Assembly (NCBI RefSeq): GCF_030816715.1
Contig: NZ_JAUSYH010000001.1
Location: 62,001-126,000 of the forward strand
Length of the DNA: 64,000 nt
DNA from: Streptomyces achromogenes
GTDB taxonomy: Bacteria > Actinomycetota > Actinomycetes > Streptomycetales > Streptomycetaceae
Direction of reading: 5' to 3'
Part shown: positions 1 to 64,000 of the stretch, piece by piece
How positions within the stretch are numbered: the first letter of the stretch is position 1
Layout of the letters: each line of letters begins with the position of its first letter
The notes under the pieces: model-generated
The model's database searches: none
What the model was told of the DNA's origin: nothing
What the model saw: only the letters and a program-made list of their open reading frames with translations
Program-made: the position numbers and the translations under genes

Positions 1-1234
1 GTCGCCAGGCGGACCAGTTGAGCCGGTGGGCCGGGCCGTGATCGGGCCGGACAGCGACAGTGATGAACAGGCGCTGGATCTCGTTGCAGGTCAGCGGGAT
101 CAGGTCGTCGGATGTGGAGCGGTCTGCGTGTTCGTCGGCGCGGACGACGGCGAGGAACGCGTGGGCGAGCATGGCGAGGGTGACCCAGCGGGCCCAGGAC
201 GGGTAGCGGCGGACCTGGTGCTCATCCAGCCCGGCCAGCCCCTTCTCGCTCTGGAAGGTCTCCTCCACACGCCATCTGGAACCTGCGACCTTGACCAGGG
301 TGGCCAGGGATGCCGACGTGGTGGAGTGACAGCGGTAGTAGGCGAGTTCACCGGTCGTGCGGTTGCGGCGGATCAGCAGCTGGTGGCGGCCCGGCGACGG
401 GTCGGCAAGGTCGATGACGGCCCAGTCGTAGAACCGCTGCCCCTTCGCGCCGCGTCCGGCCGAGAGCTTCTGCCAGGCCCGCTTCGGCACCTTCCGCGCC
501 AGTGCATCAGCGCGGAACGTGCCTGCACCGGTGGGCACTTCGGCCGAGCAGGCCACCGCGAGCACATAGCCGATGCCGCGTTCCTCCAATGCGGCCCGTA
601 GTTTCGGGTTGCCGCCGTAGACCTCGTCACCTGTGACCCAGCCGACGCGGTGCCCGGTGTCCAGGAACCGTTCGCTCATCACCCGGGCCAGTTCCGGCTT
701 GGTCGCGAAGACGGTGTCCTCGCCGAGCCCCGCAGCCCGGCAGCGGTCCGGATCACAGGTCCACGAACGCGGGATGTACAACTCCCGGTCCACCGCCGCG
801 TGTCCGCGCTCACCGGCATAGACGAGGTAGACGGCGGCCTGGGAGTTCTCGATCCGCCCGGCGGTGCCGGTGTACTGGCGCTGGACCCCGACGGTGTGCG
901 TGCCCTTCTTCACGTCACCGGTCTCGTCGACGACCAGCACCGCGGCCTCGTCGTGGAGGTGCTCGACGACGTATTCGCGCACGTCGTCACGGACCGCATC
1001 GGCGTCCCAGGAGGCCCGACACAGCAGATGCTGCATGCCGTTCGGGCCGGCCTCCCCGGCCCACTCGGCGATCGTCCAGCAGTTCTTGCGCGGCAGGTCC
1101 GACAACAGGCCCAGCCCCAACCGCCCGGCCCGCAAGCGGGGCTCGTATCGGGCGAACCGGCCCGCAATCCGGTCTATGGCCACCTCGAACGCCTCCCGCC
1201 AGCGGCCGGGATCTATGCTGTGACCTGCGGCCAC
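1..1234 (-). CDS. IS701-family transposase, C-terminus beyond the window
   Basis: DDE transposase read on the minus strand from a GTG at 1234; a TAA lies a few codons upstream in frame, so this is the only reasonable start. The frame stays open to the left edge, so the gene is partial at its C-terminus. Recognisable blocks in order are AIDRIAGRFARYEPRLRAG near the start, VVDETGDVKKG around the first catalytic Asp, VGWVTGDEVYGGNPKLRA at the second, and RWRVEETFQSEKGLAGLDEH near the catalytic Glu. These are typical of the actinobacterial IS701 group of the IS4 superfamily. About 411 codons are visible, close to the usual 400-430. I see no frameshift. The downstream inverted repeat lies outside the window. 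Confidence 0.88.
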   Translation of the reverse strand, partial: MAAGHSIDPGRWREAFEVAIDRIAGRFARYEPRLRAGRLGLGLLSDLPRKNCWTIAEWAGEAGPNGMQHLLCRASWDADAVRDDVREYVVEHLHDEAAVLVVDETGDVKKGTHTVGVQRQYTGTAGRIENSQAAVYLVYAGERGHAAVDRELYIPRSWTCDPDRCRAAGLGEDTVFATKPELARVMSERFLDTGHRVGWVTGDEVYGGNPKLRAALEERGIGYVLAVACSAEVPTGAGTFRADALARKVPKRAWQKLSAGRGAKGQRFYDWAVIDLADPSPGRHQLLIRRNRTTGELAYYRCHSTTSASLATLVKVAGSRWRVEETFQSEKGLAGLDEHQVRRYPSWARWVTLAMLAHAFLAVVRADEHADRSTSDDLIPLTCNEIQRLFITVAVRPDHGPAHRLNWSAWR

Positions 1235-1300
1235 CGTCTCTTCGTTAGTCCACACAACTCACGATGATCAACGGTGGCCGCACCCATGCGGTGTCTGCTG

Positions 1301-1678
1301 TCAGTCCCGGACGAGACAGAACGGGTGTCCTGCCGGATCCGCGAAGATGCGCCAGCTCCGCTTTCCGTCACCCTCATCGAGCAGTGTGGCGCCCAGCTTG
1401 AGGACGTCTTCCTGAGCCTGGTCCAGGTCCTTGACCGCCAGGTCGAGATGGGACTGCTGGGGCCGAACGGGATCCGGCCACCGCGGTGGCTGATGGTCTT
1501 CCACCCGCTGGAAGGCCAGCACGAACCCACCGTCGGTGTGGAGCGTCGCCCAGCCGTTGCCGAGCGACCACCGCGGATCCGGCTGGTCCACCACGCCGCC
1601 GAGAAGCGACTGGTAGAACCGGGACAGCTCATTGGCATCGACACAATCCAACACCACACACTGCAGCTTGGCGATCAT
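1301..1678 (-). CDS. VOC (glyoxalase/bleomycin resistance) family protein
   Basis: 125-aa protein starting MIAKLQCVVLDCVDANELSRF, with the pattern of a single-chain VOC domain: a first beta-alpha-beta unit ending in FYQSLLGG, and a second with a metal-position HLDLAVKDLD and a terminal DPAGHPFCLV. Members bind a metal and a small ligand, acting as isomerases, dioxygenases or drug-binding proteins; the substrate cannot be read here. It is complete, of normal family length, and stands alone between the IS701 gene and the CRISPR relict. Confidence 0.8.
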   Translation of the reverse strand: MIAKLQCVVLDCVDANELSRFYQSLLGGVVDQPDPRWSLGNGWATLHTDGGFVLAFQRVEDHQPPRWPDPVRPQQSHLDLAVKDLDQAQEDVLKLGATLLDEGDGKRSWRIFADPAGHPFCLVRD

Positions 1679-1834
1679 GAAGAGCAGCGTAGAGCAGCGC
1701 CGCGCACCGGCCTCCAGCGAGCCTGATCACGATCTACAGCTGGAGTACTAGGCCATCCAGCCACCCTTGAGCACACTTGCGTCGTATGGTGACCCGCTTA
1801 ACGCCACCACCAAGACAACCAAGAGAGCGAAATT

Positions 1835-1906
1835 TGCAACTAGCCGGAATTAGCGAAAGTGTGGGAAAACCTCCACCACGAGCTATAGACCCGTAGGTCA
1901 GGCAGT
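1835..1906 (+). promoter_or_regulatory. Putative CRISPR leader
   Basis: About 70 bases that are more AT-rich than their surroundings (gcgaaatttgcaac, gaattagcgaaagtg, gggaaaacctcc) end in ctatagacccgtaggtca just before the first CRISPR-like repeat. The layout, with an A-rich stretch and then AGGTCA a few bases before repeat 1, resembles leaders of actinobacterial type I-E arrays as I remember them. No cas gene is in the window. Confidence 0.5.
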
Positions 1907-1996
1907 CTGCTCCCCGCACCCGCGGGGATGGTCCCTCGGATGCCCCCAGGGCCGATGGCTGTGGGAGCTGCTCCCTGGCGACGACGACGGGCGCGG
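1907..1996 (+). CRISPR. Relict type I-E CRISPR: one repeat, one spacer, one decayed repeat
   Basis: A 29-nt unit at 1907-1935 begins CTGCTCCCCGCACCCGCGGGG and ends ATGGTCCC. It has the CCCCGC/GCGGGG stem and GATGG tail of actinobacterial type I-E repeats. A second CTGCTCCC begins at 1968, exactly 61 bp later (29-nt repeat plus 32-nt spacer, 1936-1967). Only its first 8 bases match well; decay at the 3' side is typical of the trailer-end repeat. A strong terminator follows at 2024. This is what remains when an array shrinks to one spacer. Two units are few, so chance is not fully excluded, but repeat sequence, spacing, leader-like AT tract and terminator agree. Confidence 0.6.
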
Positions 1997-2023
1997 GGGT
2001 CCTGAAGTTGCACCCCCCAGACG

Positions 2024-2070
2024 CGCGAGGGCCGGGAGACCACGAGCCCTCGGCCCTCGCGTTCGCTTTT
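2024..2070 (+). terminator. Rho-independent terminator after the CRISPR relict
   Basis: Perfect 11-bp arms CGCGAGGGCCG (2024-2034) and CGGCCCTCGCG (2051-2061) are followed by a T-rich run on the plus strand. The polarity fits termination of transcripts coming from the CRISPR leader, and it also faces the convergent lipoprotein gene. Confidence 0.75.
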
Positions 2071-2123
2071 TCCAGCACACCCGTACGAAACTCCCGGCCG
2101 CCACCCGGATTCGAGAGGCCCTC

Positions 2124-3272
2124 CTACGCGGGAAGGGCACCCCAAACCTGTGCTCCGTCGCCAACGGACAGACGGACCCGCTCCTCCGATTTGCCGCTTA
2201 CAGCGTTGTAGGACGTCAGCTCACCGGACTGAGTATCCAGCACGACCAGATTTGCACCTGTCCAGGCCACGGGGAGTGCCGAATTGAGGTTGGCATCGCC
2301 GAGTTCCAGGCTGGGGAAATTGCCGAGGTCCTTGCAGCTGCCCTTTTCCAAGTCGATGACAGCAAGGCGCTTGCTATCAGCAGTCTGCTCGATTGTGGTG
2401 TACCAACGTCCACTGGAATCAAGTTCGCCAACTCCGACCGGCTGGTTCTCCAAGCACGCCGGCAGCGCGGACGACTTTCCACTGTCGGTGTCGTATACGT
2501 TGAAGCAGCTTCCTCGGGAACAGTTGTCGTCATGCCACACCACGCGCTGTTTCGCTGCGTCAATGATGGTGCCGTCTTCGGTCAGCGTATGGGTCGCGGA
2601 GGTGGCGGCCGCGTTCATGATGACGATGCGCGTGATGGAACGGCTGCCGTTGCCCGATGGTGAGGTTGAGTCCGTCGTCTGTTGGGCGAGGACGCCCTTA
2701 GGGGTGTCGGCGACGGGCTCATAGCCACAGGGAAGTTTGAGTATGTGATGTGACGGGCGCCCGTTGGTCTCGTGTTCTGCCGCCGTGTACCTGGCCGTGA
2801 CACCTTGAGCGGACTCCGCTCCCGCGCATGCTGTGGCGGCGGGCTCCTCCGTGACGGCCCATACATGTTGTCCGTCAGAGCTCACGAACCAGTCGCTCGC
2901 CGGCGCGACGAGCGTCGCCCGCGTGGGCGTGCCCGGCGAGATGGCTACCAGGCTTCCTCGCCGAATGGCGGCGATCCTGCCGCTCGCGAGTTGACGAGGG
3001 TTGTCGAGCTGGTATGCGTCAAGCTTCTCCGTGCCCTCGGGACGTGGCCCGACGACCTTGGGTCTGGAGCCCACTGTGGGGAGCACGGCCACCTGACCGT
3101 CGAGGTCCAGCACGATCCCTTGTGGCGGTGCCGTGCCTGCCGCGCTGTCACTTCCGTTGTCGCACGCCGAGAGACCGGATGCCCCCAGCACGATGGTCAC
3201 GACCGCAGCTGTGACATGTGGCCGCCCGGCCCTCCGAGGCAAGCTCGTGAACCAATCCTGCGACTGTCCCAT
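2124..3272 (-). CDS. Secreted lipoprotein, probable beta-propeller-like
   Basis: 382 aa. The N-terminus has Arg residues, a hydrophobic stretch around residues 20-33 and a lipobox LSAC with Cys37, so it is probably exported and lipidated. The mature part alternates strands and turns: GQVAVLPTVG, GRIAAIRRGSLVAISPG, SDGQHVWAVTEE, DSSGRWYTTIEQTADSKRLAVIDLEKG and TGANLVVLDTQSGELTSYN. That is the cadence of a PQQ/WD-type propeller, but I do not recognise a named family. Cysteine pairs in the middle (CSRGSC, CGYE) may form disulphides. Monocistronic, with no obvious partner. Confidence 0.7.
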   Translation of the reverse strand: MGQSQDWFTSLPRRAGRPHVTAAVVTIVLGASGLSACDNGSDSAAGTAPPQGIVLDLDGQVAVLPTVGSRPKVVGPRPEGTEKLDAYQLDNPRQLASGRIAAIRRGSLVAISPGTPTRATLVAPASDWFVSSDGQHVWAVTEEPAATACAGAESAQGVTARYTAAEHETNGRPSHHILKLPCGYEPVADTPKGVLAQQTTDSTSPSGNGSRSITRIVIMNAAATSATHTLTEDGTIIDAAKQRVVWHDDNCSRGSCFNVYDTDSGKSSALPACLENQPVGVGELDSSGRWYTTIEQTADSKRLAVIDLEKGSCKDLGNFPSLELGDANLNSALPVAWTGANLVVLDTQSGELTSYNAVSGKSEERVRLSVGDGAQVWGALPA

Positions 3273-3393
3273 GTGCGCAACTCCCCATGTCCAATGGATC
3301 GTGACGGCCGGGGGCCGACGCGATCACGCCAGCCCCCGGCCCTGCTCATTTAGTCGTTGTCCGCCTGGTCACGGGCGAACTGGTTGGCTGCCG

Positions 3394-3951
3394 TCAGGGT
3401 TTGGGCGTGCATGCCGAGGTGCCCACGCACTCGGAGAAGAAGGGGTAGGCGGTTATTGCGTCCGACCAACCCGACTTGGCAAGGTGCCGAGGTTTGCATG
3501 CGGGGGTTTCTTCGTACTTGTCGATGTCGAAGTGCCGTCGTTCGACCTTCGGAGTCGTATAGCCGTAGTAATGGCCAGGCACGTTGAGGGTGTTGGAGAC
3601 AGTCTTTCCCGTCGAGGTCGTCTTGGTCACGTCATGCCCTGTTTCACCCTCGATCTTGACGATGCCCCAGTCGAAGCTGAGACCTCCGCTTCCGTGCCAT
3701 GAGGAGGCCCGTGCCGTGGTGGTGGTCATGTCGTACCGAAGGGTGGCTGACGTCGAACTTGCGTTCCTCTTGCCGGCTGGGCTCCCGATGCTCTCATACC
3801 TCGGCCCGCCAACCTCGGTTACTTCGTACCACTGTTCCGCGGGGCACCCCTGTGAGGACTGAGTGTCGGCGACCGCAGCTGGTGCCAACAGCAGACCAGC
3901 GCCAAGCGTGAAGATGCCGGCTAAGGCGCCGCCGCGAAGTCTCTTCCTCAT
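3394..3951 (-). CDS. Secreted protein with a Ser/Thr-rich beta region
   Basis: 185 aa with a good ribosome site (GGAGGAAA about 7 nt before the ATG) and a signal peptide, MRKRLRGGALAGIF through APAAVA, cleaved near residue 28. The mature part carries alternating Ser/Thr/Val strands (ASSTSATLRYDMTTTTARASSW, then GHDVTKTTSTGKTVSNTLNVPGHYYGY) and four to five Cys residues. The pattern, a Thr-rich amphipathic segment followed by a VPxGxYGY turn, recalls aerolysin/ETX-like secreted proteins of streptomycetes. That assignment is an inference from cadence only. Confidence 0.65.
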   Translation of the reverse strand: MRKRLRGGALAGIFTLGAGLLLAPAAVADTQSSQGCPAEQWYEVTEVGGPRYESIGSPAGKRNASSTSATLRYDMTTTTARASSWHGSGGLSFDWGIVKIEGETGHDVTKTTSTGKTVSNTLNVPGHYYGYTTPKVERRHFDIDKYEETPACKPRHLAKSGWSDAITAYPFFSECVGTSACTPKP

Positions 3952-4377
3952 GACAGTTTCCTCCCGTTTCCCGATCGAACTGCATGTTCGATGCGGTGTC
4001 AGGAAGATAGCGGCGTACGTGCCTTGCTGCTTGCAAGGCTGAGGAACATCTGAGCTTCCTGATGTCGATGTGGCTCAATACCACATGTTTGGCCAGTTCA
4101 GCTTGGAACAAAGCCCTACCGGCGAACTTGGCGGGGCTTTCCTCCCTTGCGCCTTGATGGCCAGGATGAAGGGGCCGTGCTCCGGTTGTCCAGCCGATGG
4201 AGCGTGTACACGCGGCGCTCGACGGAGCTGCTCTCGGTGACATCGGTTGTGGTCTCACCGTGTGAGGGCCCGGAGCGGATGCTCCAGGCCCTCACACGTG
4301 CTTGTCTGCGACCGCGTTTGAGATCTTCGTGTCCCGGTGCGGGAGGGGTCGTTGAGCCTTGCGTGAGTGGCTCTAGG
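3952..4377. other. Non-coding interval before ISAs1
   Basis: About 425 bases between the secreted protein gene and the ISAs1 left end, with no convincing gene. It holds the promoter side of the minus-strand secreted protein gene and the strong hairpin at 4261-4297. Confidence 0.5.
4261..4297. terminator. Strong hairpin, probable terminator
   Basis: Perfect arms TGTGAGGGCC (4261-4270) and GGCCCTCACA (4288-4297), with a nested GGAGC/GCTCC extending the stem. There is no clear T-run, as is common for actinobacterial terminators. The gene it once served is not recognisable. Confidence 0.5.
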
Positions 4378-5754
4378 GGCAGGGTTCGTTGCATGATCGG
4401 GGTTCGTCCGGATCGTCGGGCTGGGTCGGAGTCGCGTCGGACGTCCTGGTTCGGGCAGAGGGGGACGTTGTACCGGCACGGCCCCGGTGATCATGTGAGT
4501 GTCGAAGTCCCGTGAACACTTGGTGAGTCCGTGCCTGCTCCTGCATCTTCCACCGTGCCTGACGCGCTGGACCAGCTGACCCAGGCTTCCGCGCCGGTCC
4601 CGCTGACGGACGCGGTTACTCTGTCCGGCTTCCTGGGCCTGGGGCCCGATCCGAGAGGTGTTCGCGGGCGCCGTTACCAGCTGTCCGCCCTGGTCACCGC
4701 AGCCGCGGCGAGTGTGCTGGCCGGTGCCCGGTCGCTCACCGCGATCACCGCGTGGATCAGCGACGCCCCTGCCTGGGCCTGCCGGGCCCTCGGCTTCCCC
4801 CTGGACCCGCTGACCGGCACGGTGTCCGTCCCACACCCCCATACCCTGCGCCGTCTCCTCGTCCAGTTGGACGGCGACGCCCTGGACCAGGCAATCGGAG
4901 CCTTCCTCGCCGCCCATACCACCCCGACCGGCCCCGAACTGCGGGCGATAGCCGTCGACGGCAAGGCCCTGCGCGGCTCGCGCACCGCCACCACCCCCTA
5001 CATCACCCTGCTCGCCGCGATGGACCACGCCGGTCACGTCCTGGCCCAGCGGCAGGTCGCCGACAAGAGCAACGAGATCCCCGCCTTCCAGCCCCTGCTG
5101 GACAGCATCGACCTGACCGGCACGGTCATCACCGCCGATGCCCTGCACACCCAGCACGCCCACGGCACCTACCTCCGCACCCGTGGCGCCCACTACATCG
5201 CCCAGGTCAAGGCCAACCATCCCGGCCTGTTCGACCGTGTCCGCCGCTTGCCCTGGCGCGAGATCACGCTCGACCACCACGACCGCACCCGCGCTCACCA
5301 CCGCCTGGAGATCCGGCGGCTGAAGACCGTCGCCTTCGCCCACCTCGACTACCCCGACGCGCGCCAGGCCCTGCAAGTTGTGCGCTGGAGGAAGGACTTC
5401 ACCAGCGGCAAGCTCACCATCCAGCGCGTCTACCTGATCACGAGCCTGCCGCCCGGCACGGCGACCGGCCCCCAGCTCGCGGCCTGGATCAGAGGACACT
5501 GGCACATCGAAAATCTCCTGCACCACGTTCGCGACCGCACTTTCCGCGAGGACGACTCCAAGATCCAGGTCGGCCGCCTCCCGCGCATCATGGCCGGCCT
5601 GCGCAACCTCGCCATCGGCGTCCACCGTCAGGACGGTCGCACCAACATCGCCGCCGCCCTCCGCTACACCGCCCGCGACTGCCGCAGATCTTTGACGGCC
5701 CTCGGCCTCACCGGATGAATCCGAACAGACCTCGATCACGCAAGGGACCCTGCC
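4378..5754 (+). mobile_element. ISAs1-family insertion sequence
   Basis: Complete element. The left inverted repeat (4378-4413, beginning GGCAGGGTTCGTTGCATG) pairs with the right end (5719-5754, reverse complement beginning GGCAGGGTCCCTTGCGTG); most of the roughly 36 positions match. One intact transposase gene lies between. A solo copy of the right end is present at 6731-6766. Confidence 0.85.
4531..5718 (+). CDS. ISAs1-family transposase
   Basis: 395 aa from a GTG start. It carries the family blocks LSALVTAAAASVLAGARSLTAI (N-terminal helical domain), AIAVDGKALRGS with the first catalytic Asp, VITADALHTQ with the second, VKANHPGLFD, and HWHIENLLHHVRDRTFREDDS with the catalytic Glu. Full length, no frameshift, and inside matching inverted repeats, so the element may be active. 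Antisense frames as long as 507 codons across it are shadows. Confidence 0.92.
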   Translation: MPAPASSTVPDALDQLTQASAPVPLTDAVTLSGFLGLGPDPRGVRGRRYQLSALVTAAAASVLAGARSLTAITAWISDAPAWACRALGFPLDPLTGTVSVPHPHTLRRLLVQLDGDALDQAIGAFLAAHTTPTGPELRAIAVDGKALRGSRTATTPYITLLAAMDHAGHVLAQRQVADKSNEIPAFQPLLDSIDLTGTVITADALHTQHAHGTYLRTRGAHYIAQVKANHPGLFDRVRRLPWREITLDHHDRTRAHHRLEIRRLKTVAFAHLDYPDARQALQVVRWRKDFTSGKLTIQRVYLITSLPPGTATGPQLAAWIRGHWHIENLLHHVRDRTFREDDSKIQVGRLPRIMAGLRNLAIGVHRQDGRTNIAAALRYTARDCRRSLTALGLTG

Positions 5755-5812
5755 TCCAGACCGGCTGATCTCCGTCACCGAACGTGTTGGGGTACCGAGA
5801 TGCGAAATCTGA

Positions 5813-6613
5813 CTACGGGCCGACGTGATGCAGCAGTGAATGCAGGAGCCCCTTCATCCCTTCCTGGGAGACGAACCGCAAGGTCTGGTCCTGGCCGTCC
5901 GGGTCCTGCGCCCACCATCGGGGCAACTCGACGTCGAACAGGTTGTCGGCGTACCAACGCCCATAATCCTCGCCGTCGAGCAGAAGAGTGGCCCAGGGCA
6001 GCAGACGATAGCCGAGCGAGCTTTCCGCCTCTGTAGCGGGCCGGCTCGGACGTCGGAGACTGGCTTGCAGCGCGAGGAGACGTCGTTGCTCGGCGGCACC
6101 GGCCTTGCTGATATGAGTCTTCCGGAGTGACCACGTGCCCAGCAAGGCCGCTGCCATGCACAGCAGGAGAGCCGTGGAAGTGTTCCCCCTCCACATCAGG
6201 AACCCACCGGACAGTACGGCAATCGTCATGCTGAACAGCAGGTAATACGGTCGGGCCAAGTAGCCGCGCTCACGGGCAGCCTTGGTAACGCTCTCCTGGA
6301 TCTGCGCGAGGCTGATCCTGGTACCGCGGAGGGAGGCCGGCGGACCGGGTTCTCGCCGGAGCCGCAGCTCACCTTCCCTGCCAAGGATCGCGTTCAGCAG
6401 GGCGGCCCGGTCCGGGGGAAGCCCGGCCCCGGACCGTGTGCCGGGAAGTATCACGTAGCCGTCTTCGTACGCCGTCACTCGCAGATAGCCGTCCTCGGCG
6501 AGTGCCACAGTTTCGCACATCACTATCTGCATCGGATTCTTGCGCCCGACCAGCCAACTGCCGACCAGACAGCTCGACTCAGGCATCCCCGCCTCCGTGC
6601 CTGTACCTTTCAC
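5813..6613 (-). CDS. Predicted membrane protein, DUF2207-like
   Basis: 266 aa; GTG start with AGGGGGA about 7 nt upstream. An N-terminal globular part includes EDGYLRVTAYEDGYVILPG. Two adjacent membrane helices follow (YYLLFSMTIAVLSGGFLMW and STALLLCMAAALLGTW), then a cytoplasmic tail with GYRLLPWATLLLDGEDYGRWYAD. That tail resembles the LLPYA segment of DUF2207-type membrane proteins, but the usual large N-terminal part is missing. Function unknown. It sits between ISAs1 and the solo ISAs1 end. Confidence 0.6.
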   Translation of the reverse strand: MKGTGTEAGMPESSCLVGSWLVGRKNPMQIVMCETVALAEDGYLRVTAYEDGYVILPGTRSGAGLPPDRAALLNAILGREGELRLRREPGPPASLRGTRISLAQIQESVTKAARERGYLARPYYLLFSMTIAVLSGGFLMWRGNTSTALLLCMAAALLGTWSLRKTHISKAGAAEQRRLLALQASLRRPSRPATEAESSLGYRLLPWATLLLDGEDYGRWYADNLFDVELPRWWAQDPDGQDQTLRFVSQEGMKGLLHSLLHHVGP

Positions 6614-6730
6614 CCGTCCCCCTCATGATCACACCGACGTTGGGACGGTACCGAAACCCGGCGGAGCGCCGGAACGGAACGCTGGAAGACGGGTCGGCTG
6701 TCCGGGCAGCGGCGCCCTGCGGTGGTGGAT

Positions 6731-6766
6731 GAATCCGGACAGACCTCGATCATGCAAGGGACCCTG
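6731..6766 (+). repeat. Solo ISAs1 right-end inverted repeat
   Basis: 36 bases, beginning atccggacagacctcgatca, nearly identical to the right end of the ISAs1 at 5719-5754. They abut the truncated C-terminus of an IS5-family transposase gene at 6767. No matching left end or transposase accompanies it, so it is a scar of a deleted or rearranged ISAs1. Confidence 0.75.
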
Positions 6767-7405
6767 TCGTAGGAGGTGGCGGTTTTCTCGTAGCGGGTGG
6801 GTGCGCCACGAGGCGCCATGGAATCGAGTGAGGTGAGAGACCTTCACCACCGGGTTGTCGTAGCAATCCGGTTGAAGCTGGGGGCAGTTCGGTTCGGGGG
6901 ATGCCGAGCCGAGCGGTAAGCAGCCCCGACAACGCCGGGACGGGTTGGTACTGCCAGACGACCCGGGTCCGGCTAGCGAGACAGGAAGGTGCACGCGAGA
7001 AATCAGTGCCTGACGCCCCGTAATTACGACACCGGCTCGAACCTGGCGGATCTGGGCCGGACGCAGTGCACGACCACCAGCGCTCGTCGGTGGTCGACTC
7101 CGAAGCCGACTCTACTCATCGGTGGGGAGGCCACGCCGAAAGTCTGCGGCGTAAGCGTGGCGATGCTGCCGGGGTAGAGCTGGGCACCTCACCTGTCGAT
7201 CGATTTCGTGGTGAACGTGGGAACTGTCCGCGGTCGCCCTCATATCGGACATCCAGTTCGATCGGGAGCAGGCCCATCGCCGGCTGATGGCCGTCGGGCA
7301 GGACGGAGGCTTCGTAGTACTCCGAGGCCGGGAAAGCCGGTCACATGGGGAAGGGGGCCAGCAAGTCAGCAGTAAGGAAACTGGAATGCCAGGAGGCTGT
7401 CGCCG

Positions 7406-8836
7406 GTGAATACCGACGAGCTGGAATGGGCCTTGATGAAGGCCGAACGCCGGGTACTGGAGATCCAGACCAAGCTGCACCGTTGGGCTGCCGATGATTC
7501 TCATCGCAGGTTCGACGACCTGTTCAACCTCGTGGCCGACCCTGCCTTCCTGTTGGTGGCGTGGGACCGTGTCCGGGGAAACAAGGGTGCCCGCACGGCC
7601 GGAGTAGACGGGAAGACCGCCCGCTCCATCGAAGCCGGGCAGGGAGTCGAGGCGTTTCTCGACAAGCTGCGGACCCAGCTCAGAGACCGCAGCTTCCATC
7701 CGGTTCCTGTCCGCGAGCGGATGATTCCCAAGGCGAACGGCAAGCTTCGTCGTCTCGGGATTCCGACCGTGGCGGACCGAGTGGTCCAGGCGTCCTTGAA
7801 ACTGGTGCTGGAGCCGGTATTCGAAGCGGATTTCCTCCCGTGTTCCTATGGGTTCCGCCCGAACCGCCGAGCTCACGATGCGATCGCCGAGACTCGCTAC
7901 CTCGCCAGCCACGGATACGAGTGGGTGGTGGAGGGCGACATCACGGCGTGCTTCGACGAGATCGCGCACCCGGCCCTCATGGAGCGGGTGCGGAATCGAA
8001 TCGGGGACAAACGGGTGTTGTCCTTGGTGAAGGCGTTCTTGAAGTCTGGGATCCTGTCCCGTGACGGAGCCTTCACGGACACACGCACCGGGACCCCGCA
8101 GGGCGGGATCCTGTCGCCGCTGCTGGCCAACATCGCACTCTCGGTCCTGGACGAGCACATCGCCCAGGGCCTCGGAGGCCCAGATGGCACCTCCGAGGAT
8201 CGGCGCAGGAGACGGCGCCGAGGATTGCCCAACTACCGGCTGGTCCGGTATGCGGACGACTTCCTCGTACTCGTCTTCGGGCGCCGAGATCATGCCGAGG
8301 AACTACGCGACGAGGTCGCAGAGGCATTGAAGCCAATGGGCCTTCGCCTGTCGGTGGAGAAGACAAAGATCACGCACATTGACGAGGGCCTTGATTTTCT
8401 CGGATGGCGCATCCAGCGTCACCGGAAACTTGGCACTGATCGGCAGTACATCTACACCTACCCGGCACGGAAATCAGTACGTTCCGTCACGGGCAAGGTG
8501 AAGGAACTGACCGGACGGCAGAACGTCGGCTTGTCGCTGGAGTCCTTGCTCCACCGACTGAACTCGGTGTTGCGAGGATGGTGCGCGTATTTCCGCCCCG
8601 GAGTTTCGAACGTCGCTTTCTGTTACCTCAGCCACTACGCGTGGATGAGGGTGACACGATGGATCCGACGCAAGCACCCCGGGATCACTTGGAAACAGCT
8701 CCGTCGACGCTATTACGGCGGCGGCTGGTGGCCCGTCACAAAGGAAGCGGAACTGTTCAACCCGGCAAAGGTAAGCACGACCAGATACCGATACCGGGGA
8801 AAACTCATTCCGGCTCCGTGGCCCACTACGGCATGA
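7406..8836 (+). CDS. ltrA: Group II intron reverse transcriptase/maturase
   Basis: 476 aa from a GTG with GGAGG about 10 nt upstream. Reverse transcriptase motifs in order: KANGKLRRLGIPTVADRVVQ (RT2), FLPCSYGFRPNRRAHDAI (RT3), VVEGDITACFDEIAH (RT4), GTPQGGILSPLLANIALS (RT4/5), VRYADDFLVLVFGRRDHAEE with the catalytic YADD (RT5), EKTKITHIDEGLDFLGWRI (RT7). The X/maturase domain follows (LLHRLNSVLRGWCAYFRPGVSN). No complete HNH motif is evident at the C-terminus, so this may be an endonuclease-minus form. The gene is intact and lies in intron domain IV. Confidence 0.95.
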   Translation: MNTDELEWALMKAERRVLEIQTKLHRWAADDSHRRFDDLFNLVADPAFLLVAWDRVRGNKGARTAGVDGKTARSIEAGQGVEAFLDKLRTQLRDRSFHPVPVRERMIPKANGKLRRLGIPTVADRVVQASLKLVLEPVFEADFLPCSYGFRPNRRAHDAIAETRYLASHGYEWVVEGDITACFDEIAHPALMERVRNRIGDKRVLSLVKAFLKSGILSRDGAFTDTRTGTPQGGILSPLLANIALSVLDEHIAQGLGGPDGTSEDRRRRRRRGLPNYRLVRYADDFLVLVFGRRDHAEELRDEVAEALKPMGLRLSVEKTKITHIDEGLDFLGWRIQRHRKLGTDRQYIYTYPARKSVRSVTGKVKELTGRQNVGLSLESLLHRLNSVLRGWCAYFRPGVSNVAFCYLSHYAWMRVTRWIRRKHPGITWKQLRRRYYGGGWWPVTKEAELFNPAKVSTTRYRYRGKLIPAPWPTTA

Positions 8837-8868
8837 GGAACTGAACACCCCGGAACGGGATTTGTGGA

Positions 8869-8903
8869 GAGCCCGGTGCCCGGAGACGGGCACGCCGGGT
8901 TCG
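8869..8903 (+). ncRNA. Group II intron domain V
   Basis: A 35-nt hairpin GAGCCCGGTGCCCGG, loop AGAC, pairing with GGGCACGCCGGGTTCGG. It carries the AGC catalytic triad near its 5' side and the two-base bulge expected of domain V, and sits about 60 nt before the intron 3' end. Confidence 0.75.
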
Positions 8904-9574
8904 GGAGGCGGCTCGGGGAAACCCACGGGTGGAAACACCAGCAGGGCGCCCCGAGTCGACCTCACCGATGCCGCGGAATCCCTTGAGTTGGTTGAAGCAG
9001 CGTTCGACGGTGTTCCGGCGGCGGTAGGTCTCGCCGTCGAAACCTGTTGGCCGGCCGCCTCGCCGGCCTCGGTTGCGGCGGTGCATCTTCTGGTCGTTCT
9101 TCTCCGGGATGGTGTGTCCGATGCCGCGTCGTCGCAGGTAGGCGCGGAATCCGCGTGAGCTGTAGGCCTTGTCGGCGATCACGTGACCGGGACGCCAGCG
9201 GGGGCGCCCGGGGCCGGTGCGGGGCACTCGGATGCGTTCGAGCAGAGGCCTCGCGCAGACGCCGTCGTGCCGTTGCCCCGGGGTCAGCAGGACGGCCAGG
9301 GGCCGGCCGCGGCCGTCGCAGGCGAGGTGGATTTTGGTGGTCAGGCCTCCTCGGGATCGGCCGAGGGCGTGATCATCCGGTTCGTCCGTTCGGTGTTTCC
9401 CCCTTTTCGGCCGGTGGCGGCGGCGTGCTGGTGGGCGCGGACGATGGTGGAGTCGATCTGGACCAGCCAATCGATGTCACCGGCGGCATCCGCCCGGGCC
9501 TGGACTTGTTGGAGGGCCCGGGTGAACACACCGTCGATGGCTTAGAACCCCTAACGAAATGATCTTCGAGGTGG

Positions 9575-10431
9575 TTGGATCACTCTGAGACTGGCGATCT
9601 GGGGGTGCGGGTGGCTCGGCCGAAGCCGTGGGAAGTCGACGACGAACTGTGGGCGGTGATCGAGCCGCTGCTGCCGAAGGTCGAGCGTCGGATCCGGCAT
9701 CCGGGTCGCAAGCGGCATCCGGACCGGCTGGTGTTCCAGGGCATCCTGTTCGTCCTGCACACCGGGATCTCCTGGGAACACCTGCCGCAGGAACTCGGCT
9801 TCGGCGCGGGCATGACCTGCTGGCGCCGCCTGGCCGAGTGGACCGAGGCCGGCGTCTGGCCCCGGTTGCACGAGGTCCTCCTCGCCGAACTCCGCGGCGC
9901 GAACGCCCTGGACCTCTCCCGGGCAGCGGTCGACGGCTCCCACATCCGCGCGTTAAAAGGGGGCCCAAGACCGGACGAAGTCCCGTCGACCGGGGCAGGA
10001 TGGGCAGCAAGCATCACCTGATCACCGACGCCACGGGCATTCCGCTCGCCGCGACGCTGACCGGCGGCAACCGCAACGACGTCACCCAGCTGATCCCGCT
10101 CCTCCAGGCCGTACCGCCCGTGCGGGGCAAGCGCGGCCGGCCCCGGCGCCGCCCGGATGTGGTGCTGGCCGACCGCGGCTACGACCATGACAAGTACCGC
10201 CGCCTGGTCTGGGACCTCGGCGTGAAGCCGCAGATCGCCCGCCGCGGGACCGAGCACGGCTCCGGCCTGGGCACCCAACGCTGGGTCGTCGAGCGAGCGT
10301 TCGCCCACCTGCACTGGTTCCGCCGCCTGCGCATCCGCTGGGAGATACGCGATGACATCCACGAAGCCTTCCTCAGCCTCGCTTGCAGCATCATCTGCTG
10401 GCGACGGCTGAAGAAGCTCCGGCCGCGTTAA
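9575..10431 (+). CDS. IS5-family transposase made by -1 frameshifting
   Basis: The first frame (TTG start at 9575; a later start is possible) gives the N-terminal helix-turn-helix part and DDE start: WEVDDELWAVIEPLLPK, then LSRAAVDGSHIRALKGG. The reading then moves back one base at ttaaaaggggg (about 9954-9964), a slippery run. It continues as RGPKTGRSPVDRGRMGSKHHL, VLADRGYDHDKYR (second Asp) and WVVERAFAHLHWFRRLRIRWE (Glu). This arrangement is standard for IS5 subgroups that use programmed -1 frameshifting, so I treat it as functional and not as a mutation. It ends at 10431, overlapping the stop of the convergent passenger gene. Confidence 0.85.
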
Positions 10432-10793
10432 CGTTCGTTGTCCTGGGCGGCCCTGAAGCCGCGATCCTGGACCAGCGGGAAGACTTGCTGTGTGGTGGTG
10501 ATCCAGGCGTCGATGTCGGCATGGGACGACCTGATGGCGCTGATCAGCGCCTCGATCACGTCCAGCTTCGGCTTACCGACGTTCAGGCTGAGCTCGTCCA
10601 TCGACACCTCTTGGTACGACATGACCAGCTGCCACCAGAACCGCATAAGGAAGCGACATTCCTGTGGGTCGCGGTCGTCTGCGAGGCGATCGTGAACGAC
10701 CCTCTGGACGCGCCGCCGCTGCTCATCGTCACGAAAGCCGTTGTTGAGGTCGGTCAGGGTCACGTCCGGACAGTAGCAACCGCGTTCGTTCAC
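10428..10793 (-). CDS. Passenger gene inside the IS, unknown function
   Basis: About 121 aa from a GTG at 10793 (an ATG further upstream is possible). The protein is largely helical and acidic: VTLTDLNNGFRDDEQRRR, ECRFLMRFWWQLVMSYQEVS, KPKLDVIEALISAIRSSHAD and a tail ending FRAAQDNER. It is inside the IS inverted repeats, convergent with the transposase and overlapping it by four bases at the stops. I recognise no family. Codon use looks coding. It could be a regulator of transposition or a cargo gene; nothing in the sequence decides. Confidence 0.55.
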   Translation of the reverse strand: MNERGCYCPDVTLTDLNNGFRDDEQRRRVQRVVHDRLADDRDPQECRFLMRFWWQLVMSYQEVSMDELSLNVGKPKLDVIEALISAIRSSHADIDAWITTTQQVFPLVQDRGFRAAQDNER

Positions 10794-11065
10794 GGCCCCT
10801 GAGTTAGCTCTCAAGTCCTCGCAGAGCATTCCGTTAGGGGTTCTTAGCGGCGGAAGCGGGTGTAGACCGTCTTCCACGGGCCGTAACGTTCCGGCAGGTC
10901 ACGCCAGGAAACCCCGGTCCGGATCTTGTAGACCATCCCGTTGATCACCCGCCGGTCCTCCGCCCGAGGCCGGCCCCTGCCAGCACTCGATATCAGCGGA
11001 GCCAGCAACTCCCCCTCGACATCGATCAGTTCATGGCGACGGATCACGAAAACATGATCCACCAT

Positions 11066-11551
<486 letters not shown>

Positions 11552-12991
11552 GTGACGAACGAAGAGAACACGGAGCGGCGCACACCACGGCCACGGCCCG
11601 TCCCACGGCCACGGCCCGTCCGGCCTCCAGTCGTCGCCCCAGGCCCTCTTGGCGAACTCAAGTCACTGTTGTACGAGCTCTACGCACACGCCAGCGCGCC
11701 GGCTACGGACGAGATCTCGGACGAGATCAAACAGGACGACTTCCTGCCGGACGCGCCGAGCGGGGACACCGTCCGCAGGATCCTGTCGGAGCCCGCTCTT
11801 CCACGCCGGGCCGAAGCTGTCGTGTCCGTGGCCACCGTCCTGGCACGCAGAGCCGGGCGCGACGAACGGGCTGTGGTGAACAGCGTCCGGCAGCTTTGGG
11901 CGAGCGCTCTCACACGGGAGACGGGACACACTCCGGCCCCTCCCTCGCCCGAAGCGCCGGGTTCGTCGTCCGGTGGATCGCGACGGTTCTTCCACCACCT
12001 GCTCGACTACCACACCGAGAAGTTCGCGGGCCGCGACAGCGAGGTCAGCGCCATCCGCGACCACATCGACGGGCACGACCGCGGATACGTCTTCGTCGAC
12101 GGGCTTTCCGGGTACGGCAAGACGTCGTTGCTGGCCGTGCTGGTCCGGCAACAGCCCGGCTACCTTTACCACTTCATCAGTCAGCGCTACAAGACGGCTG
12201 GCAGCGCCTTCGACCCGACCCGGCTCGACGATCTGCTCTCCAACCTGTGCGAGCAACTCGACCCGCACCGTGCCGCCCCCATCGGCGGGCGCGCGTTGAC
12301 GGACCGGTTCCTCGAAGTGGTCGAGAGCGACCGGGAGAACCCGACCGTGCTGGTTCTGGACGCCATCGACGAGGTGGATGAGCACCCCAGCTTCCTGCGC
12401 GGTCTCCTCCCGCGGCGCCTGCCGAAGAATCTGTTCGTCCTTCTCTCGGCCCGGTCCCAGGGCGACCGGTCCTACCTCGAAGAAGTGGGCCTGACACCGG
12501 ACGGCATCGGTCTGCGGGTGACGCTCAGCGGCCTGGACACTGACGCCGTCCGGCAGCTGCTGTTGCACCACGCCGGGCCGGCCGGTGCCGCCCTCGGCCA
12601 GCGGCCCGGCTTCGTCGACGCCCTGCACGACGTCTCCGAGGGAGACCCGTTCTATCTGCGGTTCCTGGTCGAGGACGTGGAACAAGGCAGGCTCACCCCG
12701 CAGAACATCCGACGGACCCCGAACGGCCTGTACTCGTACCTCGACGAGCAGTTCGATCAGCTCCACCGCTCCGTCAACAGCGGTCTGCACGACAAGGTGC
12801 TCGGCATGATCCTGGAGGCGTACGGTCCTCTGCACCGCGACGACCTGCTCCGTATTTCTGGCCTGACCGGCGGGACGCTCGAGCAGGTGGTGCGTGACCT
12901 GCAGCGGTTCCTGTTGCGGACCGGCGAGCGCAGGCAGTCGTACACCTTCTGTCACAACCGGTTCAGGGAATACTTCCGGGAGAAGCGCTAG
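11552..12991 (+). CDS. STAND/NACHT-type ATPase, N-terminal half of a two-part system
   Basis: 479 aa. A Pro/Arg-rich start (residues 8-33) leads to a small helical domain (about 33-118, PSGDTVRRILSEPALPRRAE and VRQLWASA) like the degenerate HTH modules before STAND ATPases of streptomycetes. The NTPase begins at FAGRDSEVSAIRDHI. It has Walker A GLSGYGKTS with Lys190, Walker B TVLVLDAIDEVDE with Asp270, and a sensor-like NLFVLLSARSQGDRS. A winged-helix part ends at CHNRFREYFREKR. The frame stops at TAG (12989-12991). The next gene begins at the very next codon in the same frame with what looks like the following helical arm. STAND proteins are signal-responsive switches that usually carry sensor and effector parts on one chain, so this may be half of one larger protein. 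Confidence 0.85.
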   Translation: MTNEENTERRTPRPRPVPRPRPVRPPVVAPGPLGELKSLLYELYAHASAPATDEISDEIKQDDFLPDAPSGDTVRRILSEPALPRRAEAVVSVATVLARRAGRDERAVVNSVRQLWASALTRETGHTPAPPSPEAPGSSSGGSRRFFHHLLDYHTEKFAGRDSEVSAIRDHIDGHDRGYVFVDGLSGYGKTSLLAVLVRQQPGYLYHFISQRYKTAGSAFDPTRLDDLLSNLCEQLDPHRAAPIGGRALTDRFLEVVESDRENPTVLVLDAIDEVDEHPSFLRGLLPRRLPKNLFVLLSARSQGDRSYLEEVGLTPDGIGLRVTLSGLDTDAVRQLLLHHAGPAGAALGQRPGFVDALHDVSEGDPFYLRFLVEDVEQGRLTPQNIRRTPNGLYSYLDEQFDQLHRSVNSGLHDKVLGMILEAYGPLHRDDLLRISGLTGGTLEQVVRDLQRFLLRTGERRQSYTFCHNRFREYFREKR

Positions 12992-15900
12992 GTGCCGTCG
13001 TTCCGCGAGCGCGTCGCCGAAGGGATCGCGCAGGGCACGTACCGCAAGCAGTTGGCGGAGGACGCCCGGCAGTGGCGTTCGCACCGCAGCGACTACGCGC
13101 TCTCCACCGTGGTGCGCTATACCGTGGAGGACGACCTCGCCGACGAGGTGCACGAGGTCCTCACTGACGAGCAGTTCCGTGAGCTTCGCCTAGCACGGTT
13201 CGGTGTGCTCGCTCTGCGCGACGACCTCGACCTCGGCCTGGAGTACTTCAGCCAGGCCCGGCCCGACCTGCTGCGCTACGCCCGGCTGCTCTTCCGCCAG
13301 CGGTCGGCGGAGCGCGACGACGCGCACGCGTCCCTGCACCGGCGGCACTGCCAGGGCTTCGCCGACTTCCTCCAGCTGGACGTGCCCGCTGCCGACCGGC
13401 GCAAGATCGGCCTGGAGCAGGCCCTGCACCGGTTGTTCCCGATGCGGCTGACGGACGACGACTCTTCAGAGCCACCGGTCGACGTGGACCTCACCGGGTA
13501 CCACCTGGGTACGTGGTCCTGTTCGTGCGGGAGGCGGCAAGGGCACGCCGCCCGTTTCGACCACGCCTGCGACTGCGGAGCGATGTCCGGCAATGGCCGG
13601 CTGCCCGCACAGGGGCGCTGGTGTCACGGATGCGGAACCGCAGCCGCGTACGTCACCTGCGACCTGTGCGGAACCCGGGTGACGTTGAGCCTGTGGTGGC
13701 AGATCCAGAAAGGCGGCGTGCACCCCTCCGACTGCCGGGTCCCGCTCACCCTCGAGCTGCGGATCCGCCGGCCGGGGCAGCCGGCGGACCTCCAGTGTCT
13801 GGAGTTGATGCAGCTGCCGTTGATGCTGGGGCTGACCGAGCGGGACGACGAACTCGTCTTTGACCTGCCGGACATGCTGTGGGTCAGTGATATCCGGGAT
13901 CGGCACGGCCAGGACCGGCCGACCGGGCAACTCGTCGCCGTCGCCGATCACCCCCAGTACGACCGGCAGACCGACGTCGAACGGATCCTGCAAGCCGCCT
14001 TCCGGCGCGCCGTCACCGGCCGCAACCGCCCGGCCGGATCCGAGCTGCGGACCGTCATCGCCGCGCAGGCCGGAATCCGCCGCCCCGAGCGGCGTCGCCG
14101 GTACACCGACGGGTTCAGCGCAAGGTTCGCCCGCAGGGCGGGCTACGCCCTCGCCGCCGAGCGGCACGACAACGCTGGCCTCGCCCGCGGCGCCGACCTG
14201 TACCGGCCCTGTGTGGTGGCCGTGTCCCCGAACCTCCGGGGCGATGCGGCACTGGTCTCACTGGACCTGTCCAGGCCCGGCACCCTTTCCGGCTCGGGCC
14301 TGGACAACGTCGGCGTATCCCTACGTGTGACCCCGCTCGGGCCCGACGAGCTCACCGCCGAGCCGCCGCAGGTGAAGCCCGACCTGTGCGGGGCGCTCGC
14401 CTCGGACGGCATCGTGCTGCCCGGCGAGACAGTCGAGCCGGGTGATCTTCTGGTCGGTATCAGCACACCCCGCACCGAGGAGAGCTTGACCCAGGAGGAA
14501 CGGCTGCTGCGTGCGGTCTTCGGTGAGAAGTCCCCCGATCGCCGGGACGCGTCGTTCCGCTGGTCCGGCCGACACCCCGCGAGGGTGCTGAGTGTGCACA
14601 TCAGTACGGCGGCGTCCGAGCCCTTCGAGGTCGCCTGGCATCCGCAACGGGTGGTCCAGGAAGAGGTGTTGCGCCCCGACGAACGCGCCAGGATCAGCAT
14701 CAGCCTGGCGACGACGGACCCCCTGGAGACCGGCGACGTCCTGCACGGCCCGGACGGGTCCAGCGTGGTGGTGTGCGGCAGCCATGACGGCCACGGGACA
14801 GACGTACTCGTCGGCCCCGACCATCCCTGGGCGAGCGGAGAGCCGACCAGGACCGTCGGTGTCCGGCTCCGCCCCGACGAGCGCTCCCGAGCCGTCGTCC
14901 GCGCCCGGGCGACCGGCTCGTACTCCATGGTCACGCAGCTGCCGGTATGGACCGACGCAAGCGATCCGGGGCAACCGGTCCGGCTAACGGATCTGGCGTG
15001 GCTGTTGCGACACGGCGCGACCCGAACCGCCTTCGAGATCCATGTGTTCCGGAGTGACTTCGTCGACGGGCGCCTCGGCTTCTACCAGCTCCTGGTCGAG
15101 GGCGGGACCTCGTTCCGGGAGATCCCGACGCCGCCGTCCGAGCAAGCATCGGCGCTGGAGTCCGCACCGCTCGAGGCCGTCCGCAACTGGGGCCGCCTGC
15201 TGCGCGCCGCCTGCATCGAGCCCGTGTGGCACGGGGATCGGCTGTCGTTCCGGGCCATCGATGACGAGCAGGTCCTCGCCGCGTCCTTCGGCGAGGTGCG
15301 GAACGGTGACACAGTGGACCTGCGGACCCGGCTGCTGGTGCCAGCCGGCCTGGCCTGTCAGAGCGTCTTCGGACCGGTCCGCGACCACGAGTGCCGTTGC
15401 AGGAGGCTCCGGGGTGCACGTCACGCGGGTGAGGTCTGCCCAAAGTGCGGGGTGGAGGTGACGGACAGCAAGGTCCGGCGCCGACGCATGGGCCGCATCG
15501 AGCTGGCCGCGCCCATGGTTCATCCCTGGTACAAGGACCGTCTGAGTGATGCCCTCGGCCTTGACCGCGGGACACTGGCCGACATCATCCACGAACGGTG
15601 TCACGTCGTCAGGGACGACGACCGCGACGAGTTCGTCTTCGCGCCCGCGGGGGCGGAGCCCCGCCACGACGAGGACCGGCTGTGCACGGGGGCGGAGGCG
15701 GTGCGACTGATGTTCTCCCGGCGAGGGCAGGACCCTCCCCGGGGCGCACTGCTGCACAGACTTCCGGTGCTGCCTGCCGACCTGCGCCCGGTGATCGTCC
15801 ACGAGGGGCGCATACGCGGCAGCGCACTCAACAACCCGTACAGGCAGATCGTCTTCCGCAACTCCCGAGTTCGTCGGCTGATCACCCTCGAAACTCCGTC

Positions 15901-16645
15901 GCACATAATCAGTCATGAGCGGGCCCTGCTTCAGCAGGCCGTCGACGCCCTTCTCGATCCGGGCGAGGGCGGGGCGACGCTCGCCGACCTGACGACAATC
16001 CTCCCCGGTCGCAGCGGAGGTTTCCGAGAGCGGCTCTTCGAGCGTCCGGCGGATTTCAGCGCCTGTACCACGCTGGTCGCGGAGACGACCGGAGACCTGG
16101 ACGCAGCGCTGCTTCCCGACCGGATCGCCTGGACGCTCCTGGCGCCGGTCCTGATCGGAAAGCTGGTCGACACGGGGGACAGCCCGAACATCGCGCTCGC
16201 CCGGCAAGCCGTGCGCGACCGCACCCGACAGGCGTGGGCGCGGCTCCAGGCCCTCTGTCAGCACACGACAGTGCTGATCTCGGTGCCGGGAACCCGGTGG
16301 CCGCTGTTTGCCGTACGCGTCGGCCGTCTGACCGGCGACCTCTCCCTGAAGCTGGATCCGGGCCTGTTCGACCACCTCGGCTGGGACCGGCTCGGCGCTC
16401 CTGTCAGGATCTTCCCGCTGCTGACCGAGGAAGCCGCTACGGAGGCCCGAGGGGCGCTTCTCCCCAGCATGTTGCTCCACGACGGCGACACCGGTGGCAA
16501 CGAATCGACCGACCGGCCTGCTTCCTTGCTCGGCCTCGACCAGGAGCACCTTCCGAAGGAGATCGTGCGGATGATCGGGACCGGGGAGTCGGCTCACCTC
16601 GACCGTCTCGACCGGTTCCTGCTGTTTCCCGAGTGGGAGCATTGA
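12992..16645 (+). CDS. Catalytically dead RNA polymerase beta/beta'-like fusion protein
   Basis: 1217 aa, GTG start directly after the ATPase stop, with GGGAGAAG 6 nt upstream. Residues 1-150 are helical like a STAND arm. Residues 177-226 hold eight Cys in pairs (177/179, 193/195, 211/214, 223/226). Residues about 465-515 match RpoB: SDGIVLPGETVEPGDLLVG, then EERLLRAVFGEK. TGSYSMVTQLPVW (641-653) matches the RpoB C-terminal STGPYSLVTQQPL. Residues 790-850 match the RpoC start: FGPVRDHECRCRRLRGARH, CPKCGVEVTDSKVRRRRMG and IELAAPMVHPWY, with the Cys4 zinc site 801/803/816/819. LPVLPADLRP (924-933), NNPYRQIVFRNSRVRRL and GFRERLFERPADFSA follow in RpoC order. The RpoC NADFDGD block aligns without gaps to GWDRLGA (1130-1136), so only one Asp remains. 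The RpoB lysines of GDKxAGRHGNKG align to Val583 and Ser591. Polymerase activity is therefore not expected. Function is inferred only: RNAP mimicry or sensing. Confidence 0.9.
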   Translation: MPSFRERVAEGIAQGTYRKQLAEDARQWRSHRSDYALSTVVRYTVEDDLADEVHEVLTDEQFRELRLARFGVLALRDDLDLGLEYFSQARPDLLRYARLLFRQRSAERDDAHASLHRRHCQGFADFLQLDVPAADRRKIGLEQALHRLFPMRLTDDDSSEPPVDVDLTGYHLGTWSCSCGRRQGHAARFDHACDCGAMSGNGRLPAQGRWCHGCGTAAAYVTCDLCGTRVTLSLWWQIQKGGVHPSDCRVPLTLELRIRRPGQPADLQCLELMQLPLMLGLTERDDELVFDLPDMLWVSDIRDRHGQDRPTGQLVAVADHPQYDRQTDVERILQAAFRRAVTGRNRPAGSELRTVIAAQAGIRRPERRRRYTDGFSARFARRAGYALAAERHDNAGLARGADLYRPCVVAVSPNLRGDAALVSLDLSRPGTLSGSGLDNVGVSLRVTPLGPDELTAEPPQVKPDLCGALASDGIVLPGETVEPGDLLVGISTPRTEESLTQEERLLRAVFGEKSPDRRDASFRWSGRHPARVLSVHISTAASEPFEVAWHPQRVVQEEVLRPDERARISISLATTDPLETGDVLHGPDGSSVVVCGSHDGHGTDVLVGPDHPWASGEPTRTVGVRLRPDERSRAVVRARATGSYSMVTQLPVWTDASDPGQPVRLTDLAWLLRHGATRTAFEIHVFRSDFVDGRLGFYQLLVEGGTSFREIPTPPSEQASALESAPLEAVRNWGRLLRAACIEPVWHGDRLSFRAIDDEQVLAASFGEVRNGDTVDLRTRLLVPAGLACQSVFGPVRDHECRCRRLRGARHAGEVCPKCGVEVTDSKVRRRRMGRIELAAPMVHPWYKDRLSDALGLDRGTLADIIHERCHVVRDDDRDEFVFAPAGAEPRHDEDRLCTGAEAVRLMFSRRGQDPPRGALLHRLPVLPADLRPVIVHEGRIRGSALNNPYRQIVFRNSRVRRLITLETPSHIISHERALLQQAVDALLDPGEGGATLADLTTILPGRSGGFRERLFERPADFSACTTLVAETTGDLDAALLPDRIAWTLLAPVLIGKLVDTGDSPNIALARQAVRDRTRQAWARLQALCQHTTVLISVPGTRWPLFAVRVGRLTGDLSLKLDPGLFDHLGWDRLGAPVRIFPLLTEEAATEARGALLPSMLLHDGDTGGNESTDRPASLLGLDQEHLPKEIVRMIGTGESAHLDRLDRFLLFPEWEH

Positions 16646-16966
16646 CTCCGAGCGCGGGAGGGGATCATCAATCCGGCTGACCGCCCCTCACGGCACCTCG
16701 TCTCCAGGACGGACGGCAGGCGGACCGTCAGGACGACGGACTCCTCCTCCGCGTCCCAGAGCAGCACATAGTTCCATGCGAAGTCCCGAGTCCGTTGCAG
16801 GTCATGCCGGGTGCACGGGCGGACGCCAGAGGCCGGGTGCCCCGGTCTGTCGTCGTACGGGTGCTCGAGAGCCTGGGCGCGGTCGTGACGGAGCCCGGAA
16901 AGAATCTTGAGTGTTCTGTTAAGAAGGGGGGCACCTCGGGCCTATGAGTAGGCGAAGGCCTCTTCG
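16646..16966. other. Non-coding interval with a possible gene remnant
   Basis: About 320 bases. The minus strand has an open stretch with coding-like composition (TLKILSGLRHDRAQALEHPYDD and WNYVLLWDAEEESVVLTVRLPS) but no start codon, which suggests a decayed gene truncated by the IS6 insertion at 16967. I cannot name it. Confidence 0.35.
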
Positions 16967-17825
16967 GGCACTGTCACGTTGGCTGACCGGTGGGATGATC
17001 TTCTGGTTGATCAGCCTGGGAAGGGTCGTCCGTGGGGAGCGCGTCGCTGTCGTACAAGGGGCACCGGTACCCGGTCGAGGTCATCTCCCACTGTGTGTGG
17101 CTGTACCACCGCTTCCCGCTCAGCTTCCGCGAGGTCGAGGAGCTCATGCTCGAGCGCGGCGTGACGGTCTCCTACGAGACGATCCGCCGCTGGTGCGCCA
17201 AGTTCGGGCAGGCCTACGCAGGCGCGCTGCGCCGCCGACAGCCCCAGCCCAGGGACAAGTGGCACCTGGACGAGATCTTCATCAAGATCAATGGGGAACG
17301 GAAGTACCTGTGGCGGGCCGTCGACCAGGATGGCAACGTCCTGGACATCCTGGTGCAGAACCGGCGGGGCAAGGCCGCGGCCAGGCGTTTCTTCCGCAGA
17401 CTTTTGAAGAGGACCGGGGTGGTGCCGCGGGTCATCGTCACTGACAAGCTCCGCTCCTACGGCGCTGCCCGCCGCGAGGTCATGCCTGCGTCGAGCACCG
17501 CCAGTCGAAGTACCTGAACAACCGGGCGGAGAACAGCCACCAACCCACCAGGCGGCGGGAACGGGCGATGAAGGGCTTCCGCTCCGTGGGCGGAGCACAG
17601 CGGTTCCTCTCCGCGTTCAGCGGCATCTCGCCCCACTTCCGGCCCCGCCGCCACCTGATGCCCGCACACCACTACCGCGCCGAGATGACCGTCCGCTTCG
17701 CAATCTGGGAGCAGATCACCGGCGTCGCCGGCCTTGCCACCGCGGCCTGAGCACAGGCCCAGCTCCCAAGCCCACCCTGTCCCGACGCGCCGTCAGGCAG
17801 TCACAGCCAACAACGTGACAACGCC
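16967..17825 (+). mobile_element. IS6-family insertion sequence
   Basis: Bounded by ggcactgtcacgttgg (16967-16982) and caacgtgacaacgcc (17811-17825), which are imperfect inverted repeats. About 860 bp, the usual size for an IS6 element, with one transposase gene inside. Confidence 0.7.
17032..17750 (+). pseudogene. IS6-family transposase, frameshifted
   Basis: First part: YPVEVISHCVWLYHRFPLSF, RGVTVSYETIRRWCAKFG, WHLDEIFIKINGERKYLWRAVDQDG (first Asp) and VIVTDKLRSYGAA (second Asp). The frame breaks at about 17485 (gtcatgcctgcgtcg). The continuation, VEHRQSKYLNNRAENSHQPT with RRRERAMKGFRSVGGAQRF, carries the catalytic Glu and is in another frame to 17750. One base appears to be missing. With it restored the protein would be normal length (about 240 aa). 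Confidence 0.85.
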
Positions 17826-18083
17826 GTCCACGCAGCTACCACCTGGGAACCCCGCTTTGCGCGAAGCACCGGCCGATGCTCCTGTCGACACCCCCTGGGT
17901 GGGACAGCCCTTCCGACCGAAGTGCTCTCGAATCGAGCCGGTTCCGCCTCGGTCCAGCAGGGTGAGGCGAACCTGAGGACGCCGGTACCGCCGGCGCCAC
18001 CGTCACAGTAGGCCGCCGGGTCCGTGGAGTTGAGGAAGACCGCGTTCGGGTCGACGTCGATGCCCTGGTACGGCGCTCCGGCA
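17826..18083 (-). pseudogene. Unidentified gene fragment next to IstB debris
   Basis: The minus strand reads GAPYQGIDVDPNAVFLNSTD and PAAYCDGGAGGTGVLRF, which looks like a piece of a real secreted or globular protein. It has no proper start or end: it runs into the IstB fragment on one side and the IS6 end on the other. Family not recognised. Confidence 0.25.
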
Positions 18084-18398
18084 AGGGACAAGCGCATGCG
18101 CGAACTCACTCGCCCCGACCTGCTCATCCTCGACGACTTCGCCATGCGTCAGATGAGCGCACCGCAGGCCGACGACCTCTACGAACTCGTCTCCGAACGG
18201 CAGGGCCGGTCCCTGATCATCACCAGCAACCGGGCACCCAGCGACTGGTATCCCCTCGCCCCCAACCCGGTCGTCGCCGAGTCGCTGCTGGACCGGCTGA
18301 TCAACGCCAGCCACCAGGTCATCATGAACGGCCCCAGTTACCGCCCCAACAAGCGGCCCCGGAACACGACCGGCTCCTCCGATCCGCCGCCGTGGTAG
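18084..18398 (+). pseudogene. istB: IstB-like ATPase, C-terminal fragment (IS21 family)
   Basis: Contains RMRELTRPDLLILDDFAMRQ (Walker B), DLYELVSERQGRSLIITSNR (sensor) and ESLLDRLINASHQVIMNGPS with the usual basic tail YRPNKRP. The Walker A half and all of IstA are missing, so this is the last third of an IS21 helper gene. Fragments of an IS21 IstA start occur at about 32.5 kb, but nothing shows they belong together. Confidence 0.85.
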
Positions 18399-18490
18399 CC
18401 GCATACCAGCCTCCGCCGGATCCGCGGGTCCCGCCCGAACGGAACGCGGTGGCATGATCCTGTCCGGTCACGACTCAACTGGAGAGGGTC

Positions 18491-18793
18491 ATGCTGCATC
18501 TACTGACACTGCACTACACGGCCACGGAACAAGAGGCGGATCCCTTCATCCGCGACCACGTCGCGTATCTGGAACGACACCACGAGGACGGCACCTTCCT
18601 GGTCTCTGGACAGACCATCCCCACCTCGATCGGCGGCGTGATCATCGCGCATGGCGTTGATCGCCCGGCCATCGAACGGATCGTGGCGCAGGACCCCTTC
18701 GTCCTCAACAACGTTGCCGAGTACACCATCACGACCATTGCCCCTGGGCGAGTGCACCCCGGCTTGAGCCCCATCCTGACTATGGACCGTTGA
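18491..18793 (+). CDS. YciI family protein
   Basis: 100 aa with GGAGAGG before the ATG. It has the ferredoxin-like YCII signature: HYTATEQEADPFIRDHVAYL, GTFLVSGQTIPTSIGGVII and VAQDPFVLNNVAEYTITTI. The conserved His-Asp pair of the first helix (RDH) is present. Members are small dimeric enzymes or binding proteins of uncertain role. The gene converges with the SnoaL-like gene and their ends overlap by 14 bases. Confidence 0.85.
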   Translation: MLHLLTLHYTATEQEADPFIRDHVAYLERHHEDGTFLVSGQTIPTSIGGVIIAHGVDRPAIERIVAQDPFVLNNVAEYTITTIAPGRVHPGLSPILTMDR

Positions 18794-19202
18794 CATTCCC
18801 CGGCCCCATCGCCCATTCCGCCCACACTCCCAGAGAAGGCTGAGCGCTGAGCTCATCGGTCCGGGGCGGCAGAGTGAAGAAAGGCCCCCACAGCTCGGCG
18901 ATGCGCCCGTCCCGCACCCGGAAGATCTCCATCATCGAGGGGAGAGGGAGAGCCTGTCCCTCAGCTTCCGCCGGGATGCCATGCAGGCTCGTACGGACTG
19001 CGGCTCTGTCTGCCTCCACGAGCATGTCCTCGACGATGACCTGCATGTCCGGGAACGAGGCATGGAGCCCGCTCCACGCCTTCACAACGCTGTCGACGCC
19101 AACGGTCCCCAACGGGTGGCTCACGAAGTCGGCGGAGAAGATCGTCGTTGCCGCGCTGAGGTCACGGGCGTTGAACGCCTCGTCAGCGTTCTCGAAGAGC
19201 AC
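18780..19202 (-). CDS. SnoaL-like/NTF2-fold protein
   Basis: 140 aa. It starts MLFENADEAFNARDLSAATT and continues FSADFVSHPLGTVGVDSVVK, AWSGLHASFPDMQVIVEDML and MMEIFRVRDGRIAELWGPF. This is the cone-shaped NTF2 fold of the SnoaL/ester-cyclase group. The His and Asp positions of the pocket are conserved, but the substrate is unknown. Complete and of normal length. Confidence 0.85.
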   Translation of the reverse strand: MLFENADEAFNARDLSAATTIFSADFVSHPLGTVGVDSVVKAWSGLHASFPDMQVIVEDMLVEADRAAVRTSLHGIPAEAEGQALPLPSMMEIFRVRDGRIAELWGPFFTLPPRTDELSAQPSLGVWAEWAMGPGNVNGP

Positions 19203-19442
19203 ACAGCCAACGACGACGTACCCGCCGAGACGGAACGCCGTCTCGCTGACATCGCGGCCTCAAATGACTCCGTGGGCGCGCCGGCTCGAGCTTGGTCAGT
19301 CAGAAGAGCCGAACGAGGCCGACATCAGCTTCAAGAAACTCAGCGTGGTCATCCGGCCGCCCCAGGACCGTCTCCCTCAGGAACGCGTTGGCTGAACCGC
19401 TCCGGGTCTGATGGAGGCTCGATTCCCTGAGAGGATCGAGTC

Positions 19443-19769
19443 ATGGCACGTCCGTCCCCCTACCCTGCTGAGCTTCGTGAGCGTGCGGTGCGCATGGTCA
19501 CGGAGATCCGTCCGAACTACCCGACCGAGTGGGCCGCGATGAAGGCTGTCGCGGCGAAGCTGGGGATCGGCGCGGCGGAGACGGTGCGGACCTGGGTCCG
19601 CAAAGCTGAGGTAGACGCCGGTCAGCGACCCGGTGTCACGTCCGAGGAAGCTGCTGAGATCAAGCGGCTGCGGGCCGAGAATGCCGAGCTGCGGCGGGCG
19701 AACGAGATCTTGAAGGCGGCGTCGGCTTTCTTCGCGGCCGAGCTCGACCGGCCGTCGAAACGCTCGTAG
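19443..19769 (+). CDS. IS3-family transposase OrfA
   Basis: 108 aa: MARPSPYPAELRERAVRMV is the start of the helix-turn-helix domain and EIKRLRAENAELRRANEILK the leucine-zipper heptads. The C-terminus ends in the region where -1 frameshifting into OrfB normally happens. OrfB is broken, so OrfA is probably an inactive remnant of the element. Confidence 0.9.
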   Translation: MARPSPYPAELRERAVRMVTEIRPNYPTEWAAMKAVAAKLGIGAAETVRTWVRKAEVDAGQRPGVTSEEAAEIKRLRAENAELRRANEILKAASAFFAAELDRPSKRS

Positions 19770-20356
19770 CGTTCATCGACGAGTACCGCCAGGTGTTCGG
19801 AGTCGAGCCGATCTGCCGTGTCCTGTCCGGTCACGGGCTCAAGATCGTAACGAGCACCTACTACGCCGCCAAGAACCGCACCCCCAGCACCCGGGCCGTC
19901 CGTGACGCCGAGCTGAAGACGCACATCAGCGTCTACGGGGTGTGGAAGGTCTGGCGGCAGCTGCACCGCGAAGGCATACCGGTGGCTCGCTGCACAGTCG
20001 CCCGGCTGATGCGCGACCTCGGCCTCGAGGGCGCCCGACGCGGGAAGAAGATCCGCACCACCATCCGGGACGACGGCCAGGAGCGGGCTGCTGACCTGCT
20101 CAGGCGCGACTTCACCGCGTCTGGTCCGAACGAGCGTTGGGTGGCCGACTTCACCTATGTCGCCACCTGGTCCGGGATCGTCTACGTCGCGTTCGTCGTG
20201 GATGTGTTCTCCCGGGCGATCGTCGGCTGGTCCGCCTCTACCAACAAGCGGGCCAAGCTCGTCCTGGACGCCCTCGACATGGCACTGTAGCGCCGGGATC
20301 GTGCCGGAACTCCCGCTGGTCCAGGGCTGGTTCATCATTCGGATGCGGGCAGCCAG

Positions 20357-21840
20357 GGTGGATTCAACTGGTCGTCGCAACACCCTGATCTCGGAGGTGT
20401 GCGACGTGGCTACGGCGGACTGGAGTTTGAAGACCAGCCGGAGGGGCGGCGTCGGCAGTGGCGCGCTGACCGTGCGTTGCGGCCGGCGATGCGTTCGCCG
20501 GGGCGGCCTGATCCGTCTCGGGTCGTGCAGCGCCAGTTCTGGCGACTGATCGCCACGGGGGTCACGACGGTGGAGGCGTCGTTGGCGGTCGGCGTGTCGT
20601 GGCCGGTGGGTGCGAGGTGGTTTCGTCACGCTGGCGGCATGCCGATCTCGTTGGCCGAGCCCACGGGCCGGTACCTCACGTTCGAAGAGCGCGAGGAGAT
20701 CGCGATCCTCAGGGCGATGAGCAAGGGCGTGCGCGAGATCGCCCGCGCCCTGGGGCGTGACCCCGGAACGATCTCTCGCGAACTGCGCCGCAACGCCGCC
20801 ACGCGCAGCGGCAAGCAGGAGTACCGCGCGACGGTCGCCCAGTGGAAAGCACAGCAGGCCGCCAAGCGGCCGAAGACCGCGAAGCTCACAGGCAACGACA
20901 GGTTGCGTGAGTACGTGCAGGACCGGCTCGCCGACAGCATCCGCCGCCCCGACAACACGATCGTCCCCGGACCCAGGACGCCCGCATGGAAGGGGCTGAA
21001 CAAGCCACACCGGCAGGACAGACGATGGGCGACGGCATGGAGCCCGGAGCAGATCTCGCACCGTCTCCATGCCGACTTCCCCGATGATGAGTCCATGCGC
21101 ATCAGCCACGAAGCGATCTACCAGGCGCTGTTCATCGAGGGCCGTGGCGCGCTCAAGCGGGAGCTGGTCACGTGTCTGCGTACCGGCCGGGCGCTGCGGA
21201 CTCCCCGTGCACGGTCGCAGAACAAACCGCAGGGGCATGTCACCGCGGACGTCGTCCTCAGCGAACGCCCCGCCGAGGCCACGGACCGCGCGGTCCCCGG
21301 ACACTGGGAAGGCGATTTGATCATCGGGACGGGCCGCTCCGCGATCGGCACGCTCGTCGAGCGCAGCAGCCGCTCCACGCTCCTGGTGCACCTGCCCCGG
21401 CTCGAGGGCTGGGGCGAGAAGCCGCCCGTGAAGAACGGCCCCTCGCTCGGGGGCTATGGCGCGATCGCGATGAACACAGCGCTCACCACGTCGATGACGC
21501 AATTGCCTGAGCAGCTACGCAAAACCCTCACCTGGGACCGCGGGAAGGAACTCTCCGCTCATGCCCAGTTCGCCCTCGATACCGGGACGAAGGTGTTCTT
21601 CGCCGATCCGCACTCGCCCCGGCAACGACCGACGAACGAGAACACGAACGGGCTGCTGCGCCAGTACTTCCCGAAGGGCACCGATCTCTCCCGCTGGTCG
21701 TTCACGGACTCGAAGCCGTCGCCATGGCGATCAACAACCGGCCCCGCAAAGTCCTGGGTTGGCGGACGCCGACCGAGGTCTTCGAAGAACAGCTACGCTC
21801 GCTGCAACAGCCCGGTGTTGCAACGACTGGTTGAACTCGC
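20357..21840 (+). mobile_element. IS30-family insertion sequence
   Basis: Left end GGTGGATTCAACTGGTCGTC and right end (reverse complement GCGAGTTCAACCAGTCGTTG), both leading into GCAACACC, form imperfect inverted repeats of about 27 bp. CCAG occurs on both sides (20353-20356 and 21841-21844), consistent with a short target duplication inside IS3 orfB. Length 1484 bp. Confidence 0.82.
20399..21834 (+). pseudogene. IS30-family transposase with a late frameshift
   Basis: The helix-turn-helix LTFEEREEIAILRAMSKGVR and EIARALGRDPGTISRELRRN, then AWSPEQISHRLHADFPDDES, VPGHWEGDLIIG (first Asp), LTWDRGKELSAHAQFALDTG (second Asp) and TNENTNGLLRQYFPKGTDLS (Glu) are all present. At about 21712 one base appears lost (gactcgaag where the family frame needs an extra base). 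The true tail EAVAMAINNRPRKVLGWRTP with PTEVFEEQL is therefore off-frame, ending at 21834. The shifted frame instead runs on into the IS3 OrfB C-terminus and gives an accidental 583-codon open frame. Confidence 0.82.
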
Positions 21841-22199
21841 CCAGTACACGTCGTTCGCGTTCACCGCTCATCTCCTCGAGGCCGGCATCGATGCTTCGAT
21901 CGGCACCGTCGGCGACGCCCTGGACAACGCGCTCATGGAGTCCCAGATCGGCCTCTACAAGACGGAGTTGATCAAGCCCCGTCGGCCCTGGCACGGCCTG
22001 GCCGACGTCGAACTCGCCACCGCGGAATGGGTCGACTGGTTCAACAACCAGCGCCTCCACTCCGCGATCGGAGACGTCCCGCCACGCGAACACGAGACCA
22101 ACCACTACGCTCAACACCAGCCCCAACCGGTGGCTGGAGTCAACGCATAGAGCCTCCACCGATCCCGGAGCGGTTCAATGTCCTTCATCGGGCGGCAGG

Positions 22200-22591
22200 T
22201 CAAGAGGACAGCTCTCTGGGCTGTGTGCTGGCAGGCATGAGCCCGGCTTGCAGGAGCGAGGCGCCGGTCGTGGCTGCGGACTGGACGGCCACCCACAGGA
22301 CGGCCACCCACGGGCCGGGCGGCGAGTCGACGAGGTGTCCTGTGGTCATCGTGGCCCACACGTATGCGCTGATGATGATCGCTAAATGGTTACCGCGGAC
22401 TCTGGCCAGTCTGAGGCTCGCCCACAGAGCGAAGGGCTGGAATACGATGCCTGCCGCGTTGGCTGCCCAGTAATAGGGGACTCCCGCGAGAGGGTTGCGT
22501 GCACTGTCGGCTTCGGTAGCACCGTCGATCAGCGTATACATACCGCGGAACAGCCACCATCCGACGAGCGTGGCCGCAACAGCCCCGGAGC
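22200..22591 (-). pseudogene. Membrane protein, N-terminus removed by an IS insertion
   Basis: The readable part is VAATLVGWWLFRGMYTLIDG, then YYWAANAAGIVFQPFALWAS, HLAIIISAYVWATMTTGHLV and VAVLWVAVQSAATTGASLL: four hydrophobic helices with charged turns. The frame is open up to the IS border at 22592 without a plausible start, so the gene was cut by the IS5-family insertion. Family not recognised. Confidence 0.6.
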
Positions 22592-23576
22592 TCCCAGGAT
22601 GCCCGGCTTCCCAGGCTGCGTGCTTCCGTCGTCATTGCTGTGCGCCTGGGCGCACTCGTTGAGCGGCGGTACGCCGGAGGCATGCCAAGCCGACGTCCTT
22701 ATCCAAGTGATCTGTCCGATGCCCGCTGGGAGTTGGTCGAGCCGGTCCTGGCGGCCTGGCGCTTCGAGCGCCGTGGCAGGGCCCTGGACTTCGGCCGGCC
22801 GCCGGAACACGACCTGCGCGACATCATGGACGCGATCTTGTATGTGGACCGCACCGGCGTCCAGTGGCGCTACCTCCCGCACGACTTCCCGCACTGGAAC
22901 ACGGTCTACGGCTACTTCGCCAGGTGGCAGCAGGAAGGCGTATTCGCCCAGCTCAACGGCCTGCTCAGGCAACTCTTACGACAGAAGGAAGGCCGGGAGG
23001 CCGAACCGTCGGCCTGCGTGATCGACGCGCAGAGCGTGAAAACCTCCACCAGCGTGCTCGCCACCAGCCAGGCATCGATGCCGGCAAGAAGATCGTCGGA
23101 CGGAAACGGAGCATCGTCACCGACACCATCGGCCTTGTGCTCGCCGTGCTGGTCACCGCGGCAAGCGTGCAGGACTCCATCGCCGGCACCCAGCTCCTGG
23201 ACCAGGTCGCCGCCGCACATCCCAGCATCCGCAAAGCGTGGGTCGACGGCGGCTACCGCCAGCACCTCGTCGAGCACGCAGCCACCCTCGGCATCGACAT
23301 GGAAATCACTCAACGCAAGCCCGGCACCAAGGGGTTCGTCCCGATCTCGAAGCGGTGGGTGGTCGAGCGGACCTACGGCTGGCTCATGCTCCACCGCCGA
23401 CTGGCCCGCGACTACGAAACCCACCCGCACCGATCCGAAGCCATGATCCACATCGCCATGACCGACCTCATGGCCCGCCGCCTCACCAGCGAGAACACCA
23501 TCTCCTGGCGCGACCCGGAACCGCAGACCAAACAGCAGATTCCGGGATGAAACAACGGGAGAAAACGACCTCTAAG
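22592..23576 (+). mobile_element. IS5-family element, copy A
   Basis: A 985-bp unit that recurs in inverted orientation at 58665-59649. The shared block starts tcccaggatgcccggcttcc and ends gacctctaag. The limits were found by comparing both copies; the flanks differ on both sides. Confidence 0.8.
22682..23550 (+). pseudogene. IS5-family transposase, copy A, frameshifted
   Basis: ATG with GGAGGC just upstream. MPSRRPYPSDLSDARWELVE, IMDAILYVDRTGVQWRYLPH and ACVIDAQSVKTSTSVLATSQ (first Asp) are in frame. At about 23073 copy A reads ccaggcatcg where copy B has ccagggcatcg, so one G is lost. The rest, GIDAGKKIVGRKRSIVTDT, AWVDGGYRQHLVEHAA (second Asp) and RWVVERTYGWLMLHRRLARD (Glu), is in the other frame. 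Copy B is intact at this spot but broken elsewhere. Confidence 0.88.
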
Positions 23577-24277
23577 ACCCTGTCGATACGGGACATGTAG
23601 GCCCCCTGCGTCCACGTCCCCGCTTCGGCGCCGGGTATTGCACAGCCCGGGACGCGGAGCCGTCCAGACCACCGGCACCTCCCAAGGCGGCCGGATGCCA
23701 GACGGTGTCGACGATGCCGTCACAGTGCTGCCACAGGTGGTGGCCACACGTCAGAAGGCGGCTGGCCATGGCTGGGCCTGGACCGGGACCTTGGCCCGGT
23801 CAGGCAGAGCGTGTTCAACCTCGCCGGCGCGGCCTGGTGAAGCTCGTGGGCCCATAGGACCATGCGGAGCCCTCGGCGTCGGAGGGCCGCACCCTGCGGT
23901 GGACGGCGCGGTCGCCCCCGTACGGCCGGCCGACACGGCGGCCGCCCGGCACCCCGCCCGGCACGCAGCCGCTCCCGCAGGGGCTCAGACGGCACTCCAC
24001 TGACGCGCACGCCCACCGCGCCACTCGATCCACCGGTCGTCATCCAGAATGCTGTCGGGATTTTGGACACCCGCGCCCTCGAGGAACACCACCAGATCGT
24101 GATCGCTGAAGGCAGCGCCGAGGGTCTCGTCTCGGCCCCGCCAGTGCACGGAGACCCTCCGGCCGCCCGTGCTGGAGGGCGGGTGCACGACGATCGACGC
24201 GCTGCTCACCCTTCGCGGCGTGCCCCCGGCAAGCCCACCCGGCGACCCCGGTGCGGCCGTCGCAGCCGAGAACACCA
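23577..24277. other. Interval without a recognisable gene
   Basis: About 700 bases between IS copy A and the TPR fragment. Open frames on both strands lack coherent protein character. It may hold further decayed coding sequence upstream of the TPR remnant, but I can support nothing specific. Confidence 0.4.
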
Positions 24278-24640
24278 TCACCCGACGTCCTGCGTCCTCC
24301 CTCCTTCTCTACGCCACGAGGCGAGGTGGGTCCGGACGGAGGGAGTGCGGGGGTCGTCCTCGCCCACCATCCGCACCATGTGATCCAGAATGTCGGCGTA
24401 CTCCTGCGCGGCACCGGCCGCATCCCCCGTCTGCCCCCGCCAACTCGCGCGGTTGCCCCGGACGGTGAGGGTGGAGGGGTGGTCCTCACCCAGCACCTGC
24501 ACCGCGTGCCTCATCAGGCCGTCGAATTCCTGCGTGGCCCCCGCCGTGTCCCCCGCCCGCCCGCGCCATAGGGCGAGGTCGCTCCGGGCGGTGAGGGTGT
24601 GGGGGTGGTCCTCGCCCCGACGTGGAAGTGCTCCTGGACG
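24278..24640 (-). pseudogene. TPR-repeat (kinesin-light-chain type) protein remnant
   Basis: Minus-strand repeats of about 42 residues are visible: QVLGEDHPSTLTVRGNRASW with RGQTGDAAGAAQEYADILDH, and MVGEDDPRTPSVRTHLASW. An earlier partial copy (TARSDLALWRGRAGDTAGAT) is in a neighbouring frame. The LGEDHPxTLxxRxNxAxWxG signature is that of the C-terminal arms of actinobacterial NB-ARC/TPR proteins. The N-terminal ATPase part is absent and the frame is broken near 24600, so this is a fragment. Confidence 0.7.
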
Positions 24641-24738
24641 ACGGCTACCTCGGCCTCAGGCGTGACCACCCCGGCCAGGCGGTCACGCCACCAAGAAAAG
24701 CGAACAAAATCAGCCCACCCGAGGTCCACGAAGCCCGC

Positions 24739-25213
24739 TTACGAGCCCGCCCCCGTGTTCTGCGTTTCCTCGATCTTGTTCACGGAGTCGTAGGTGCAGA
24801 TCACCGTCAAAGCGGGGATCTGGTCCTCACCCTGGCCCATCACCGACGCCAGCCCGCCCAGCGCGTACGGGTCGGTGGTCGACATGACGCGGGCCGCGAC
24901 CAGGTCGTCCCAGCCGCTGGTGCCCAGGGCGGAGACGATCACCATGTGCTCCAGGTGGCCGTCCCGCCGCCACGCCAGCGCGGTCTGCGCGGCCAGGTCC
25001 AGGGTGGGCACCACGAACAGCACCAGCCGCGCGCCGAGTTCGTCCGCCGTTCGGATCGACACCAGCGTCTTGCCGGTGCCCGTCGCCGACACGAACAGAC
25101 CCCGCTTCCCGGCGCGCCGCAGATGCCGTACCAGCCGCTTGACCGCCTCCGCCTGGTCGGGAAAGAGCCGCGCGCGCTCAGGGCGGCCGGGCGCGGCAGT
25201 TCCACCACAGTCA
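24739..25213 (-). pseudogene. DEAD/DEAH-type helicase, N-terminal fragment
   Basis: Reads FPDQAEAVKRLVRHLRRAGK, then GLFVSATGTGKTLVSIRTAD (motif I, Walker A), ARLVLFVVPTLDLAAQTAL (Ia region) and a block ending LTVICTYDSVNKIEETQ, where the helicase stops abruptly. Motif II (DEAH) and the whole second RecA domain are missing. A likely start, MTVVELPRPAAL at 25213, is one frame away from the main body, so there is also a frameshift near 25170. It lies just downstream of the ankyrin gene. Confidence 0.72.
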
Positions 25214-25231
25214 TGACAGCTCTTCTCTGAG

Positions 25232-26158
25232 TCAGTGACTCCAGTAGTCGCGGCGGGGCAGTTCGACCCACACATCGGGCGGTCCGGCCACGGCGCGCCT
25301 GTCGGTCGGACGCAGTCCTGCGAAGGCGCAGGCGTAGGCGACGGCGTTGTGCTGGTAGAGGTACGAGGCCAGCACCTCCGCGGAGGTGTCGTCCTCGTCC
25401 GGTCCCCCGCCCGGGTGCAGGTCTGAGCCCTCGATCGTTCCATGACGGGCGATGCTGCCCTGATGGCCGCTCTTGGGATTGGCGTAGAGGCCGTAGCAAA
25501 GGGTGCCGTCGGACAACCGGGCCAGCACGCCCGGCATCTGCGGCGCGTATGCCCAGGGCTGGGTGACGACGCAGCCGCCCGGCACGGACGTCACGCCGAT
25601 GATCTGCAGGCTCTCGTCCATGTCGTACGCGTAGGGGTCCTCCAGCAGCTCGTCGATGAGTTCGCCGTCCACCGGCGTCGCCTTGAGACGGCGCACCGCC
25701 TCGGCCGCGTCGATACCGGCCACGCAGGCCAGGCCCGTGCCGTCGTAGTAGAACTCGCCCAATGCCGTGGTGAGCCGATGGGCCTCCTGCGCTGCCGCCC
25801 GCTCGGTGTCGGTCAGGGATACCCCTTCCGGTACCGGAAACAGCTCCGACGTCGGTCCGGCCAGGCTCAGCCGCCCCGGTGACCAGCCACCGAGCGACAG
25901 CCGCCAGGGATCGGCCCCGGCGGCGGAGAGCGCTCGTGCGTTCTCCGGCTTCCTGCACATGACGGCTTCCCACAGTGCCGTCACCCCGTTCTCCAGCGCG
26001 TCCACATCCGCAACCCGGCGGGCCAGTTCCGCAACGGCCTCCGGGGAGCCGAACGCCGCTGCCCGATGCAGGGGCCTACCCCCGCTCCATCTCTCCGGAT
26101 CGGCTCCTTCGTCGAGGCGCCGGCGGATGTCCTCGGCATCCGTCCAGTCCCAGCCCAT
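25232..26158 (-). CDS. Ankyrin-repeat protein
   Basis: 308 aa from an ATG at 26158 (MGWDWTDAEDIRRRLDEGAD). A short ankyrin array follows: RPLHRAAAFGSPEAVAELAR and NGVTALWEAVMCRKPENARA, then SAAGADPWRLSLGGWSPGRL. The rest is a conserved globular domain (VPEGVSLTDTERAAAQEAH, YYDGTGLACVAGIDAAEAVR, RHGTIEGSDLHPGGGPDEDD) seen in actinobacterial ankyrin proteins of unknown function. The open frame continues upstream into antisense of a RibD fragment, but nothing there looks like this family. Downstream lies the helicase fragment. Confidence 0.8.
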   Translation of the reverse strand: MGWDWTDAEDIRRRLDEGADPERWSGGRPLHRAAAFGSPEAVAELARRVADVDALENGVTALWEAVMCRKPENARALSAAGADPWRLSLGGWSPGRLSLAGPTSELFPVPEGVSLTDTERAAAQEAHRLTTALGEFYYDGTGLACVAGIDAAEAVRRLKATPVDGELIDELLEDPYAYDMDESLQIIGVTSVPGGCVVTQPWAYAPQMPGVLARLSDGTLCYGLYANPKSGHQGSIARHGTIEGSDLHPGGGPDEDDTSAEVLASYLYQHNAVAYACAFAGLRPTDRRAVAGPPDVWVELPRRDYWSH

Positions 26159-26212
26159 GCCAGCCCAGCCGTCACTCTCTGCTGCCACCGCTCCCCCTCT
26201 ACTTCGCGCGCT

Positions 26213-26440
26213 CTCACCAATGCTCGGCCGCAAGACGTACGACGGCTTCGCGTCGTACTGGCCGACCACCGAGTCGGCAACCCGTTCACCCACCGGATGA
26301 ACAGCATGCACAAGCACGTGGCCTCTCGGACCCTGACGTCCGTCGAGTGGCAGAACTCCACGCTGCTCCAGGGCGACACCGTCGAGGTGGTACGCAAGCC
26401 GCAGCCAAGCCTGGGGCCGGCCTGGCCAGCGGCAGGCAGG
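26213..26440 (+). pseudogene. RibD-like (dihydrofolate reductase family) fragment
   Basis: Reads MLGRKTYDGFASYWPTTES, then in another frame MNSMHKHVASRTLTSVEWQN and STLLQGDTVEVVRK. These are consecutive blocks of the RibD C-terminal/DHFR-like family. The beginning and end are missing and the frame changes near 26290. It is a different paralogue from the intact gene at 26801-27403. Confidence 0.72.
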
Positions 26441-26654
26441 GGGACGCAATCCAGTGGCCGCCTCCTTCGCGACGTCCCTGGTCGCTGAAATGACACGCGA
26501 TTGCAGTCGCACGCGAGTTCGCGATTTCAGGCAGCAGCCCCCAGCGAAGTGGGGAGGCGAGCCAGCAAAGAATGGGCTGAGCCGCAGGAGAGCATGGCAT
26601 GACGGTCGCTGACACCGTGCGAGTCCGCTCGCGCCGGTGATCCCGATCAACCCC

Positions 26655-26775
26655 TCAAACTGACCACAGGCGGCTGTTCATGTCGAGGGTGAACGAGCCA
26701 TGGGGGTTGACGTGCGCCCAGAACAGCAGCGACAGGGCGCGGCGGTCTTCGTCCAGTGAAACTTGGCCGCCCGCG
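26655..26775 (-). pseudogene. Tn3-family transposase, extreme C-terminus
   Basis: Reads SLDEDRRALSLLFWAHVNPH, then GSFTLDMNSRLWSV and a stop. This matches the last 35 or so residues of Tn3-type TnpA, where LSPLxxxHVNxxGxFxLD is conserved. Nothing else of the transposon is visible nearby. Confidence 0.6.
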
Positions 26776-26800
26776 TGGGATCGCGCGACGGCCTTAAGGG

Positions 26801-27403
26801 TCAGCGGAGCCGGTCGTAGACCAGGGCCATCTCGCCGAGGTCGCCGGTCTCCTGGTGGGTGAGCTTCCACTTCGAGGCGGGGAGGCCGTCGTCGAACAGG
26901 CGCAGGCCGCCGCCGGCGATCTCGGGGATGACGATGAGGTACAGCCGGTCGATCAGGTCGGCCGACAGCAGCGCTTTGGTGAGGCTCGGGCTGGTGTTGA
27001 CGAGGATGTCGCCCTCGCCGTCGGCTTTGAGGTCGGCGACGACGTCGGTGACGGGGCCGTTGGCGATGCGGGCGTGCTCCCACGGCGCTTGGGTCAGGGT
27101 GGTCGACAGGACGACCTTGTCGGTGTCGACCAGCCACTTGGCGTATTCGCGGTCGCGGGGGTCGGCGTTGTCGTCAGCGGCGACGGAGGGCCAGAACGCG
27201 AGGAATCCTTCGGCGAGGACCCGGCCGAGGAGCGCGGTGGTGGCGTTCTCGCGCATGCGGGTCATCTGGTCGCGGGAGACGTCGGAGGTGGCGTAGGCGG
27301 CGAACGCGGCGAAATCGGCGGGGCCGCCGGCACCGTGGTAGCGGCCGTCGAGGCTGATGACCAGGTTGGCGGTCACCTTGCGTCCGGTGGTCTGCTCGGT
27401 CAT
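26801..27403 (-). CDS. Dihydrofolate reductase family (RibD-like) protein
   Basis: 200 aa: MTEQTTGRKVTANLVISLDG, TTALLGRVLAEGFLAFWPSV, YAKWLVDTDKVVLSTTLTQA, EGDILVNTSPSLTKALLSAD and LYLIVIPEIAGGGLRLFDDG. This is the NADPH-binding DHFR-like fold used by RibD; members outside riboflavin synthesis are often called DHFR family proteins and their substrate is unknown. Its ATG overlaps the stop of the upstream ArsR-SRPBCC gene by four bases (ATGA), so the two are translationally coupled. Confidence 0.88.
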   Translation of the reverse strand: MTEQTTGRKVTANLVISLDGRYHGAGGPADFAAFAAYATSDVSRDQMTRMRENATTALLGRVLAEGFLAFWPSVAADDNADPRDREYAKWLVDTDKVVLSTTLTQAPWEHARIANGPVTDVVADLKADGEGDILVNTSPSLTKALLSADLIDRLYLIVIPEIAGGGLRLFDDGLPASKWKLTHQETGDLGEMALVYDRLR

Positions 27404-28263
27404 GTCGTGCTCCTTGTGTCAGGGTCGTGCTCGGTGAATTCGGTGGTGTGGGGAGCGGCTGCCACGAGGGCGGCGAGCCGGTCGAGGGACTGGCCGAAGC
27501 CGATCTCGATGCCGGCGACGAAGTCTGCGGACTCGACGGTGCTGTCGGTGATCCGGTAGAGGACTTCGAGGTCGGTGCCGTTTGTGGCAGGCCGGAGATC
27601 GAAGACGAGATGGCCGGTGAAGGCGAGGCCGCCGTCGGGCAGGAAGGGGGAGAGCCGGTAGGCCAGGCGTTCGGCGGGCCGGACCTCCTCGACGGCGCCC
27701 CGGGCGCGTCCGACGACCGCGGCGGAGTCGTCGGCGTCCTCGTCCTCCCGGTACTCCAGGACGATCCGCCCGCCCGGCCGGGCCTCGAACACGAGCTCCG
27801 AGACACGCAGGCCGTCCGGCGCCCACCAGCGAGCGGCCAGCGAGTCCTCGGTCAGGTGCCGCCAGACCGTATCGGGTCGCGCGGCCAGTGACCGCCGGAA
27901 GGCGAACGAGCGGCCGTCGGCCCAGCCGGGCTCCTGCGCTGCTGATCGTTCGGCGTCCAGGTCGAGCCCGTAGCGGTCGTAGGTCTCGCGCGTGCCGGCC
28001 TCGTCGGCGGCGTCGGCTAGCCGGTTGAGAGCCGTGGCGAGGTCTCGCAGAGGAATGGGCTGGAGGGCGTAGACGCGGCGCTGGCCGGTGCGCTGGGAGG
28101 TCACGACACCGGCACGCTCGAGGGCCTGCAGATGCTTGGTCGTCTGCGGCTGCCGCGCCCCGGCGAGCTGGGCCAGGACCCCGACCGAGCGGGGCCGCTC
28201 GGCCAGCAGTGCCACGAGCCGCCAGCGGGCCGGGTCGGCCAGCGCGGAGAGAAGTGCGTCCAT
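27400..28263 (-). CDS. ArsR-type regulator fused to an SRPBCC (AHSA1-like) domain
   Basis: 287 aa. Residues 1-90 are a winged helix (MDALLSALADPARWRLVALL, LAGARQPQTTKHLQALERAG and VVTSQRTGQRRVYAL). Residues about 115-275 are an SRPBCC pocket (FAFRRSLAARPDTVWRHLT, ARWWAPDGLRVSELVFEARP, LAYRLSPFLPDGGLAFTGHL). The usual arrangement is two adjacent genes, ArsR and SRPBCC; here they are one chain, a fusion also known in actinobacteria. Start at 28263 sits just downstream of a palindromic operator, so it probably represses its own operon with the DHFR-like enzyme, with a hydrophobic ligand bound by the SRPBCC part as inducer. Confidence 0.88.
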   Translation of the reverse strand: MDALLSALADPARWRLVALLAERPRSVGVLAQLAGARQPQTTKHLQALERAGVVTSQRTGQRRVYALQPIPLRDLATALNRLADAADEAGTRETYDRYGLDLDAERSAAQEPGWADGRSFAFRRSLAARPDTVWRHLTEDSLAARWWAPDGLRVSELVFEARPGGRIVLEYREDEDADDSAAVVGRARGAVEEVRPAERLAYRLSPFLPDGGLAFTGHLVFDLRPATNGTDLEVLYRITDSTVESADFVAGIEIGFGQSLDRLAALVAAAPHTTEFTEHDPDTRSTT

Positions 28264-28275
28264 GAGAAGAAGTAT

Positions 28276-28310
28276 TCTCTACCTAGAATATTCGTGTCAA
28301 GGAATATTCT
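28276..28310 (-). promoter_or_regulatory. Promoter and palindromic operator of the ArsR-SRPBCC operon
   Basis: Perfect inverted repeat AGAATATTC (28285-28293) and GAATATTCT (28302-28310), with an 8-bp spacer. On the minus strand a TTGACA (-35 like, 28300-28295) falls in the spacer, about 30 bases before the start codon. The -10 is weak (GAATAC, 17 bases on). AT-rich palindromes like this stand out in such GC-rich DNA and fit an ArsR-family operator. Confidence 0.65.
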
Positions 28311-28454
28311 AGCCGCCGAGGCCCGAAAAAAAGAGGACCTGGCCGGTTCCTTGTAGTGGCAGGGCACCGTATACGGGTCACGGCCAACCGACGGCTGCGG
28401 AAGCGCCGTTCTTCCTTGCCGAGCCGCTTGAGCCGGCGGCGCGTGGCCCGGGGT

Positions 28455-29188
28455 CTACAGAGTGGTGTCCTCCCACGCTCCGGGCTGGTCGTAGATCTTC
28501 TGCAGCAGCTCGGCGAAGTCGTCGCTCTCCAGGAGCAGGCCGTTGTGTTGCAGCGGGATCCGCTTGCCGTTGATCAGCGCGGTGGGTTTACCGGGGCCTC
28601 GGGCTCCCGTGCTCCCCCGGCCCTCTCGTAGGCTTTCTGGGAGTCGGTAACGAAGCCGCGGTACTTCATGGACCTCACAGCCGCATCGAACTCCGGGCCG
28701 CCCAGACCCTTGACCTTGCCGGCCAGTTGAAGCAGGTAGGCATCCGTGTGGCCGTCGGTGCTCTCCTCGGGCTGGTTGGCGTAAAGCACCTCGTGGTACT
28801 CCACGAACTTGCCTTCCTCCAGCGCGGCCCGCAGCGCGTTGACCGCCTTCTTCGACCCGGTGCCGCCGACCCGGTCGTCCAGGAAGGAAGCGAGGGTGTA
28901 CTCGGCTCCGACCCTGCGGTCGAGCATCGCTTCCCGCAGTTGCGGACCGCCGCCGGCGGTCTCGAACTCCTCGCAGTACGGACAGCGGGGATCCTCATGC
29001 AGGTGCACGGTCACCGGCGTCTCGGGATCGCCGACCGTGAGGGTGGTGCAGTCCGCATCGAGTTTCTCCGGCAGTTCCTCTGCGCTCGCGAGGTCAGGCC
29101 CGTACCGCGCATGTCGCTGCCCACACCCCACCAACATCAGCACTGCGGCCGCGCACACCCCAACCCCCCCCCACCCCTTACGCACCAT
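28455..29188 (-). pseudogene. DsbA-like thiol:disulphide lipoprotein, frameshifted near its end
   Basis: Signal with lipobox LVGC, then a thioredoxin fold: TPVTVHLHEDPRCPYCEEFE with a CPYC active site, NALRAALEEGKFVEYHEVLY and KGLGGPEFDAAVRSMKYRGF. At about 28593 the frame stops as EAPVNPPR. One base over, the expected C-terminus continues: PTALINGKRIPLQHNGLLLE, then SDDFAELLQKIYDQPGAWED and TTL, ending at 28455. That tail includes the cis-Pro-like loop region, so the frameshift matters if real. The cause may be one base missing in the cccggtaaaccc stretch. Confidence 0.8.
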
Positions 29189-29971
29189 GCGTCATCCTCT
29201 CCCCTTGAGAACAGCGCGAACTCAGATCATCCGTACGACAACCGCACCAGGAATACCCCTCACCAGGCCCCCCGGGGGTGCTCTGCTGGCGCAGTCTCCG
29301 TCCGTGTGTCTGGTGTGGCTACGCAGCGAGGGTGGTGGTTTCCCTGCTCCGGTCGTCGCGGCCCATCAGGCGGCGCTCACAGAGGAGCCAAGTCGCTTCC
29401 ACGGCCCGATGTAGGGGACGCCGGGCGAGGTGGAGCTCGGACAGAGGTGTGGGCGGGGACGGGCACGCGCCCGCTCCTCGCCCCTGCCCATGTGCCGTCC
29501 GCGTCCACCAGGATCTGCAGCGCTGGCCGCCCGTTGCGACCGCCGAGCGCGCCTCGGGCGCGCACCCCGAGCGTGCATCGCGCGTACCAGACGCGTGCAT
29601 CGTGCATACCCGCCGCCCGGCAAAATGCGTCCCAACATCGGCGATGCGATCCCCGGTGACACGGTCGGCCCCCGGCATCCCGCGCGCCCGCCGGCGGGCC
29701 GGCTCTGGACGCTGCCTTGATCGGGCCGGAGTCAGCTCGCCCAGCCGTCCAAGCATCGGCCTTGGCCAACGTTGATCCGTTTGCGTTGCCCGAAATTGCA
29801 GACAGAACTGTCGACGGTTTCCACCACCGGTGGAGGGTACCTGCGCTGTCGTGACCGGCCACGGTGGAAAGCGAGGAGTTGCGTCGTCGGGCGGATGTCA
29901 ATGGTCCGCCCGTTACGGCCGCGGCTGCGGCGGTCATGACTGTGGGGTCCCGTCCCTAGCCTGGAGGAACG
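29189..29971. other. Interval before katE without a supported gene
   Basis: About 780 bases. Open frames on both strands look like shadows; a minus-strand stretch reading LLCERRLMGRDDRSRETTTLAA may be a gene fragment. The part from 29780 on is a likely katE promoter region (gaaattgcagacagaactg, less GC-rich). Confidence 0.4.
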
Positions 29972-32245
29972 ATGTCCAACTCTAATCCGCTCAAAGCTGC
30001 CGCTGCGAAGCTGACCGAGGCTTTGAGCGACGGCGGTCCCGCCGAGGGTGTTCCCGGCGCTCCCTCCCCCGAACCTGTGGCGCTGGAGGAGGCCACCGAA
30101 CCGCGTGAGCCGCTGCCGCCGAAGTCCGACCAGGGCGCCCCTGAAACGGTCAGCCCAACGGGCCAGCCGACCGGCGCGGAGCCCGCCCGCAAGGCCCAAA
30201 GCGGCGCCTACCTGACCACCGCGCAAGGGACCCGGCTGTACGACACCGACCACTCACTCAAGGTGGGGCCCCGGGGGCCCGTGCTATTGCAGGATCACCA
30301 CCTACGCGAAAAGATCATGCACTTCGATCACGAGCGCATCCCCGAGCGTGTGGTCCATGCCCGCGGCTCCGCGGCTCACGGCGTCTTCCAGGCGTACGGC
30401 ACCGCAGAGAACGTCACGCGCGCGGCGTTTCTGCGCAAGGGCACCGAGACCCCCGTCTTCGTCCGGTTCTCCACCGTGCTCGGCTCCCGCGGCTCCGCCG
30501 ACACGGTGCGTGACACCCGTGGGTTCGCCACCAAGTTCTACACGGAGGAGGGGGTCTTCGACCTCGTCGGCAACAACATTCCGGTCTTCTTCATCCAGGA
30601 CGCCATCAAGTTCCCCGACGTCATCCACGCGGGGAAACCGCACCCGGACCGAGAGATCCCGCAGGCGCAGAGCGCCCACGACACCTTCTGGGACTTCGTC
30701 TCGCTGCACACCGAAGCCCAGCACCACACCATGTGGAACATGTCCGACCGGGGCATCCCACGCTCTTACCGGACCATGGAGGGCTTCGGCGTCCACACGT
30801 TCCGCCTCGTCGACGCGGCGGGCGGCACGACGCTGGTGAAGTTCCACTGGAAGCCGAAGCTCGGGGTGCACTCCCAGGTGTGGGAGGAAGCCCAGATCGC
30901 AGGCGGCGTCGACCCCGACTTCCACCGCCGCGACCTCGCCGACGCGATCGAAGCCGGTGCCTACCCGCAGTGGGAGCTGGGCATCCAGACCTTCCCGGAC
31001 ACTCCGGAGCAGACCTTCGAGGGCATCGACCTGCTCGACCCGACCAAGATCGTCCCCGAAGAGCTAGCCCCAGTCCAGCCGATCGGCCTGCTCACGCTCA
31101 ACCGCAACCCCAGCAACTTCTTCGCTGAGACAGAGCAGGTCGCCTTCCACGTGGGGCACTTGGTGCCGGGTATCGATGTCACCGATGACCCGCTGCTGGC
31201 GGGGCGGCTCTTCTCCTACCTGGACACCCAGATCACACGTCTGGCAGGACCCAACTTCAACCAGATCCCGATCAACCGACCGCACGCGCCCGTCAACGAC
31301 ATGCTGCGCGATGGCTTCCACCAGCAGGCCGTACACACCGGCGTAGCACCCTATAAGCCGAACTCGCTGGACGGAGGCTGCCCGTTCTTCGCCGGAGCCG
31401 ACACGGGCGCCTTCGTCGAGTCACCCGTCGAGGTACCGGCCAGCCGCAAAAGCCGCGAAGCCCCCGCCAGCTTCGCCGACCACTTCAGCCAGCCACGGCT
31501 GTTCTGGCTGAGCATGTCCCCGGTCGAACGCGAGCACATCATCGCCGCCTACACCTTCGAACTCGGCAAGTGCTGGAGCAACACCATCAAGGAACGACAG
31601 CTGAAGGCGCTGGCCAACATCGACGCCGAGCTGTGCGCCCGGGTCGCACAGGGCCTCGGCCTGCCCACCCCAGAGGCCAGCCAGCCGCTCGCCGACGTGC
31701 AGCCGAGCCCCGCGCTGTCCCAGATCGGCCAGGAGTGGCCTCCGGACGGCCGCATTATCGGCATCATCACCGACGGGGCTGCGGACCCTGAGGGCGTGCG
31801 CGCACTGCGCCAGACCGTCCTTGACTCGCATATGGTCCCCTTGGTCATCGCACCCGCCGGCGGGAAAGTCGGCACAGGCGCCGAGGCGATCACCGTCCAA
31901 CGGACCTTCGCCACCGCCCGCTCGGTCGAGTTCGACGCCCTCGTCCTTGCCGGCGTTCCCGCCCCGGGCGGCGACTCCTACGGCGCCCGAGACGCCAAGG
32001 CCGTAGAGCCGGGACAGAGGCAGACGGGGCTCGACCCCCGCCTGCTGTTGCTGGCCTCCGAAGCGTTCCGGCACGCCAAGGCAATCGGCGGCTGGGCGGG
32101 TGCAGAAGCCGTCCTGGAAGCGGCCGGGGTACCCGCAAGTGCCCCCGGAGTGGTACTCGCCGACAGCGGCGAAGCGGTACTGACCGAAATCATCCCGCTG
32201 CTGGCACGGCACCGGGTCTGGGACCGCTTCCCCACCACCGTCTGA
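29972..32245 (+). CDS. katE: Large-subunit catalase (HPII type)
   Basis: 757 aa with GGAGGAA before the ATG. A disordered N-terminal 75 residues precede the catalase core: [20 protein letters not shown] with catalytic His129, [20 protein letters not shown] with Asn201, and [13 protein letters not shown] with the haem-ligand Tyr416. The C-terminal flavodoxin-like domain typical of clade 2 catalases is present (about 595-750: [35 protein letters not shown]). It converts hydrogen peroxide to water and oxygen in the cytoplasm. A terminator follows at 32261, so it is monocistronic. Confidence 0.95.
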
Positions 32246-32260
32246 CCCTCCCAGCGCACC

Positions 32261-32288
32261 AGGGCCCTGCCTCTTCAGGCGGGGCCCT
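32261..32288 (+). terminator. Terminator of katE
   Basis: AGGGCCCTGCC (32261-32271), loop TCTTCA, GGCGGGGCCCT (32278-32288): 11-bp arms with one mismatch, 16 bases after the katE stop. Confidence 0.7.
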
Positions 32289-32504
32289 CGAGGAGGGCAG
32301 CTGACATCGTGCTCGCCGCGTGCACTGCATAGCAAAAAAGCGAATGCTGATGCCGTCACGGGGATACGTACACGGCATCAGCACTACACACAGAGTGTGG
32401 CAGGGGCTCCTCGTGCCCGAAAGGTGCCCCATGCGCCAAGCACCGCGCGCTGCCTCACCACCTCGAGGTCCGAAGTCAGCGCTGGCCGAGGTTTCGGGTT
32501 TCCT

Positions 32505-32695
32505 CGACCAGCGCTGTCGCCGTTCCGTGAACCGTGACCCCTATCGGCCGATGACAAGTGACCCCTTCCGTGATCAAGTGATCAGTCTGGCTCCGTGGGA
32601 GTCAGGTGGAAAAGGTGATCGGCGTGGAGGACTGGGCTGAGATCCGGCGGCTCCACCGTGCGGAGGGCATGTCGATCAAGGGGATCGGCGGACCC
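32505..32695 (+). pseudogene. IS21-family left end and IstA start, truncated
   Basis: An end-like sequence (tgtcgccgttccgtgaaccg, then aagtgaccccttccgtgatc) leads into an IstA start reading MEKVIGVEDWAEIRRLHRAE and GMSIKGI. The helix-turn-helix then breaks off at about 32690 into unrelated sequence. Only about 25 codons remain. Confidence 0.6.
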
Positions 32696-32810
32696 GGTCT
32701 CCTGGACGGAGTATCTGCCCGGCGAGCTGGCGCGGTGCGGCTGGTGTGCGGTGCCTGCGCGGCCTGGACCGAGGCACCGCAGGCGCAGGAGTTGCAGCAT
32801 CGCCTGGCGT

Positions 32811-32964
32811 CGGAATACAGGACCGACGCGGCCCGTACCCAGCGCACCCGGTCCGGGTCGACGCCCGGCTCGAGACACGTGTCGACGCGCGTGGGCCACT
32901 GCTCGTGCCCGCCGTACGGGGTACGGCCGCCCCACTGCTGCGCGATCCGGTCCACTGAAAGCAT
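32811..32964 (-). pseudogene. Molybdopterin oxidoreductase, N-terminal fragment
   Basis: Reads MLSVDRIAQQWGGRTPYGGH, then EQWPTRVDTCLEPGVDPDRV and RWVRAASVLYSD. This is the start of actinobacterial molybdopterin-dependent oxidoreductases (RTPYGxGExWPxRVDxxL, then WVxSASxLHSNGD). The match ends where the cofactor domain should begin, next to the IS21 debris, so only about 50 codons survive. Confidence 0.55.
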
Positions 32965-33155
32965 CCATGCCCGTTTTCCCGCGCCGACACCAATTGACGC
33001 CCTGCCCCCTGGCACCCCCCGGGCCCCGCTCGCGTAACGGTCGCGGGTACTGACTGCCTTCAGTCGCCCTGGCGATGTCGTGGGGGGGACCGTCTGCGGG
33101 TACTCGGGCTGTGAACGGCGGTGAAGAGCACCGCCCGCACCTGGAGGGATGTCCC

Positions 33156-33578
33156 ATGACCCAGCATGTCAGCGACGTCATGACGAGCGCCCTGGTGACC
33201 GTCGAGCCGCAGGCCTCGGTGACGGCCGTGGCCCGGATGATGCGGGACGAGAACATCGGCGCCGTTCTCGTCACCGACGGCGAGCATCTGCGTGGCCTGG
33301 TCAGCGACCGCGACCTGGTGGTGCGCGCGCTGGCCGAGGGTGGCGACCCGAACGACATGACGGTGGCCGGCGCGTGCAGCGAGGATCTCGTCACGGTAGG
33401 ACCCGACGACGATCTGACTCTCGCGGTCGAAGTGATGCGTGAGCATTCCGTCCGCCGAGTCCCGGTGGTCGACGAAGAGCAGCACCCGGTGGGCATCGTC
33501 TCCCTTGGCGACCTGGCCATCGAGCGCGACTCCGAGTCGGCTCTCGGCGACATCAGTGCCGCGCGGTCCAACCAGTAG
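33156..33578 (+). CDS. CBS-domain pair protein
   Basis: 140 aa; the ATG at 33156 follows GGAGGG at 7 nt, better than an earlier in-frame start. Two CBS motifs: VSDVMTSALVTVEPQASVTA with GAVLVTDGEHLRGLVSDRDL, and ACSEDLVTVGPDDDLTLAVE with VRRVPVVDEEQHPVGIVSL. Such stand-alone Bateman pairs bind adenosine nucleotides and act as energy sensors or partners; the target is unknown. A small membrane protein gene follows after 36 bases, likely in one operon. Confidence 0.9.
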   Translation: MTQHVSDVMTSALVTVEPQASVTAVARMMRDENIGAVLVTDGEHLRGLVSDRDLVVRALAEGGDPNDMTVAGACSEDLVTVGPDDDLTLAVEVMREHSVRRVPVVDEEQHPVGIVSLGDLAIERDSESALGDISAARSNQ

Positions 33579-33614
33579 GCCCGACGATCGGCAAGCCCGA
33601 AAGGAGTGTCCGCC

Positions 33615-33839
33615 ATGACCACTCCTGATCCCGACCCCCGGCAGACTCCGGGAGTCGGGCCAGGCGGCGATGTGGCACCCGGTGAAACGCCACCCGCCGA
33701 AGGAGGCACCTACGGCATCTCCCATCCAGTGCCCGAACTGCGCAAGGGGTGGGGGCCTATGCCGCTCACCCTGATCATGATCGTTGTGGCGCTGATAGCG
33801 ATCGGGCTGATCGCCATGGTGGTGGCCCTGATCGCATAA
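33615..33839 (+). CDS. DUF6480-like small membrane protein
   Basis: 74 aa from ATG 33615, 9 nt after AAGGAG; the GTG at 33606 is too close to that site. A Pro/Gly-rich start (MTTPDPDPRQTPGVGPGGDV, APGETPPAE) and a single C-terminal membrane helix (LTLIMIVVALIAIGLIAMVV) match a common streptomycete family, which I recall as DUF6480. Function unknown. Confidence 0.78.
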   Translation: MTTPDPDPRQTPGVGPGGDVAPGETPPAEGGTYGISHPVPELRKGWGPMPLTLIMIVVALIAIGLIAMVVALIA

Positions 33840-33967
33840 GCGGCCCCGAGGTCAGCACCGCATAGCCGACGCCACTGCTGGCCGGTGCTTCCGCCCCGCC
33901 TGCCCAGGGGGCGGCTGCGGACCGCACCGCTGCACGCGGGTGCGGCCCGCGCTCTCTCCGTCAGCCC

Positions 33968-34210
33968 TCAGCTGACAGCCGGGCCGGCTTCCTCGGTACC
34001 GGACAGTTCGGCCAAGAACCGATGACAGCGAGCCGCGCGTTCCGAATCCTGCTCCATCACGGTGCGGAAGAACTCGGCGATCTCCTTCTTCCCCGCGTTC
34101 TCCGCGTCGCGCACATACTGACCGCAATCGTGTCCAGCCTTCAAAGAGTGGTACTGAACGGATACGAGGTCGTACACGACGTCACTGAATCCCGTTTCAC
34201 CCGTCGCCAT
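33968..34210 (-). CDS. Small helical protein, possible ferritin-like
   Basis: 80 aa; the ATG at 34210 has AAGGAGG 6-7 nt upstream, so the longer frame is rejected. MATGETGFSDVVYDLVSVQY, HSLKAGHDCGQYVRDAENAG and EIAEFFRTVMEQDSERAARC with H/E-rich helices resemble a two-helix half of a ferritin-like or hemerythrin-like protein. Metal binding is only suggested by the His/Glu spacing. Confidence 0.72.
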   Translation of the reverse strand: MATGETGFSDVVYDLVSVQYHSLKAGHDCGQYVRDAENAGKKEIAEFFRTVMEQDSERAARCHRFLAELSGTEEAGPAVS

Positions 34211-34648
34211 AAGTCCTCCTTGCGCAAAAAGGGACCAATTACCGTATATCCCCACCTCGGCGACTGAAACGAACTACCGCCGGTTCCACCAGGCGCGCGG
34301 CCGAGGCCCACGGACAGGCCCCTCGCCGGTGCCGGCGCAGCACCATGCGGGCATGGCCACCGAGAGCTGGGGCAGACGGGCGCGTGTATGACGCACGCGA
34401 AGAGCGATGACCAGGGTGGCTCCCGATGCTCATGGCACACCCGGCCGCACCGTCGCACTGCGCAAGTTCGGCTTGCGCGCACATGCCTTCATCGTGCTGG
34501 CGGCCCCCCTTCCGGCGCCACGCCTGGCGGGCGGAACGGGGTGCGCCGACGCGGCGGGGATGTCGTCGGACGTCGGCTGGACGAAGTGATGACCGTTACT
34601 TGCCGATGGTTTTGCGTCCATGCGCCGCAGCACGGGAAGACGGCTCAC

Positions 34649-36289
34649 ATGACAGTGAACGAATTTCCGCGCGGCGCGGCCCTCCTCGCAGACCCCCTGC
34701 GCAACAAAGGCACCGCTTTCAGCCTCCGGGAGCGGGCCGACCATGGTCTGGACGGGCTGCTTCCGGCCGCCGTGGAGACGCTCGACGAACAGGCCGACCG
34801 CGCGTACGAGGCGTTCCGCGGCTATGACAAGCCGCTGAACCGGCACATCTATCTGCGCCAGTTGCAGGACACCAACGAAATCCTCTTCCACCGCCTGGTC
34901 ACCCGGCACCTGGAGGAGATGCTGCCCGTCGTCTACACGCCGACCGTCGGCGAGGCGTGCCGGCGCTTCAGCGAGATCTACCGCCGCCCGCGCGGGCTGT
35001 TCCTGTCCTACGAGGACCGGCACCGCTTCCGGGAGATCCTGCGCAACCGCCCCCACCCGGACGTGGATGTCATCGTCGTCACCGACGGGCAGCGCATCCT
35101 GGGTCTGGGTGACCAGGGCGTCGGCGGCATGGGCATCCCGATCGGCAAGCTCAGCCTCTACACCGCCATCGGCGGCATCCACCCGGCCCGTACGCTGCCG
35201 ATCCTGCTGGACGCCGGGACCGACAACGAGGAACTGCTGGCCGACCCGCACTACCTGGGCCGCCGCGAGCGTCGTGTCACGGGCTCCGCGTACGACGAGC
35301 TGGTGGAGTCGCTGGTGGCGGCCGTGGAGGCAGAACTGCCCGGCACCCTGCTGCAGTGGGAGGACTTCGCGACCGCCCACGCCCGCCCGATCCTCACCCG
35401 CTACCAGGACCGGCTGCTGACCTTCAACGACGACATCCAGGGCACGGCAGCCGTCGCCCTCGGGGCGCTGACCACGGCCACCACGGTCGCGGGCACCCGC
35501 CTGACCGACCAGCGGATCGTGATCCTCGGAGCCGGGTCCGCGGCGGTCGGGGTGGCCGACATGATCCGAACGGCGATGACGGACGAGGGCCTGTCGCCGG
35601 ACGAGGCCCGCTCACGCTTCTGGTTCGTGGACGTCGACGGGCTGCTGACCGCCTCCCGCAACGGGCTCAGTGAGGAACAGCGCGTCTACGCCCGCGACGA
35701 CGAGCAGGAGTCGTACGGACTAGCCGAGGTGGTCCGGCGGACGGAGCCGACCGTGTTGATCGGCCTGTCCACCGCGAAGAACGCCTTCACCGAGGACATC
35801 GTCCGGCAGATGGCGTCCGCCTGCGAGCGGCCGGTGATCTTCCCGCTGTCCAACCCGACCTCGCACGCCGAGGCCGACCCGGCCGACCTCGCCCGCTGGA
35901 CGAACGGCAAGGTCCTGGTCGCCACCGGCTCGCCGTTCCCGCCCCTGAAGACCGACGGCCGCGAGGTGCCGGTGGCGCAGGCGAACAACGTGTACGTCTT
36001 CCCGGCCATCGGCCTTGCGGTGACCGCAGCCCGGGCGACCCGGGTCACCGACCGGATGATGGTCGCCGCCGCCCGCGCCGTGGGCCGGTGTGCCGCACGG
36101 TCCGCGACGGACGACGCCGTCCCCGCGCCGCTGCTGCCACCGCTGGGAGAGATGCGCGACGCGGCCCGGGAGATCGCCGTGGCCGCGGGGATGGCCGCCG
36201 TCGAAGACGGCGTCGCCCCGCACGCGACCGAGGACGAACTGCGGGCAGCGGTCGAACGCGCCCAGTGGACCCCTCAGTACGAGCGATGA
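34649..36289 (+). CDS. NAD(P)-dependent malic enzyme
   Basis: 546 aa from the ATG at 34649 (MTVNEFPRGAALLADPLRNK). N-terminal malic domain: VVYTPTVGEACRRFSEIYRR (catalytic Tyr), VVTDGQRILGLGDQGVGGMG and IPIGKLSLYTAIGGIHPART. Metal site TFNDDIQGTAAVALGAL; Rossmann part IVILGAGSAAVGVADMI; and PVIFPLSNPTSHAEA. It decarboxylates malate to pyruvate, reducing NAD(P); the cofactor cannot be told with confidence. Length is close to the bacterial and eukaryotic large type. It converges with the MEDS-HATPase gene. Confidence 0.93.
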   Translation: MTVNEFPRGAALLADPLRNKGTAFSLRERADHGLDGLLPAAVETLDEQADRAYEAFRGYDKPLNRHIYLRQLQDTNEILFHRLVTRHLEEMLPVVYTPTVGEACRRFSEIYRRPRGLFLSYEDRHRFREILRNRPHPDVDVIVVTDGQRILGLGDQGVGGMGIPIGKLSLYTAIGGIHPARTLPILLDAGTDNEELLADPHYLGRRERRVTGSAYDELVESLVAAVEAELPGTLLQWEDFATAHARPILTRYQDRLLTFNDDIQGTAAVALGALTTATTVAGTRLTDQRIVILGAGSAAVGVADMIRTAMTDEGLSPDEARSRFWFVDVDGLLTASRNGLSEEQRVYARDDEQESYGLAEVVRRTEPTVLIGLSTAKNAFTEDIVRQMASACERPVIFPLSNPTSHAEADPADLARWTNGKVLVATGSPFPPLKTDGREVPVAQANNVYVFPAIGLAVTAARATRVTDRMMVAAARAVGRCAARSATDDAVPAPLLPPLGEMRDAAREIAVAAGMAAVEDGVAPHATEDELRAAVERAQWTPQYER

Positions 36290-36345
36290 CCCATGCCGAA
36301 TCGTCTCCGGATCAGCGGGAGATCCCACGCCCCGCCAGTCGAATG

Positions 36346-37278
36346 TCACAGGCTGAGGTAGAAGCGCACGGTCGTGCCATCGTCGCCGGTGTGCACGCGC
36401 ACCAGGTCGGACACGTAGTGGACCAGCATCAGGCCCCGGCCGCCCAGCTGGCCGCGCTCCGGCGGGCGGCGGCCGGCCAGCGGATCGGTCAGCCGGCCCG
36501 CATCGCGGACCTCACACACCAGCTGCCCCTGCTCGGCCCAGATGGCGAGTGTCCCGCGGCCTCCGCCGTGGACCACGCTGTTGGTCGTCAGCTCCGCGAC
36601 CGCCAGCTCCACATCCATCAAACGCTCCCCGGCCATGCCCAGCCGCATCGCCTGAGCGAGAGCGAACTGGCGGACCGCCGGAAGGTCCTCACCACCGTAG
36701 GAGAAGGCCGCGGCGTCCGGCACCGTGGGCAGCTCCTGGTTGTACCGGTCGACGACCGCCTGCCAGTCGTAGACGTCGCTGACCGACTCACGGCCCTCCC
36801 CGCTGATGAGGGTCGGGTGGGTGACCTTCGCATCGGCGATCACCTGCGGATCCAGCCGCACCTCGTCGTAGGGGCACAGGATCGTCACAGCCCGGCCCTC
36901 GAACGCGGCGTTGATCAGCGCCTCGTGCTGCGCGCACGCCGGGTACTCCACCGCGCTGCGCCCGGCCCAGATCGGCTCGCCGATGATCCGCACCCGCCCC
37001 TTCGGGTGGGCGTCGGCGAATCCGCGCAGCACCTTGGGGATGATCCGCCCCGGGTTGCGGCCGGCCTCGGTCATGTCCAGGAACAGGATGCCCTCGGCGT
37101 CCCCGCCCAGACCTGCCTTGATCAGCTCCAGGTTGGGGCCGGGCACCGCCACGGCCATCGGCTCGCCGCCCGTCAGGCCCTCACGCAGGAAGGCCACCGT
37201 CTGCTGCGTGTACTCCTGCTCGGTGCGGTAGAAAAGGGCAGGGTGCACGAACGCCTCGTGGGTGGTCACCGTGCTCAT
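36346..37278 (-). CDS. MEDS-domain anti-sigma/HATPase regulator
   Basis: 310 aa from ATG 37278, which overlaps the stop of the STAS gene (ATGA). Residues 10-170 are a MEDS sensory domain (HPALFYRTEQEYTQQTVAFL, AVPGPNLELIKAGLGG, VRIIGEPIWAGRSAVEYPAC). Residues 190-308 are a GHKL ATPase like RsbW, with N-box ELAVAELTTNSVVHGGG, G1 CEVRDAGRLTDP and G2 GGRGLMLVHYVSDL. The pair with the upstream STAS protein suggests a partner-switching module controlling a sigma factor not in this window. Confidence 0.9.
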   Translation of the reverse strand: MSTVTTHEAFVHPALFYRTEQEYTQQTVAFLREGLTGGEPMAVAVPGPNLELIKAGLGGDAEGILFLDMTEAGRNPGRIIPKVLRGFADAHPKGRVRIIGEPIWAGRSAVEYPACAQHEALINAAFEGRAVTILCPYDEVRLDPQVIADAKVTHPTLISGEGRESVSDVYDWQAVVDRYNQELPTVPDAAAFSYGGEDLPAVRQFALAQAMRLGMAGERLMDVELAVAELTTNSVVHGGGRGTLAIWAEQGQLVCEVRDAGRLTDPLAGRRPPERGQLGGRGLMLVHYVSDLVRVHTGDDGTTVRFYLSL

Positions 37279-37628
37279 CACACAGCCACCTCGATCCGGT
37301 CCAGGCCCGGCCAGAACATCTCCAGCACCCGCGGCAGCTGCGGCGGAGGATTCTCGACCACAACCCTCCCGTCGGGCAGGTTCATGGCGGTGACCGCCAG
37401 CGCGGTCACCCCGGCCACGTCGACGAAGACCACATCCGACAGCTCCACGTACGACACACTCGCGTGTTGCCGGGCCAGCTCGGACAGGGCCTGCTCCCAA
37501 GACGGACGCGTGAGGACGCTGATCTCACCGCGGGCACGTATCCCGGAACGACCGGGCAATGGGCTCACCTCCAACGCCGCCCTCCCGGGCACCTGGGCGG
37601 GCCCGCCCACCACATGTGGGGCATCCAC
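37278..37628 (-). CDS. STAS-domain anti-anti-sigma protein
   Basis: 116 aa. The STAS fold is seen in IRARGEISVLTRPSWEQALS, YVELSDVVFVDVAGVTALAV and RVVVENPPPQLPRVLEMFW. The usual phosphorylatable Ser in the DSSG loop is replaced: the loop reads VDVAG, so it may not be switched by phosphorylation. First gene of a coupled pair with the MEDS-HATPase protein. Confidence 0.88.
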   Translation of the reverse strand: MDAPHVVGGPAQVPGRAALEVSPLPGRSGIRARGEISVLTRPSWEQALSELARQHASVSYVELSDVVFVDVAGVTALAVTAMNLPDGRVVVENPPPQLPRVLEMFWPGLDRIEVAV

Positions 37629-37869
37629 GCTCGGACTCCTTCACATCAAGCCGCCTGCCGGCCCCTTCTGGCACGGGCAGAGGAAAAGGTCCCACCTGAC
37701 GGGGCAGTGTATCCAGGCGGCAGACACGCCTGCCTGTAAGTGGGAGCGAGCAGCGTCTATCGACGGTTTCGGATAGTGGTCGGGGATCGCGAAGATGTCG
37801 ATGAGAACCAGCAACGTTCCGAGGGGACCGGACGCTGACGTCGGCCGCAACCGGCCCCGGGTGTGAGCG

Positions 37870-38082
37870 TCACGGGTGAGGGGACGCGCGGTCGATCGTT
37901 TCCTCAGGCAACTGCGGGTCGATGCCTTCGCCGGCGGGGTGCTGACAGGCCGGACAAAGCGTGTGGTGGCCCGCGGAGGTGACGACGGTTCCCCACTCAT
38001 GACAGTCCTTGCAGTCCTGGGCCAGGGAGAGGTCGGGGCGAGGGGGCCGGACTGGAGGACGGGGGGCGGTTTCGTGAGCCAT
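37870..38082 (-). CDS. Small zinc-ribbon-like protein
   Basis: 70 aa from ATG 38082 with TGAGGA 9 nt upstream. It carries CKDCHEWGTVVTSAGHHTLC and CPACQ, a four-Cys arrangement (CxxC, CxxC) expected to bind zinc, flanked by Pro-rich ends. Function unknown. Confidence 0.6.
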   Translation of the reverse strand: MAHETAPRPPVRPPRPDLSLAQDCKDCHEWGTVVTSAGHHTLCPACQHPAGEGIDPQLPEETIDRASPHP

Positions 38083-38603
38083 GCGCGGGTCCTCAGCGTG
38101 ATGAGCGACGGACACACAGACTGCCAGCTTTCGATCGATATGTCTGTATACGTCTCATGCGGGGACAGGGGTTCCTCTCCCCCAAGACTCGCGCCACACT
38201 CAGACGCAACGTGGCGCGGGTTCGGGCTCGAGGGCTGGAAGGCCGCGCGGCGGCACGTTCAATGCCGTGCCGCCGCGTCACTCACCTCAGCGCCACCCGT
38301 CGCGCCGCACCGCATGTGCCCGCATCGAGCTGATCTACGCGCTCCCAAGGCTCATCGTCGGCGCGGGAATGTTCTGGAAGCATGTGGTGACTCGTCCCCG
38401 GTGGGGTTGGGAAGCGAGCCCTTCGCGGGTGCCCTCCGGAAGCTACTGCCGGGGGACACCCGCGTAGTGACGCGCTGGAAGGCTGGATGCTGACGGGGAA
38501 GCGGGGCAGGCGTGTGAGGGCGCCCCTGTCCGCTGTCTTTCCCGGTGGTTGCCTTGACTCATCCGCCCATCCCCGCCCTCAGTCCACATCGGCTCCTGTC
38601 GAT
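38083..38603. other. Interval without a supported gene
   Basis: About 520 bases between the zinc-ribbon gene and the broken ANTAR gene. No frame shows coherent protein character. Confidence 0.4.
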
Positions 38604-38898
38604 ATGCCGGCGGAAGAGCTGGAACGGTTGCGGACGGAGAACCGGCAACTACAGCATGCCCTCGCCTCACAGGCCGTCGTCGTCGACCAGGCCATCGGCG
38701 GTCCTGCCCGTCGCGGGACAGATACTTCCGCGTGGGGCTTCACGGTGCTGCGCGGGAGGTCTCCCAGCACCAACATCAAGCTGACCCAGGTCGCTGAACA
38801 GGTCCTCAAACACGGTCAGGGCGCGGCGCTGCCCCGATGTACTTCTCGGGGAACTGCACGCAGCGCTGGCCCGCCACGCCGCCTCACGCCCCGTCTGA
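38604..38898 (+). pseudogene. ANTAR-domain protein with several frameshifts
   Basis: Reads MPAEELERLRTENRQLQHAL and VVVDQAIG in frame. The ANTAR helices then continue only by changing frame: PVAGQILP, a GFTVLR block, TNIKLTQVAEQVLKHGQGAA, and PDVLLGELHAALARHAASRP with a stop at 38896-38898. At least two or three single-base changes are needed. ANTAR proteins normally act as RNA-binding antiterminators; this copy would be inactive as written. Confidence 0.7.
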
Positions 38899-38918
38899 CT
38901 GAGGGTGGTCTGCAGCGT

Positions 38919-39395
38919 CTACAGGGGCCTGCGTCCGGCGATGGCACCGCCGGGGTCGTCCAGGAGGGCGATGCGGGCAGTGATGCGCTTGCCGACCGGC
39001 TCCCGATGCGCTTCGAAGCCATGGGTGACGGCCATGACGATCTCCAGACCGTGCTGGCCCACTCGGCCCGCGTCGGCGGTCCGGGCCACCGGCAGCAACG
39101 GATCGCAGTCCCACACCACCACCTCGACCGCGTCGCCGACGATGCGCAGTTCCATCAGCACCGGGCCCGGCGGACTTGCGGGCATTGGTGACCAGCTCGC
39201 TGACCACCAGCTGGGTGGGTCCACGGCACGCTGCGAGACCGGCCGGCCGCACTCGGTCCGGACCCGCGTGAGGAAGCCGGCGGCGAGGTGGCGGGCGCGG
39301 GCGATGGACGTGCCGTCACCCTCCAGGGCCACCGTGGTCTGTATGGCCTGCTCAGCCGGTGCCGCGCTGTCCTCACCGACCGGGGCCGGTTCCAT
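38919..39395 (-). CDS. HATPase (RsbW-like) regulator with an off-frame N-box
   Basis: 158-codon frame. The ends fit the family: TTVALEGDGTSIARARHLAA and GFLTRVRTECGRPVSQRAVD at the start, VLMELRIVGDAVEVVVWDCD, AGRVGQHGLEIVMAVTHGF and HREPVGKRITARIALLDDPG at the end. The middle reads PPSWWSASWSPMPASPPG in this frame, whereas the neighbouring frame gives the expected PTQLVVSELVTNARK, the ATP-binding N-box. Two compensating indels (about 39215 and 39170) explain this. As written the protein should not bind ATP. It is divergent from the STAS gene at 39542. Confidence 0.75.
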   Translation of the reverse strand: MEPAPVGEDSAAPAEQAIQTTVALEGDGTSIARARHLAAGFLTRVRTECGRPVSQRAVDPPSWWSASWSPMPASPPGPVLMELRIVGDAVEVVVWDCDPLLPVARTADAGRVGQHGLEIVMAVTHGFEAHREPVGKRITARIALLDDPGGAIAGRRPL

Positions 39396-39541
39396 CGTGG
39401 CCCGCTTCTCCTACCCCACTCACACCCCGCGCTTACCCGCGCATGCTCGGTACACGCTTTACCCCCTGATCGCGAAGGCATTAGCCGCTCTGTGCCGGGC
39501 AGCACTCCAGGTGAAGGTCTTGGTGTGCCAGTATCACCGAC

Positions 39542-39919
39542 ATGGCCGAGCAAGAGATGGCGGGCACCGGACAAGCCGCCCAGCCGACCAGGCTGACGGT
39601 CGTTTCCACCGCCACCGACAGCATCCGTGTGCTGACTCTGGCGGGAGAGATCGACTACGACACCAGTCCGCCGCTGCGCCAAGCCCTGGACGCCTCCGGA
39701 ACTCGCCGCCCCCGCATCGTGGTCGATCTGAGCCGGGTCACGTTCATGGACTCCACCGGCATCAACCTCTTCATCGCCGCCCACCGGAGCCTCACCCAGG
39801 CCGACGGCTGGATCCGCCTGGCCGCACCGACCGAGGCCGTGATGCGCCTCCTGCAGATCGTCGGCGTCGACGCCGTCATCGACTGCCGCGAAACCCTGCG
39901 CGAAGCCCTCGGCCCCTGA
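39542..39919 (+). CDS. STAS-domain anti-anti-sigma factor
   Basis: 125 aa: SIRVLTLAGEIDYDTSPPLR, RIVVDLSRVTFMDSTGINLF and RLAAPTEAVMRLLQIVGVDA. It contains the DSTG motif with the phosphorylatable Ser. Typical SpoIIAA/RsbV-like protein that binds an anti-sigma ATPase in its unphosphorylated form. Its natural partner may be the divergent HATPase gene just upstream. Confidence 0.93.
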   Translation: MAEQEMAGTGQAAQPTRLTVVSTATDSIRVLTLAGEIDYDTSPPLRQALDASGTRRPRIVVDLSRVTFMDSTGINLFIAAHRSLTQADGWIRLAAPTEAVMRLLQIVGVDAVIDCRETLREALGP

Positions 39920-39955
39920 CCTCTCCCCCGTAGGGGCCTGCGCTGCCCGACCGGC

Positions 39956-40264
39956 TCAGTGCTGAGGGTGATCGCGCTTGGACAGGTAGAGGGGACTGAG
40001 CTGGCGCCAGTAGCCGTGCACGAGCTCTTCGGCCTCCTGCACCGCCCCCTGAGCACCCGCCGCGTCCGTCGGCAGGCGTGGCCCGGCTTGGGCCGCGGGG
40101 GATCCCGTGCGCCGGACCTCCCTAAGCGCCGTCCAGCGCGAGGCACGGCGGGATCCGGCAGCAGTGCGCTGCCTGCCGCTTCGGCCCGCCAGGCACCATC
40201 GCGCGAGCAGTATCGCGGCCACCACCGACAATGCGCTGGCTGCATAGACCTCATGACCGGCCAC
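39956..40264 (-). CDS. Small single-pass membrane protein
   Basis: 102 aa: MAGHEVYAASALSVVAAILL is a membrane helix at residues 6-26, followed by a basic stretch and a helical tail (GAVQEAEELVHGYWRQLSPL). No family recognised. Confidence 0.5.
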   Translation of the reverse strand: MAGHEVYAASALSVVAAILLARWCLAGRSGRQRTAAGSRRASRWTALREVRRTGSPAAQAGPRLPTDAAGAQGAVQEAEELVHGYWRQLSPLYLSKRDHPQH

Positions 40265-40557
40265 TGGCTCCTCCTGCCGGACACCCGCATGGACCGTGCC
40301 GGGTTCATGTGCCCCGGTTCCGCATCGTCAACGTCACCGCTGGGCTAAGAAACCCTCACAGGCCATCACCAGGTGGTTGGGGGTCGGCACCCGGGCACCA
40401 AGCGGCACGCTCGCCGGCCTCGTCGGCGAGCGCGGCCGCCGTAGCGCCGGCCGTGAAGCCACGCAGCCGGTTCGGCATCGGACGCCGTCGGTAACTACGG
40501 TCACCACGGACGTGCCCGCTACGGGCCCGCACCCCAGGCCAGGCCATGGAGGTCGGG

Positions 40558-41001
40558 TCACCCGGCGCGCTGCGTTGTCTCCCCGGCCTGAGCGGGTACG
40601 GCGGGCAGGGAGACGGTGCAGGAGGCGCAGCGTCGGGCCTGGGCGGGTACGAGGCTGAGGCATGCGGGGCAGTCCCGTTCGGGGGCCTGGACGTCGTGGT
40701 GCGGGGCGAGGCGTTCGTGGAGCTTGTTGATCGGGAGCACGACCAGGAAGTACAGGGCGCTGGCGAGGAGGAGGAAGCTGATCGCCGCATTGATGAAGGC
40801 GCCGTAGGGGAACTCGGTGGCGCCTAGGGTGAAGGTCTTGCGGCTCATGTCGCCGGTGGCTCCGGTGGCCAGCCCGACGAGTGGCGTCAGGAAAGCGCTG
40901 ACGAAGCCGTTCACCACGGCGGTGAACGCTGCCCCGATGACGATGCCGACGGCCAGGTCGACCACGTTGCCGCGCAGGATGAAGCTGCGGAAGCCCTTCA
41001 C
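40558..41001 (-). CDS. mscL: Large-conductance mechanosensitive channel with a zinc-ribbon tail
   Basis: 147 aa. MKGFRSFILRGNVVDLAVGI and VIGAAFTAVVNGFVSAFLTP form the N-terminal helix and TM1; YGAFINAAISFLLLASALYF is TM2; VLPINKLHERLAP leads to the cytoplasmic helix. The usual C-terminal helix is followed by CPACLSLVPAQARRCASC (Cys111, 114, 125, 128), a likely zinc ribbon seen in actinobacterial MscL proteins. The channel opens under membrane tension to release solutes on hypo-osmotic shock. Confidence 0.93.
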   Translation of the reverse strand: MKGFRSFILRGNVVDLAVGIVIGAAFTAVVNGFVSAFLTPLVGLATGATGDMSRKTFTLGATEFPYGAFINAAISFLLLASALYFLVVLPINKLHERLAPHHDVQAPERDCPACLSLVPAQARRCASCTVSLPAVPAQAGETTQRAG

Positions 41002-41542
41002 CTTCTCACCCCTAACGAGCTGGTGCGTGATAGCGGATGAGGCGTGTTTTCCTGGTCGGGGTCGCGGTCAGGCATTGGCGATGCGGTCGGAGACGTTAGT
41101 TCGATCCCCTCCGCCTGGGCATGCGCGAACACATCGGCCAGGGTCCGAAGCCGCAGGCCGGGGCGGTCGGGGTCGGGGACCGCAGACCCCGATCGGCCAG
41201 GAGCCCGCGTACTTCTGCGATCGCGCGGGTGATGGTGGAGCGGTCGACACCGAACAGCAGCCCCAGCACTGCGTGCGGCAGATCGTGCCGCAGATGGATC
41301 AGCGTGGCGACCAGCCGGTCGACGAACACCAACTGGTGGCGGGCACCGGCACCCGCGGCCCGCTTGCGTGCTCCACCTCGCGCAGCAGGACGGCGCCCCT
41401 CCACCCCGGCCTGCCACGGCACCGCCAACTCGTCGATCAGAAACGCGAGATGACGCCGAGAGATCCCCGTGAACAGCCGACGCGCCAGCACCGCCCGATG
41501 AACCATGATCACCACAGCCGGATCACGCCACCAGCCAGGCAC
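41000..41542 (-). pseudogene. IS112-type (IS5 family) transposase, N-terminal fragment
   Basis: Reads VLARRLFTGISRRHLAFLID, RHQLVFVDRLVATLIHLRHD and HAVLGLLFGVDRSTITRAIA (helix-turn-helix). It then shifts frame near 41180 to PDRPGLRLRTLADVFAHAQA and EGIELTS, where it ends. The catalytic DDE half is gone. Confidence 0.8.
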
Positions 41543-41559
41543 GATGCCTCATCCGCTAT

Positions 41560-42609
41560 CACGCACCAGCTCGTTACTCCTCGCCTCCCCCGCCTCTCTT
41601 GGAGCGGCTCCCACTCCTCACATCAAGATCAACTTCACCAGACCCCGGAGACTCCAATCCCAAGAAATTCTCCGTGCAGTTGAGACATTCTCGACAGAGA
41701 TGTGGCACCCCAGTTCACAGGCTTGCCACCGAGGGTCTCAGGAGCCCTTGCATCCCATCAGCGCAAGTCAGCCAGACAGAGGGCTCAACCCCAGTTTCTG
41801 TGAGTGCAGTTGAGATGTTGCAGGTCACAGCGATGGGCATGTCTCAACTGTACGAACAGTCGACAGGACCGGCGCGGCACTCGCGGGCGTGGTCAGGGCT
41901 CCGAGAAGAGCGGCAGCTCCCAGGGAGAGCGCGGCAAGGGTCTGGTGTTGGGCATGCACGGTCAAATGATCTTGACCTGCCCGGGTTACGCCCGACGCAA
42001 TGGCACCGTCCCCCTGTCGGGGACGGACGGACTTTTTTCCGGCCCGCAGAGATCACCCGTAGGAGGACCCATGCGGACGGCGATACCGCACCGCCGCAGC
42101 CGGGCGAGCGCGTCGGCGGACACAGCGTCGGACAGGAGTGCCTCGATCCGGTCGGCCAGCGGCGGGCGCGTGTCCCATGTCGCAGGCTGGGGCGATGGTT
42201 GCCCGGCGGCAGCCGGAACCGCCCGCTGCCAGGAACCGGCCGAAAGCCGGCAGGATTCCGGCCGGCGCGCGCCCTGCGCGCGCGGGGTTCGTCGTCGCCG
42301 ACGAAACGCCGCCAGTCGGCCGCGGCCGTGCGCGCCTTCTCAATGGCGGCGGCGGTGCCGGGGTCGGTGACACGCGCCACGCAGCGGCCGGGGGCGACGC
42401 CCCCCCCTGGGAGCGTCCTCTTCCGTCGGAAGCCATGCCATCCGCGTCGGAGGCGTCCCCAACGGGTTACCGGCTCAGGGCCCGATCCGGTGAACCTGGG
42501 CGACGTAGCGAGCGAGATCACTCACCGTGGTTATAAAAATACTATTAGTAATGCGACGCTCGCGGTCTCTCACCCCGCGCGCTTCAGCTCGGCTTCTAGG
42601 AGGCTGTCA
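41560..42609. other. Long interval upstream of the DUF3662 gene
   Basis: About 1 kb. One plus-strand frame is open through it and joins the DUF3662 gene, but its translation is low-complexity and unlike any protein. I see only a regulatory end: an AT-rich patch at 42533-42553 with the palindrome tactattagta, unusual in this DNA and a likely promoter or operator region. Confidence 0.45.
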
Positions 42610-44952
42610 GTGGGTGGACTCAACAAGCTGGAACAGCGCTTCGAGATACTGATAAATGGTGTGTTCGCCAAGGTTTTCAAGTCCGCGGTACAGCCCCTGG
42701 AATTCATCGGGGCCCTGCGTCGTGAATGCGACATCAACGCCAGGATCTGGAACCAGGACTGCACCATCGTACCCAACGCCTTCGTTGTCGAACTGAGCTC
42801 AGGCGACCACGAGTTGAACAACGCGTGTCTGGTCATGCTCGGTGAAGACCTGGTGGAGAAGGTTCGCGAATACGCCGAGGAGCAGCGCTACTCCTTCGTG
42901 GGTCCCCTGAAGGTCCAGCTGCTGCGGACCGAAACCCTGCGTGCCGGACAGTTCCGGGTGCGCAGCCGCCTCGAGATCCAACCGGAGGTCCAGCACGCCC
43001 TCGGATCCATTCGGCGGGCAGCCATCACGCGTTCGGCGCCTGCCGTCCGCGCCGGGGGCAAGACCGGCGTCCAGCTTTCCCAAGCGCTGATTCTGCGCGG
43101 TGAGAAGAGCGTCCTGAGCGTGGATCAATTCCTTGCCCTGGGAATCACCATCAACGACAGCGGCAAGCTGGTCCGCGCGGACGCTCAGGGGTCCGGGTCT
43201 CCCGGCAGGGCTGCATCGCTTTCGTCGGCACGGCCGCTGATAGGCCGTCCGGGCGTCGCCCCCCTGTGTCTCTCCGTGCCGGAACGGCCTGCGCCTTTCC
43301 TCGACCAGGGCAGGCGGCCTGCCCTCAGGCCGGCGCCGGGCGGAACGCCTCACACGAGCGTCAGCGGCGAGGACCGCGAACTCATCGGTACGGCAGCAGG
43401 CCAGACCGGCCAGGATCCCCGGTGGCCGCCCGCCCTCGGCGGATCGGCCGGCACATACCGCCCCATAGCGGCCCCAGACCACCGATCCCTGCCGCAGGCC
43501 CCGCTGATGCCCGCGGATCAAGAACGGCACCGGGGAAACAACTCCCCGGCACACGGACCTTCCCTCTCGCCAAAAGGAATGATCACCATGACGAACGAGT
43601 CAGACATCGTCGGCGGTCCACCAACCGCCCGAAGCGACCAGTGCGCCGACGGCCCCGGAGCCGCGCCACCGGACCGCAGTCTCACGAACGGGCACCAGAC
43701 CGGCACAGCTACCGAACTCCAGACGTCCGCGGCAGTAGCGGCAGATGCCGTGCCCCCGGTGCCCGAGCCTGGGAGTCTCCCTGCCGCCCCCGGAAACGGC
43801 CACCCTCGTGAGCCTCTGTCCGCTCGCTACGCACAGACAGCGCCGCCGTGGGGTCCGGCTGGGGCTCCGCCCACGCCGCCCGCCTCTTACCTGGCAGCGT
43901 CCCACATGCCTGCCCCCTACACGCCAGCTCACCATGCTCAGGCTCCCTGGGCAGGTCGGAGTGGAGGAGCCGAGCACAGCTCCGCGGCCGATCTCTCCTC
44001 CGACCGGCTGTTGCGCGGCAAGCGCGGCGATGGCCGGGGGATCAGCCGGCTGCGCATCGGTGGCAAGGCAGCCGAACGGGAGCGGCTGCAGAAGCTGGCC
44101 ATTCTCCGCACCCCCGTGATGCAGTGCTACAAGATCGCCGTCATCAGCCTCAAGGGCGGAGTCGGCAAGACGACCACGACGACCGCTCTGGGCGCCACAC
44201 TGGCCACCGAGCGCCAGGACCGGGTCATCGCGATCGACGCCAACCCGGACGCGGGCACGCTGAGCCGTCGGGTGCACCGGGAAACCACAGCGACCATCCG
44301 TGATCTCGTGGCCGAGATCCCCCACCTCACCAACTACATGGCAGTCCGCCGCTTCACGTCGCAAGCTCCGAGCGGCCTCGAAATCCTGGCCAATGAGGCA
44401 GACCCCACCCTGTCGACGGCCTTCAACGACGAGGACTACCGGCGGGTCGTCGGTTGCCTCGGTCAGCATTACCCGATCATCCTGACCGACTCGGGTACCG
44501 GACTGCTGCACAGCGCGATGCGAGGGGTCCTGGATGTCGCCGACCAGCTGATCGTGGTGGCCACGTCCAGCGTGGATGGTGCCACCAGTGCCAGCACCAC
44601 ACTGGACTGGCTCAGTGCGCATGGCTACGACGACCTCGTCAAGCGCAGCCTCACCGTCGTGTCCGAGGCACGCAAGAAGAGCAGGGCAGTCAAGGTGAAC
44701 GAGGTCGTAGACCACTTTCGCGCCCGCTGCCGGGGAGTGGTGGAGATTCCGTTCGACGAGCATCTGGCCGCAGGTGCAGAGGTCGACCTCGCACAGATGA
44801 ACGGCCGAACGCGCGAGGCCTACTACAACCTCGCCACCCTGGTGGCCACGGACTTCCCCCGCACTCAGCCCGAGGCGCTGCACTGGGCGGCCTCCTACCC
44901 GCACTCGGGGTACAACGCGGCCACCATGTTCGCCACCCCCAGCTGGGGCTGA
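42610..44952 (+). CDS. DUF3662 (FhaA-like) domain in one frame with a MinD/ParA-like ATPase
   Basis: 780 codons from GTG 42610, with AGGAGG 5 nt upstream. Residues 1-135 are a DUF3662 domain ([56 protein letters not shown]), the N-terminal half of FhaA. A long Pro/Ala-rich stretch follows. Then comes a MinD-like ATPase: [20 protein letters not shown] (deviant Walker A), [37 protein letters not shown] and [19 protein letters not shown], as in the ATPases near actinobacterial type VII secretion genes. An internal ATG at 43588 ([10 protein letters not shown]) has AAAAGGA upstream and could be a separate gene start. So this is either a real fusion or two genes whose separating stop is missing. 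No FHA domain is present. Confidence 0.75.
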
Positions 44953-44995
44953 CGACGGACCCTAGTGGCTCTGACCAGCACTTGCACAACACGCC

Positions 44996-45475
44996 CTAGT
45001 GTTCTGAGTCGGGAATTCTGTTCAGATAGCTGGCGAGGTGTTCGAGGATCTCGTCTGCGGTCTTCGTCCAGACGTAGGGCTTCGGGTCGGTGTTCCAGGC
45101 GGCGATCCAGTTGCGGATGTCCATCTCCAGGGCTTGGACGGACCTGTGAACGCCGCGCCGTATCTGCTTGTTGGTCAGTTCGGCGAACCATCGCTCGACG
45201 AGGTTCAGCCAGGACGATCCGGTCGGTGTGAAGTGCAGGTGGAAACGGGGGTGGGCCAGCAGCCATCTTTTGATGGCGGGGGTCTTGTGGGTGGCGTGGT
45301 TGTCGCAGATGAGGTGGGCATCCAGGTCGGCGGGCACCTCTTTGTCGAGCTTGATCAGGAACTTCTTGAACTCCTCGGCCCGATGCCTGCGGTGCAGGGA
45401 ACCGATCACCTTGCCGGTGGCGACCTCAAGGGCCGCGAACTCGAGTGCGGCCCGTTCCTCGTCCGACAGTGTCAA
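44996..45475 (-). pseudogene. IS630-family transposase, C-terminal half
   Basis: 159 codons: LEVATGKVIGSLHRRHRAEE, DLDAHLICDNHATHKTPAIK (second Asp), FTPTGSSWLNLVERWFAEL (Glu) and NWIAAWNTDPKPYVWTKTAD. The helix-turn-helix part and first catalytic Asp are missing, so it is an internally deleted copy. Confidence 0.85.
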
Positions 45476-45549
45476 CTCGGCCTTCGGCCGCCCCGTCCGT
45501 GCTGTGGAGCAAACCTACATATCTGAACGGAATTCCTGACTCAGAACAC
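44999..45549 (-). mobile_element. Internally deleted IS630-family element with both ends
   Basis: GTGTTCTGAGTCGGGAATTC (44999 onward to 45028) and the right end 45520-45549 are 30-bp inverted repeats with 2 mismatches. The roughly 550-bp body lacks half the transposase gene, so it could move only if helped by an intact relative. Confidence 0.82.
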
Positions 45550-45823
45550 CAGGGTCACGACCGCCTGGGTTCGCCGAGTTCGCCGAGCCGGTGTGCACGC
45601 GGGCGGCGTCCGCTTCGGCCACGAGGAGTTCGTACCCCTGCGACAACCGGGCAGGGGCCAGGTCAGGTGTACCGCGCTGGGTGGAACGGGGCAGCCGGTG
45701 CTACCGCGCAGGTTTACCCGAAAAGCCAACCTGCCGCTGTACCGCAGGATCTGGGGCTTCTGCGACTCTCGGGTGAACGGGGCTCGCCGCGAGGCGACGT
45801 CAGAACCTACGGGAGGATCACCC

Positions 45824-46228
45824 ATGGCACTCGGGAAAACCATCGGCGGCGCACTCGCGGCCGCACTGCTCACCGTCGGAATCGGCGTGACGACGGCCGG
45901 CCCGGCAGCGGCGGCCAACGGCGACAAGTGCATGACGTTCTACACTCCGGCGGTCTCGGGCTACAGTGCCTCCGCCTACGTCTGCTGGAACTGGACCCCG
46001 GACGGTCACGGTGCCTACAACGGTGTCATCGACGCCAAGTGGAACGACCAGTCGCGCTCGAACGGGATCATGTACCTCCAGGCCCGGATCAGCCCGAACA
46101 CCTGGCGCGCCACCGGGGACGCAGGCTACGAGGTGGCAGTCGGCACGCACGACTACACGCCGTACTCCGGCCTCAAGAACCTGGCCTTCCGTGCCTGCCT
46201 TCCGCGTGTCGGCTGCGGAGCCAGCTGA
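45824..46228 (+). CDS. Small secreted protein
   Basis: 134 aa; ATG 45824 with GGGAGG 7 nt upstream. Signal peptide MALGKTIGGALAAALLTVGI ending AGPAAA. The mature 100 residues contain four Cys (CMTFYTP, YVCWNW, ACLPRVGCG) and a strand-rich core (WNWTPDGHGAYNGVIDAKW). Likely an exported disulphide-bonded protein of unknown role; longer upstream frames are rejected for lack of a signal. Confidence 0.78.
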   Translation: MALGKTIGGALAAALLTVGIGVTTAGPAAAANGDKCMTFYTPAVSGYSASAYVCWNWTPDGHGAYNGVIDAKWNDQSRSNGIMYLQARISPNTWRATGDAGYEVAVGTHDYTPYSGLKNLAFRACLPRVGCGAS

Positions 46229-46544
46229 CACAGTGCCGGCTCCGTAACCTGAGATCTCGTGCTCCGCCGGCCGCCCGGCTGGGAGGAGGCTCTCGCGCCG
46301 CATGCCGCCGCACTCGAACCGGCAGCCCAGGGCCGGGCCGACGGATCACCGGTGAGCCGGGCCTCACTCCAGGCCGCCGGGCTGGGAAGCGGCCCCGACC
46401 GCCATAGATGCCGTACGAGCCGCCGACCGGTAGCTGACCAGAGCACTGGATCAATGCGGGTGACTCAGTCGCAGATGTCCGGGTCAACGACCACTGGTCG
46501 CTGACCCGGACATGCCACAGAGCGAGAAGCCCCAGCTCGGCACT

Positions 46545-46585
46545 GATCGCATCGCATCGCGTCCCGCATCGCATCGCGTCTCGCG
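46545..46585 (+). repeat. Short tandem repeat (GCATC-rich)
   Basis: About two units of GCATCGCATCGCGTC(C/T)C in a row, at the point where the PAS-phosphatase remnant begins. It may mark the recombination site that truncated the gene. Confidence 0.55.
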
Positions 46586-46599
46586 CCATGCGCGGGAGG

Positions 46600-47690
46600 C
46601 GGCACGATCCTGGCGGCCAATCCGGCCGCCCGCGCCTCGGTCCCTCAGCTGTGCGCGGGTGCGAGCCTGTACGCCCTCAACGGCGACGCCCTGCGCAGGC
46701 ATCTGGGCAACTGGCTGCGCAGCGGCAGCCCGCTGCCGGACGCGCTCGTCTTCAAGGACGGCGACGGCAGCCTGGTGCGCTTTCGCTGCCAGGGTGTGCG
46801 CGCCACCTGGTGGCAGGGCCCCGCGCCGGTCGTGCAGCTGAGCCTGCGCAGGGTGGATCATGCCGACCGGTTCGCCGTCCTCAGCCAACAGGTCGGCGCA
46901 CTCCACCGGGAGATCGCCATCCGCCGTACCGCGGAGGCCCAGCGCGAGGAACTGCTGTTCGCCGAGCAGGCCGCCCGCGCCCGTCTGCAACGCCTGTATC
47001 AGCTGACCGCGGTGCTGGCCTCCTCCGCCACCCTCGCGCAGGTCGCCGAGGCCGTGGCCGCCACCGCCGCACGGGTGCTGGACGAGGACCACATCGGCCT
47101 GTCGATCGGTGACGTTGCCGGCCACGGCTCGCCCCAGGCGGCCGTCATGGCCCAGATAATCGCCGCCCTGCGCGGCATCGTCCTGCGCTGCGGCACCCGC
47201 CCGGAAGCGGTCCTCACCGAGCTGAACGAGTACCTGCACCTGTACCACCGCGGCCAGATGGCCACCGCCGCCTACCTGCTCTACCACCGGCCCACCCGCA
47301 CCCTGACCTACGTCAAGGCCGGACATCCTCCGCCGCTCGTGGTACGCCCCGACGGCTCCAGCCGCTACCTCGACGGTCCGATCTGCCCGCCGGTGGGACC
47401 GGTCCCCGGCGCCCGCTACCACCAAGGTCAGACCACCCTGGCCGAAGGCGAGGCCGTTTCCTGCTCTACACCGACGGCCTCATCGAACGCCGCAGGGAAG
47501 CCCTGGACACCGGCCTGGACCGGCTCACCGAGACGGCCATTCGGGCGCAGGCATGAACGTGCACGATCGGTGCGAGCTGTTCCTCACCCACCAGCCCGGC
47601 GCCGACTACCCCGACGACCGCGCCCTGCTCCTCGCCCGGCCCGGCTCGCCCAGCCGACCAGCCCGCTGGACCAGAACGTGGCGTGAACCG
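46600..47690 (+). pseudogene. PAS-SpoIIE (PP2C) phosphatase remnant
   Basis: PAS-like start TILAANPAARASVPQLCAGA, then VRATWWQGPAPVVQLSL, a coiled coil (AEAQREELLFAEQAARARLQ), a short GAF start and abruptly the SpoIIE phosphatase core: LSIGDVAGHGSPQAAVMAQI, LNEYLHLYHRGQMATAAYLL and YVKAGHPPPLVVRPDG. Most of the GAF domain is deleted. A single-base frameshift at about 47455 puts the final LLYTDGLIERRREALDTGLD off-frame, and the last block (CELFLTHQPGADYPDDRALL) is in a third frame. No start codon remains. Confidence 0.78.
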
Positions 47691-47953
47691 ACCCGTCCGA
47701 CGCTTCAGGGACGAGCCCGGGCGGGCGGGCCGTGCGAGCAGTTCACACACCACATCAGCCCTGGCCCAGGATGCCGGTTGAGTTTGGGGGTTTGGGCCTG
47801 CTGGCGTTGGAGTGTGCTCAAGAGCGTTCTGGTGAGTGGGAGTGAGTGTGGTCTGTGCCGGGTCGTGTGCCTTGGCTGTGGGGGCGCGTCTCGGTGGCGT
47901 ACTGGCGTTCTCGCATCGAATGTGTGACCTTCGCGGATGGTGCTCGTTGCTCA

Positions 47954-48384
47954 TGGCGACGGCTTCTTCGGGTGGGTTCGGGCAGGGGGTGACAGGGGTG
48001 GGTGAGCTGCGGAGTGTCGCGGCGTCGTTCGTCATTCCCGGTCCGCCCGGTGTGGCCGTCCGGACCCGCCTCAAGTCCCTGACGCCCGGGGACGACAAGG
48101 TGCTGCGGCTGGTGGGCGCGCATCTGGGGTCGCTGGCAGCGAAGGACCTCAAGGCGCGCCGTCGGGACGGTCTTTCTCATTCCGGTGAGGCGTGGGCGGT
48201 GCGTCAGCGGGAGCTGACGCCGTTGTCGTCGTCGCGGTGGGCGGGGTCGATCACCAAGGCCACGCACGACCAGTGGGCGCTGGCCCGCCGCTGCCAGTCG
48301 GCGCACCTGCAGGACCTGGAAGCCGGCATCCGCACCATCGAGCACCGGCTGTCCCAGCCGGTCCGGCAGAAAGGGACGGACTGA
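47954..48384 (+). pseudogene. IS200/IS605-type TnpB-like protein, N-terminal fragment
   Basis: From about ATG 47954: VIPGPPGVAVRTRLKSLTPG, VLRLVGAHLGSLAAKDLKAR and TPLSSSRWAGSITKATHDQW match the start of actinobacterial TnpB/OrfB accessory proteins (TAASSSRWAGxIT). It ends at 48384; the RuvC catalytic domain and zinc finger are missing. No tnpA is nearby. Confidence 0.68.
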
Positions 48385-48555
48385 TTCACCAGGCAAGCGG
48401 CTCCGGCGGCCATAAGGGCCGGCGAGAGTGCGACCACGCCGACGTTGATGTTGTTGAACCGCGTCTTCGGCAGTGTCGTCATGACGGTCCGCAGCCGCGC
48501 GCCGAACTCTGGCAGCACGCAGGAGAATCCGGTGCTCCGCGTACCGCACACCGCG

Positions 48556-49062
48556 TCATGCCGAAGGAATGCGAAACTCGAATTCGGGCCGGTTCCACGG
48601 CACGGCGGGTGGGGATGCGAACGCGGTCCCGGTCAGCACTGCACCGACGCGGTGGTAGAAGTCCTCGGCGGGAGGATGCGACACGACCTTGACACGGGCG
48701 AGCCCGGCGGCACGGGCCTCGGACTGCATGTGCGCAACAAGCAGTCGTCCGATACCCCGACCCTGCGCTTCGTCGGCGACGAACAGCAGATCGAGCTCCG
48801 GTGGAACGAGGACGAGCGAGTAGAACCCGAAGATCCGGCCTCCATGCTCGCCGGCGCCGACGGCTACGAAGGCGCGGTGCGCCTCGATGTAATCAGGACC
48901 GACCCGGTAGCCCTCGACTGCGGCTGCGTACTTACCCTCGTAGGCACCTGAGCCGCGCACGAGCCGCGTGAGCCGTTTGGCATCCCGCGCGATGGCTCTC
49001 CGTATCGTGACCGGCTGGCTGATCGGGGAAGTGCGTGAACTCATCGGGAAAGTATGTCGCAT
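48556..49062 (-). CDS. GNAT family N-acetyltransferase
   Basis: 168 aa; ATG 49062 with GAGGGG 7 nt upstream, preferred over longer frames. VTIRRAIARDAKRLTRLVRG, AFVAVGAGEHGGRIFGFYSL, LDLLFVADEAQGRGIGRLLV (acetyl-CoA loop QGRGIG) and AEDFYHRVGAVLTG are standard GNAT blocks. The substrate is not predictable. Confidence 0.88.
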   Translation of the reverse strand: MRHTFPMSSRTSPISQPVTIRRAIARDAKRLTRLVRGSGAYEGKYAAAVEGYRVGPDYIEAHRAFVAVGAGEHGGRIFGFYSLVLVPPELDLLFVADEAQGRGIGRLLVAHMQSEARAAGLARVKVVSHPPAEDFYHRVGAVLTGTAFASPPAVPWNRPEFEFRIPSA

Positions 49063-49208
49063 CGATGTCCCCTCAGGATGTTCCTCGGCGGGCCTCGCCG
49101 TCTCACCCGCTGCCACAGAGAGATCACACAGGCAATAGATCATGCCGTCCCGCTCCACGGGTACCGTCGACGCGTGTGACCAGCGGCGCAGCCCGGACGC
49201 TGTCGCGG

Positions 49209-49510
49209 TCAGTAGGTGGCCAGGGAGATGGCGATGTAGTGCGCGGTGAAGGCTGCCACGGTCAGGGCGTGGAAGACCTCGTGGTAACCGAACCAGCGGG
49301 GTGAGGGATCGGGCCGCTGCAGGCCGTAGACGACCGCGCCGCGCTGTAGCGGAGACCGCCGACAACGATCAGGCCGACTACGGCCGCTCCGCCGGTGTGC
49401 AGGAAGTCGGACAGGGCCAGACAACACGGGGTGTACAGCCAGCGCGGAGCTCCGACCCACAAGACCCGGAACACGATGCCGGCCAACGCCCAGTCCATAC
49501 GAGCCACAGC
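49209..49510 (-). pseudogene. Hemolysin III-like membrane protein, C-terminal remnant
   Basis: ARMDWALAGIVFRVLWVGAP with RWLYTPCCLA, then FLHTGGAAVVGLIVVGGLRY, and in another frame AVVYGLQRPDPSPRWFGYHE with VFHALTVAAFTAHYIAIS. This is the last third of a YqfA/HlyIII-type seven-helix protein (GYHEVFHxxxxxAA signature), with a frameshift near 49345 and the first helices missing. Confidence 0.75.
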
Positions 49511-49746
49511 AGCACGGACCGCTGTTCCGGCCGGAGGAGGAGCACGGCCAGGGGGTGCAGGTGCCGCCGGCGGCAATGCCTTAATGCTGAAAGACCTCAC
49601 TCCGGCAGCATTCTTGGAAGGTCGGTCCAGGACCCCAGGACCCCAGGGCCATCGCCGGGCCCGGGCCGGCTCGCCACCGTGTGAATACCAGCCCCGTTGA
49701 CACTCCCGCCGATTGGGCCTGCCGAAGCCGAGTAGAACGGCCGGCC

Positions 49747-50367
49747 ATGGGAAAGATCAGGGCTTACGAACGGGCATCTCCGCTCGCCTACGCTCAAGGA
49801 TCGCCGATGCTTCCTGAGGTCCGCCCCCACGTATCCACCGCCCTCGCAGACCAGTTGGAACACCAACTGGACCTGACTCCGCATCTCGAGGCCGGCCGGC
49901 TCGATGTGGAGGGCATCGCCGGCATCGCGGTCGTCGCAGCCGCCCATTCCGACGGCTATGCGGCCACCGGCCATCTCCTCGGGCTGCTGGCCGCGCTGCC
50001 TGCTCCCACCAAGGCAGGAGAACGCTTCTGGTCGGACCTGTGGAGGTCGTCGGGCACCGCGTATCTGCTACCGGTCAACATGAAGGCCCAGGTGCTGCGT
50101 TCTCTGGAAGGAGAAGGAACCGCCCTGGCCAGGCAGATCCTTTCGGCCGTCGATGAGATGACTCCGCCCCAGCGCGTGGCGGCCGGAGAGGTGATCGGTC
50201 AAGCCCTCGCCGAGTCCGACCATTTGCCTGACCTCAAGACACAGGTCATCGGCGAGTTGTGGCTCCGAGATCTCGAGCTCACCGCCTGGCGCGTTCTGCA
50301 TGCGGACCGCAGATGGGACGATCCGGATGGACGTCAAGCCTTCCTCGCCGCCTGGACGGGCACCTGA
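49747..50367 (+). CDS. Hypothetical protein
   Basis: 206 aa from ATG 49747 (MGKIRAYERASPLAYAQG); ATG 49807 is an alternative. It is helical, with VSTALADQLEHQLDLTPHLE, AGIAVVAAAHSDGYAATGHL and SAVDEMTPPQRVAAGEVIGQ. No family recognised and no clear partner. Confidence 0.62.
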   Translation: MGKIRAYERASPLAYAQGSPMLPEVRPHVSTALADQLEHQLDLTPHLEAGRLDVEGIAGIAVVAAAHSDGYAATGHLLGLLAALPAPTKAGERFWSDLWRSSGTAYLLPVNMKAQVLRSLEGEGTALARQILSAVDEMTPPQRVAAGEVIGQALAESDHLPDLKTQVIGELWLRDLELTAWRVLHADRRWDDPDGRQAFLAAWTGT

Positions 50368-50641
50368 CCGTCTGCTGCTCCGAACTGTGCGAACAGAGAC
50401 GCAGCACATGCGGCACCCGAACCGGACGGCGCTCGAAGCAACTGAGGTCAGGAAGTTCGGCCGAGGCGCACCCGCCTCGCCTCCGCCTCAACAGATCAGA
50501 GGCCGCGCAGCGATGGCTGCGCGGCCCCTGATCCTGTGCACGCCCGGCACGAAAGCAGGCGCTTCGCCCGGTGGGCGGCAAAGCTCCAACGGGCGGCGCT
50601 CACCGAACGCGGTGCGCGATCTCTCGGGCAGGTCTGCGAGG

Positions 50642-50845
50642 TCAGGCCAGGTTGATGTTCTCGGCCTGTGGACCCTTCTGACCCTGGGGGACGTCGAACG
50701 TCACGGCCTGGCCCTCCTGGAGCTCACGGAAGCCGGTGGAGTTGATGGCGGAGTAGTGCGCGAAGACATCCGGGCCGCCGCCGTCCTGGGCGATGAAGCC
50801 GAAGCCCTTCTCCGCGTTGAACCACTTCACAGTTCCCGTTGCCAT
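50642..50845 (-). CDS. Cold-shock protein (CspA/ScoF type)
   Basis: 67 aa: [20 protein letters not shown] with RNP1-like [20 protein letters not shown] with RNP2-like VFAHY, and [20 protein letters not shown]. Single-stranded nucleic acid binding OB-fold RNA chaperone. A long leader precedes it, common for cold-shock mRNAs, and a MerR-type gene lies upstream in the same orientation. Confidence 0.95.
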
Positions 50846-51088
50846 GTCTGATGCCTTCCAGTCGATGAACGCCTCCCCCTCCATGGGGAAGGCAGGGGTG
50901 ATCGCACTGGTCCCTGCGGCACAGCACAGCAAAACGCCCACACCGAAGGTGTGGGCAGGAGGGAATTCCGAACCACGACAGCTGACGCAGACGCTACAGG
51001 CCCACACGCCGCGTCACCACAGGAAGCGATCACACCGCACGGCAGACCAGGCGTGCGGTGCCCGCCGACGGGGCCGGGCACGCTCATC

Positions 51089-51427
51089 TCACGCTGCTGC
51101 GGTCGGGTTCGCCGACTCGGCGGCGCGTCGGTATTGGGCGTTGAGGCGCTGGGCTTCCTCGAGCTGGTCTTCGAGGATGATGATGCGGCAGGCGGCCTCG
51201 ATGGGGGTGCCGTGGTCGACGAGTTCCCGGGCGCGGGCGGCGATGCGCAGCTGGTAGCGGGAGTAGCGGCGGTGCCCGCCTGCGGAGCGCAGTGGGGTGA
51301 TGAGGCGGGCTTCGCCGATGGCGCGCAGGAAGCTCTGGGTGGTGCCGAGCATCTCGGCGGCCCGGCCCATGGTGTAGGCGGGGTAGTCGTCGTCATCGAG
51401 ACGGCCGAACGTGCCGTCTGCTGTCAT
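51089..51427 (-). CDS. MerR-type helix-turn-helix protein
   Basis: 112 aa; ATG 51427 with GAGAGG upstream. YTMGRAAEMLGTTQSFLRAI, GEARLITPLRSAGGHRRYSR and YQLRIAARARELVDHGTPIE form a MerR-like winged helix (the GGHRRY wing is typical). A coiled coil ILEDQLEEAQRLNAQYRRAA follows for dimerisation. No effector domain. Such genes often sit beside cold-shock genes in streptomycetes, as here. Confidence 0.9.
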   Translation of the reverse strand: MTADGTFGRLDDDDYPAYTMGRAAEMLGTTQSFLRAIGEARLITPLRSAGGHRRYSRYQLRIAARARELVDHGTPIEAACRIIILEDQLEEAQRLNAQYRRAAESANPTAAA

Positions 51428-52050
51428 TGCACCTCTCTGTTGAACGCATGGAGGGGCCCTGGCGCCGTACTGGCACCAGGGCCCCGAAGGAACTACTACA
51501 CCATCTGCCGGCCCTGATACTGCACCGGCCCTCTGTTTCCGCAGACCCGACCGAGACACTGTCGGGGGCGCGGGGATCGCGGTTGCTCGACCGGAGACCA
51601 CCTCACTATCGATGTCCTGCGGTACCCGGGTCCAAGAGTTCCACCCGGGCGATCCTGATGGCGCTCGGCTCCTCCGTTCTTCCCTCTTGATCAACTACTC
51701 ACTGACGGAAACTGCGAACTACTGGTGGCCTCGAACAGCGCCACTCTTCGGCAGCCAGCCCCGTTGCCTGTCCTGCGTCTGCTCTGGCTTGGAACCCCAC
51801 TGCCGAACCTCCCGGTGCGCGCGCCCGCAGTCGACACCTTCACCGAGGTACTGCCACTGACTTCACTGCTGGGTACTGCGACCTTCACTTGCTGGCACTG
51901 CCACTGCGGTGCTGCTCATGGCGGCCCCTGATCACTGCGGGCCACCCGGTCCGGTCGTCAGTCCCGTCGCCGTCCTGCAAACGCTCTGGCTTCGGAACTC
52001 CACCACCGCACCGTCATGCCAACTGAAACTGCGTACTGCTGCCCGGCAGT
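51428..52050. other. Non-coding interval with dense ACTG motifs
   Basis: About 620 bases without a supported gene, between the MerR gene and a transposase fragment. From about 51700 to 52060 the tetramer ACTG occurs about 14 times, 10 of them as ACTGC. Confidence 0.5.
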
Positions 52051-52060
52051 TCATGTCTGC
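51700..52060 (+). repeat. ACTGC-rich degenerate repeat tract
   Basis: By eye the plus strand has ACTG about 14 times in 360 bases (one or two expected by chance), spaced irregularly: ggtactgccactgacttcac, ggcactgccactgcggtg and aactgaaactgcgtactgct. No period is constant. It could be a binding array or a low-complexity coding relic. Confidence 0.45.
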
Positions 52061-52488
52061 CGGGTGTTGCTCGATCTCGGCGCCGAGAGAAACCATAACT
52101 GCACCGCCGACGAATGTCTACTCCGGCTGGCATAGATTTCCGCGCCCTCGAAGATGAGGTAGTCCACGGCGCAGTCGTCCAGGTCCAGCAAGTCGGCGCG
52201 GCGCAGCTCGCTCAGCAGGGCGGCGTGCAGGCAGGGCCAGACGCCGGCCTCGGTCCAGTCCCGCAGCCGGCGCCAGGCCGTCACCCCGGAGCAGCCCACA
52301 GCCTCCGCAGGGACGTCACGCCAGGCGACACCGGTCCGCAGCACGTACAGGACGCCAGCGAGTGCAGTTCGGTCGGGAACACGCAACCGCCCCGGATGGC
52401 GTCGGCGCCGCTCGGGAGCGGGCGGCAGCAGCGGAGCCACCCGCTCCCACAAGTCGTCAGGAACAAGATCGGCACGCACTCCGAACAC
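52051..52488 (-). pseudogene. IS5-family transposase, N-terminal fragment
   Basis: Reads ADLVPDDLWERVAPLLPPAP, VLYVLRTGVAWRDVPAEAVG, TAWRRLRDWTEAGVWPCLH and ELRRADLLDLDDCAVD, then departs from the family right at the first catalytic Asp. The tail after about 52150 is unrelated sequence. Confidence 0.82.
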
Positions 52489-52716
52489 ACTGCCGACCCA
52501 ACCAAGATCATTGAGCGCAAGACCCGCAGCTCAACTCATTCTGAAACGAATCAGTAAGGGAGGACTTCCCCCTGGGGTGCCTGCGGCCGGCGGTCCGCGC
52601 CCATGCGACGAGCCCGTTCTCGCGAGCCGACCGGAGCCGGATGCGGGTGGCGGATTCCGGGAGCCGCGCACACGTGGGAACCGTGCGCAGTGGGCAGAGC
52701 GCAGGGGCTGGCCCGA

Positions 52717-53493
52717 TCAGATGGCCGACGTGTTCCGTGTCATCTCGGCCGCCTCGGTGATGGCGCGTTGTCTGAGATCGCCGAACAGCTGCATCGTGAC
52801 GGCGGCCAGGACGTCGTCCCCGCCAACAGTGCGCCCGTCCCCGCGGCGGGTGGACAGGGCGAGGAGGGGGTCCTTGAGCAGCGGTGCCGGGGCTGGCTCG
52901 CCCGGCACCACCAGACCGACCGTCCCGAACCGCTTGACCCCGCCCTCGCGGACGACCTTGGCCGCGTCCCGGGCCAGGGCCGTCAGGAACACGCTCGCGA
53001 TTCCGTCCAGGTCGCGGACCATCGCCGGGACCGCCCTCACCCCCCGGCTCCCCAGCAGCCTTCTCACCCCGGCCTCGAACCGGTGGGCGCCAGCCACACC
53101 ACTCGGTGTACGCGCCCCGCGGCGCTCACGAAGAGACACGAGCGCACCATCTGCGTTGCGCACCTCGCCCATCAGGCCGTGGAAGGTCGGGCTGTGCAGG
53201 TACCACGCCGATCCCACCTCCACCTCGACGTTCCGGTCGATCGCCGAGATGAGGTCCTTGGGAATCAACCTCTTCCTGGCCTCCTCGGCCGCCGCGCTTC
53301 TCGCGCCGTCGATGATCTCCGTCAGCACGGTCCGCGTCACCGACGCGGCGGCCCACGCGGCCGGCCGGGAGACGTGCAACGAGGTCACGTCCCTGAACAC
53401 CGCTTTGACGAGCTGAGGCTTGAACGGCAGGTCGGTCACGACGGAAGCGGTCTGCGGACCGCTGCGCTTGGTGCGTAGGGGTTGTGTGGTCAT
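52717..53493 (-). CDS. Predicted histone-fold doublet protein
   Basis: 258 aa. Residues 24-93 read LPFKPQLVKAVFRDV, AAWAAASVTRTVLTEIIDGA, RSAAAEEARKRLIPKDLISA and IDRNVEVEVG. The order and spacing match an H2A-type histone fold: short helix, long helix LTAEILELAGNAARDN, RIIP loop, then HLQLAIRNDEEL. Residues about 143-238 repeat the plan in H4-like form: RRLLGSRGVRAVPAMVRDLD, GIASVFLTALARDAAKVVRE, and after an insertion [16 protein letters not shown]. The N-terminus is short and basic. Two folds on one chain would make an internal pseudodimer able to bind DNA. This rests on reading by eye; a helical protein of another fold is the alternative. Confidence 0.6.
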   Translation of the reverse strand: MTTQPLRTKRSGPQTASVVTDLPFKPQLVKAVFRDVTSLHVSRPAAWAAASVTRTVLTEIIDGARSAAAEEARKRLIPKDLISAIDRNVEVEVGSAWYLHSPTFHGLMGEVRNADGALVSLRERRGARTPSGVAGAHRFEAGVRRLLGSRGVRAVPAMVRDLDGIASVFLTALARDAAKVVREGGVKRFGTVGLVVPGEPAPAPLLKDPLLALSTRRGDGRTVGGDDVLAAVTMQLFGDLRQRAITEAAEMTRNTSAI

Positions 53494-53630
53494 CGAAGAA
53501 TGTGCTTTCTGCTGTCGGAGGTGTCAGTGGCCCATGCCGCACCGGGCGGCGAGACCCCAGAGCTCTGCGGAGGGCGCCGAGCCGGCACAGGGCCTGCCGG
53601 GCGACGCGCTGTGGTGCGGCGCCGTGCCGG

Positions 53631-54071
53631 TCAGGCGACCTGGTACCTGCCGACTTCCAGGAAGTGGCGCAGAGCTTCGGGTGTGTTGTCGTCGAGGGCG
53701 GCGTTGGCTGCCGCGCGCAGGGCCGGGCTGATGGACGGGTCGGCGAGGATGCGGGCTATGGCGACGCGGTCGTCCTCGGCCTGGGCGATGCGGTAGCCGG
53801 TCTCCAGCCAGGCGCGCATCGCCTCAGGGTCGTTGGCGTCCAGGAGGGCGTCGGCTTCTCGTCTCACACGCCGGCCGCTGTCCGGGGCGGCGAGGATCCG
53901 GGCTATGGCCACCCTCAGGTCGTCGGCGTCCGGCTCGTCCGCGGACGAGGACACCGCGGGCACCGTCACCGCGGTCGGTGCCACCGTGGCGGCGAAGGAC
54001 GGGGTGGCGAGCAGGAGGGCCGGGGCGAGGATGCCCGCGGCAATGCCGGGCGCTACGCGATGCAGTCGCAA
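53631..54071 (-). CDS. Secreted ALF-repeat protein
   Basis: 146 aa with a signal peptide (MRLHRVAPGIAAGILAPALL, cleaved near SFA). Two ALF-type repeats follow: VAIARILAAPDSGRRVRREA with ALLDANDPEAMRAWLETGY, and VAIARILADPSISPALRAAA with ALDDNTPEALRHFLEVGRY. ALF (Ala-Leu-Phe) repeats are common in exported actinobacterial proteins; this one has only the repeats and no effector domain. Confidence 0.85.
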   Translation of the reverse strand: MRLHRVAPGIAAGILAPALLLATPSFAATVAPTAVTVPAVSSSADEPDADDLRVAIARILAAPDSGRRVRREADALLDANDPEAMRAWLETGYRIAQAEDDRVAIARILADPSISPALRAAANAALDDNTPEALRHFLEVGRYQVA

Positions 54072-54296
54072 GGGGAATGCTCCTCTTCGTTTGCTACGGA
54101 GGTGAGTTGAGGACGCCTCAGGGCGTTCAATTCGGTGATGCTGCCACCTGGGTCTGACAGTGGCAGCTGCCCCGCTGCGGTCGCAGGGCAGGGTCTGTCA
54201 AAACGAGCACGTCTTACAGTCCCCCCACCAGACCGAACCGGGCTTTTTAACATCGCGCGGGCCTTCCCGGGGGTGAGGGTGGGGTGGCAGCGGCAG

Positions 54297-54640
54297 CGGG
54301 CCCTGGATGGAGGTCTTCTCGTCGGCGCTGAACGACGAATTCGTCCGCGCCGAGCGGCGCCCCGTTCCAGGTGCGGGCGTACATATCCAGGACGCGCGCG
54401 GCCTTGCCGCAGAGGTGGGGGTCGGTGATGAAGCTCCAGGAGTGGTGTTGCCAGGGCTTGAGGGCGTCCCGCGCGAGCCAGCGGCGCACGGTGGGGGCCG
54501 ACAGGAAGGGCGCGATGCCGCGCTTTACGGCGTCGCGAGCCAGTTCGGGGCTGGTCACTGCATTCTTCAGCCGGTGCCGCTCGGTGGCGGTCGGGGATAT
54601 CGGGCGGGCGGCGGCAATGGGCATGCCAGCCAAGCTGACT
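54297..54640 (-). pseudogene. IS630-family transposase, internal fragment
   Basis: Reads PISPTATERHRLKNAVTSPE, LSAPTVRRWLARDALKPWQH and WSFITDPHLCGKAARVLDMY, then a frame change at about 54345 to SADEKTSIQ (first catalytic Asp). It matches the start-to-middle of IS630 transposases. Both ends are missing. Confidence 0.78.
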
Positions 54641-54655
54641 TCCGGAGCCGACCAG

Positions 54656-55528
54656 TTAGCCTCGCAGGTCAGACAAGTCCTCATCACGGAGACTGAGGTC
54701 GTTCGCCGCGAGGTTCTCCTCCAGATGATCGAGAGAGCCGGTGCCCGGAATCGCCAGCACCGACGGCGACTTCGCCAACAGCGAGGCGATCGCGACCTGC
54801 GCGGTGGTCGCGCCCAGGCGTGCCGCGACCTTGCCGAGCCGTTCGGCGTCGAGTGGGCCGCTGGCGACGCCGCCGCCGAGCGGAAAGTACGGCACATACG
54901 CGATGCCCGCTTCCTCGCACTCGGGCAGCAACCCCGTGTCGCCGGTGTGCCTGTTCTGCACCGCCGTGACGGGCGCGATTCCCCGGGCCTCGGCGAGCTG
55001 GGCGCCGTCGACGTTACTGACGCCCAGATGTTGGATCAGCCCCTCCGCGCGGAGCTCAGCCAGGACCGCGAACCGTTCGGCGATCGACTCGCCACCCGGA
55101 CCGGTCATCCCGCCGACGCGCAGATAGACCAGGTTGAGCCGGTTGAGACCTAGACAGCGCAGATCCGCCTCGACGAGGCCGCGCAGCTGATCAGCCGTCG
55201 CCTGCCCGCTCGGCACACCGTTCGGTCCGGGCAACGGCCCCACCTTCGTCGCGATCACCAGGTCGTCACGGTAGGGGGTCAATGCCGTACGGATCAGCTC
55301 GTTGGCCCACACCGCGTCCCTGCCATAGAAACCAGCGGTGTCGATGTGGTTCACGCCCAGCTCCACGGCCCGGCGGAGCACGGCGATGCCCGTCTCGGGA
55401 TCTCGCGCCGGACCGGCGAATGCGCCCATCGCCAGGCGCATCGCGCCGAAGCCGAGCCGGTTGATCGTCAGCTCCCCGCCGAGGGAGAAAGTCTTGATCG
55501 TCATGACGCTCATGGTGTCCGCCGGCAC
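54656..55528 (-). CDS. Aldo/keto reductase
   Basis: 290 aa as drawn; the likely start is one of three (55528 GTG, 55513 or 55504 ATG). FSLGGELTINRLGFGAMRLA, VELGVNHIDTAGFYGRDAVW (catalytic Asp and Tyr), DDLVIATKVGPL (Lys), IQHLGVSNVDGAQLAEAR and SVLAIPGTGSLDHLEENLAA (NADPH site) are standard for this family. The usual catalytic His region reads NLVYLRVGG, so the His is replaced by Arg, which is common in this subgroup. Divergent from a LuxR-like regulator gene 43 bases away, which probably controls it. Confidence 0.92.
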   Translation of the reverse strand: MPADTMSVMTIKTFSLGGELTINRLGFGAMRLAMGAFAGPARDPETGIAVLRRAVELGVNHIDTAGFYGRDAVWANELIRTALTPYRDDLVIATKVGPLPGPNGVPSGQATADQLRGLVEADLRCLGLNRLNLVYLRVGGMTGPGGESIAERFAVLAELRAEGLIQHLGVSNVDGAQLAEARGIAPVTAVQNRHTGDTGLLPECEEAGIAYVPYFPLGGGVASGPLDAERLGKVAARLGATTAQVAIASLLAKSPSVLAIPGTGSLDHLEENLAANDLSLRDEDLSDLRG

Positions 55529-55571
55529 GACTCCTAGCGAGCTCGTGGCAGCTTGATGCCAGACTGGCAGG

Positions 55572-56237
55572 ATGCGGAACGAAAAGGTGTTTTCAGTGCG
55601 AGGAGACGCAGAATTGATCGCGCGCGCAGGTCATCTCTTCGAGTCCGCGCGGACCGAATTCCTGTGCGCCGCCCAAAACCTCCAGACCTGGTCGCAACCG
55701 GGGGCCAGGGCCGCGGTCCGGAATCGGATGCGCGCGGCGGATCCCGCTGACTTCACCCCTCGGAAGCTGCTCAGCCCGGTGGCACTCGCCGACGAGGAGG
55801 CCCGCGCGCACCTGCGGCTGGTGCGGAGTAAGGGCGCTCTCGTTCGGATCAGCCGTTCGCCGCTACCGCACGAGACCATCCTCATCGACCGGCGGGTGAT
55901 GATCCTTGCCGGGCAGGAGACCCCCACTGGCCGGGAGTACACCGTGACGACGTCACAGATCCTGGTCGACGGCGTTCACTCGCTGTTCCGGGCGATCTGG
56001 GATGCGGCCGTCGATCTCGAAACCTATCTGCGCAGCGATGTCCCGCCCCTCGATGCCGACGGCCGCATGATCCTCAAAGCCCTCGCTTCGGGCCTCACCG
56101 ACGAATCGGCAGCCAAACAACTCGGCGTCTCCCTACGCACCTACCGGCGGCGTGTGGCCGAGCTGATGGCCAAACTCGAGGCCGACTCCCGCTTCCAGGC
56201 CGGGCTGCGTGCAGGCGAGCTGGGGTTACCTCGCTAA
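55572..56237 (+). CDS. Transcriptional regulator with a PLD-like sensor and C-terminal HTH
   Basis: 221 aa: GDAELIARAGHLFESARTEF and LCAAQNLQTWSQPGARAAVR, then IDRRVMILAGQETPTGREYT form a TrmB/PLD-like domain. MILKALASGLTDESAAKQLG with VSLRTYRRRVAELMAKL is a LuxR-type helix-turn-helix. This two-part plan is typical of actinobacterial LuxR-like regulators that lack a receiver. It starts 43 bases from the divergent aldo/keto reductase gene. Confidence 0.88.
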   Translation: MRNEKVFSVRGDAELIARAGHLFESARTEFLCAAQNLQTWSQPGARAAVRNRMRAADPADFTPRKLLSPVALADEEARAHLRLVRSKGALVRISRSPLPHETILIDRRVMILAGQETPTGREYTVTTSQILVDGVHSLFRAIWDAAVDLETYLRSDVPPLDADGRMILKALASGLTDESAAKQLGVSLRTYRRRVAELMAKLEADSRFQAGLRAGELGLPR

Positions 56238-56370
56238 CGACCTGGGGAGCGATATCAGCTCCCGGATCTGCCTGGCTGCCTGGGGCTCTGCGGGATCAGG
56301 ACGCCGCTGAGGAGCAGTGACGCCGGTGAGGCGGATCGCGGTCGCCGCAGCCTTGACCGGCGCGTCTTGG

Positions 56371-57537
56371 TCAGGGAGTGGACCGCAGCGGCGGTGCCTG
56401 CCACGTCATCCCGGGCGGCTGGAGTAGGGGCGAGGGCTCGGGTCCGGGGTCATCGGTGTCGACGACTCCGGCGGCCGTGTGGTCGAAGTCAGCGGGCCAG
56501 CGGGTGTGTTCACTGGCCAGGGCGCCGGTCAGGCGTGCTTCGACAAGGCTGGCGGTGCTCAAGTCGGTGCCGCGCAAGTCGGCCATGCGGAGGTCGGCGC
56601 GGTGGAAGACCGCGCCGTGGGCGTCGGCCTTACGTAGGTTTGCCTCGCGCAGGTCGGTCTCGGTGAAGTCGGCGTCACGCAAGTCGGTTTCGACCAGCTT
56701 CGCGGCCCGTAGGTCGGCCAGAATGCAGCGAGCGCGGCGGAGAATCGCAGTCGTGAGGTCGGCATGCCGCAGGTTGACCGAGACCAGCGACGCCTGGGTC
56801 AGATTGGCGTGGTACAGGCCCGCCGCCTCCATGCAGGCGCGGTCGAAGTTGACCTCGGGGAACCACAGTCCGTCGCAGTCGGCTCGGCGCAAGTCGGTGA
56901 TGCTGAGATTGACCCAGGACTGCTCCCGGTGCTGGCACAGCACACCGAGCGCGGTCAGCGCCACCTGGGCGTCGGCGGCGCGAGTCTCCAGGGGTGCGAT
57001 GTCGTTGATGGGCACGTCTGCCGCCGGTGATTCCGGCCCGGCGGGTGGCCAGGGCAGGTGTGTACGCAGGTACGCGGCCTGGATGGAGATGATGGCCTCC
57101 CGGTCGCGGGCGGACTGCTCCGCGATCCGCCACAGCGCGTGCAACCCGCCGATGCGTACATCCAGCCTGTCGCTGCCGAGCTGGTCGACGGCCCGGCTGA
57201 ACCGGTCGGTGACGTAGCCCTCCTGGGTGGCGCGCAATCCGTCCTGACTCACCCGCAGTTGCCGCCAGGTGGCGTACGCGCCGAAAAGCACGACCAGGCC
57301 GCCGACCACCTGCAGAAGCGTCGTACGGACATCGTTCACCGCCTTCAGCCGATCCTGCGCGGCGACGCTCGCCCCGGCGAGATCGTGGTCGACCACCACC
57401 CCCGGCAGTACGACGAACACCGTGCCCAGAATGACCAGCCCCGCCCCGGCCAGCAGACCTGCGGCTACACGACGCCTGACCAGCCCGTCGTGCCATGCCC
57501 GCCGCCCGCGGTCTGGCTCCCCTATCTCCATGGGCAT
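56371..57537 (-). CDS. Pentapeptide-repeat membrane protein
   Basis: 388 aa. Two membrane helices (about 26-50 and 75-95: AGLLAGAGLVILGTVFVVLP and LQVVGGLVVLFGAYATWRQL), a linker with VTDRFSRAVDQLGSDRLDVR and IGGLHALWRIA, then pentapeptide repeats from about 215 to 335 (ADLTTAILRRARCILADLRA, ETDLRDADFTETDLREANLR, ADLRMADLRGTDLSTASLVE). The repeat helix is probably cytoplasmic. This arrangement is common in streptomycetes and its role is unknown. Confidence 0.92.
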   Translation of the reverse strand: MPMEIGEPDRGRRAWHDGLVRRRVAAGLLAGAGLVILGTVFVVLPGVVVDHDLAGASVAAQDRLKAVNDVRTTLLQVVGGLVVLFGAYATWRQLRVSQDGLRATQEGYVTDRFSRAVDQLGSDRLDVRIGGLHALWRIAEQSARDREAIISIQAAYLRTHLPWPPAGPESPAADVPINDIAPLETRAADAQVALTALGVLCQHREQSWVNLSITDLRRADCDGLWFPEVNFDRACMEAAGLYHANLTQASLVSVNLRHADLTTAILRRARCILADLRAAKLVETDLRDADFTETDLREANLRKADAHGAVFHRADLRMADLRGTDLSTASLVEARLTGALASEHTRWPADFDHTAAGVVDTDDPGPEPSPLLQPPGMTWQAPPLRSTP

Positions 57538-57624
57538 GAGAGCCTAGGCGCCGCTCAGAAGACGATCAAGAGTGCTGTGCCACTGGCCCGTGACATGAGA
57601 ACGGCCGTACGGGTTGGATGAGTT

Positions 57625-58377
57625 GTGAAGCTCACCTGGGCCCGTGCGGCCTGTTCCAATCCTGCCCTGTCCGGCATCTCGCGCGCACACTTCGGCGAGT
57701 TACTCGAAGAACTCGCGCCCCGGTGGCAGGCCGCGCGGGAGTCGGCGCTACACGAGCGGCGTGGCGGAGACCGGAGGCGGGCGGCCGGCGCCGGGCCCAA
57801 GCAGCGCATGGTCTTCGTAGACCGGCTCCTGGTCACGCTGGTCCACCTGCGGCTTGGGATCCCGCACGCCGCGCTGGCTGAACAGGCGTTCGTCTCCGGC
57901 AAGAAGAAGCAGAACACCATTAAGACCACCACCTTCAGTGACCCGCAGGGCCGCACCCTGTTCAGCGGTGTGGTCCGGCCGGGCCGCATGCACGACCAAA
58001 CCGCCGTGCGCACCGAGGGCATCGCCGAGCAGTTCCACCGGCACCCCAGAGTCAAGGCCGAGGTTGACGAGGGCTACCGGGGCCTGGCCAACGAGTTCCC
58101 CGGCCAGGTCAGCGCCCCGCCGAAGAAGCCGAAGGACGACGCGCCGCTGGGCGAACAGCACGCCTGGCGCGAGCAGCGCCGCCGCCAGTCCTCCGCGCGG
58201 ATCTGCGTGGAGCACACCAACGCCGAGTACAAGCAGTGGCGGCCCTTGCAACGGTTCACCGGCCGCCGCGAGATCTACGCCGAGACCCACCTTGCGATCT
58301 CAGCCCTGGTCTCTGACCGCTCCGCCCGGCGGGCGACCCGCCGTAAGTCGAGCACGGAACTGGTGCTCGCCCGGTAG
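57625..58377 (+). pseudogene. IS112-type transposase with an in-frame internal deletion
   Basis: 250 codons. RMVFVDRLLVTLVHLRLGIP runs into HAALAEQAFVSGKKKQNTIK; in the family about 70 residues (helix-turn-helix and first catalytic Asp) lie between HAxL and FVSGKKKQNT. Later blocks are intact: RPGRMHDQTAVRTEGIAEQF, VDEGYRGLANEF (second Asp) and ICVEHTNAEYKQWRPLQRFT (Glu). The deletion keeps the frame, so a shortened protein could still be made, but it should be inactive. Confidence 0.85.
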
Positions 58378-58480
58378 GCCGCCTGCTGATCACCCACCAG
58401 CCAACCCGCCAGACCAGCACGCCCCGAACTCAATCGCTCCCAAGGTCGTAAGGTTGTCCCGTAAGTGATCTCGCTCTGCA

Positions 58481-58664
58481 ATGATCTTGATCATGTCAGG
58501 TGTGATCACGGCGTCGGAACCGTCCTGGATAGCCCCGTTTACCGGGCTGAGCCCGCGCATCTTCGGCAAGTTGGTGACCGCGCTTCGCCGCGAGGGCGCC
58601 AGCTCCCCAGGCCAGGGACGGCCGTGGGGTCTGCCGCTGGAGGACTGGGTGCTGTTGGCAGTCG
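58481..58664 (+). pseudogene. Transposase N-terminus, cut by IS copy B
   Basis: MSGVITASEPSWIAPFTGLS, PRIFGKLVTALRREG and GRPWGLPLEDWVLLAVA match the start of an IS5-superfamily transposase. The gene is interrupted at 58665 by IS copy B. Its C-terminus is found at 61740-62080, about 3 kb away. Confidence 0.8.
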
Positions 58665-59649
58665 CTTAGAGGTCGTTTTCTCCCGTTGTTTCATCCCGGA
58701 ATCTGCTGTTTGGTCTGCGGTTCCGGGTCGCGCCAGGAGATGGTGTTCTCGCTGGTGAGGCGGCGGGCCATGAGGTCGGTCATGGCGATGTGGATCATGG
58801 CTTCGGATCGGTGCGGGTGGGTTTCGTAGTCGCGGGCCAGTCGGCGGTGGAGCATGAGCCAGCCGTAGGTCCGCTCGACCACCCACCGCTTCGAGATCGG
58901 GACGAACCCCTTGGTGCCGGGCTTGCGTTGAGTGATTTCCATGTCGATGCCGAGGGTGGCTGCGTGCTCGACGAGGTGCTGGCGGTAGCCGCCGTCGACC
59001 CACGCTTTGCGGATGCTGGGATGTGCGGCGGCGACCTGGTCCAGGAGCTGGGTGCCGGCGATGGAGTCCTGCACGCTTGCCGCGGTGACCAGCACGGCGA
59101 GCACAAGGCCGATGGTGTCGGTGACGATGCTCCGTTTCCGTCCGACGATCTTCTTGCCGGCATCGATGCCCTGGCTGGTGGCGAGCACGCTGGTGGAGGT
59201 TTTCACGCTCTGCGCGTCGATCACGCAGGCCGACGGTTCGGCCTCCCGGCCTTCCTTCTGTCGTAAGAGTTGCCTGAGCAGGCCGTTGAGCTGGGCGAAT
59301 ACGCCTTCCTGCTGCCACCTGGCGAAGTAGCCGTAGACCGTGTTCCAGTGCGGGAAGTCGTGCGGGAGGTAGCGCCACTGGACGCCGGTGCGGTCCACAT
59401 ACAAGATCGCGTCCATGATGTCGCGCAGGTCGTGTTCCGGCGGCCGGCCGAAGTCCAGGCCCTGCCACGGCGCTCGAAGCGCCAGGCCGCCAGGACCGGC
59501 TCGACCAACTCCCAGCGGGCATCGGACAGATCACTTGGATAAGGACGTCGGCTTGGCATGCCTCCGGCGTACCGCCGCTCAACGAGTGCGCCCAGGCGCA
59601 CAGCAATGACGACGGAAGCACGCAGCCTGGGAAGCCGGGCATCCTGGGA
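58665..59649 (-). mobile_element. IS5-family element, copy B
   Basis: 985 bp, inverted relative to copy A at 22592-23576 and almost identical over its whole length. It sits in the transposase gene that begins at 58481. Confidence 0.82.
58691..59559 (-). pseudogene. IS5-family transposase, copy B, frameshifted
   Basis: Start MPSRRPYPSDLSDARWELVE at 59559. At about 59460 it reads agggcctgg where copy A has agggccctgg, so one C is lost and the next residues become WTSAGRRNTTCATSW. From about 59416 the right frame resumes as an open frame (MDAILYVDRTGVQWRYLPHD, KTSTSVLATSQGIDAGKKIV, WVDGGYRQHLVEHAATLGID, RWVVERTYGWLMLHRRLARD) and runs intact to the stop at 58691. The catalytic residues are intact here. 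Confidence 0.88.
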
Positions 59650-59804
59650 TGAGACAGGAACAAGCAGCACTCCGCCCCAACAGCCACACCTCAGGACTCA
59701 TCGACCCCAGCCACACCGGCTGCCTCCTTCGCATCGCATCCTCACCCATCGGGAATCCGTCTATAAACAGGCAAGACAGATGAAAACGACGTCTTACTGA
59801 GCGT

Positions 59805-59857
59805 TTCTCATCCTGAGCGCCAGGCGATCTCGATGGCGTGAACGGCGGCGACCGCTT
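59805..59857 (-). repeat. Orphan end of the IS found at 60.9-61.7 kb, inverted
   Basis: About 50 bases (gagcgtttctcatcctgagc to cggcggcgacc) are the reverse complement of 61668-61718, the 3' end of the transposase gene and IS. The MTHFR-like gene therefore lies between two inverted ends of the same IS type. Confidence 0.75.
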
Positions 59858-59874
59858 GCCGACCTGACGATGAT

Positions 59875-60807
59875 TCAGCCCAGCAGGTCGCGGATCTCCC
59901 GGACGAGGTCGATGGAGGTGTCGATCTCCAGTTTGCGGTTGGTGAGGCTCTCGACGTTGATCCCGAAAGGCAGGCCGAGGCGGCGGCAGTACGCGATCAG
60001 GGCCCGGGCGTTGAGGAGGCACTGCTCGTACGACGCGGCGAGGGGGTCGCCGCGGGTGATCTCGGCCTGGAGCCATCGCGGGACCTCGATGCCGAGCCAG
60101 GTCATGAACTCCAGGGTCTTCACCGACCCGCACGGGGCCAGGGTCAGCACTACCGGCTTCGGGTCCAGGCCCTGGTCGCGGCAGCCGTGGGTGTAGTCGG
60201 AGAGCATGTTGCGGGTGCGGTCCAGGTCGTAGCAGACCTGGGAGACGAAGAACTCGCAGCCGGCGTCCTGCTTACGCAGCATGCGTGCGTGCTCCGTCCC
60301 CGAGGCGGCGTGCCGTTCGGCGATGACCACGCCGCCCATCCGCGGCGGGAGGGAGAACCCGGCATGCCGGCGGTAGGCCTCGGGAAGGCTTGTGCGGACC
60401 ACCTGGTGCCGGGAGGCCGCGCCGACCAAGACGGTCAGCACCCGGTCGCGGTCGGCTTGCGACCACCAGCGGTCCAGCTGGTCGCCGGTGTACTTGCCCA
60501 CGGCGCGGTAGACGATCACCGGGCCGGCCCAGTCGGCGAGGTGGCCGTCGAGGAAGTGGGCCGGGTCCATCATCGGCATGAACGGGAACGGTCGCGGGGC
60601 CTCGGTCCGGTCGGCCTCGGCGTCCACGTCGTAGAGGATGAGCCCGTCGACCTGCACCGACCGGAGCCGGGTCAGGGCCGCGGCGGCGACGGCGTCGGCC
60701 TGCTCGGGGGTGGTGGTCTGCCGTGGCGGGGTCAGGCCGAAGAGCAGGACGCCGTCACGGGTGCGGTCCATGAGCTCGGCGGCTGTCACGGTCTCGGGGG
60801 AAGCCAT
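59875..60807 (-). CDS. Methylenetetrahydrofolate reductase-like protein
   Basis: 310 aa: GVLLFGLTPPRQTTTPEQAD, VDGLILYDVDAEADRTEAPR, VIVYRAVGKYTGDQLDRWWS, AGCEFFVSQVCYDLDRTRNM and KPVVLTLAPCGSVKTLEFMT. It has the MTHFR TIM-barrel cadence (the CEFFVSQVCYDL strand corresponds to the GxDFxxTQ region), with the substrate-binding Gln kept. Sequence elsewhere is far from MetF, so it may act on another C1 or flavin substrate. A lone gene hemmed by IS remnants. Confidence 0.78.
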   Translation of the reverse strand: MASPETVTAAELMDRTRDGVLLFGLTPPRQTTTPEQADAVAAAALTRLRSVQVDGLILYDVDAEADRTEAPRPFPFMPMMDPAHFLDGHLADWAGPVIVYRAVGKYTGDQLDRWWSQADRDRVLTVLVGAASRHQVVRTSLPEAYRRHAGFSLPPRMGGVVIAERHAASGTEHARMLRKQDAGCEFFVSQVCYDLDRTRNMLSDYTHGCRDQGLDPKPVVLTLAPCGSVKTLEFMTWLGIEVPRWLQAEITRGDPLAASYEQCLLNARALIAYCRRLGLPFGINVESLTNRKLEIDTSIDLVREIRDLLG

Positions 60808-60969
60808 TCGTGCATCATTTCATCCCACGAACGCTTCTGATCTTGTGGTTCGCGGGTGGTGGCGACTGGCGGTCGGGGTCCGTAACGCAGCAGGGCTCCT
60901 GGTCGTTGCGCTGGTGATCTCACTCGCCAACGTCTCGACATAGGAGCCCTGTTGGTCCCGTATTGTGCC

Positions 60970-61712
60970 ATGCTCTACGTCCCTCACGAGGTCGTTGAGC
61001 ACGTTTCCTGGCTCATCTACGCCCGAAGGTGTGAGGTGAGCTCCCGCTGGCGCAAGCTGGGCTGCTTCAGGCAGGCCCTGCTCGTCCTGGTGCACCTGCG
61101 CAAGAACGAGACCCTGGCCCAGGTCGCCGCGGGGTTCGGCGTCTCCACCGCCACCGCCGGTCGGAGATCCTCGCCGAGCGCGCTCCGAGCCTGCACGAGG
61201 CTCTGTGCGAGCTGCCACCAGAGGGGTTCGTCATCCTCGACGGCACCCTGATCGCCACGGACCGCATCGCGGCGGATGAGCCGTACTACTCGATGAAGCA
61301 CCGCCGTCACGGGATGAACGTGCAGGTCGTGGCTGCCCCGGACGGCAGGCCGCTGTGGTTCTCGCGGGCACTGCCCGGCCGCACGCCCGACCTGACCGCG
61401 GCCCGCGCGCACGGTGTGATCCAGGCATGCCTGTCCCGTCAGCTCCTCGTCTTCGCCGACCGCGCCTACCGCGCCTACCGCGCCTACCGCGGAGCTGGTG
61501 CCACTATCCGCACCCCGTACTACGGCCGCGACCTGCCCGAGAAGTACGCCCAGTTCAACCGCGACCACACTCGGCTGCGGGCCCCGGGAGAACGCGCCTT
61601 CGCCCGCCTCAAGCAATGGCGAATCCTCCGCAAAGCACGCTGCAGCACCAACCGAATCGGCCGCACGGTCGCCGCCGTTCACGCCATCGAGATCGCCTGG
61701 CGCTCAGGATGA
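60970..61712 (+). pseudogene. IS5-superfamily transposase, frameshifted
   Basis: MLYVPHEVVEHVSWLIYARR, CFRQALLVLVHLRKNETLAQ and VAAGFGVSTATA are in frame 1; at about 61158 the frame changes to EILAERAPSLHEALCELPPE. VILDGTLIATDRIAADEPYY (first Asp), QLLVFADRAYRAY (second Asp) and APGERAFARLKQWRILRKAR (Glu) follow to the stop at 61712. A few bases (WRYV codons) are missing at the break. A 9-bp repeat (61467-61492) adds six residues beside the second Asp. Confidence 0.85.
61467..61492 (+). repeat. 9-bp tandem repeat in the transposase gene
   Basis: CGCCTACCG repeated about three times (cgcctaccgcgcctaccgcg then cctaccgcgg) encodes RAYRAYRAYRG where the family has a single RAYQG or RAYRG. It directly follows the second catalytic Asp. 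Confidence 0.8.
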
Positions 61713-61739
61713 GAAACCCTCATTGACGCGGATATCCGC

Positions 61740-62080
61740 CTGGTCGTTGTGGTCGGTGAGCCTTTGCCCGGCAATCACAACGGCTGCCGGGCATGGGAGG
61801 AGACTGGCGCGAAGGCCGCCGTGGGCAGCCCACGATGGCCGACGGCGGCTATCCGGGCACCGGCCTCCTCATGCCCCACCGTCGTACCCCGGGCGAAGAG
61901 TTGCCGGGCTGGAAGCCCGAGCACAATCGCTCGCACAAGCAGGTCCGGGCCCGCGTCGAGCACGTCTTCGCCCGCATGAAGACCTGGAAGACCCTCCGCG
62001 ACTGCCGTCTCAAGGGCGACGGGGTCCGACACGCCATGCTCGGCATCGCCCGACTGCACAACGTCGCTCTCACGGGATAG
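61740..62080 (+). pseudogene. Transposase C-terminus, partner of the 58481 fragment
   Basis: RLVVVVGEPLPGNHNGCRAW with EETGAKAAVG (first frame), then PTMADGGYPGTGLLMPHRR and EHNRSHKQVRARVEHVFARM with KTWKTLRDCRLKGDGVRHAM. These are the last catalytic blocks (Asp in ADGGY, Glu in RVEHVFARMK) of the same family whose first 60 residues lie at 58481-58664. The middle is missing and the frame shifts at about 61830. Confidence 0.78.
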
Positions 62081-62147
62081 CTTCTGCCGCATACGAGACC
62101 TGAGAGGTCCCCGGGAGACGGCCCTCCCTCGCAGTCTCGGAGGAGAA

Positions 62148-62579
62148 TCAGGCGAGGCAGAACTCGTTGCCCTCGATGTCCTGCATCGTGATGCACGACT
62201 CGTTGACGCCATCGGCGCGCTGCGTCAGCACGTGTTTCGCGCCGAGCGCCATCAGCCGTGCGCATTCGGCCTCGAGCGTGGCCAGGCGCTCGTCACCCAC
62301 AAGCCCTGTGCCGACCCGCACATCAAGGTGCACCCGGTTCTTGACGACCTTGCCTTCGGGAACTCGCTGGAAGAGCACGCGCGGGCCCACACCCGAGGGA
62401 TCAGCGCACGCGAAGTAGACCTCCTCCTCAGGCGGCAGCGAGTGGTGGTACTCCTCCCACGTGGCAAAGCCCTCCGGGACTGTGGGTACGACGTACCCCA
62501 GCACCTCGCACCAGAAGGCGGCGAGGCGCGCAGGTTCCGCGCAGTCGAAGGTCACTTGGAACTGCTTGATCGTTGACAT
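62148..62579 (-). CDS. VOC family protein
   Basis: 143 aa, ATG 62579: MSTIKQFQVTFDCAEPARLA, AFWCEVLGYVVPTVPEGFAT, RVLFQRVPEGKVVKNRVHLD (metal His) and MQDIEGNEFCLA (terminal Glu). Single VOC domain of the glyoxalase-like type common in actinobacteria; substrate unknown. Complete. Confidence 0.9.
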   Translation of the reverse strand: MSTIKQFQVTFDCAEPARLAAFWCEVLGYVVPTVPEGFATWEEYHHSLPPEEEVYFACADPSGVGPRVLFQRVPEGKVVKNRVHLDVRVGTGLVGDERLATLEAECARLMALGAKHVLTQRADGVNESCITMQDIEGNEFCLA

Positions 62580-62633
62580 CGGCGCACGATAACAGGGGCT
62601 CTGCCCATCTCCCCGGGCAGGTGGATCCACACG

Positions 62634-63005
62634 TTGCCGGGAGGACTGCCCCTACAGCCAGCCCCGCCTCCGCCACCGCAAGAGTTTGCGGAAACGGCGG
62701 GTCCGACTCCCTGGGGGTACTGGGAAATCTGCTACAAGATCTTCGGTGATGGCCTGTATGTCGAGAAAGTTATCGGAAGCGCCGGGCGAACCGACAACAA
62801 CAATGCGAAGTCGATCCACCTTGAATACATCAAGGCCGGTGGCGTGCACTGGAAGAACGGCGCCCAAAGCTCCACCAGCGAATTGACGGAAACCTTCGTC
62901 CTCAACTGCCCCGTTTCGAGGGCGGGCAACTACTGCGCCAAGCTCTGGATCGCCAGCGGCGGCAGCCAGCACTACGGCGGTGAGGCCTGCATCTACGTCC
63001 ACTGA
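62634..63005 (+). CDS. Exported-type small protein lacking a visible signal peptide
   Basis: 123 codons from a TTG or GTG-like start region. The C-terminal 95 residues (WEICYKIFGDGLYVEKVIGS, NAKSIHLEYIKAGGVHWKNG, TETFVLNCPVSRAGNYCAKL, HYGGEACIYVH) have four Cys and look like a mature secreted beta domain. The first 20 residues are Pro-rich and not a signal peptide, so the gene may be N-terminally truncated. Family not recognised. Confidence 0.5.
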   Translation: MPGGLPLQPAPPPPPQEFAETAGPTPWGYWEICYKIFGDGLYVEKVIGSAGRTDNNNAKSIHLEYIKAGGVHWKNGAQSSTSELTETFVLNCPVSRAGNYCAKLWIASGGSQHYGGEACIYVH

Positions 63006-63035
63006 GCCCAGGGGACGGCCAGAGCCTCCCGGCCG

Positions 63036-63692
63036 CTATCCGCCCGGGGTCACGAGCCCCGACTCGTACGCCACCACCACGGCCTGTGCCCTGCTGTCCA
63101 GGTCCAGCTTGGTCATCGTGCGGTTGAGGTGGGTCTTGACCGTCGCCTCGCTGATGTAGAGGCGCTCAGCGATCTCCAGGTTGGACAGGCCCCGTGCGAT
63201 CAGTTTCAGGACCTCCCGTTCGCGGGCGGTCAACGCCTGCAGGTCGGGGGGCTGTTCGCAGACGGTCTGCCGGGCGTAGGCCTCCACAAGGCGGCGGGTG
63301 ACGCTGGGCGCGAAGAGTGCGTCGCCGCCGGCGATCGCGGTCACGGCGGCGAGCAGCCGTTCTGGGCCGGAGTCCTTGAGCAGGAACCCGCAGGCTCCGG
63401 CGCGCAGTGCCCCATAGACGTACTCGTCGAGGTCGAAGGTGGTCAGCATCAGGATGCGGGGCGGGGGGTCGCCGGCCGCGGCGAGGATGCGTTCGGTGGC
63501 CTCGATGCCGTTCATGCCGGGCATCCGGACATCCATGAGGATCACCTGAGGGGCGGTTCGTGCGGCCAGGAGGACGCCCTCCGCGCCGTCGCTAGCCTCG
63601 CCGACCACCTCGATGCCGGGTGCGGCACGCAGCAGGCCCACCAGGCCGGCCCGGATGAGGAACTGGTCGTCCACGACGAGCACGGTGGTCAT
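63036..63692 (-). CDS. NarL/LuxR-family response regulator
   Basis: 218 aa. Receiver: MTTVLVVDDQFLIRAGLVGL, VILMDVRMPGMNGIEATERI (phospho-acceptor Asp in MDVRMPG), RILMLTTFDLDEYVYGALRA and GFLLKD. Output: LTAREREVLKLIARGLSNLE and IAERLYISEATVKTHLNRTM. It is cotranscribed with the sensor kinase, whose stop overlaps its start (ATGA). Confidence 0.96.
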   Translation of the reverse strand: MTTVLVVDDQFLIRAGLVGLLRAAPGIEVVGEASDGAEGVLLAARTAPQVILMDVRMPGMNGIEATERILAAAGDPPPRILMLTTFDLDEYVYGALRAGACGFLLKDSGPERLLAAVTAIAGGDALFAPSVTRRLVEAYARQTVCEQPPDLQALTAREREVLKLIARGLSNLEIAERLYISEATVKTHLNRTMTKLDLDSRAQAVVVAYESGLVTPGG

Positions 63693-64000
63693 GTGGTGGT
63701 GTCGTCCCCCTGCTGTGCGGCCCGCGCGGACGTCGGCAGGATCAGCCGCACGGCGAAGCCACCTTGGTCCTGCGGGCCGATGTCGATCTGCCCGCCGTAG
63801 AGCTTGGCCCGCTCTCGCATGCCGAGCAAGCCGTGTCCCCCGCCGGTTCGTACTCTGTCTGGAATCACCCCCTCGCCGTCGTCCGTGACCGAAACCGTCA
63901 CCTGGTGCGGTTCATACCTCAGCAGTACCTGCGCACTCGCGCCGGGCGCGTGCTTGAGGACGTTGGTGAGTGCCTCCTGCACCACCCGGTAGGCGCACAG
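63689..64000 (-). CDS. Sensor histidine kinase (NarL-partner type), C-terminal part
   Basis: The visible 103 codons read LCAYRVVQEALTNVLKHAPG (N-box), VSVTDDGEGVIPD (G1), GHGLLGMRERAKLYGGQIDI (G2) and GGFAVRLILPTS. The rest, with the HisKA_3 domain, continues past the right edge. It partners the response regulator with which it overlaps. Confidence 0.95.
   Translation of the reverse strand: MCAYRVVQEALTNVLKHAPGASAQVLLRYEPHQVTVSVTDDGEGVIPDRVRTGGGHGLLGMRERAKLYGGQIDIGPQDQGGFAVRLILPTSARAAQQGDDTTT

Follow-up and report, generated by a model that had tools for sequence, protein, structure and literature searches.

In the 64,000-nucleotide stretch of the Streptomyces achromogenes genome analysed here (hereafter the window), a 1217-aa protein combines the β subunit of RNA polymerase with the N-terminal part of β', appears to be catalytically dead, and is encoded directly downstream of a STAND NTPase gene. 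We predict, with about even weight for and against, that the two gene products make up a single immune receptor divided between two polypeptides. Its sensor would be the polymerase mimic, serving as a decoy to RNA polymerase-binding phage proteins. What can be read from the genes is their pairing, a helical arm, the loss of catalytic residues and the retention of the flap, zipper/zinc domain, lid and clamp helices. The first-pass annotation had described a stand-alone protein; the β/β' hybrid is indeed on its own, but as the second gene of a pair with the NTPase (11552-12991), which that annotation omitted. The features of the pair are as follows.

11552..12991, + strand: gene 1, STAND (NACHT/AAA_16) NTPase, 479 aa (AAA_16 E 2.6e-12, NACHT E 1.6e-9)
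12101..12124, + strand: gene 1 Walker A, GLSGYGKT, residues 184-191 (pattern)
12347..12373, + strand: gene 1 Walker B, VLVLDAIDE, residues 266-274 (pattern)
12989..12994, + strand: junction, gene 1 TAG stop followed directly by the gene 2 GTG start, in the same frame here (sequence; six loci)
12992..16645, + strand: gene 2, predicted catalytically dead β/β' RNA polymerase mimic, 1217 aa, GTG start (Pfam, PDB, profile and structure comparison)
12992..13276, + strand: helical arm, residues 1-95, continuing the gene 1 STAND receptor (P0064 alignment; arm-alone comparison)
13349..13510, + strand: β N-terminus-like stretch, residues 120-173 (profile A2 against PDB, best E 7.8e-5)
13520..13669, + strand: eight-cysteine putative double zinc site, residues 177-226 (28-row alignment)
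14291..14716, + strand: β flap domain, residues 434-575 (structural comparison, VIA; hhalign)
14489..14530, + strand: β flap-tip helix TQEERLLRAVFGEK, residues 500-513 (12/14 identical to host RpoB)
14720..14776, + strand: former β catalytic-lysine loop, residues 577-595 (hhalign and 28-row alignment)
14900..15097, + strand: β C-terminal region (STGPYS block and following), residues 637-702 (hhalign; host identity)
15284..15532, + strand: β' zipper and zinc-binding domain, residues 765-847 (52% identical to host RpoC)
15767..15958, + strand: β' lid and clamp helices, residues 926-989 (45% and 48% identity to host RpoC)
16019..16075, + strand: β' switch 2, residues 1010-1028 (32% identity to host RpoC)
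16379..16414, + strand: dead β' active-site loop, residues 1130-1141, at the place of NADFDGDQMAVH (28-row alignment)

Gene 2 matches the Pfam families RNA_pol_Rpb2_6 (E 1.4e-10) and RNA_pol_Rpb1_1 (E 1.4e-26), both above the curated cut-offs, and its top PDB sequence matches are β' chains (E 7e-53). NCBIfam models of β/β' fusions reach it with E values as low as 1.8e-66, yet far under their equivalog cut-offs. Chance similarity to RNA polymerase is ruled out by these Pfam, PDB and NCBIfam results together with the profile matches. The blocks follow one another as in the polymerase, β and then the N-terminal part of β' (β flap, β STGPYS block, β' zinc site, LPV(I/L)P block, clamp helices, switch 2), an order that had been proposed on first reading and was borne out by hhalign alignments, in which the RpoB profile was shallow (8 sequences). 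The first-pass annotation had also denied that gene 2 was an rpoB or rpoC copy and had set a profile search as the test; the search gave RNA polymerase β and β' matches. Because the host's own rpoB-rpoC, located at ~5.22 Mb, is only 33-44% identical to gene 2 in the matched pieces, the latter is no recent rpoBC copy, and a recent duplicate or pseudogene is ruled out by this identity, the row alignment and dN/dS. No earlier description of the protein family was found in a full-text literature search, in line with the first-pass annotation, which knew of no described family of this architecture.

The N-terminal lobes of RpoB had been thought missing, but profile and structure comparison recovered an N-terminus-like stretch. 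RpoB N-termini made up 13 of the 14 rows listed at E <= 10 when the N-terminal profile of the mimic alone was compared with PDB, their E values ranging from 7.8e-5 to 0.64 (two rows < 0.001, the rows being interrelated), and 4 of the 50 structural alignments listed begin at RpoB residue 15-50 (386-401 aligned residues, loose, rmsd 6.0-6.2), the tighter ones beginning at about RpoB 82-124. These matches therefore indicate a condensed β part, of roughly 630 residues as compared with 1171 in the bacterial subunit. The extra cysteines remarked upon at the outset form the putative double zinc site (C177, C179, C193, C195, C211, C214, C223, C226), with all eight kept in 27/28 rows and one C to F change in P0025; to our knowledge this is not a known feature of β. 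The GEKAxxVRD block, first taken for the hybrid-binding region, belongs according to the structural alignment to the β flap domain with its tip helix. Model residues 334-476 (protein residues 433-575) align to 130/130 residues of the Thermus thermophilus flap domain 3woe_A (rmsd 2.5), 132 residues align to 3tbi_B (rmsd 2.4), and the gene 2 flap is matched by flap structures that were solved together with T4 gp33 and with P23-45 gp39; this comparison (VIA) was a second look at the Foldseek matches and covers only families among those. The flap-tip helix is 86% identical to host RpoB and its motif is lost in one row, P0013, while the STGPYS block is 67% identical to the host's own subunit.

Catalysis seems to have been lost from both subunit parts. 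At the positions of E. coli K1065 and K1073, which we take to be the catalytic β lysines, gene 2 has V and S, and Lys is found in 0/28 and 1/28 rows, respectively. The β' active-site barrel is there in fold, devoid of its catalytic residues: the Asp triad (NADFDGD) occurs in 0/28 rows, its positions being D, L and A in gene 2 and its middle Asp being replaced by L, V or I in every row, and the catalytic loop is only 17% identical to the host subunit. The RpoC match runs out at residue ~577 of 1299, or at 605 if the search is relaxed, and the gene 2 protein stops at 1217; the bridge helix and trigger loop, already reported as absent, presumably lie further along RpoC. The four Cys of the β' zinc-binding domain are kept in 28/28 rows, and the twelve cysteines of both putative zinc sites in 27/28. 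Judged from its sequence, gene 2 thus lacks what a functional β/β' subunit requires, except for the β' four-Cys zinc domain. The 28 rows include near-copies (P0001 shares 96% identity with the gene 2 protein), the counts being exclusive of P0015 (700 aa, different end), P0027 and P0028 (short), L011 (incomplete), and L007 and L008, which correspond to P0007 and P0010.

Gene 1 has the attributes of a STAND/NACHT NTPase, that is, Pfam matches above cut-off and both Walker motifs. Its match to the Avs1b model is weak (PADLOC E 6.7e-9, NCBIfam E 1.9e-6), the NCBIfam score being 25.3 bits against a cut-off of 1500 and covering residues 167-380, with no full-length match. The N-terminus is HTH-like by alignment (A3) with HTH-bearing relatives; HTH_31 was matched at E 1e-8 in the L016 relative and at 0.0023, under the cut-off, in L008, with no match in the window's own gene 1 protein. 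Searches of Pfam, NCBIfam and PADLOC found no effector domain in gene 1 or gene 2. The arm at the start of gene 2, described as STAND-like in the first-pass annotation, was confirmed as such with P0064, a single-chain protease-STAND whose alignment begins in the NTPase, passes over the junction and reaches residue ~95 of gene 2 (145/452 identical, 32%), and the arm alone gives E 1e-5 for a single comparison. Unlike the gene pair, P0064 is one polypeptide, with a Trypsin_2 protease at the N-terminus and no RNA polymerase domain by Pfam. Its long C-terminal part has no Pfam match and looks helical by eye. Since the NTPase gene lies directly upstream and the arm continues the NTPase, the mimic stands at the place of a STAND sensor. 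In the STAND plan outlined in the excerpt of PMC12931631 (effector, NTPase, C-terminal sensor), the mimic would accordingly occupy the C-terminal sensor place.

The pairing holds in all loci readable on the 5' side, the STAND NTPase gene being directly upstream of the mimic gene in 6/6. The frames of the two genes differ in 3/6 loci, and the junction is therefore read as that of a coupled two-gene operon and not as a broken single gene. The genes diverge together (r 0.97; five loci, 10 non-independent pairs), and no natural one-chain NTPase-mimic fusion was found among the 7994 candidates sharing most words, of lengths ~930-2970 aa. The block common to the window and L015 comprises the pair with ~0.46 kb before and ~0.32 kb after it (92% DNA identity). 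The DNA match with L008 begins only at 11967; the NTPase and mimic match at 75% and the N-terminal module of gene 1 differs, which is the kind of exchange expected of a putative output module. An all-against-all comparison of the 649 ORFs (>= 60 aa) outside the pair in six loci (E <= 1e-8) gave 10 cross-locus matches, three of them linking the window and L015 within the ~0.46 kb that precedes the pair; this segment is read as an upstream region because the + strand ORFs checked have low third-position GC. By eye, most of the other matches involve transposase-like ORFs; one pairs L015 4753-5313 with L007 8289-9779. No third gene common to the six loci emerged beyond insertion-sequence genes and one weak pair at unrelated positions (RNA-polymerase-sigma-like or other), and no defence island was evident among the chosen neighbours scanned.

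The family is rare. Protein searches, in which ~8000 candidates sharing most words were scored, indicate that the databases contain at least 28 relatives, of which 25 have lengths of 1189-1277 aa, and all named hosts are actinomycetes. Within the genus the mimic is found in 3/392 genomes, own genome included, and its distribution is patchy. Relatives of gene 1 were absent from the own genome at E <= 1e-8 and from 149 other genus genomes not known to carry the mimic at E <= 1e-12, from which it follows only that orphan copies are not common. A close viral source of the mimic was considered and rejected: 34 viral_contigs stretches matched a pattern and none encodes a relative, nor was there a match among phage records. 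The named entries among the 50 rows listed from the viral fold library are RNA polymerase subunits, with a top query-normalised TM-score of 0.30.

The docking face of gene 2 appears better kept than its core. With segments drawn after the alignment had been seen, RpoC-invariant residues are kept at 60/103 positions in the zipper/zinc domain, lid and clamp helices vs 22/83 in switch 2, dock, barrel and catalytic loop (p 1.6e-5), and at 71/131 vs 27/96 if all ten segments are used (p 1.3e-4). The flap-tip helix is 12/14 identical vs 72/230 across the remaining aligned β part (p 7e-5). These best-kept parts could be fold-holding (the cysteine sites) and not bait surfaces. The clamp-helix residues that we take to be sigma-contacting vary in the family (R275 in 9/28, R278 in 15/28, R281 in 24/28, E295 in 12/28, A302 in 18/28). 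Between the window and L015, a single pair of loci, dN/dS is ~0.38 and ~0.36, and pN/pS is 0.48 in the flap, 0.35 in the zipper, 0.19 in the arm and 0.64 in the dead barrel, the flap and zipper not being lowest.

In the proposed mechanism, the decoy would be bound, just as the real enzyme is, by phage factors that recognise RNA polymerase (of the kind of P7, Q, gp33, gp39 or phage sigma factors). The arm would shift in response, freeing the NTPase to assemble into an ATP-bound oligomer, and the N-terminal modules thereby brought together (HTH in two relatives) may bind DNA or recruit an effector, this output being the weakest step. In plant NLRs with integrated decoys, the STAND receptor includes a non-functional imitation of a protein that pathogens target. 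Here too a catalytically dead homologue of a pathogen target is joined to a STAND receptor; unlike the plant case it is bacterial, polymerase-derived and in a separate gene, and its decoy role is a prediction. The pair resembles AVAST (Avs) and other bacterial NACHT/STAND receptors in its NACHT/AAA NTPase with Walker A and B, the arm after the NTPase and the weak Avs1b match, and differs from AVAST in being split over two genes, in having no effector domain found and in bearing a dead RNA polymerase at the sensor place. With bacterial β/β' (fused rpoBC included) the mimic shares fold, subunit order, flap, zipper, zinc domain, lid, clamp helices and both barrels; it departs from them in lacking catalytic residues, bridge helix and trigger loop and in having the extra eight-cysteine site and N-terminal STAND arm. 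Another likeness is to EAD10/TPR/GreA-C/PIN, described in the excerpt of PMC8195603 as bacterial conflict systems predicted to act on RNA polymerase, although these carry a GreA-like domain that would attach to the real polymerase, whereas the gene pair carries a polymerase copy itself.

Other explanations were weighed against the decoy receptor. That gene 2 is a decaying rpoBC fusion, or the pair a single gene broken by an in-frame TAG, is suggested by the two frames abutting in the same frame in the window, but is extremely improbable, being contradicted by the number and uniform length of its relatives, the differing junction frames, a dN/dS of ~0.37 (window vs L015) and the near-invariant twelve cysteines. 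A role in transcription regulation, which we regard as unlikely, would have the mimic hold host sigma or NusA-like factors through the flap tip and clamp helices, with the HTH-bearing STAND NTPase releasing them or using them at promoters, as an ATP-controlled anti-sigma or activator. Sigma docks on these two elements according to the excerpt of PMC6606751, and HTH is the sole recognised N-terminal domain (in the L016 relative, weakly in L008). Such a regulator fits poorly with a rare and patchy gene (3/392), with sigma-contact residues that vary across the family and with six loci that share no neighbour as a possible target gene.

Drugs that target RNA polymerase can bind its clamp/switch region, which the mimic retains, and the mimic's named hosts are actinomycetes; a sensor of such antibiotics from neighbouring actinomycetes, in which drug binding to this region of the dead mimic would switch the state of the NTPase, is nevertheless very unlikely, given that switch 2 is one of the more weakly conserved parts (32%) and that no common resistance or efflux gene lies beside the pair in six loci. 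It is also rather improbable that the mimic guards the host state. In that case it and the real polymerase would be rivals for a host factor or nucleic-acid structure, and the NTPase would be set off when infection or stress shifts this balance, with no phage protein touching it directly. The mimic does keep sites common to host and phage factors, and bNACHT25 sensing needs host DnaJ (PMC12169576), but by sequence alone this guard leads to the same expectation as the decoy receptor.

More broadly, and with the balance tilting slightly against it, the decoy receptor may mean that a pathogen sensor arose in bacteria from the very core of RNA polymerase. Dead, condensed and split from its STAND NTPase, this decoy would trap phage hijackers at the flap and β' N-terminal surfaces and convert phage takeover into an immune alarm, as a counterpart in bacteria to the integrated-decoy receptors of plants. 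If so, a bacterial immune receptor would be baited with a dead copy of one of the most conserved enzymes of the cell, and the seizure of host transcription by phages would itself be sensed. Phage proteins that bind the β flap and the β' N-terminal domain should then bind the mimic and trigger the NTPase, and the mimic could be used to fish for new RNA polymerase-binding proteins of actinophages. Apart from any role in immunity, it is unexpected that catalytically dead mimics of multi-subunit RNA polymerase should form a conserved family.

The open reading frame at 12992-16645 (+) encodes 1217 residues in which, as the first-pass annotation had proposed, RNA polymerase β sequence is followed by β′ sequence. 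Pfam, NCBIfam and PDB sequence searches agree on this order with the profile-profile comparison, a check of the kind that the annotation had suggested, which matched the protein to the host RpoB over residues 485-1158 (probability 99.7) and, after it, to the host RpoC over residues 5-577 (probability 100, E 2.5e-72). The claim that it is no copy of the host genes was also borne out, the true rpoB-rpoC lying at about 5.22 Mb and being just 33-44% identical to it in the matched pieces. The β′ catalytic triad is found in none of 28 aligned rows, and neither is the first β catalytic lysine, the second being Lys in a single row. The four β′ zinc cysteines are present in all 28 rows, and the eight N-terminal ones in 27, in keeping with the extra cysteines remarked on earlier. 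The protein is referred to here as the mimic.

Querying with residues 1-410 of the mimic returned 25 related proteins (36-97% identity over the searched part). A profile search gave 61, namely 23 of these 25, three new ones (P0026-P0028) and 35 whose Pfam domains mark them as genuine RpoC or RpoB; P0014 and P0017 are absent from it because scoring was limited to about 8000 candidates. The wider search for this architecture advised at the outset thus yielded at least 28 relatives, 25 of the 28 being 1189-1277 aa long, with named carriers in Streptomyces, Saccharothrix and Plantactinospora, and with P0010 belonging to Frankia sp. CIT1. The N-terminal profile matched 2 of 394 genomes in the class and 3 of 392 in the genus (own genome counted in both), and 1 of 395 in the phylum around genome G215; the single N-terminal sequence as query matched 1 of 199 genus genomes, its own. 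One of 72,556 plasmid records had a match, and none of 50,697 phage records.

The mimic gene is preceded by a gene for a STAND NTPase of the NACHT/AAA_16 type (gene 1). In all six loci with a readable 5′ side (the window, L015, L008, L016, L011 and L007, the last showing no more than the 3′ end of the gene), the NTPase gene ends -17 to +3 bases from the mimic start, the two reading frames differing in three loci and coinciding in the other three. We therefore take the two genes to form a coupled operon, in which the TAG that separates them in the window would be a normal stop codon. The DNA block common to the window and L015 (11090-16967, 92% identical) comprises the pair, flanked by about 0.46 kb on its 5′ side and about 0.32 kb on its 3′ side. 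The match to the Frankia locus L008 (11967-16631, 75%) does not cover the first ~138 residues of gene 1. Divergence of the two genes is correlated (r 0.97; five loci, 10 non-independent pairs), and both are constrained (dN/dS about 0.38 and 0.36, window versus L015). A helix-turn-helix was detected in the L016 NTPase (E 1e-8) and weakly, below cut-off, in that of L008 (E 0.0023); the domain search found none in gene 1 of the window, whose N-terminus aligns with that of the relatives carrying it.

In its own genome the pair lies about 75 kb into the single contig, and in G621 about 27 kb from a contig end. In G631 it occurs about 8 kb from both contig ends, the mimic stretch of L015 (G631:C1:1-20000) having an inverted copy near the other end with no difference in the 3,945 bases compared, so that this genome has two copies. 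We infer these contig ends to be chromosome ends. The pair is also present on a linear plasmid of 1.56 Mb in Streptomyces sp. NBC_01483 (L011, 13594-16918), where the mimic frame ends after 451 aa, directly followed 3′ by a transposase-like frame, and the NTPase frame is open. The surroundings include the following features; insertion-sequence calls other than 20399-22150 were made by eye from ORF translations.

Features around the pair (window positions unless stated)
7406-8836 (+), group II intron reverse transcriptase/maturase (RVT_1 E 4e-35, GIIM E 1e-19), about 2.7 kb 5′ of the pair
9575-10021, 17032-17517, 18024-18398 and 19443-22150, insertion-sequence genes or fragments on both sides of the pair
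20399-22150, HTH_38 and integrase-core domains
11090-11551, conserved ~0.46 kb before the pair (L015 5927-6381), with no clear gene by third-position GC of the ORFs checked; perhaps a promoter or regulatory RNA
29972-32245 (+), long catalase with C-terminal domain, an ordinary gene
34388-36289 (+), malic enzyme, an ordinary gene
L016 16180-19922 (-), in G621, two adjoining genes near the pair, the 819-aa one with a phage-integrase domain, which suggests a mobile region
L008 7512-7910 (+), small TIR-domain protein 1.7 kb 3′ of the pair (PADLOC TIR models, best E 6e-15), with no counterpart at the other loci in a cross-locus comparison

The nearest long STAND relative found was P0064, a possible phage-sensing receptor and a single chain whose STAND NTPase lies between a trypsin-like domain and a long C-terminal region that has no Pfam hit. 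Its alignment begins in the gene 1 NTPase, spans the junction and ends near residue 95 of gene 2 (32% over 452 columns). When this arm of gene 2 is compared with P0064 by itself, E is 1e-5, calculated as one comparison, in keeping with the STAND-like helical arm noticed initially. The start of gene 2 thus continues the receptor arm, and the polymerase part occupies the usual sensor position of STAND receptors, whose plan is given in PMC12931631 as effector, NTPase and C-terminal sensor.

Resemblance to the host polymerase is uneven along the mimic.

Identity of the window mimic to host RpoC (β′ segments) or host β
Zipper and zinc domain, 52%
Clamp helices, 48%
Lid, 45%
Switch 2, 32%
Post-loop stretch, 30%
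Rudder, 29%
Clamp body, 24% (78 of 212 positions alignable)
Dock, 23%
Catalytic loop, 17% (family mean 13%)
Barrel before the catalytic loop, 15%
β flap-tip helix, 86% (family mean 77%)
β STGPYS block, 67%

The rest of β is only 18-41% identical, in contrast to the last two. Of the residues invariant in RpoC (the same in at least 90% of 29 sequences), the mimic retains 60 of 103 in the docking face, compared with 22 of 83 core residues (Fisher p 1.6e-5), or 71 of 131 versus 27 of 96 over all ten segments (p 1.3e-4). The segments were drawn with the alignment in view, and adjacent residues are not independent. Two observations count against a kept docking face: the clamp-helix residues contacting sigma vary across the family, and pN/pS (window versus L015) reaches its minimum outside the docking parts.

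The surfaces retained in the mimic are the ones used by phage transcription factors. Passages of the respective papers describe P7 contacting the β′ N-terminal domain and flap-tip helix (PMC5053324), Q the zipper, lid, zinc domain, flap and β C-terminus (PMC6606751), and putRNA the zinc domain and flap tip (PMC9378689); PDB titles indicate that gp33 and gp39 contact the flap. Inactive enzyme versions have moreover been proposed as decoys in conflict systems of multicellular prokaryotes (PMC7159879). Judged by the titles and abstract openings of papers listed from the openly accessible full-text literature, which takes in few preprints, and by PMC12409349, PMC8195603 and PMC12169576, no earlier description of a catalytically dead polymerase combined with a STAND NTPase was found. 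We are highly confident of this architecture itself. The kept phage-factor surfaces, the STAND plan and the decoys proposed elsewhere together lead us to propose that the mimic would serve as decoy sensor in a STAND receptor split over two genes, a mechanism that, taken as a whole, we consider evenly poised between right and wrong.
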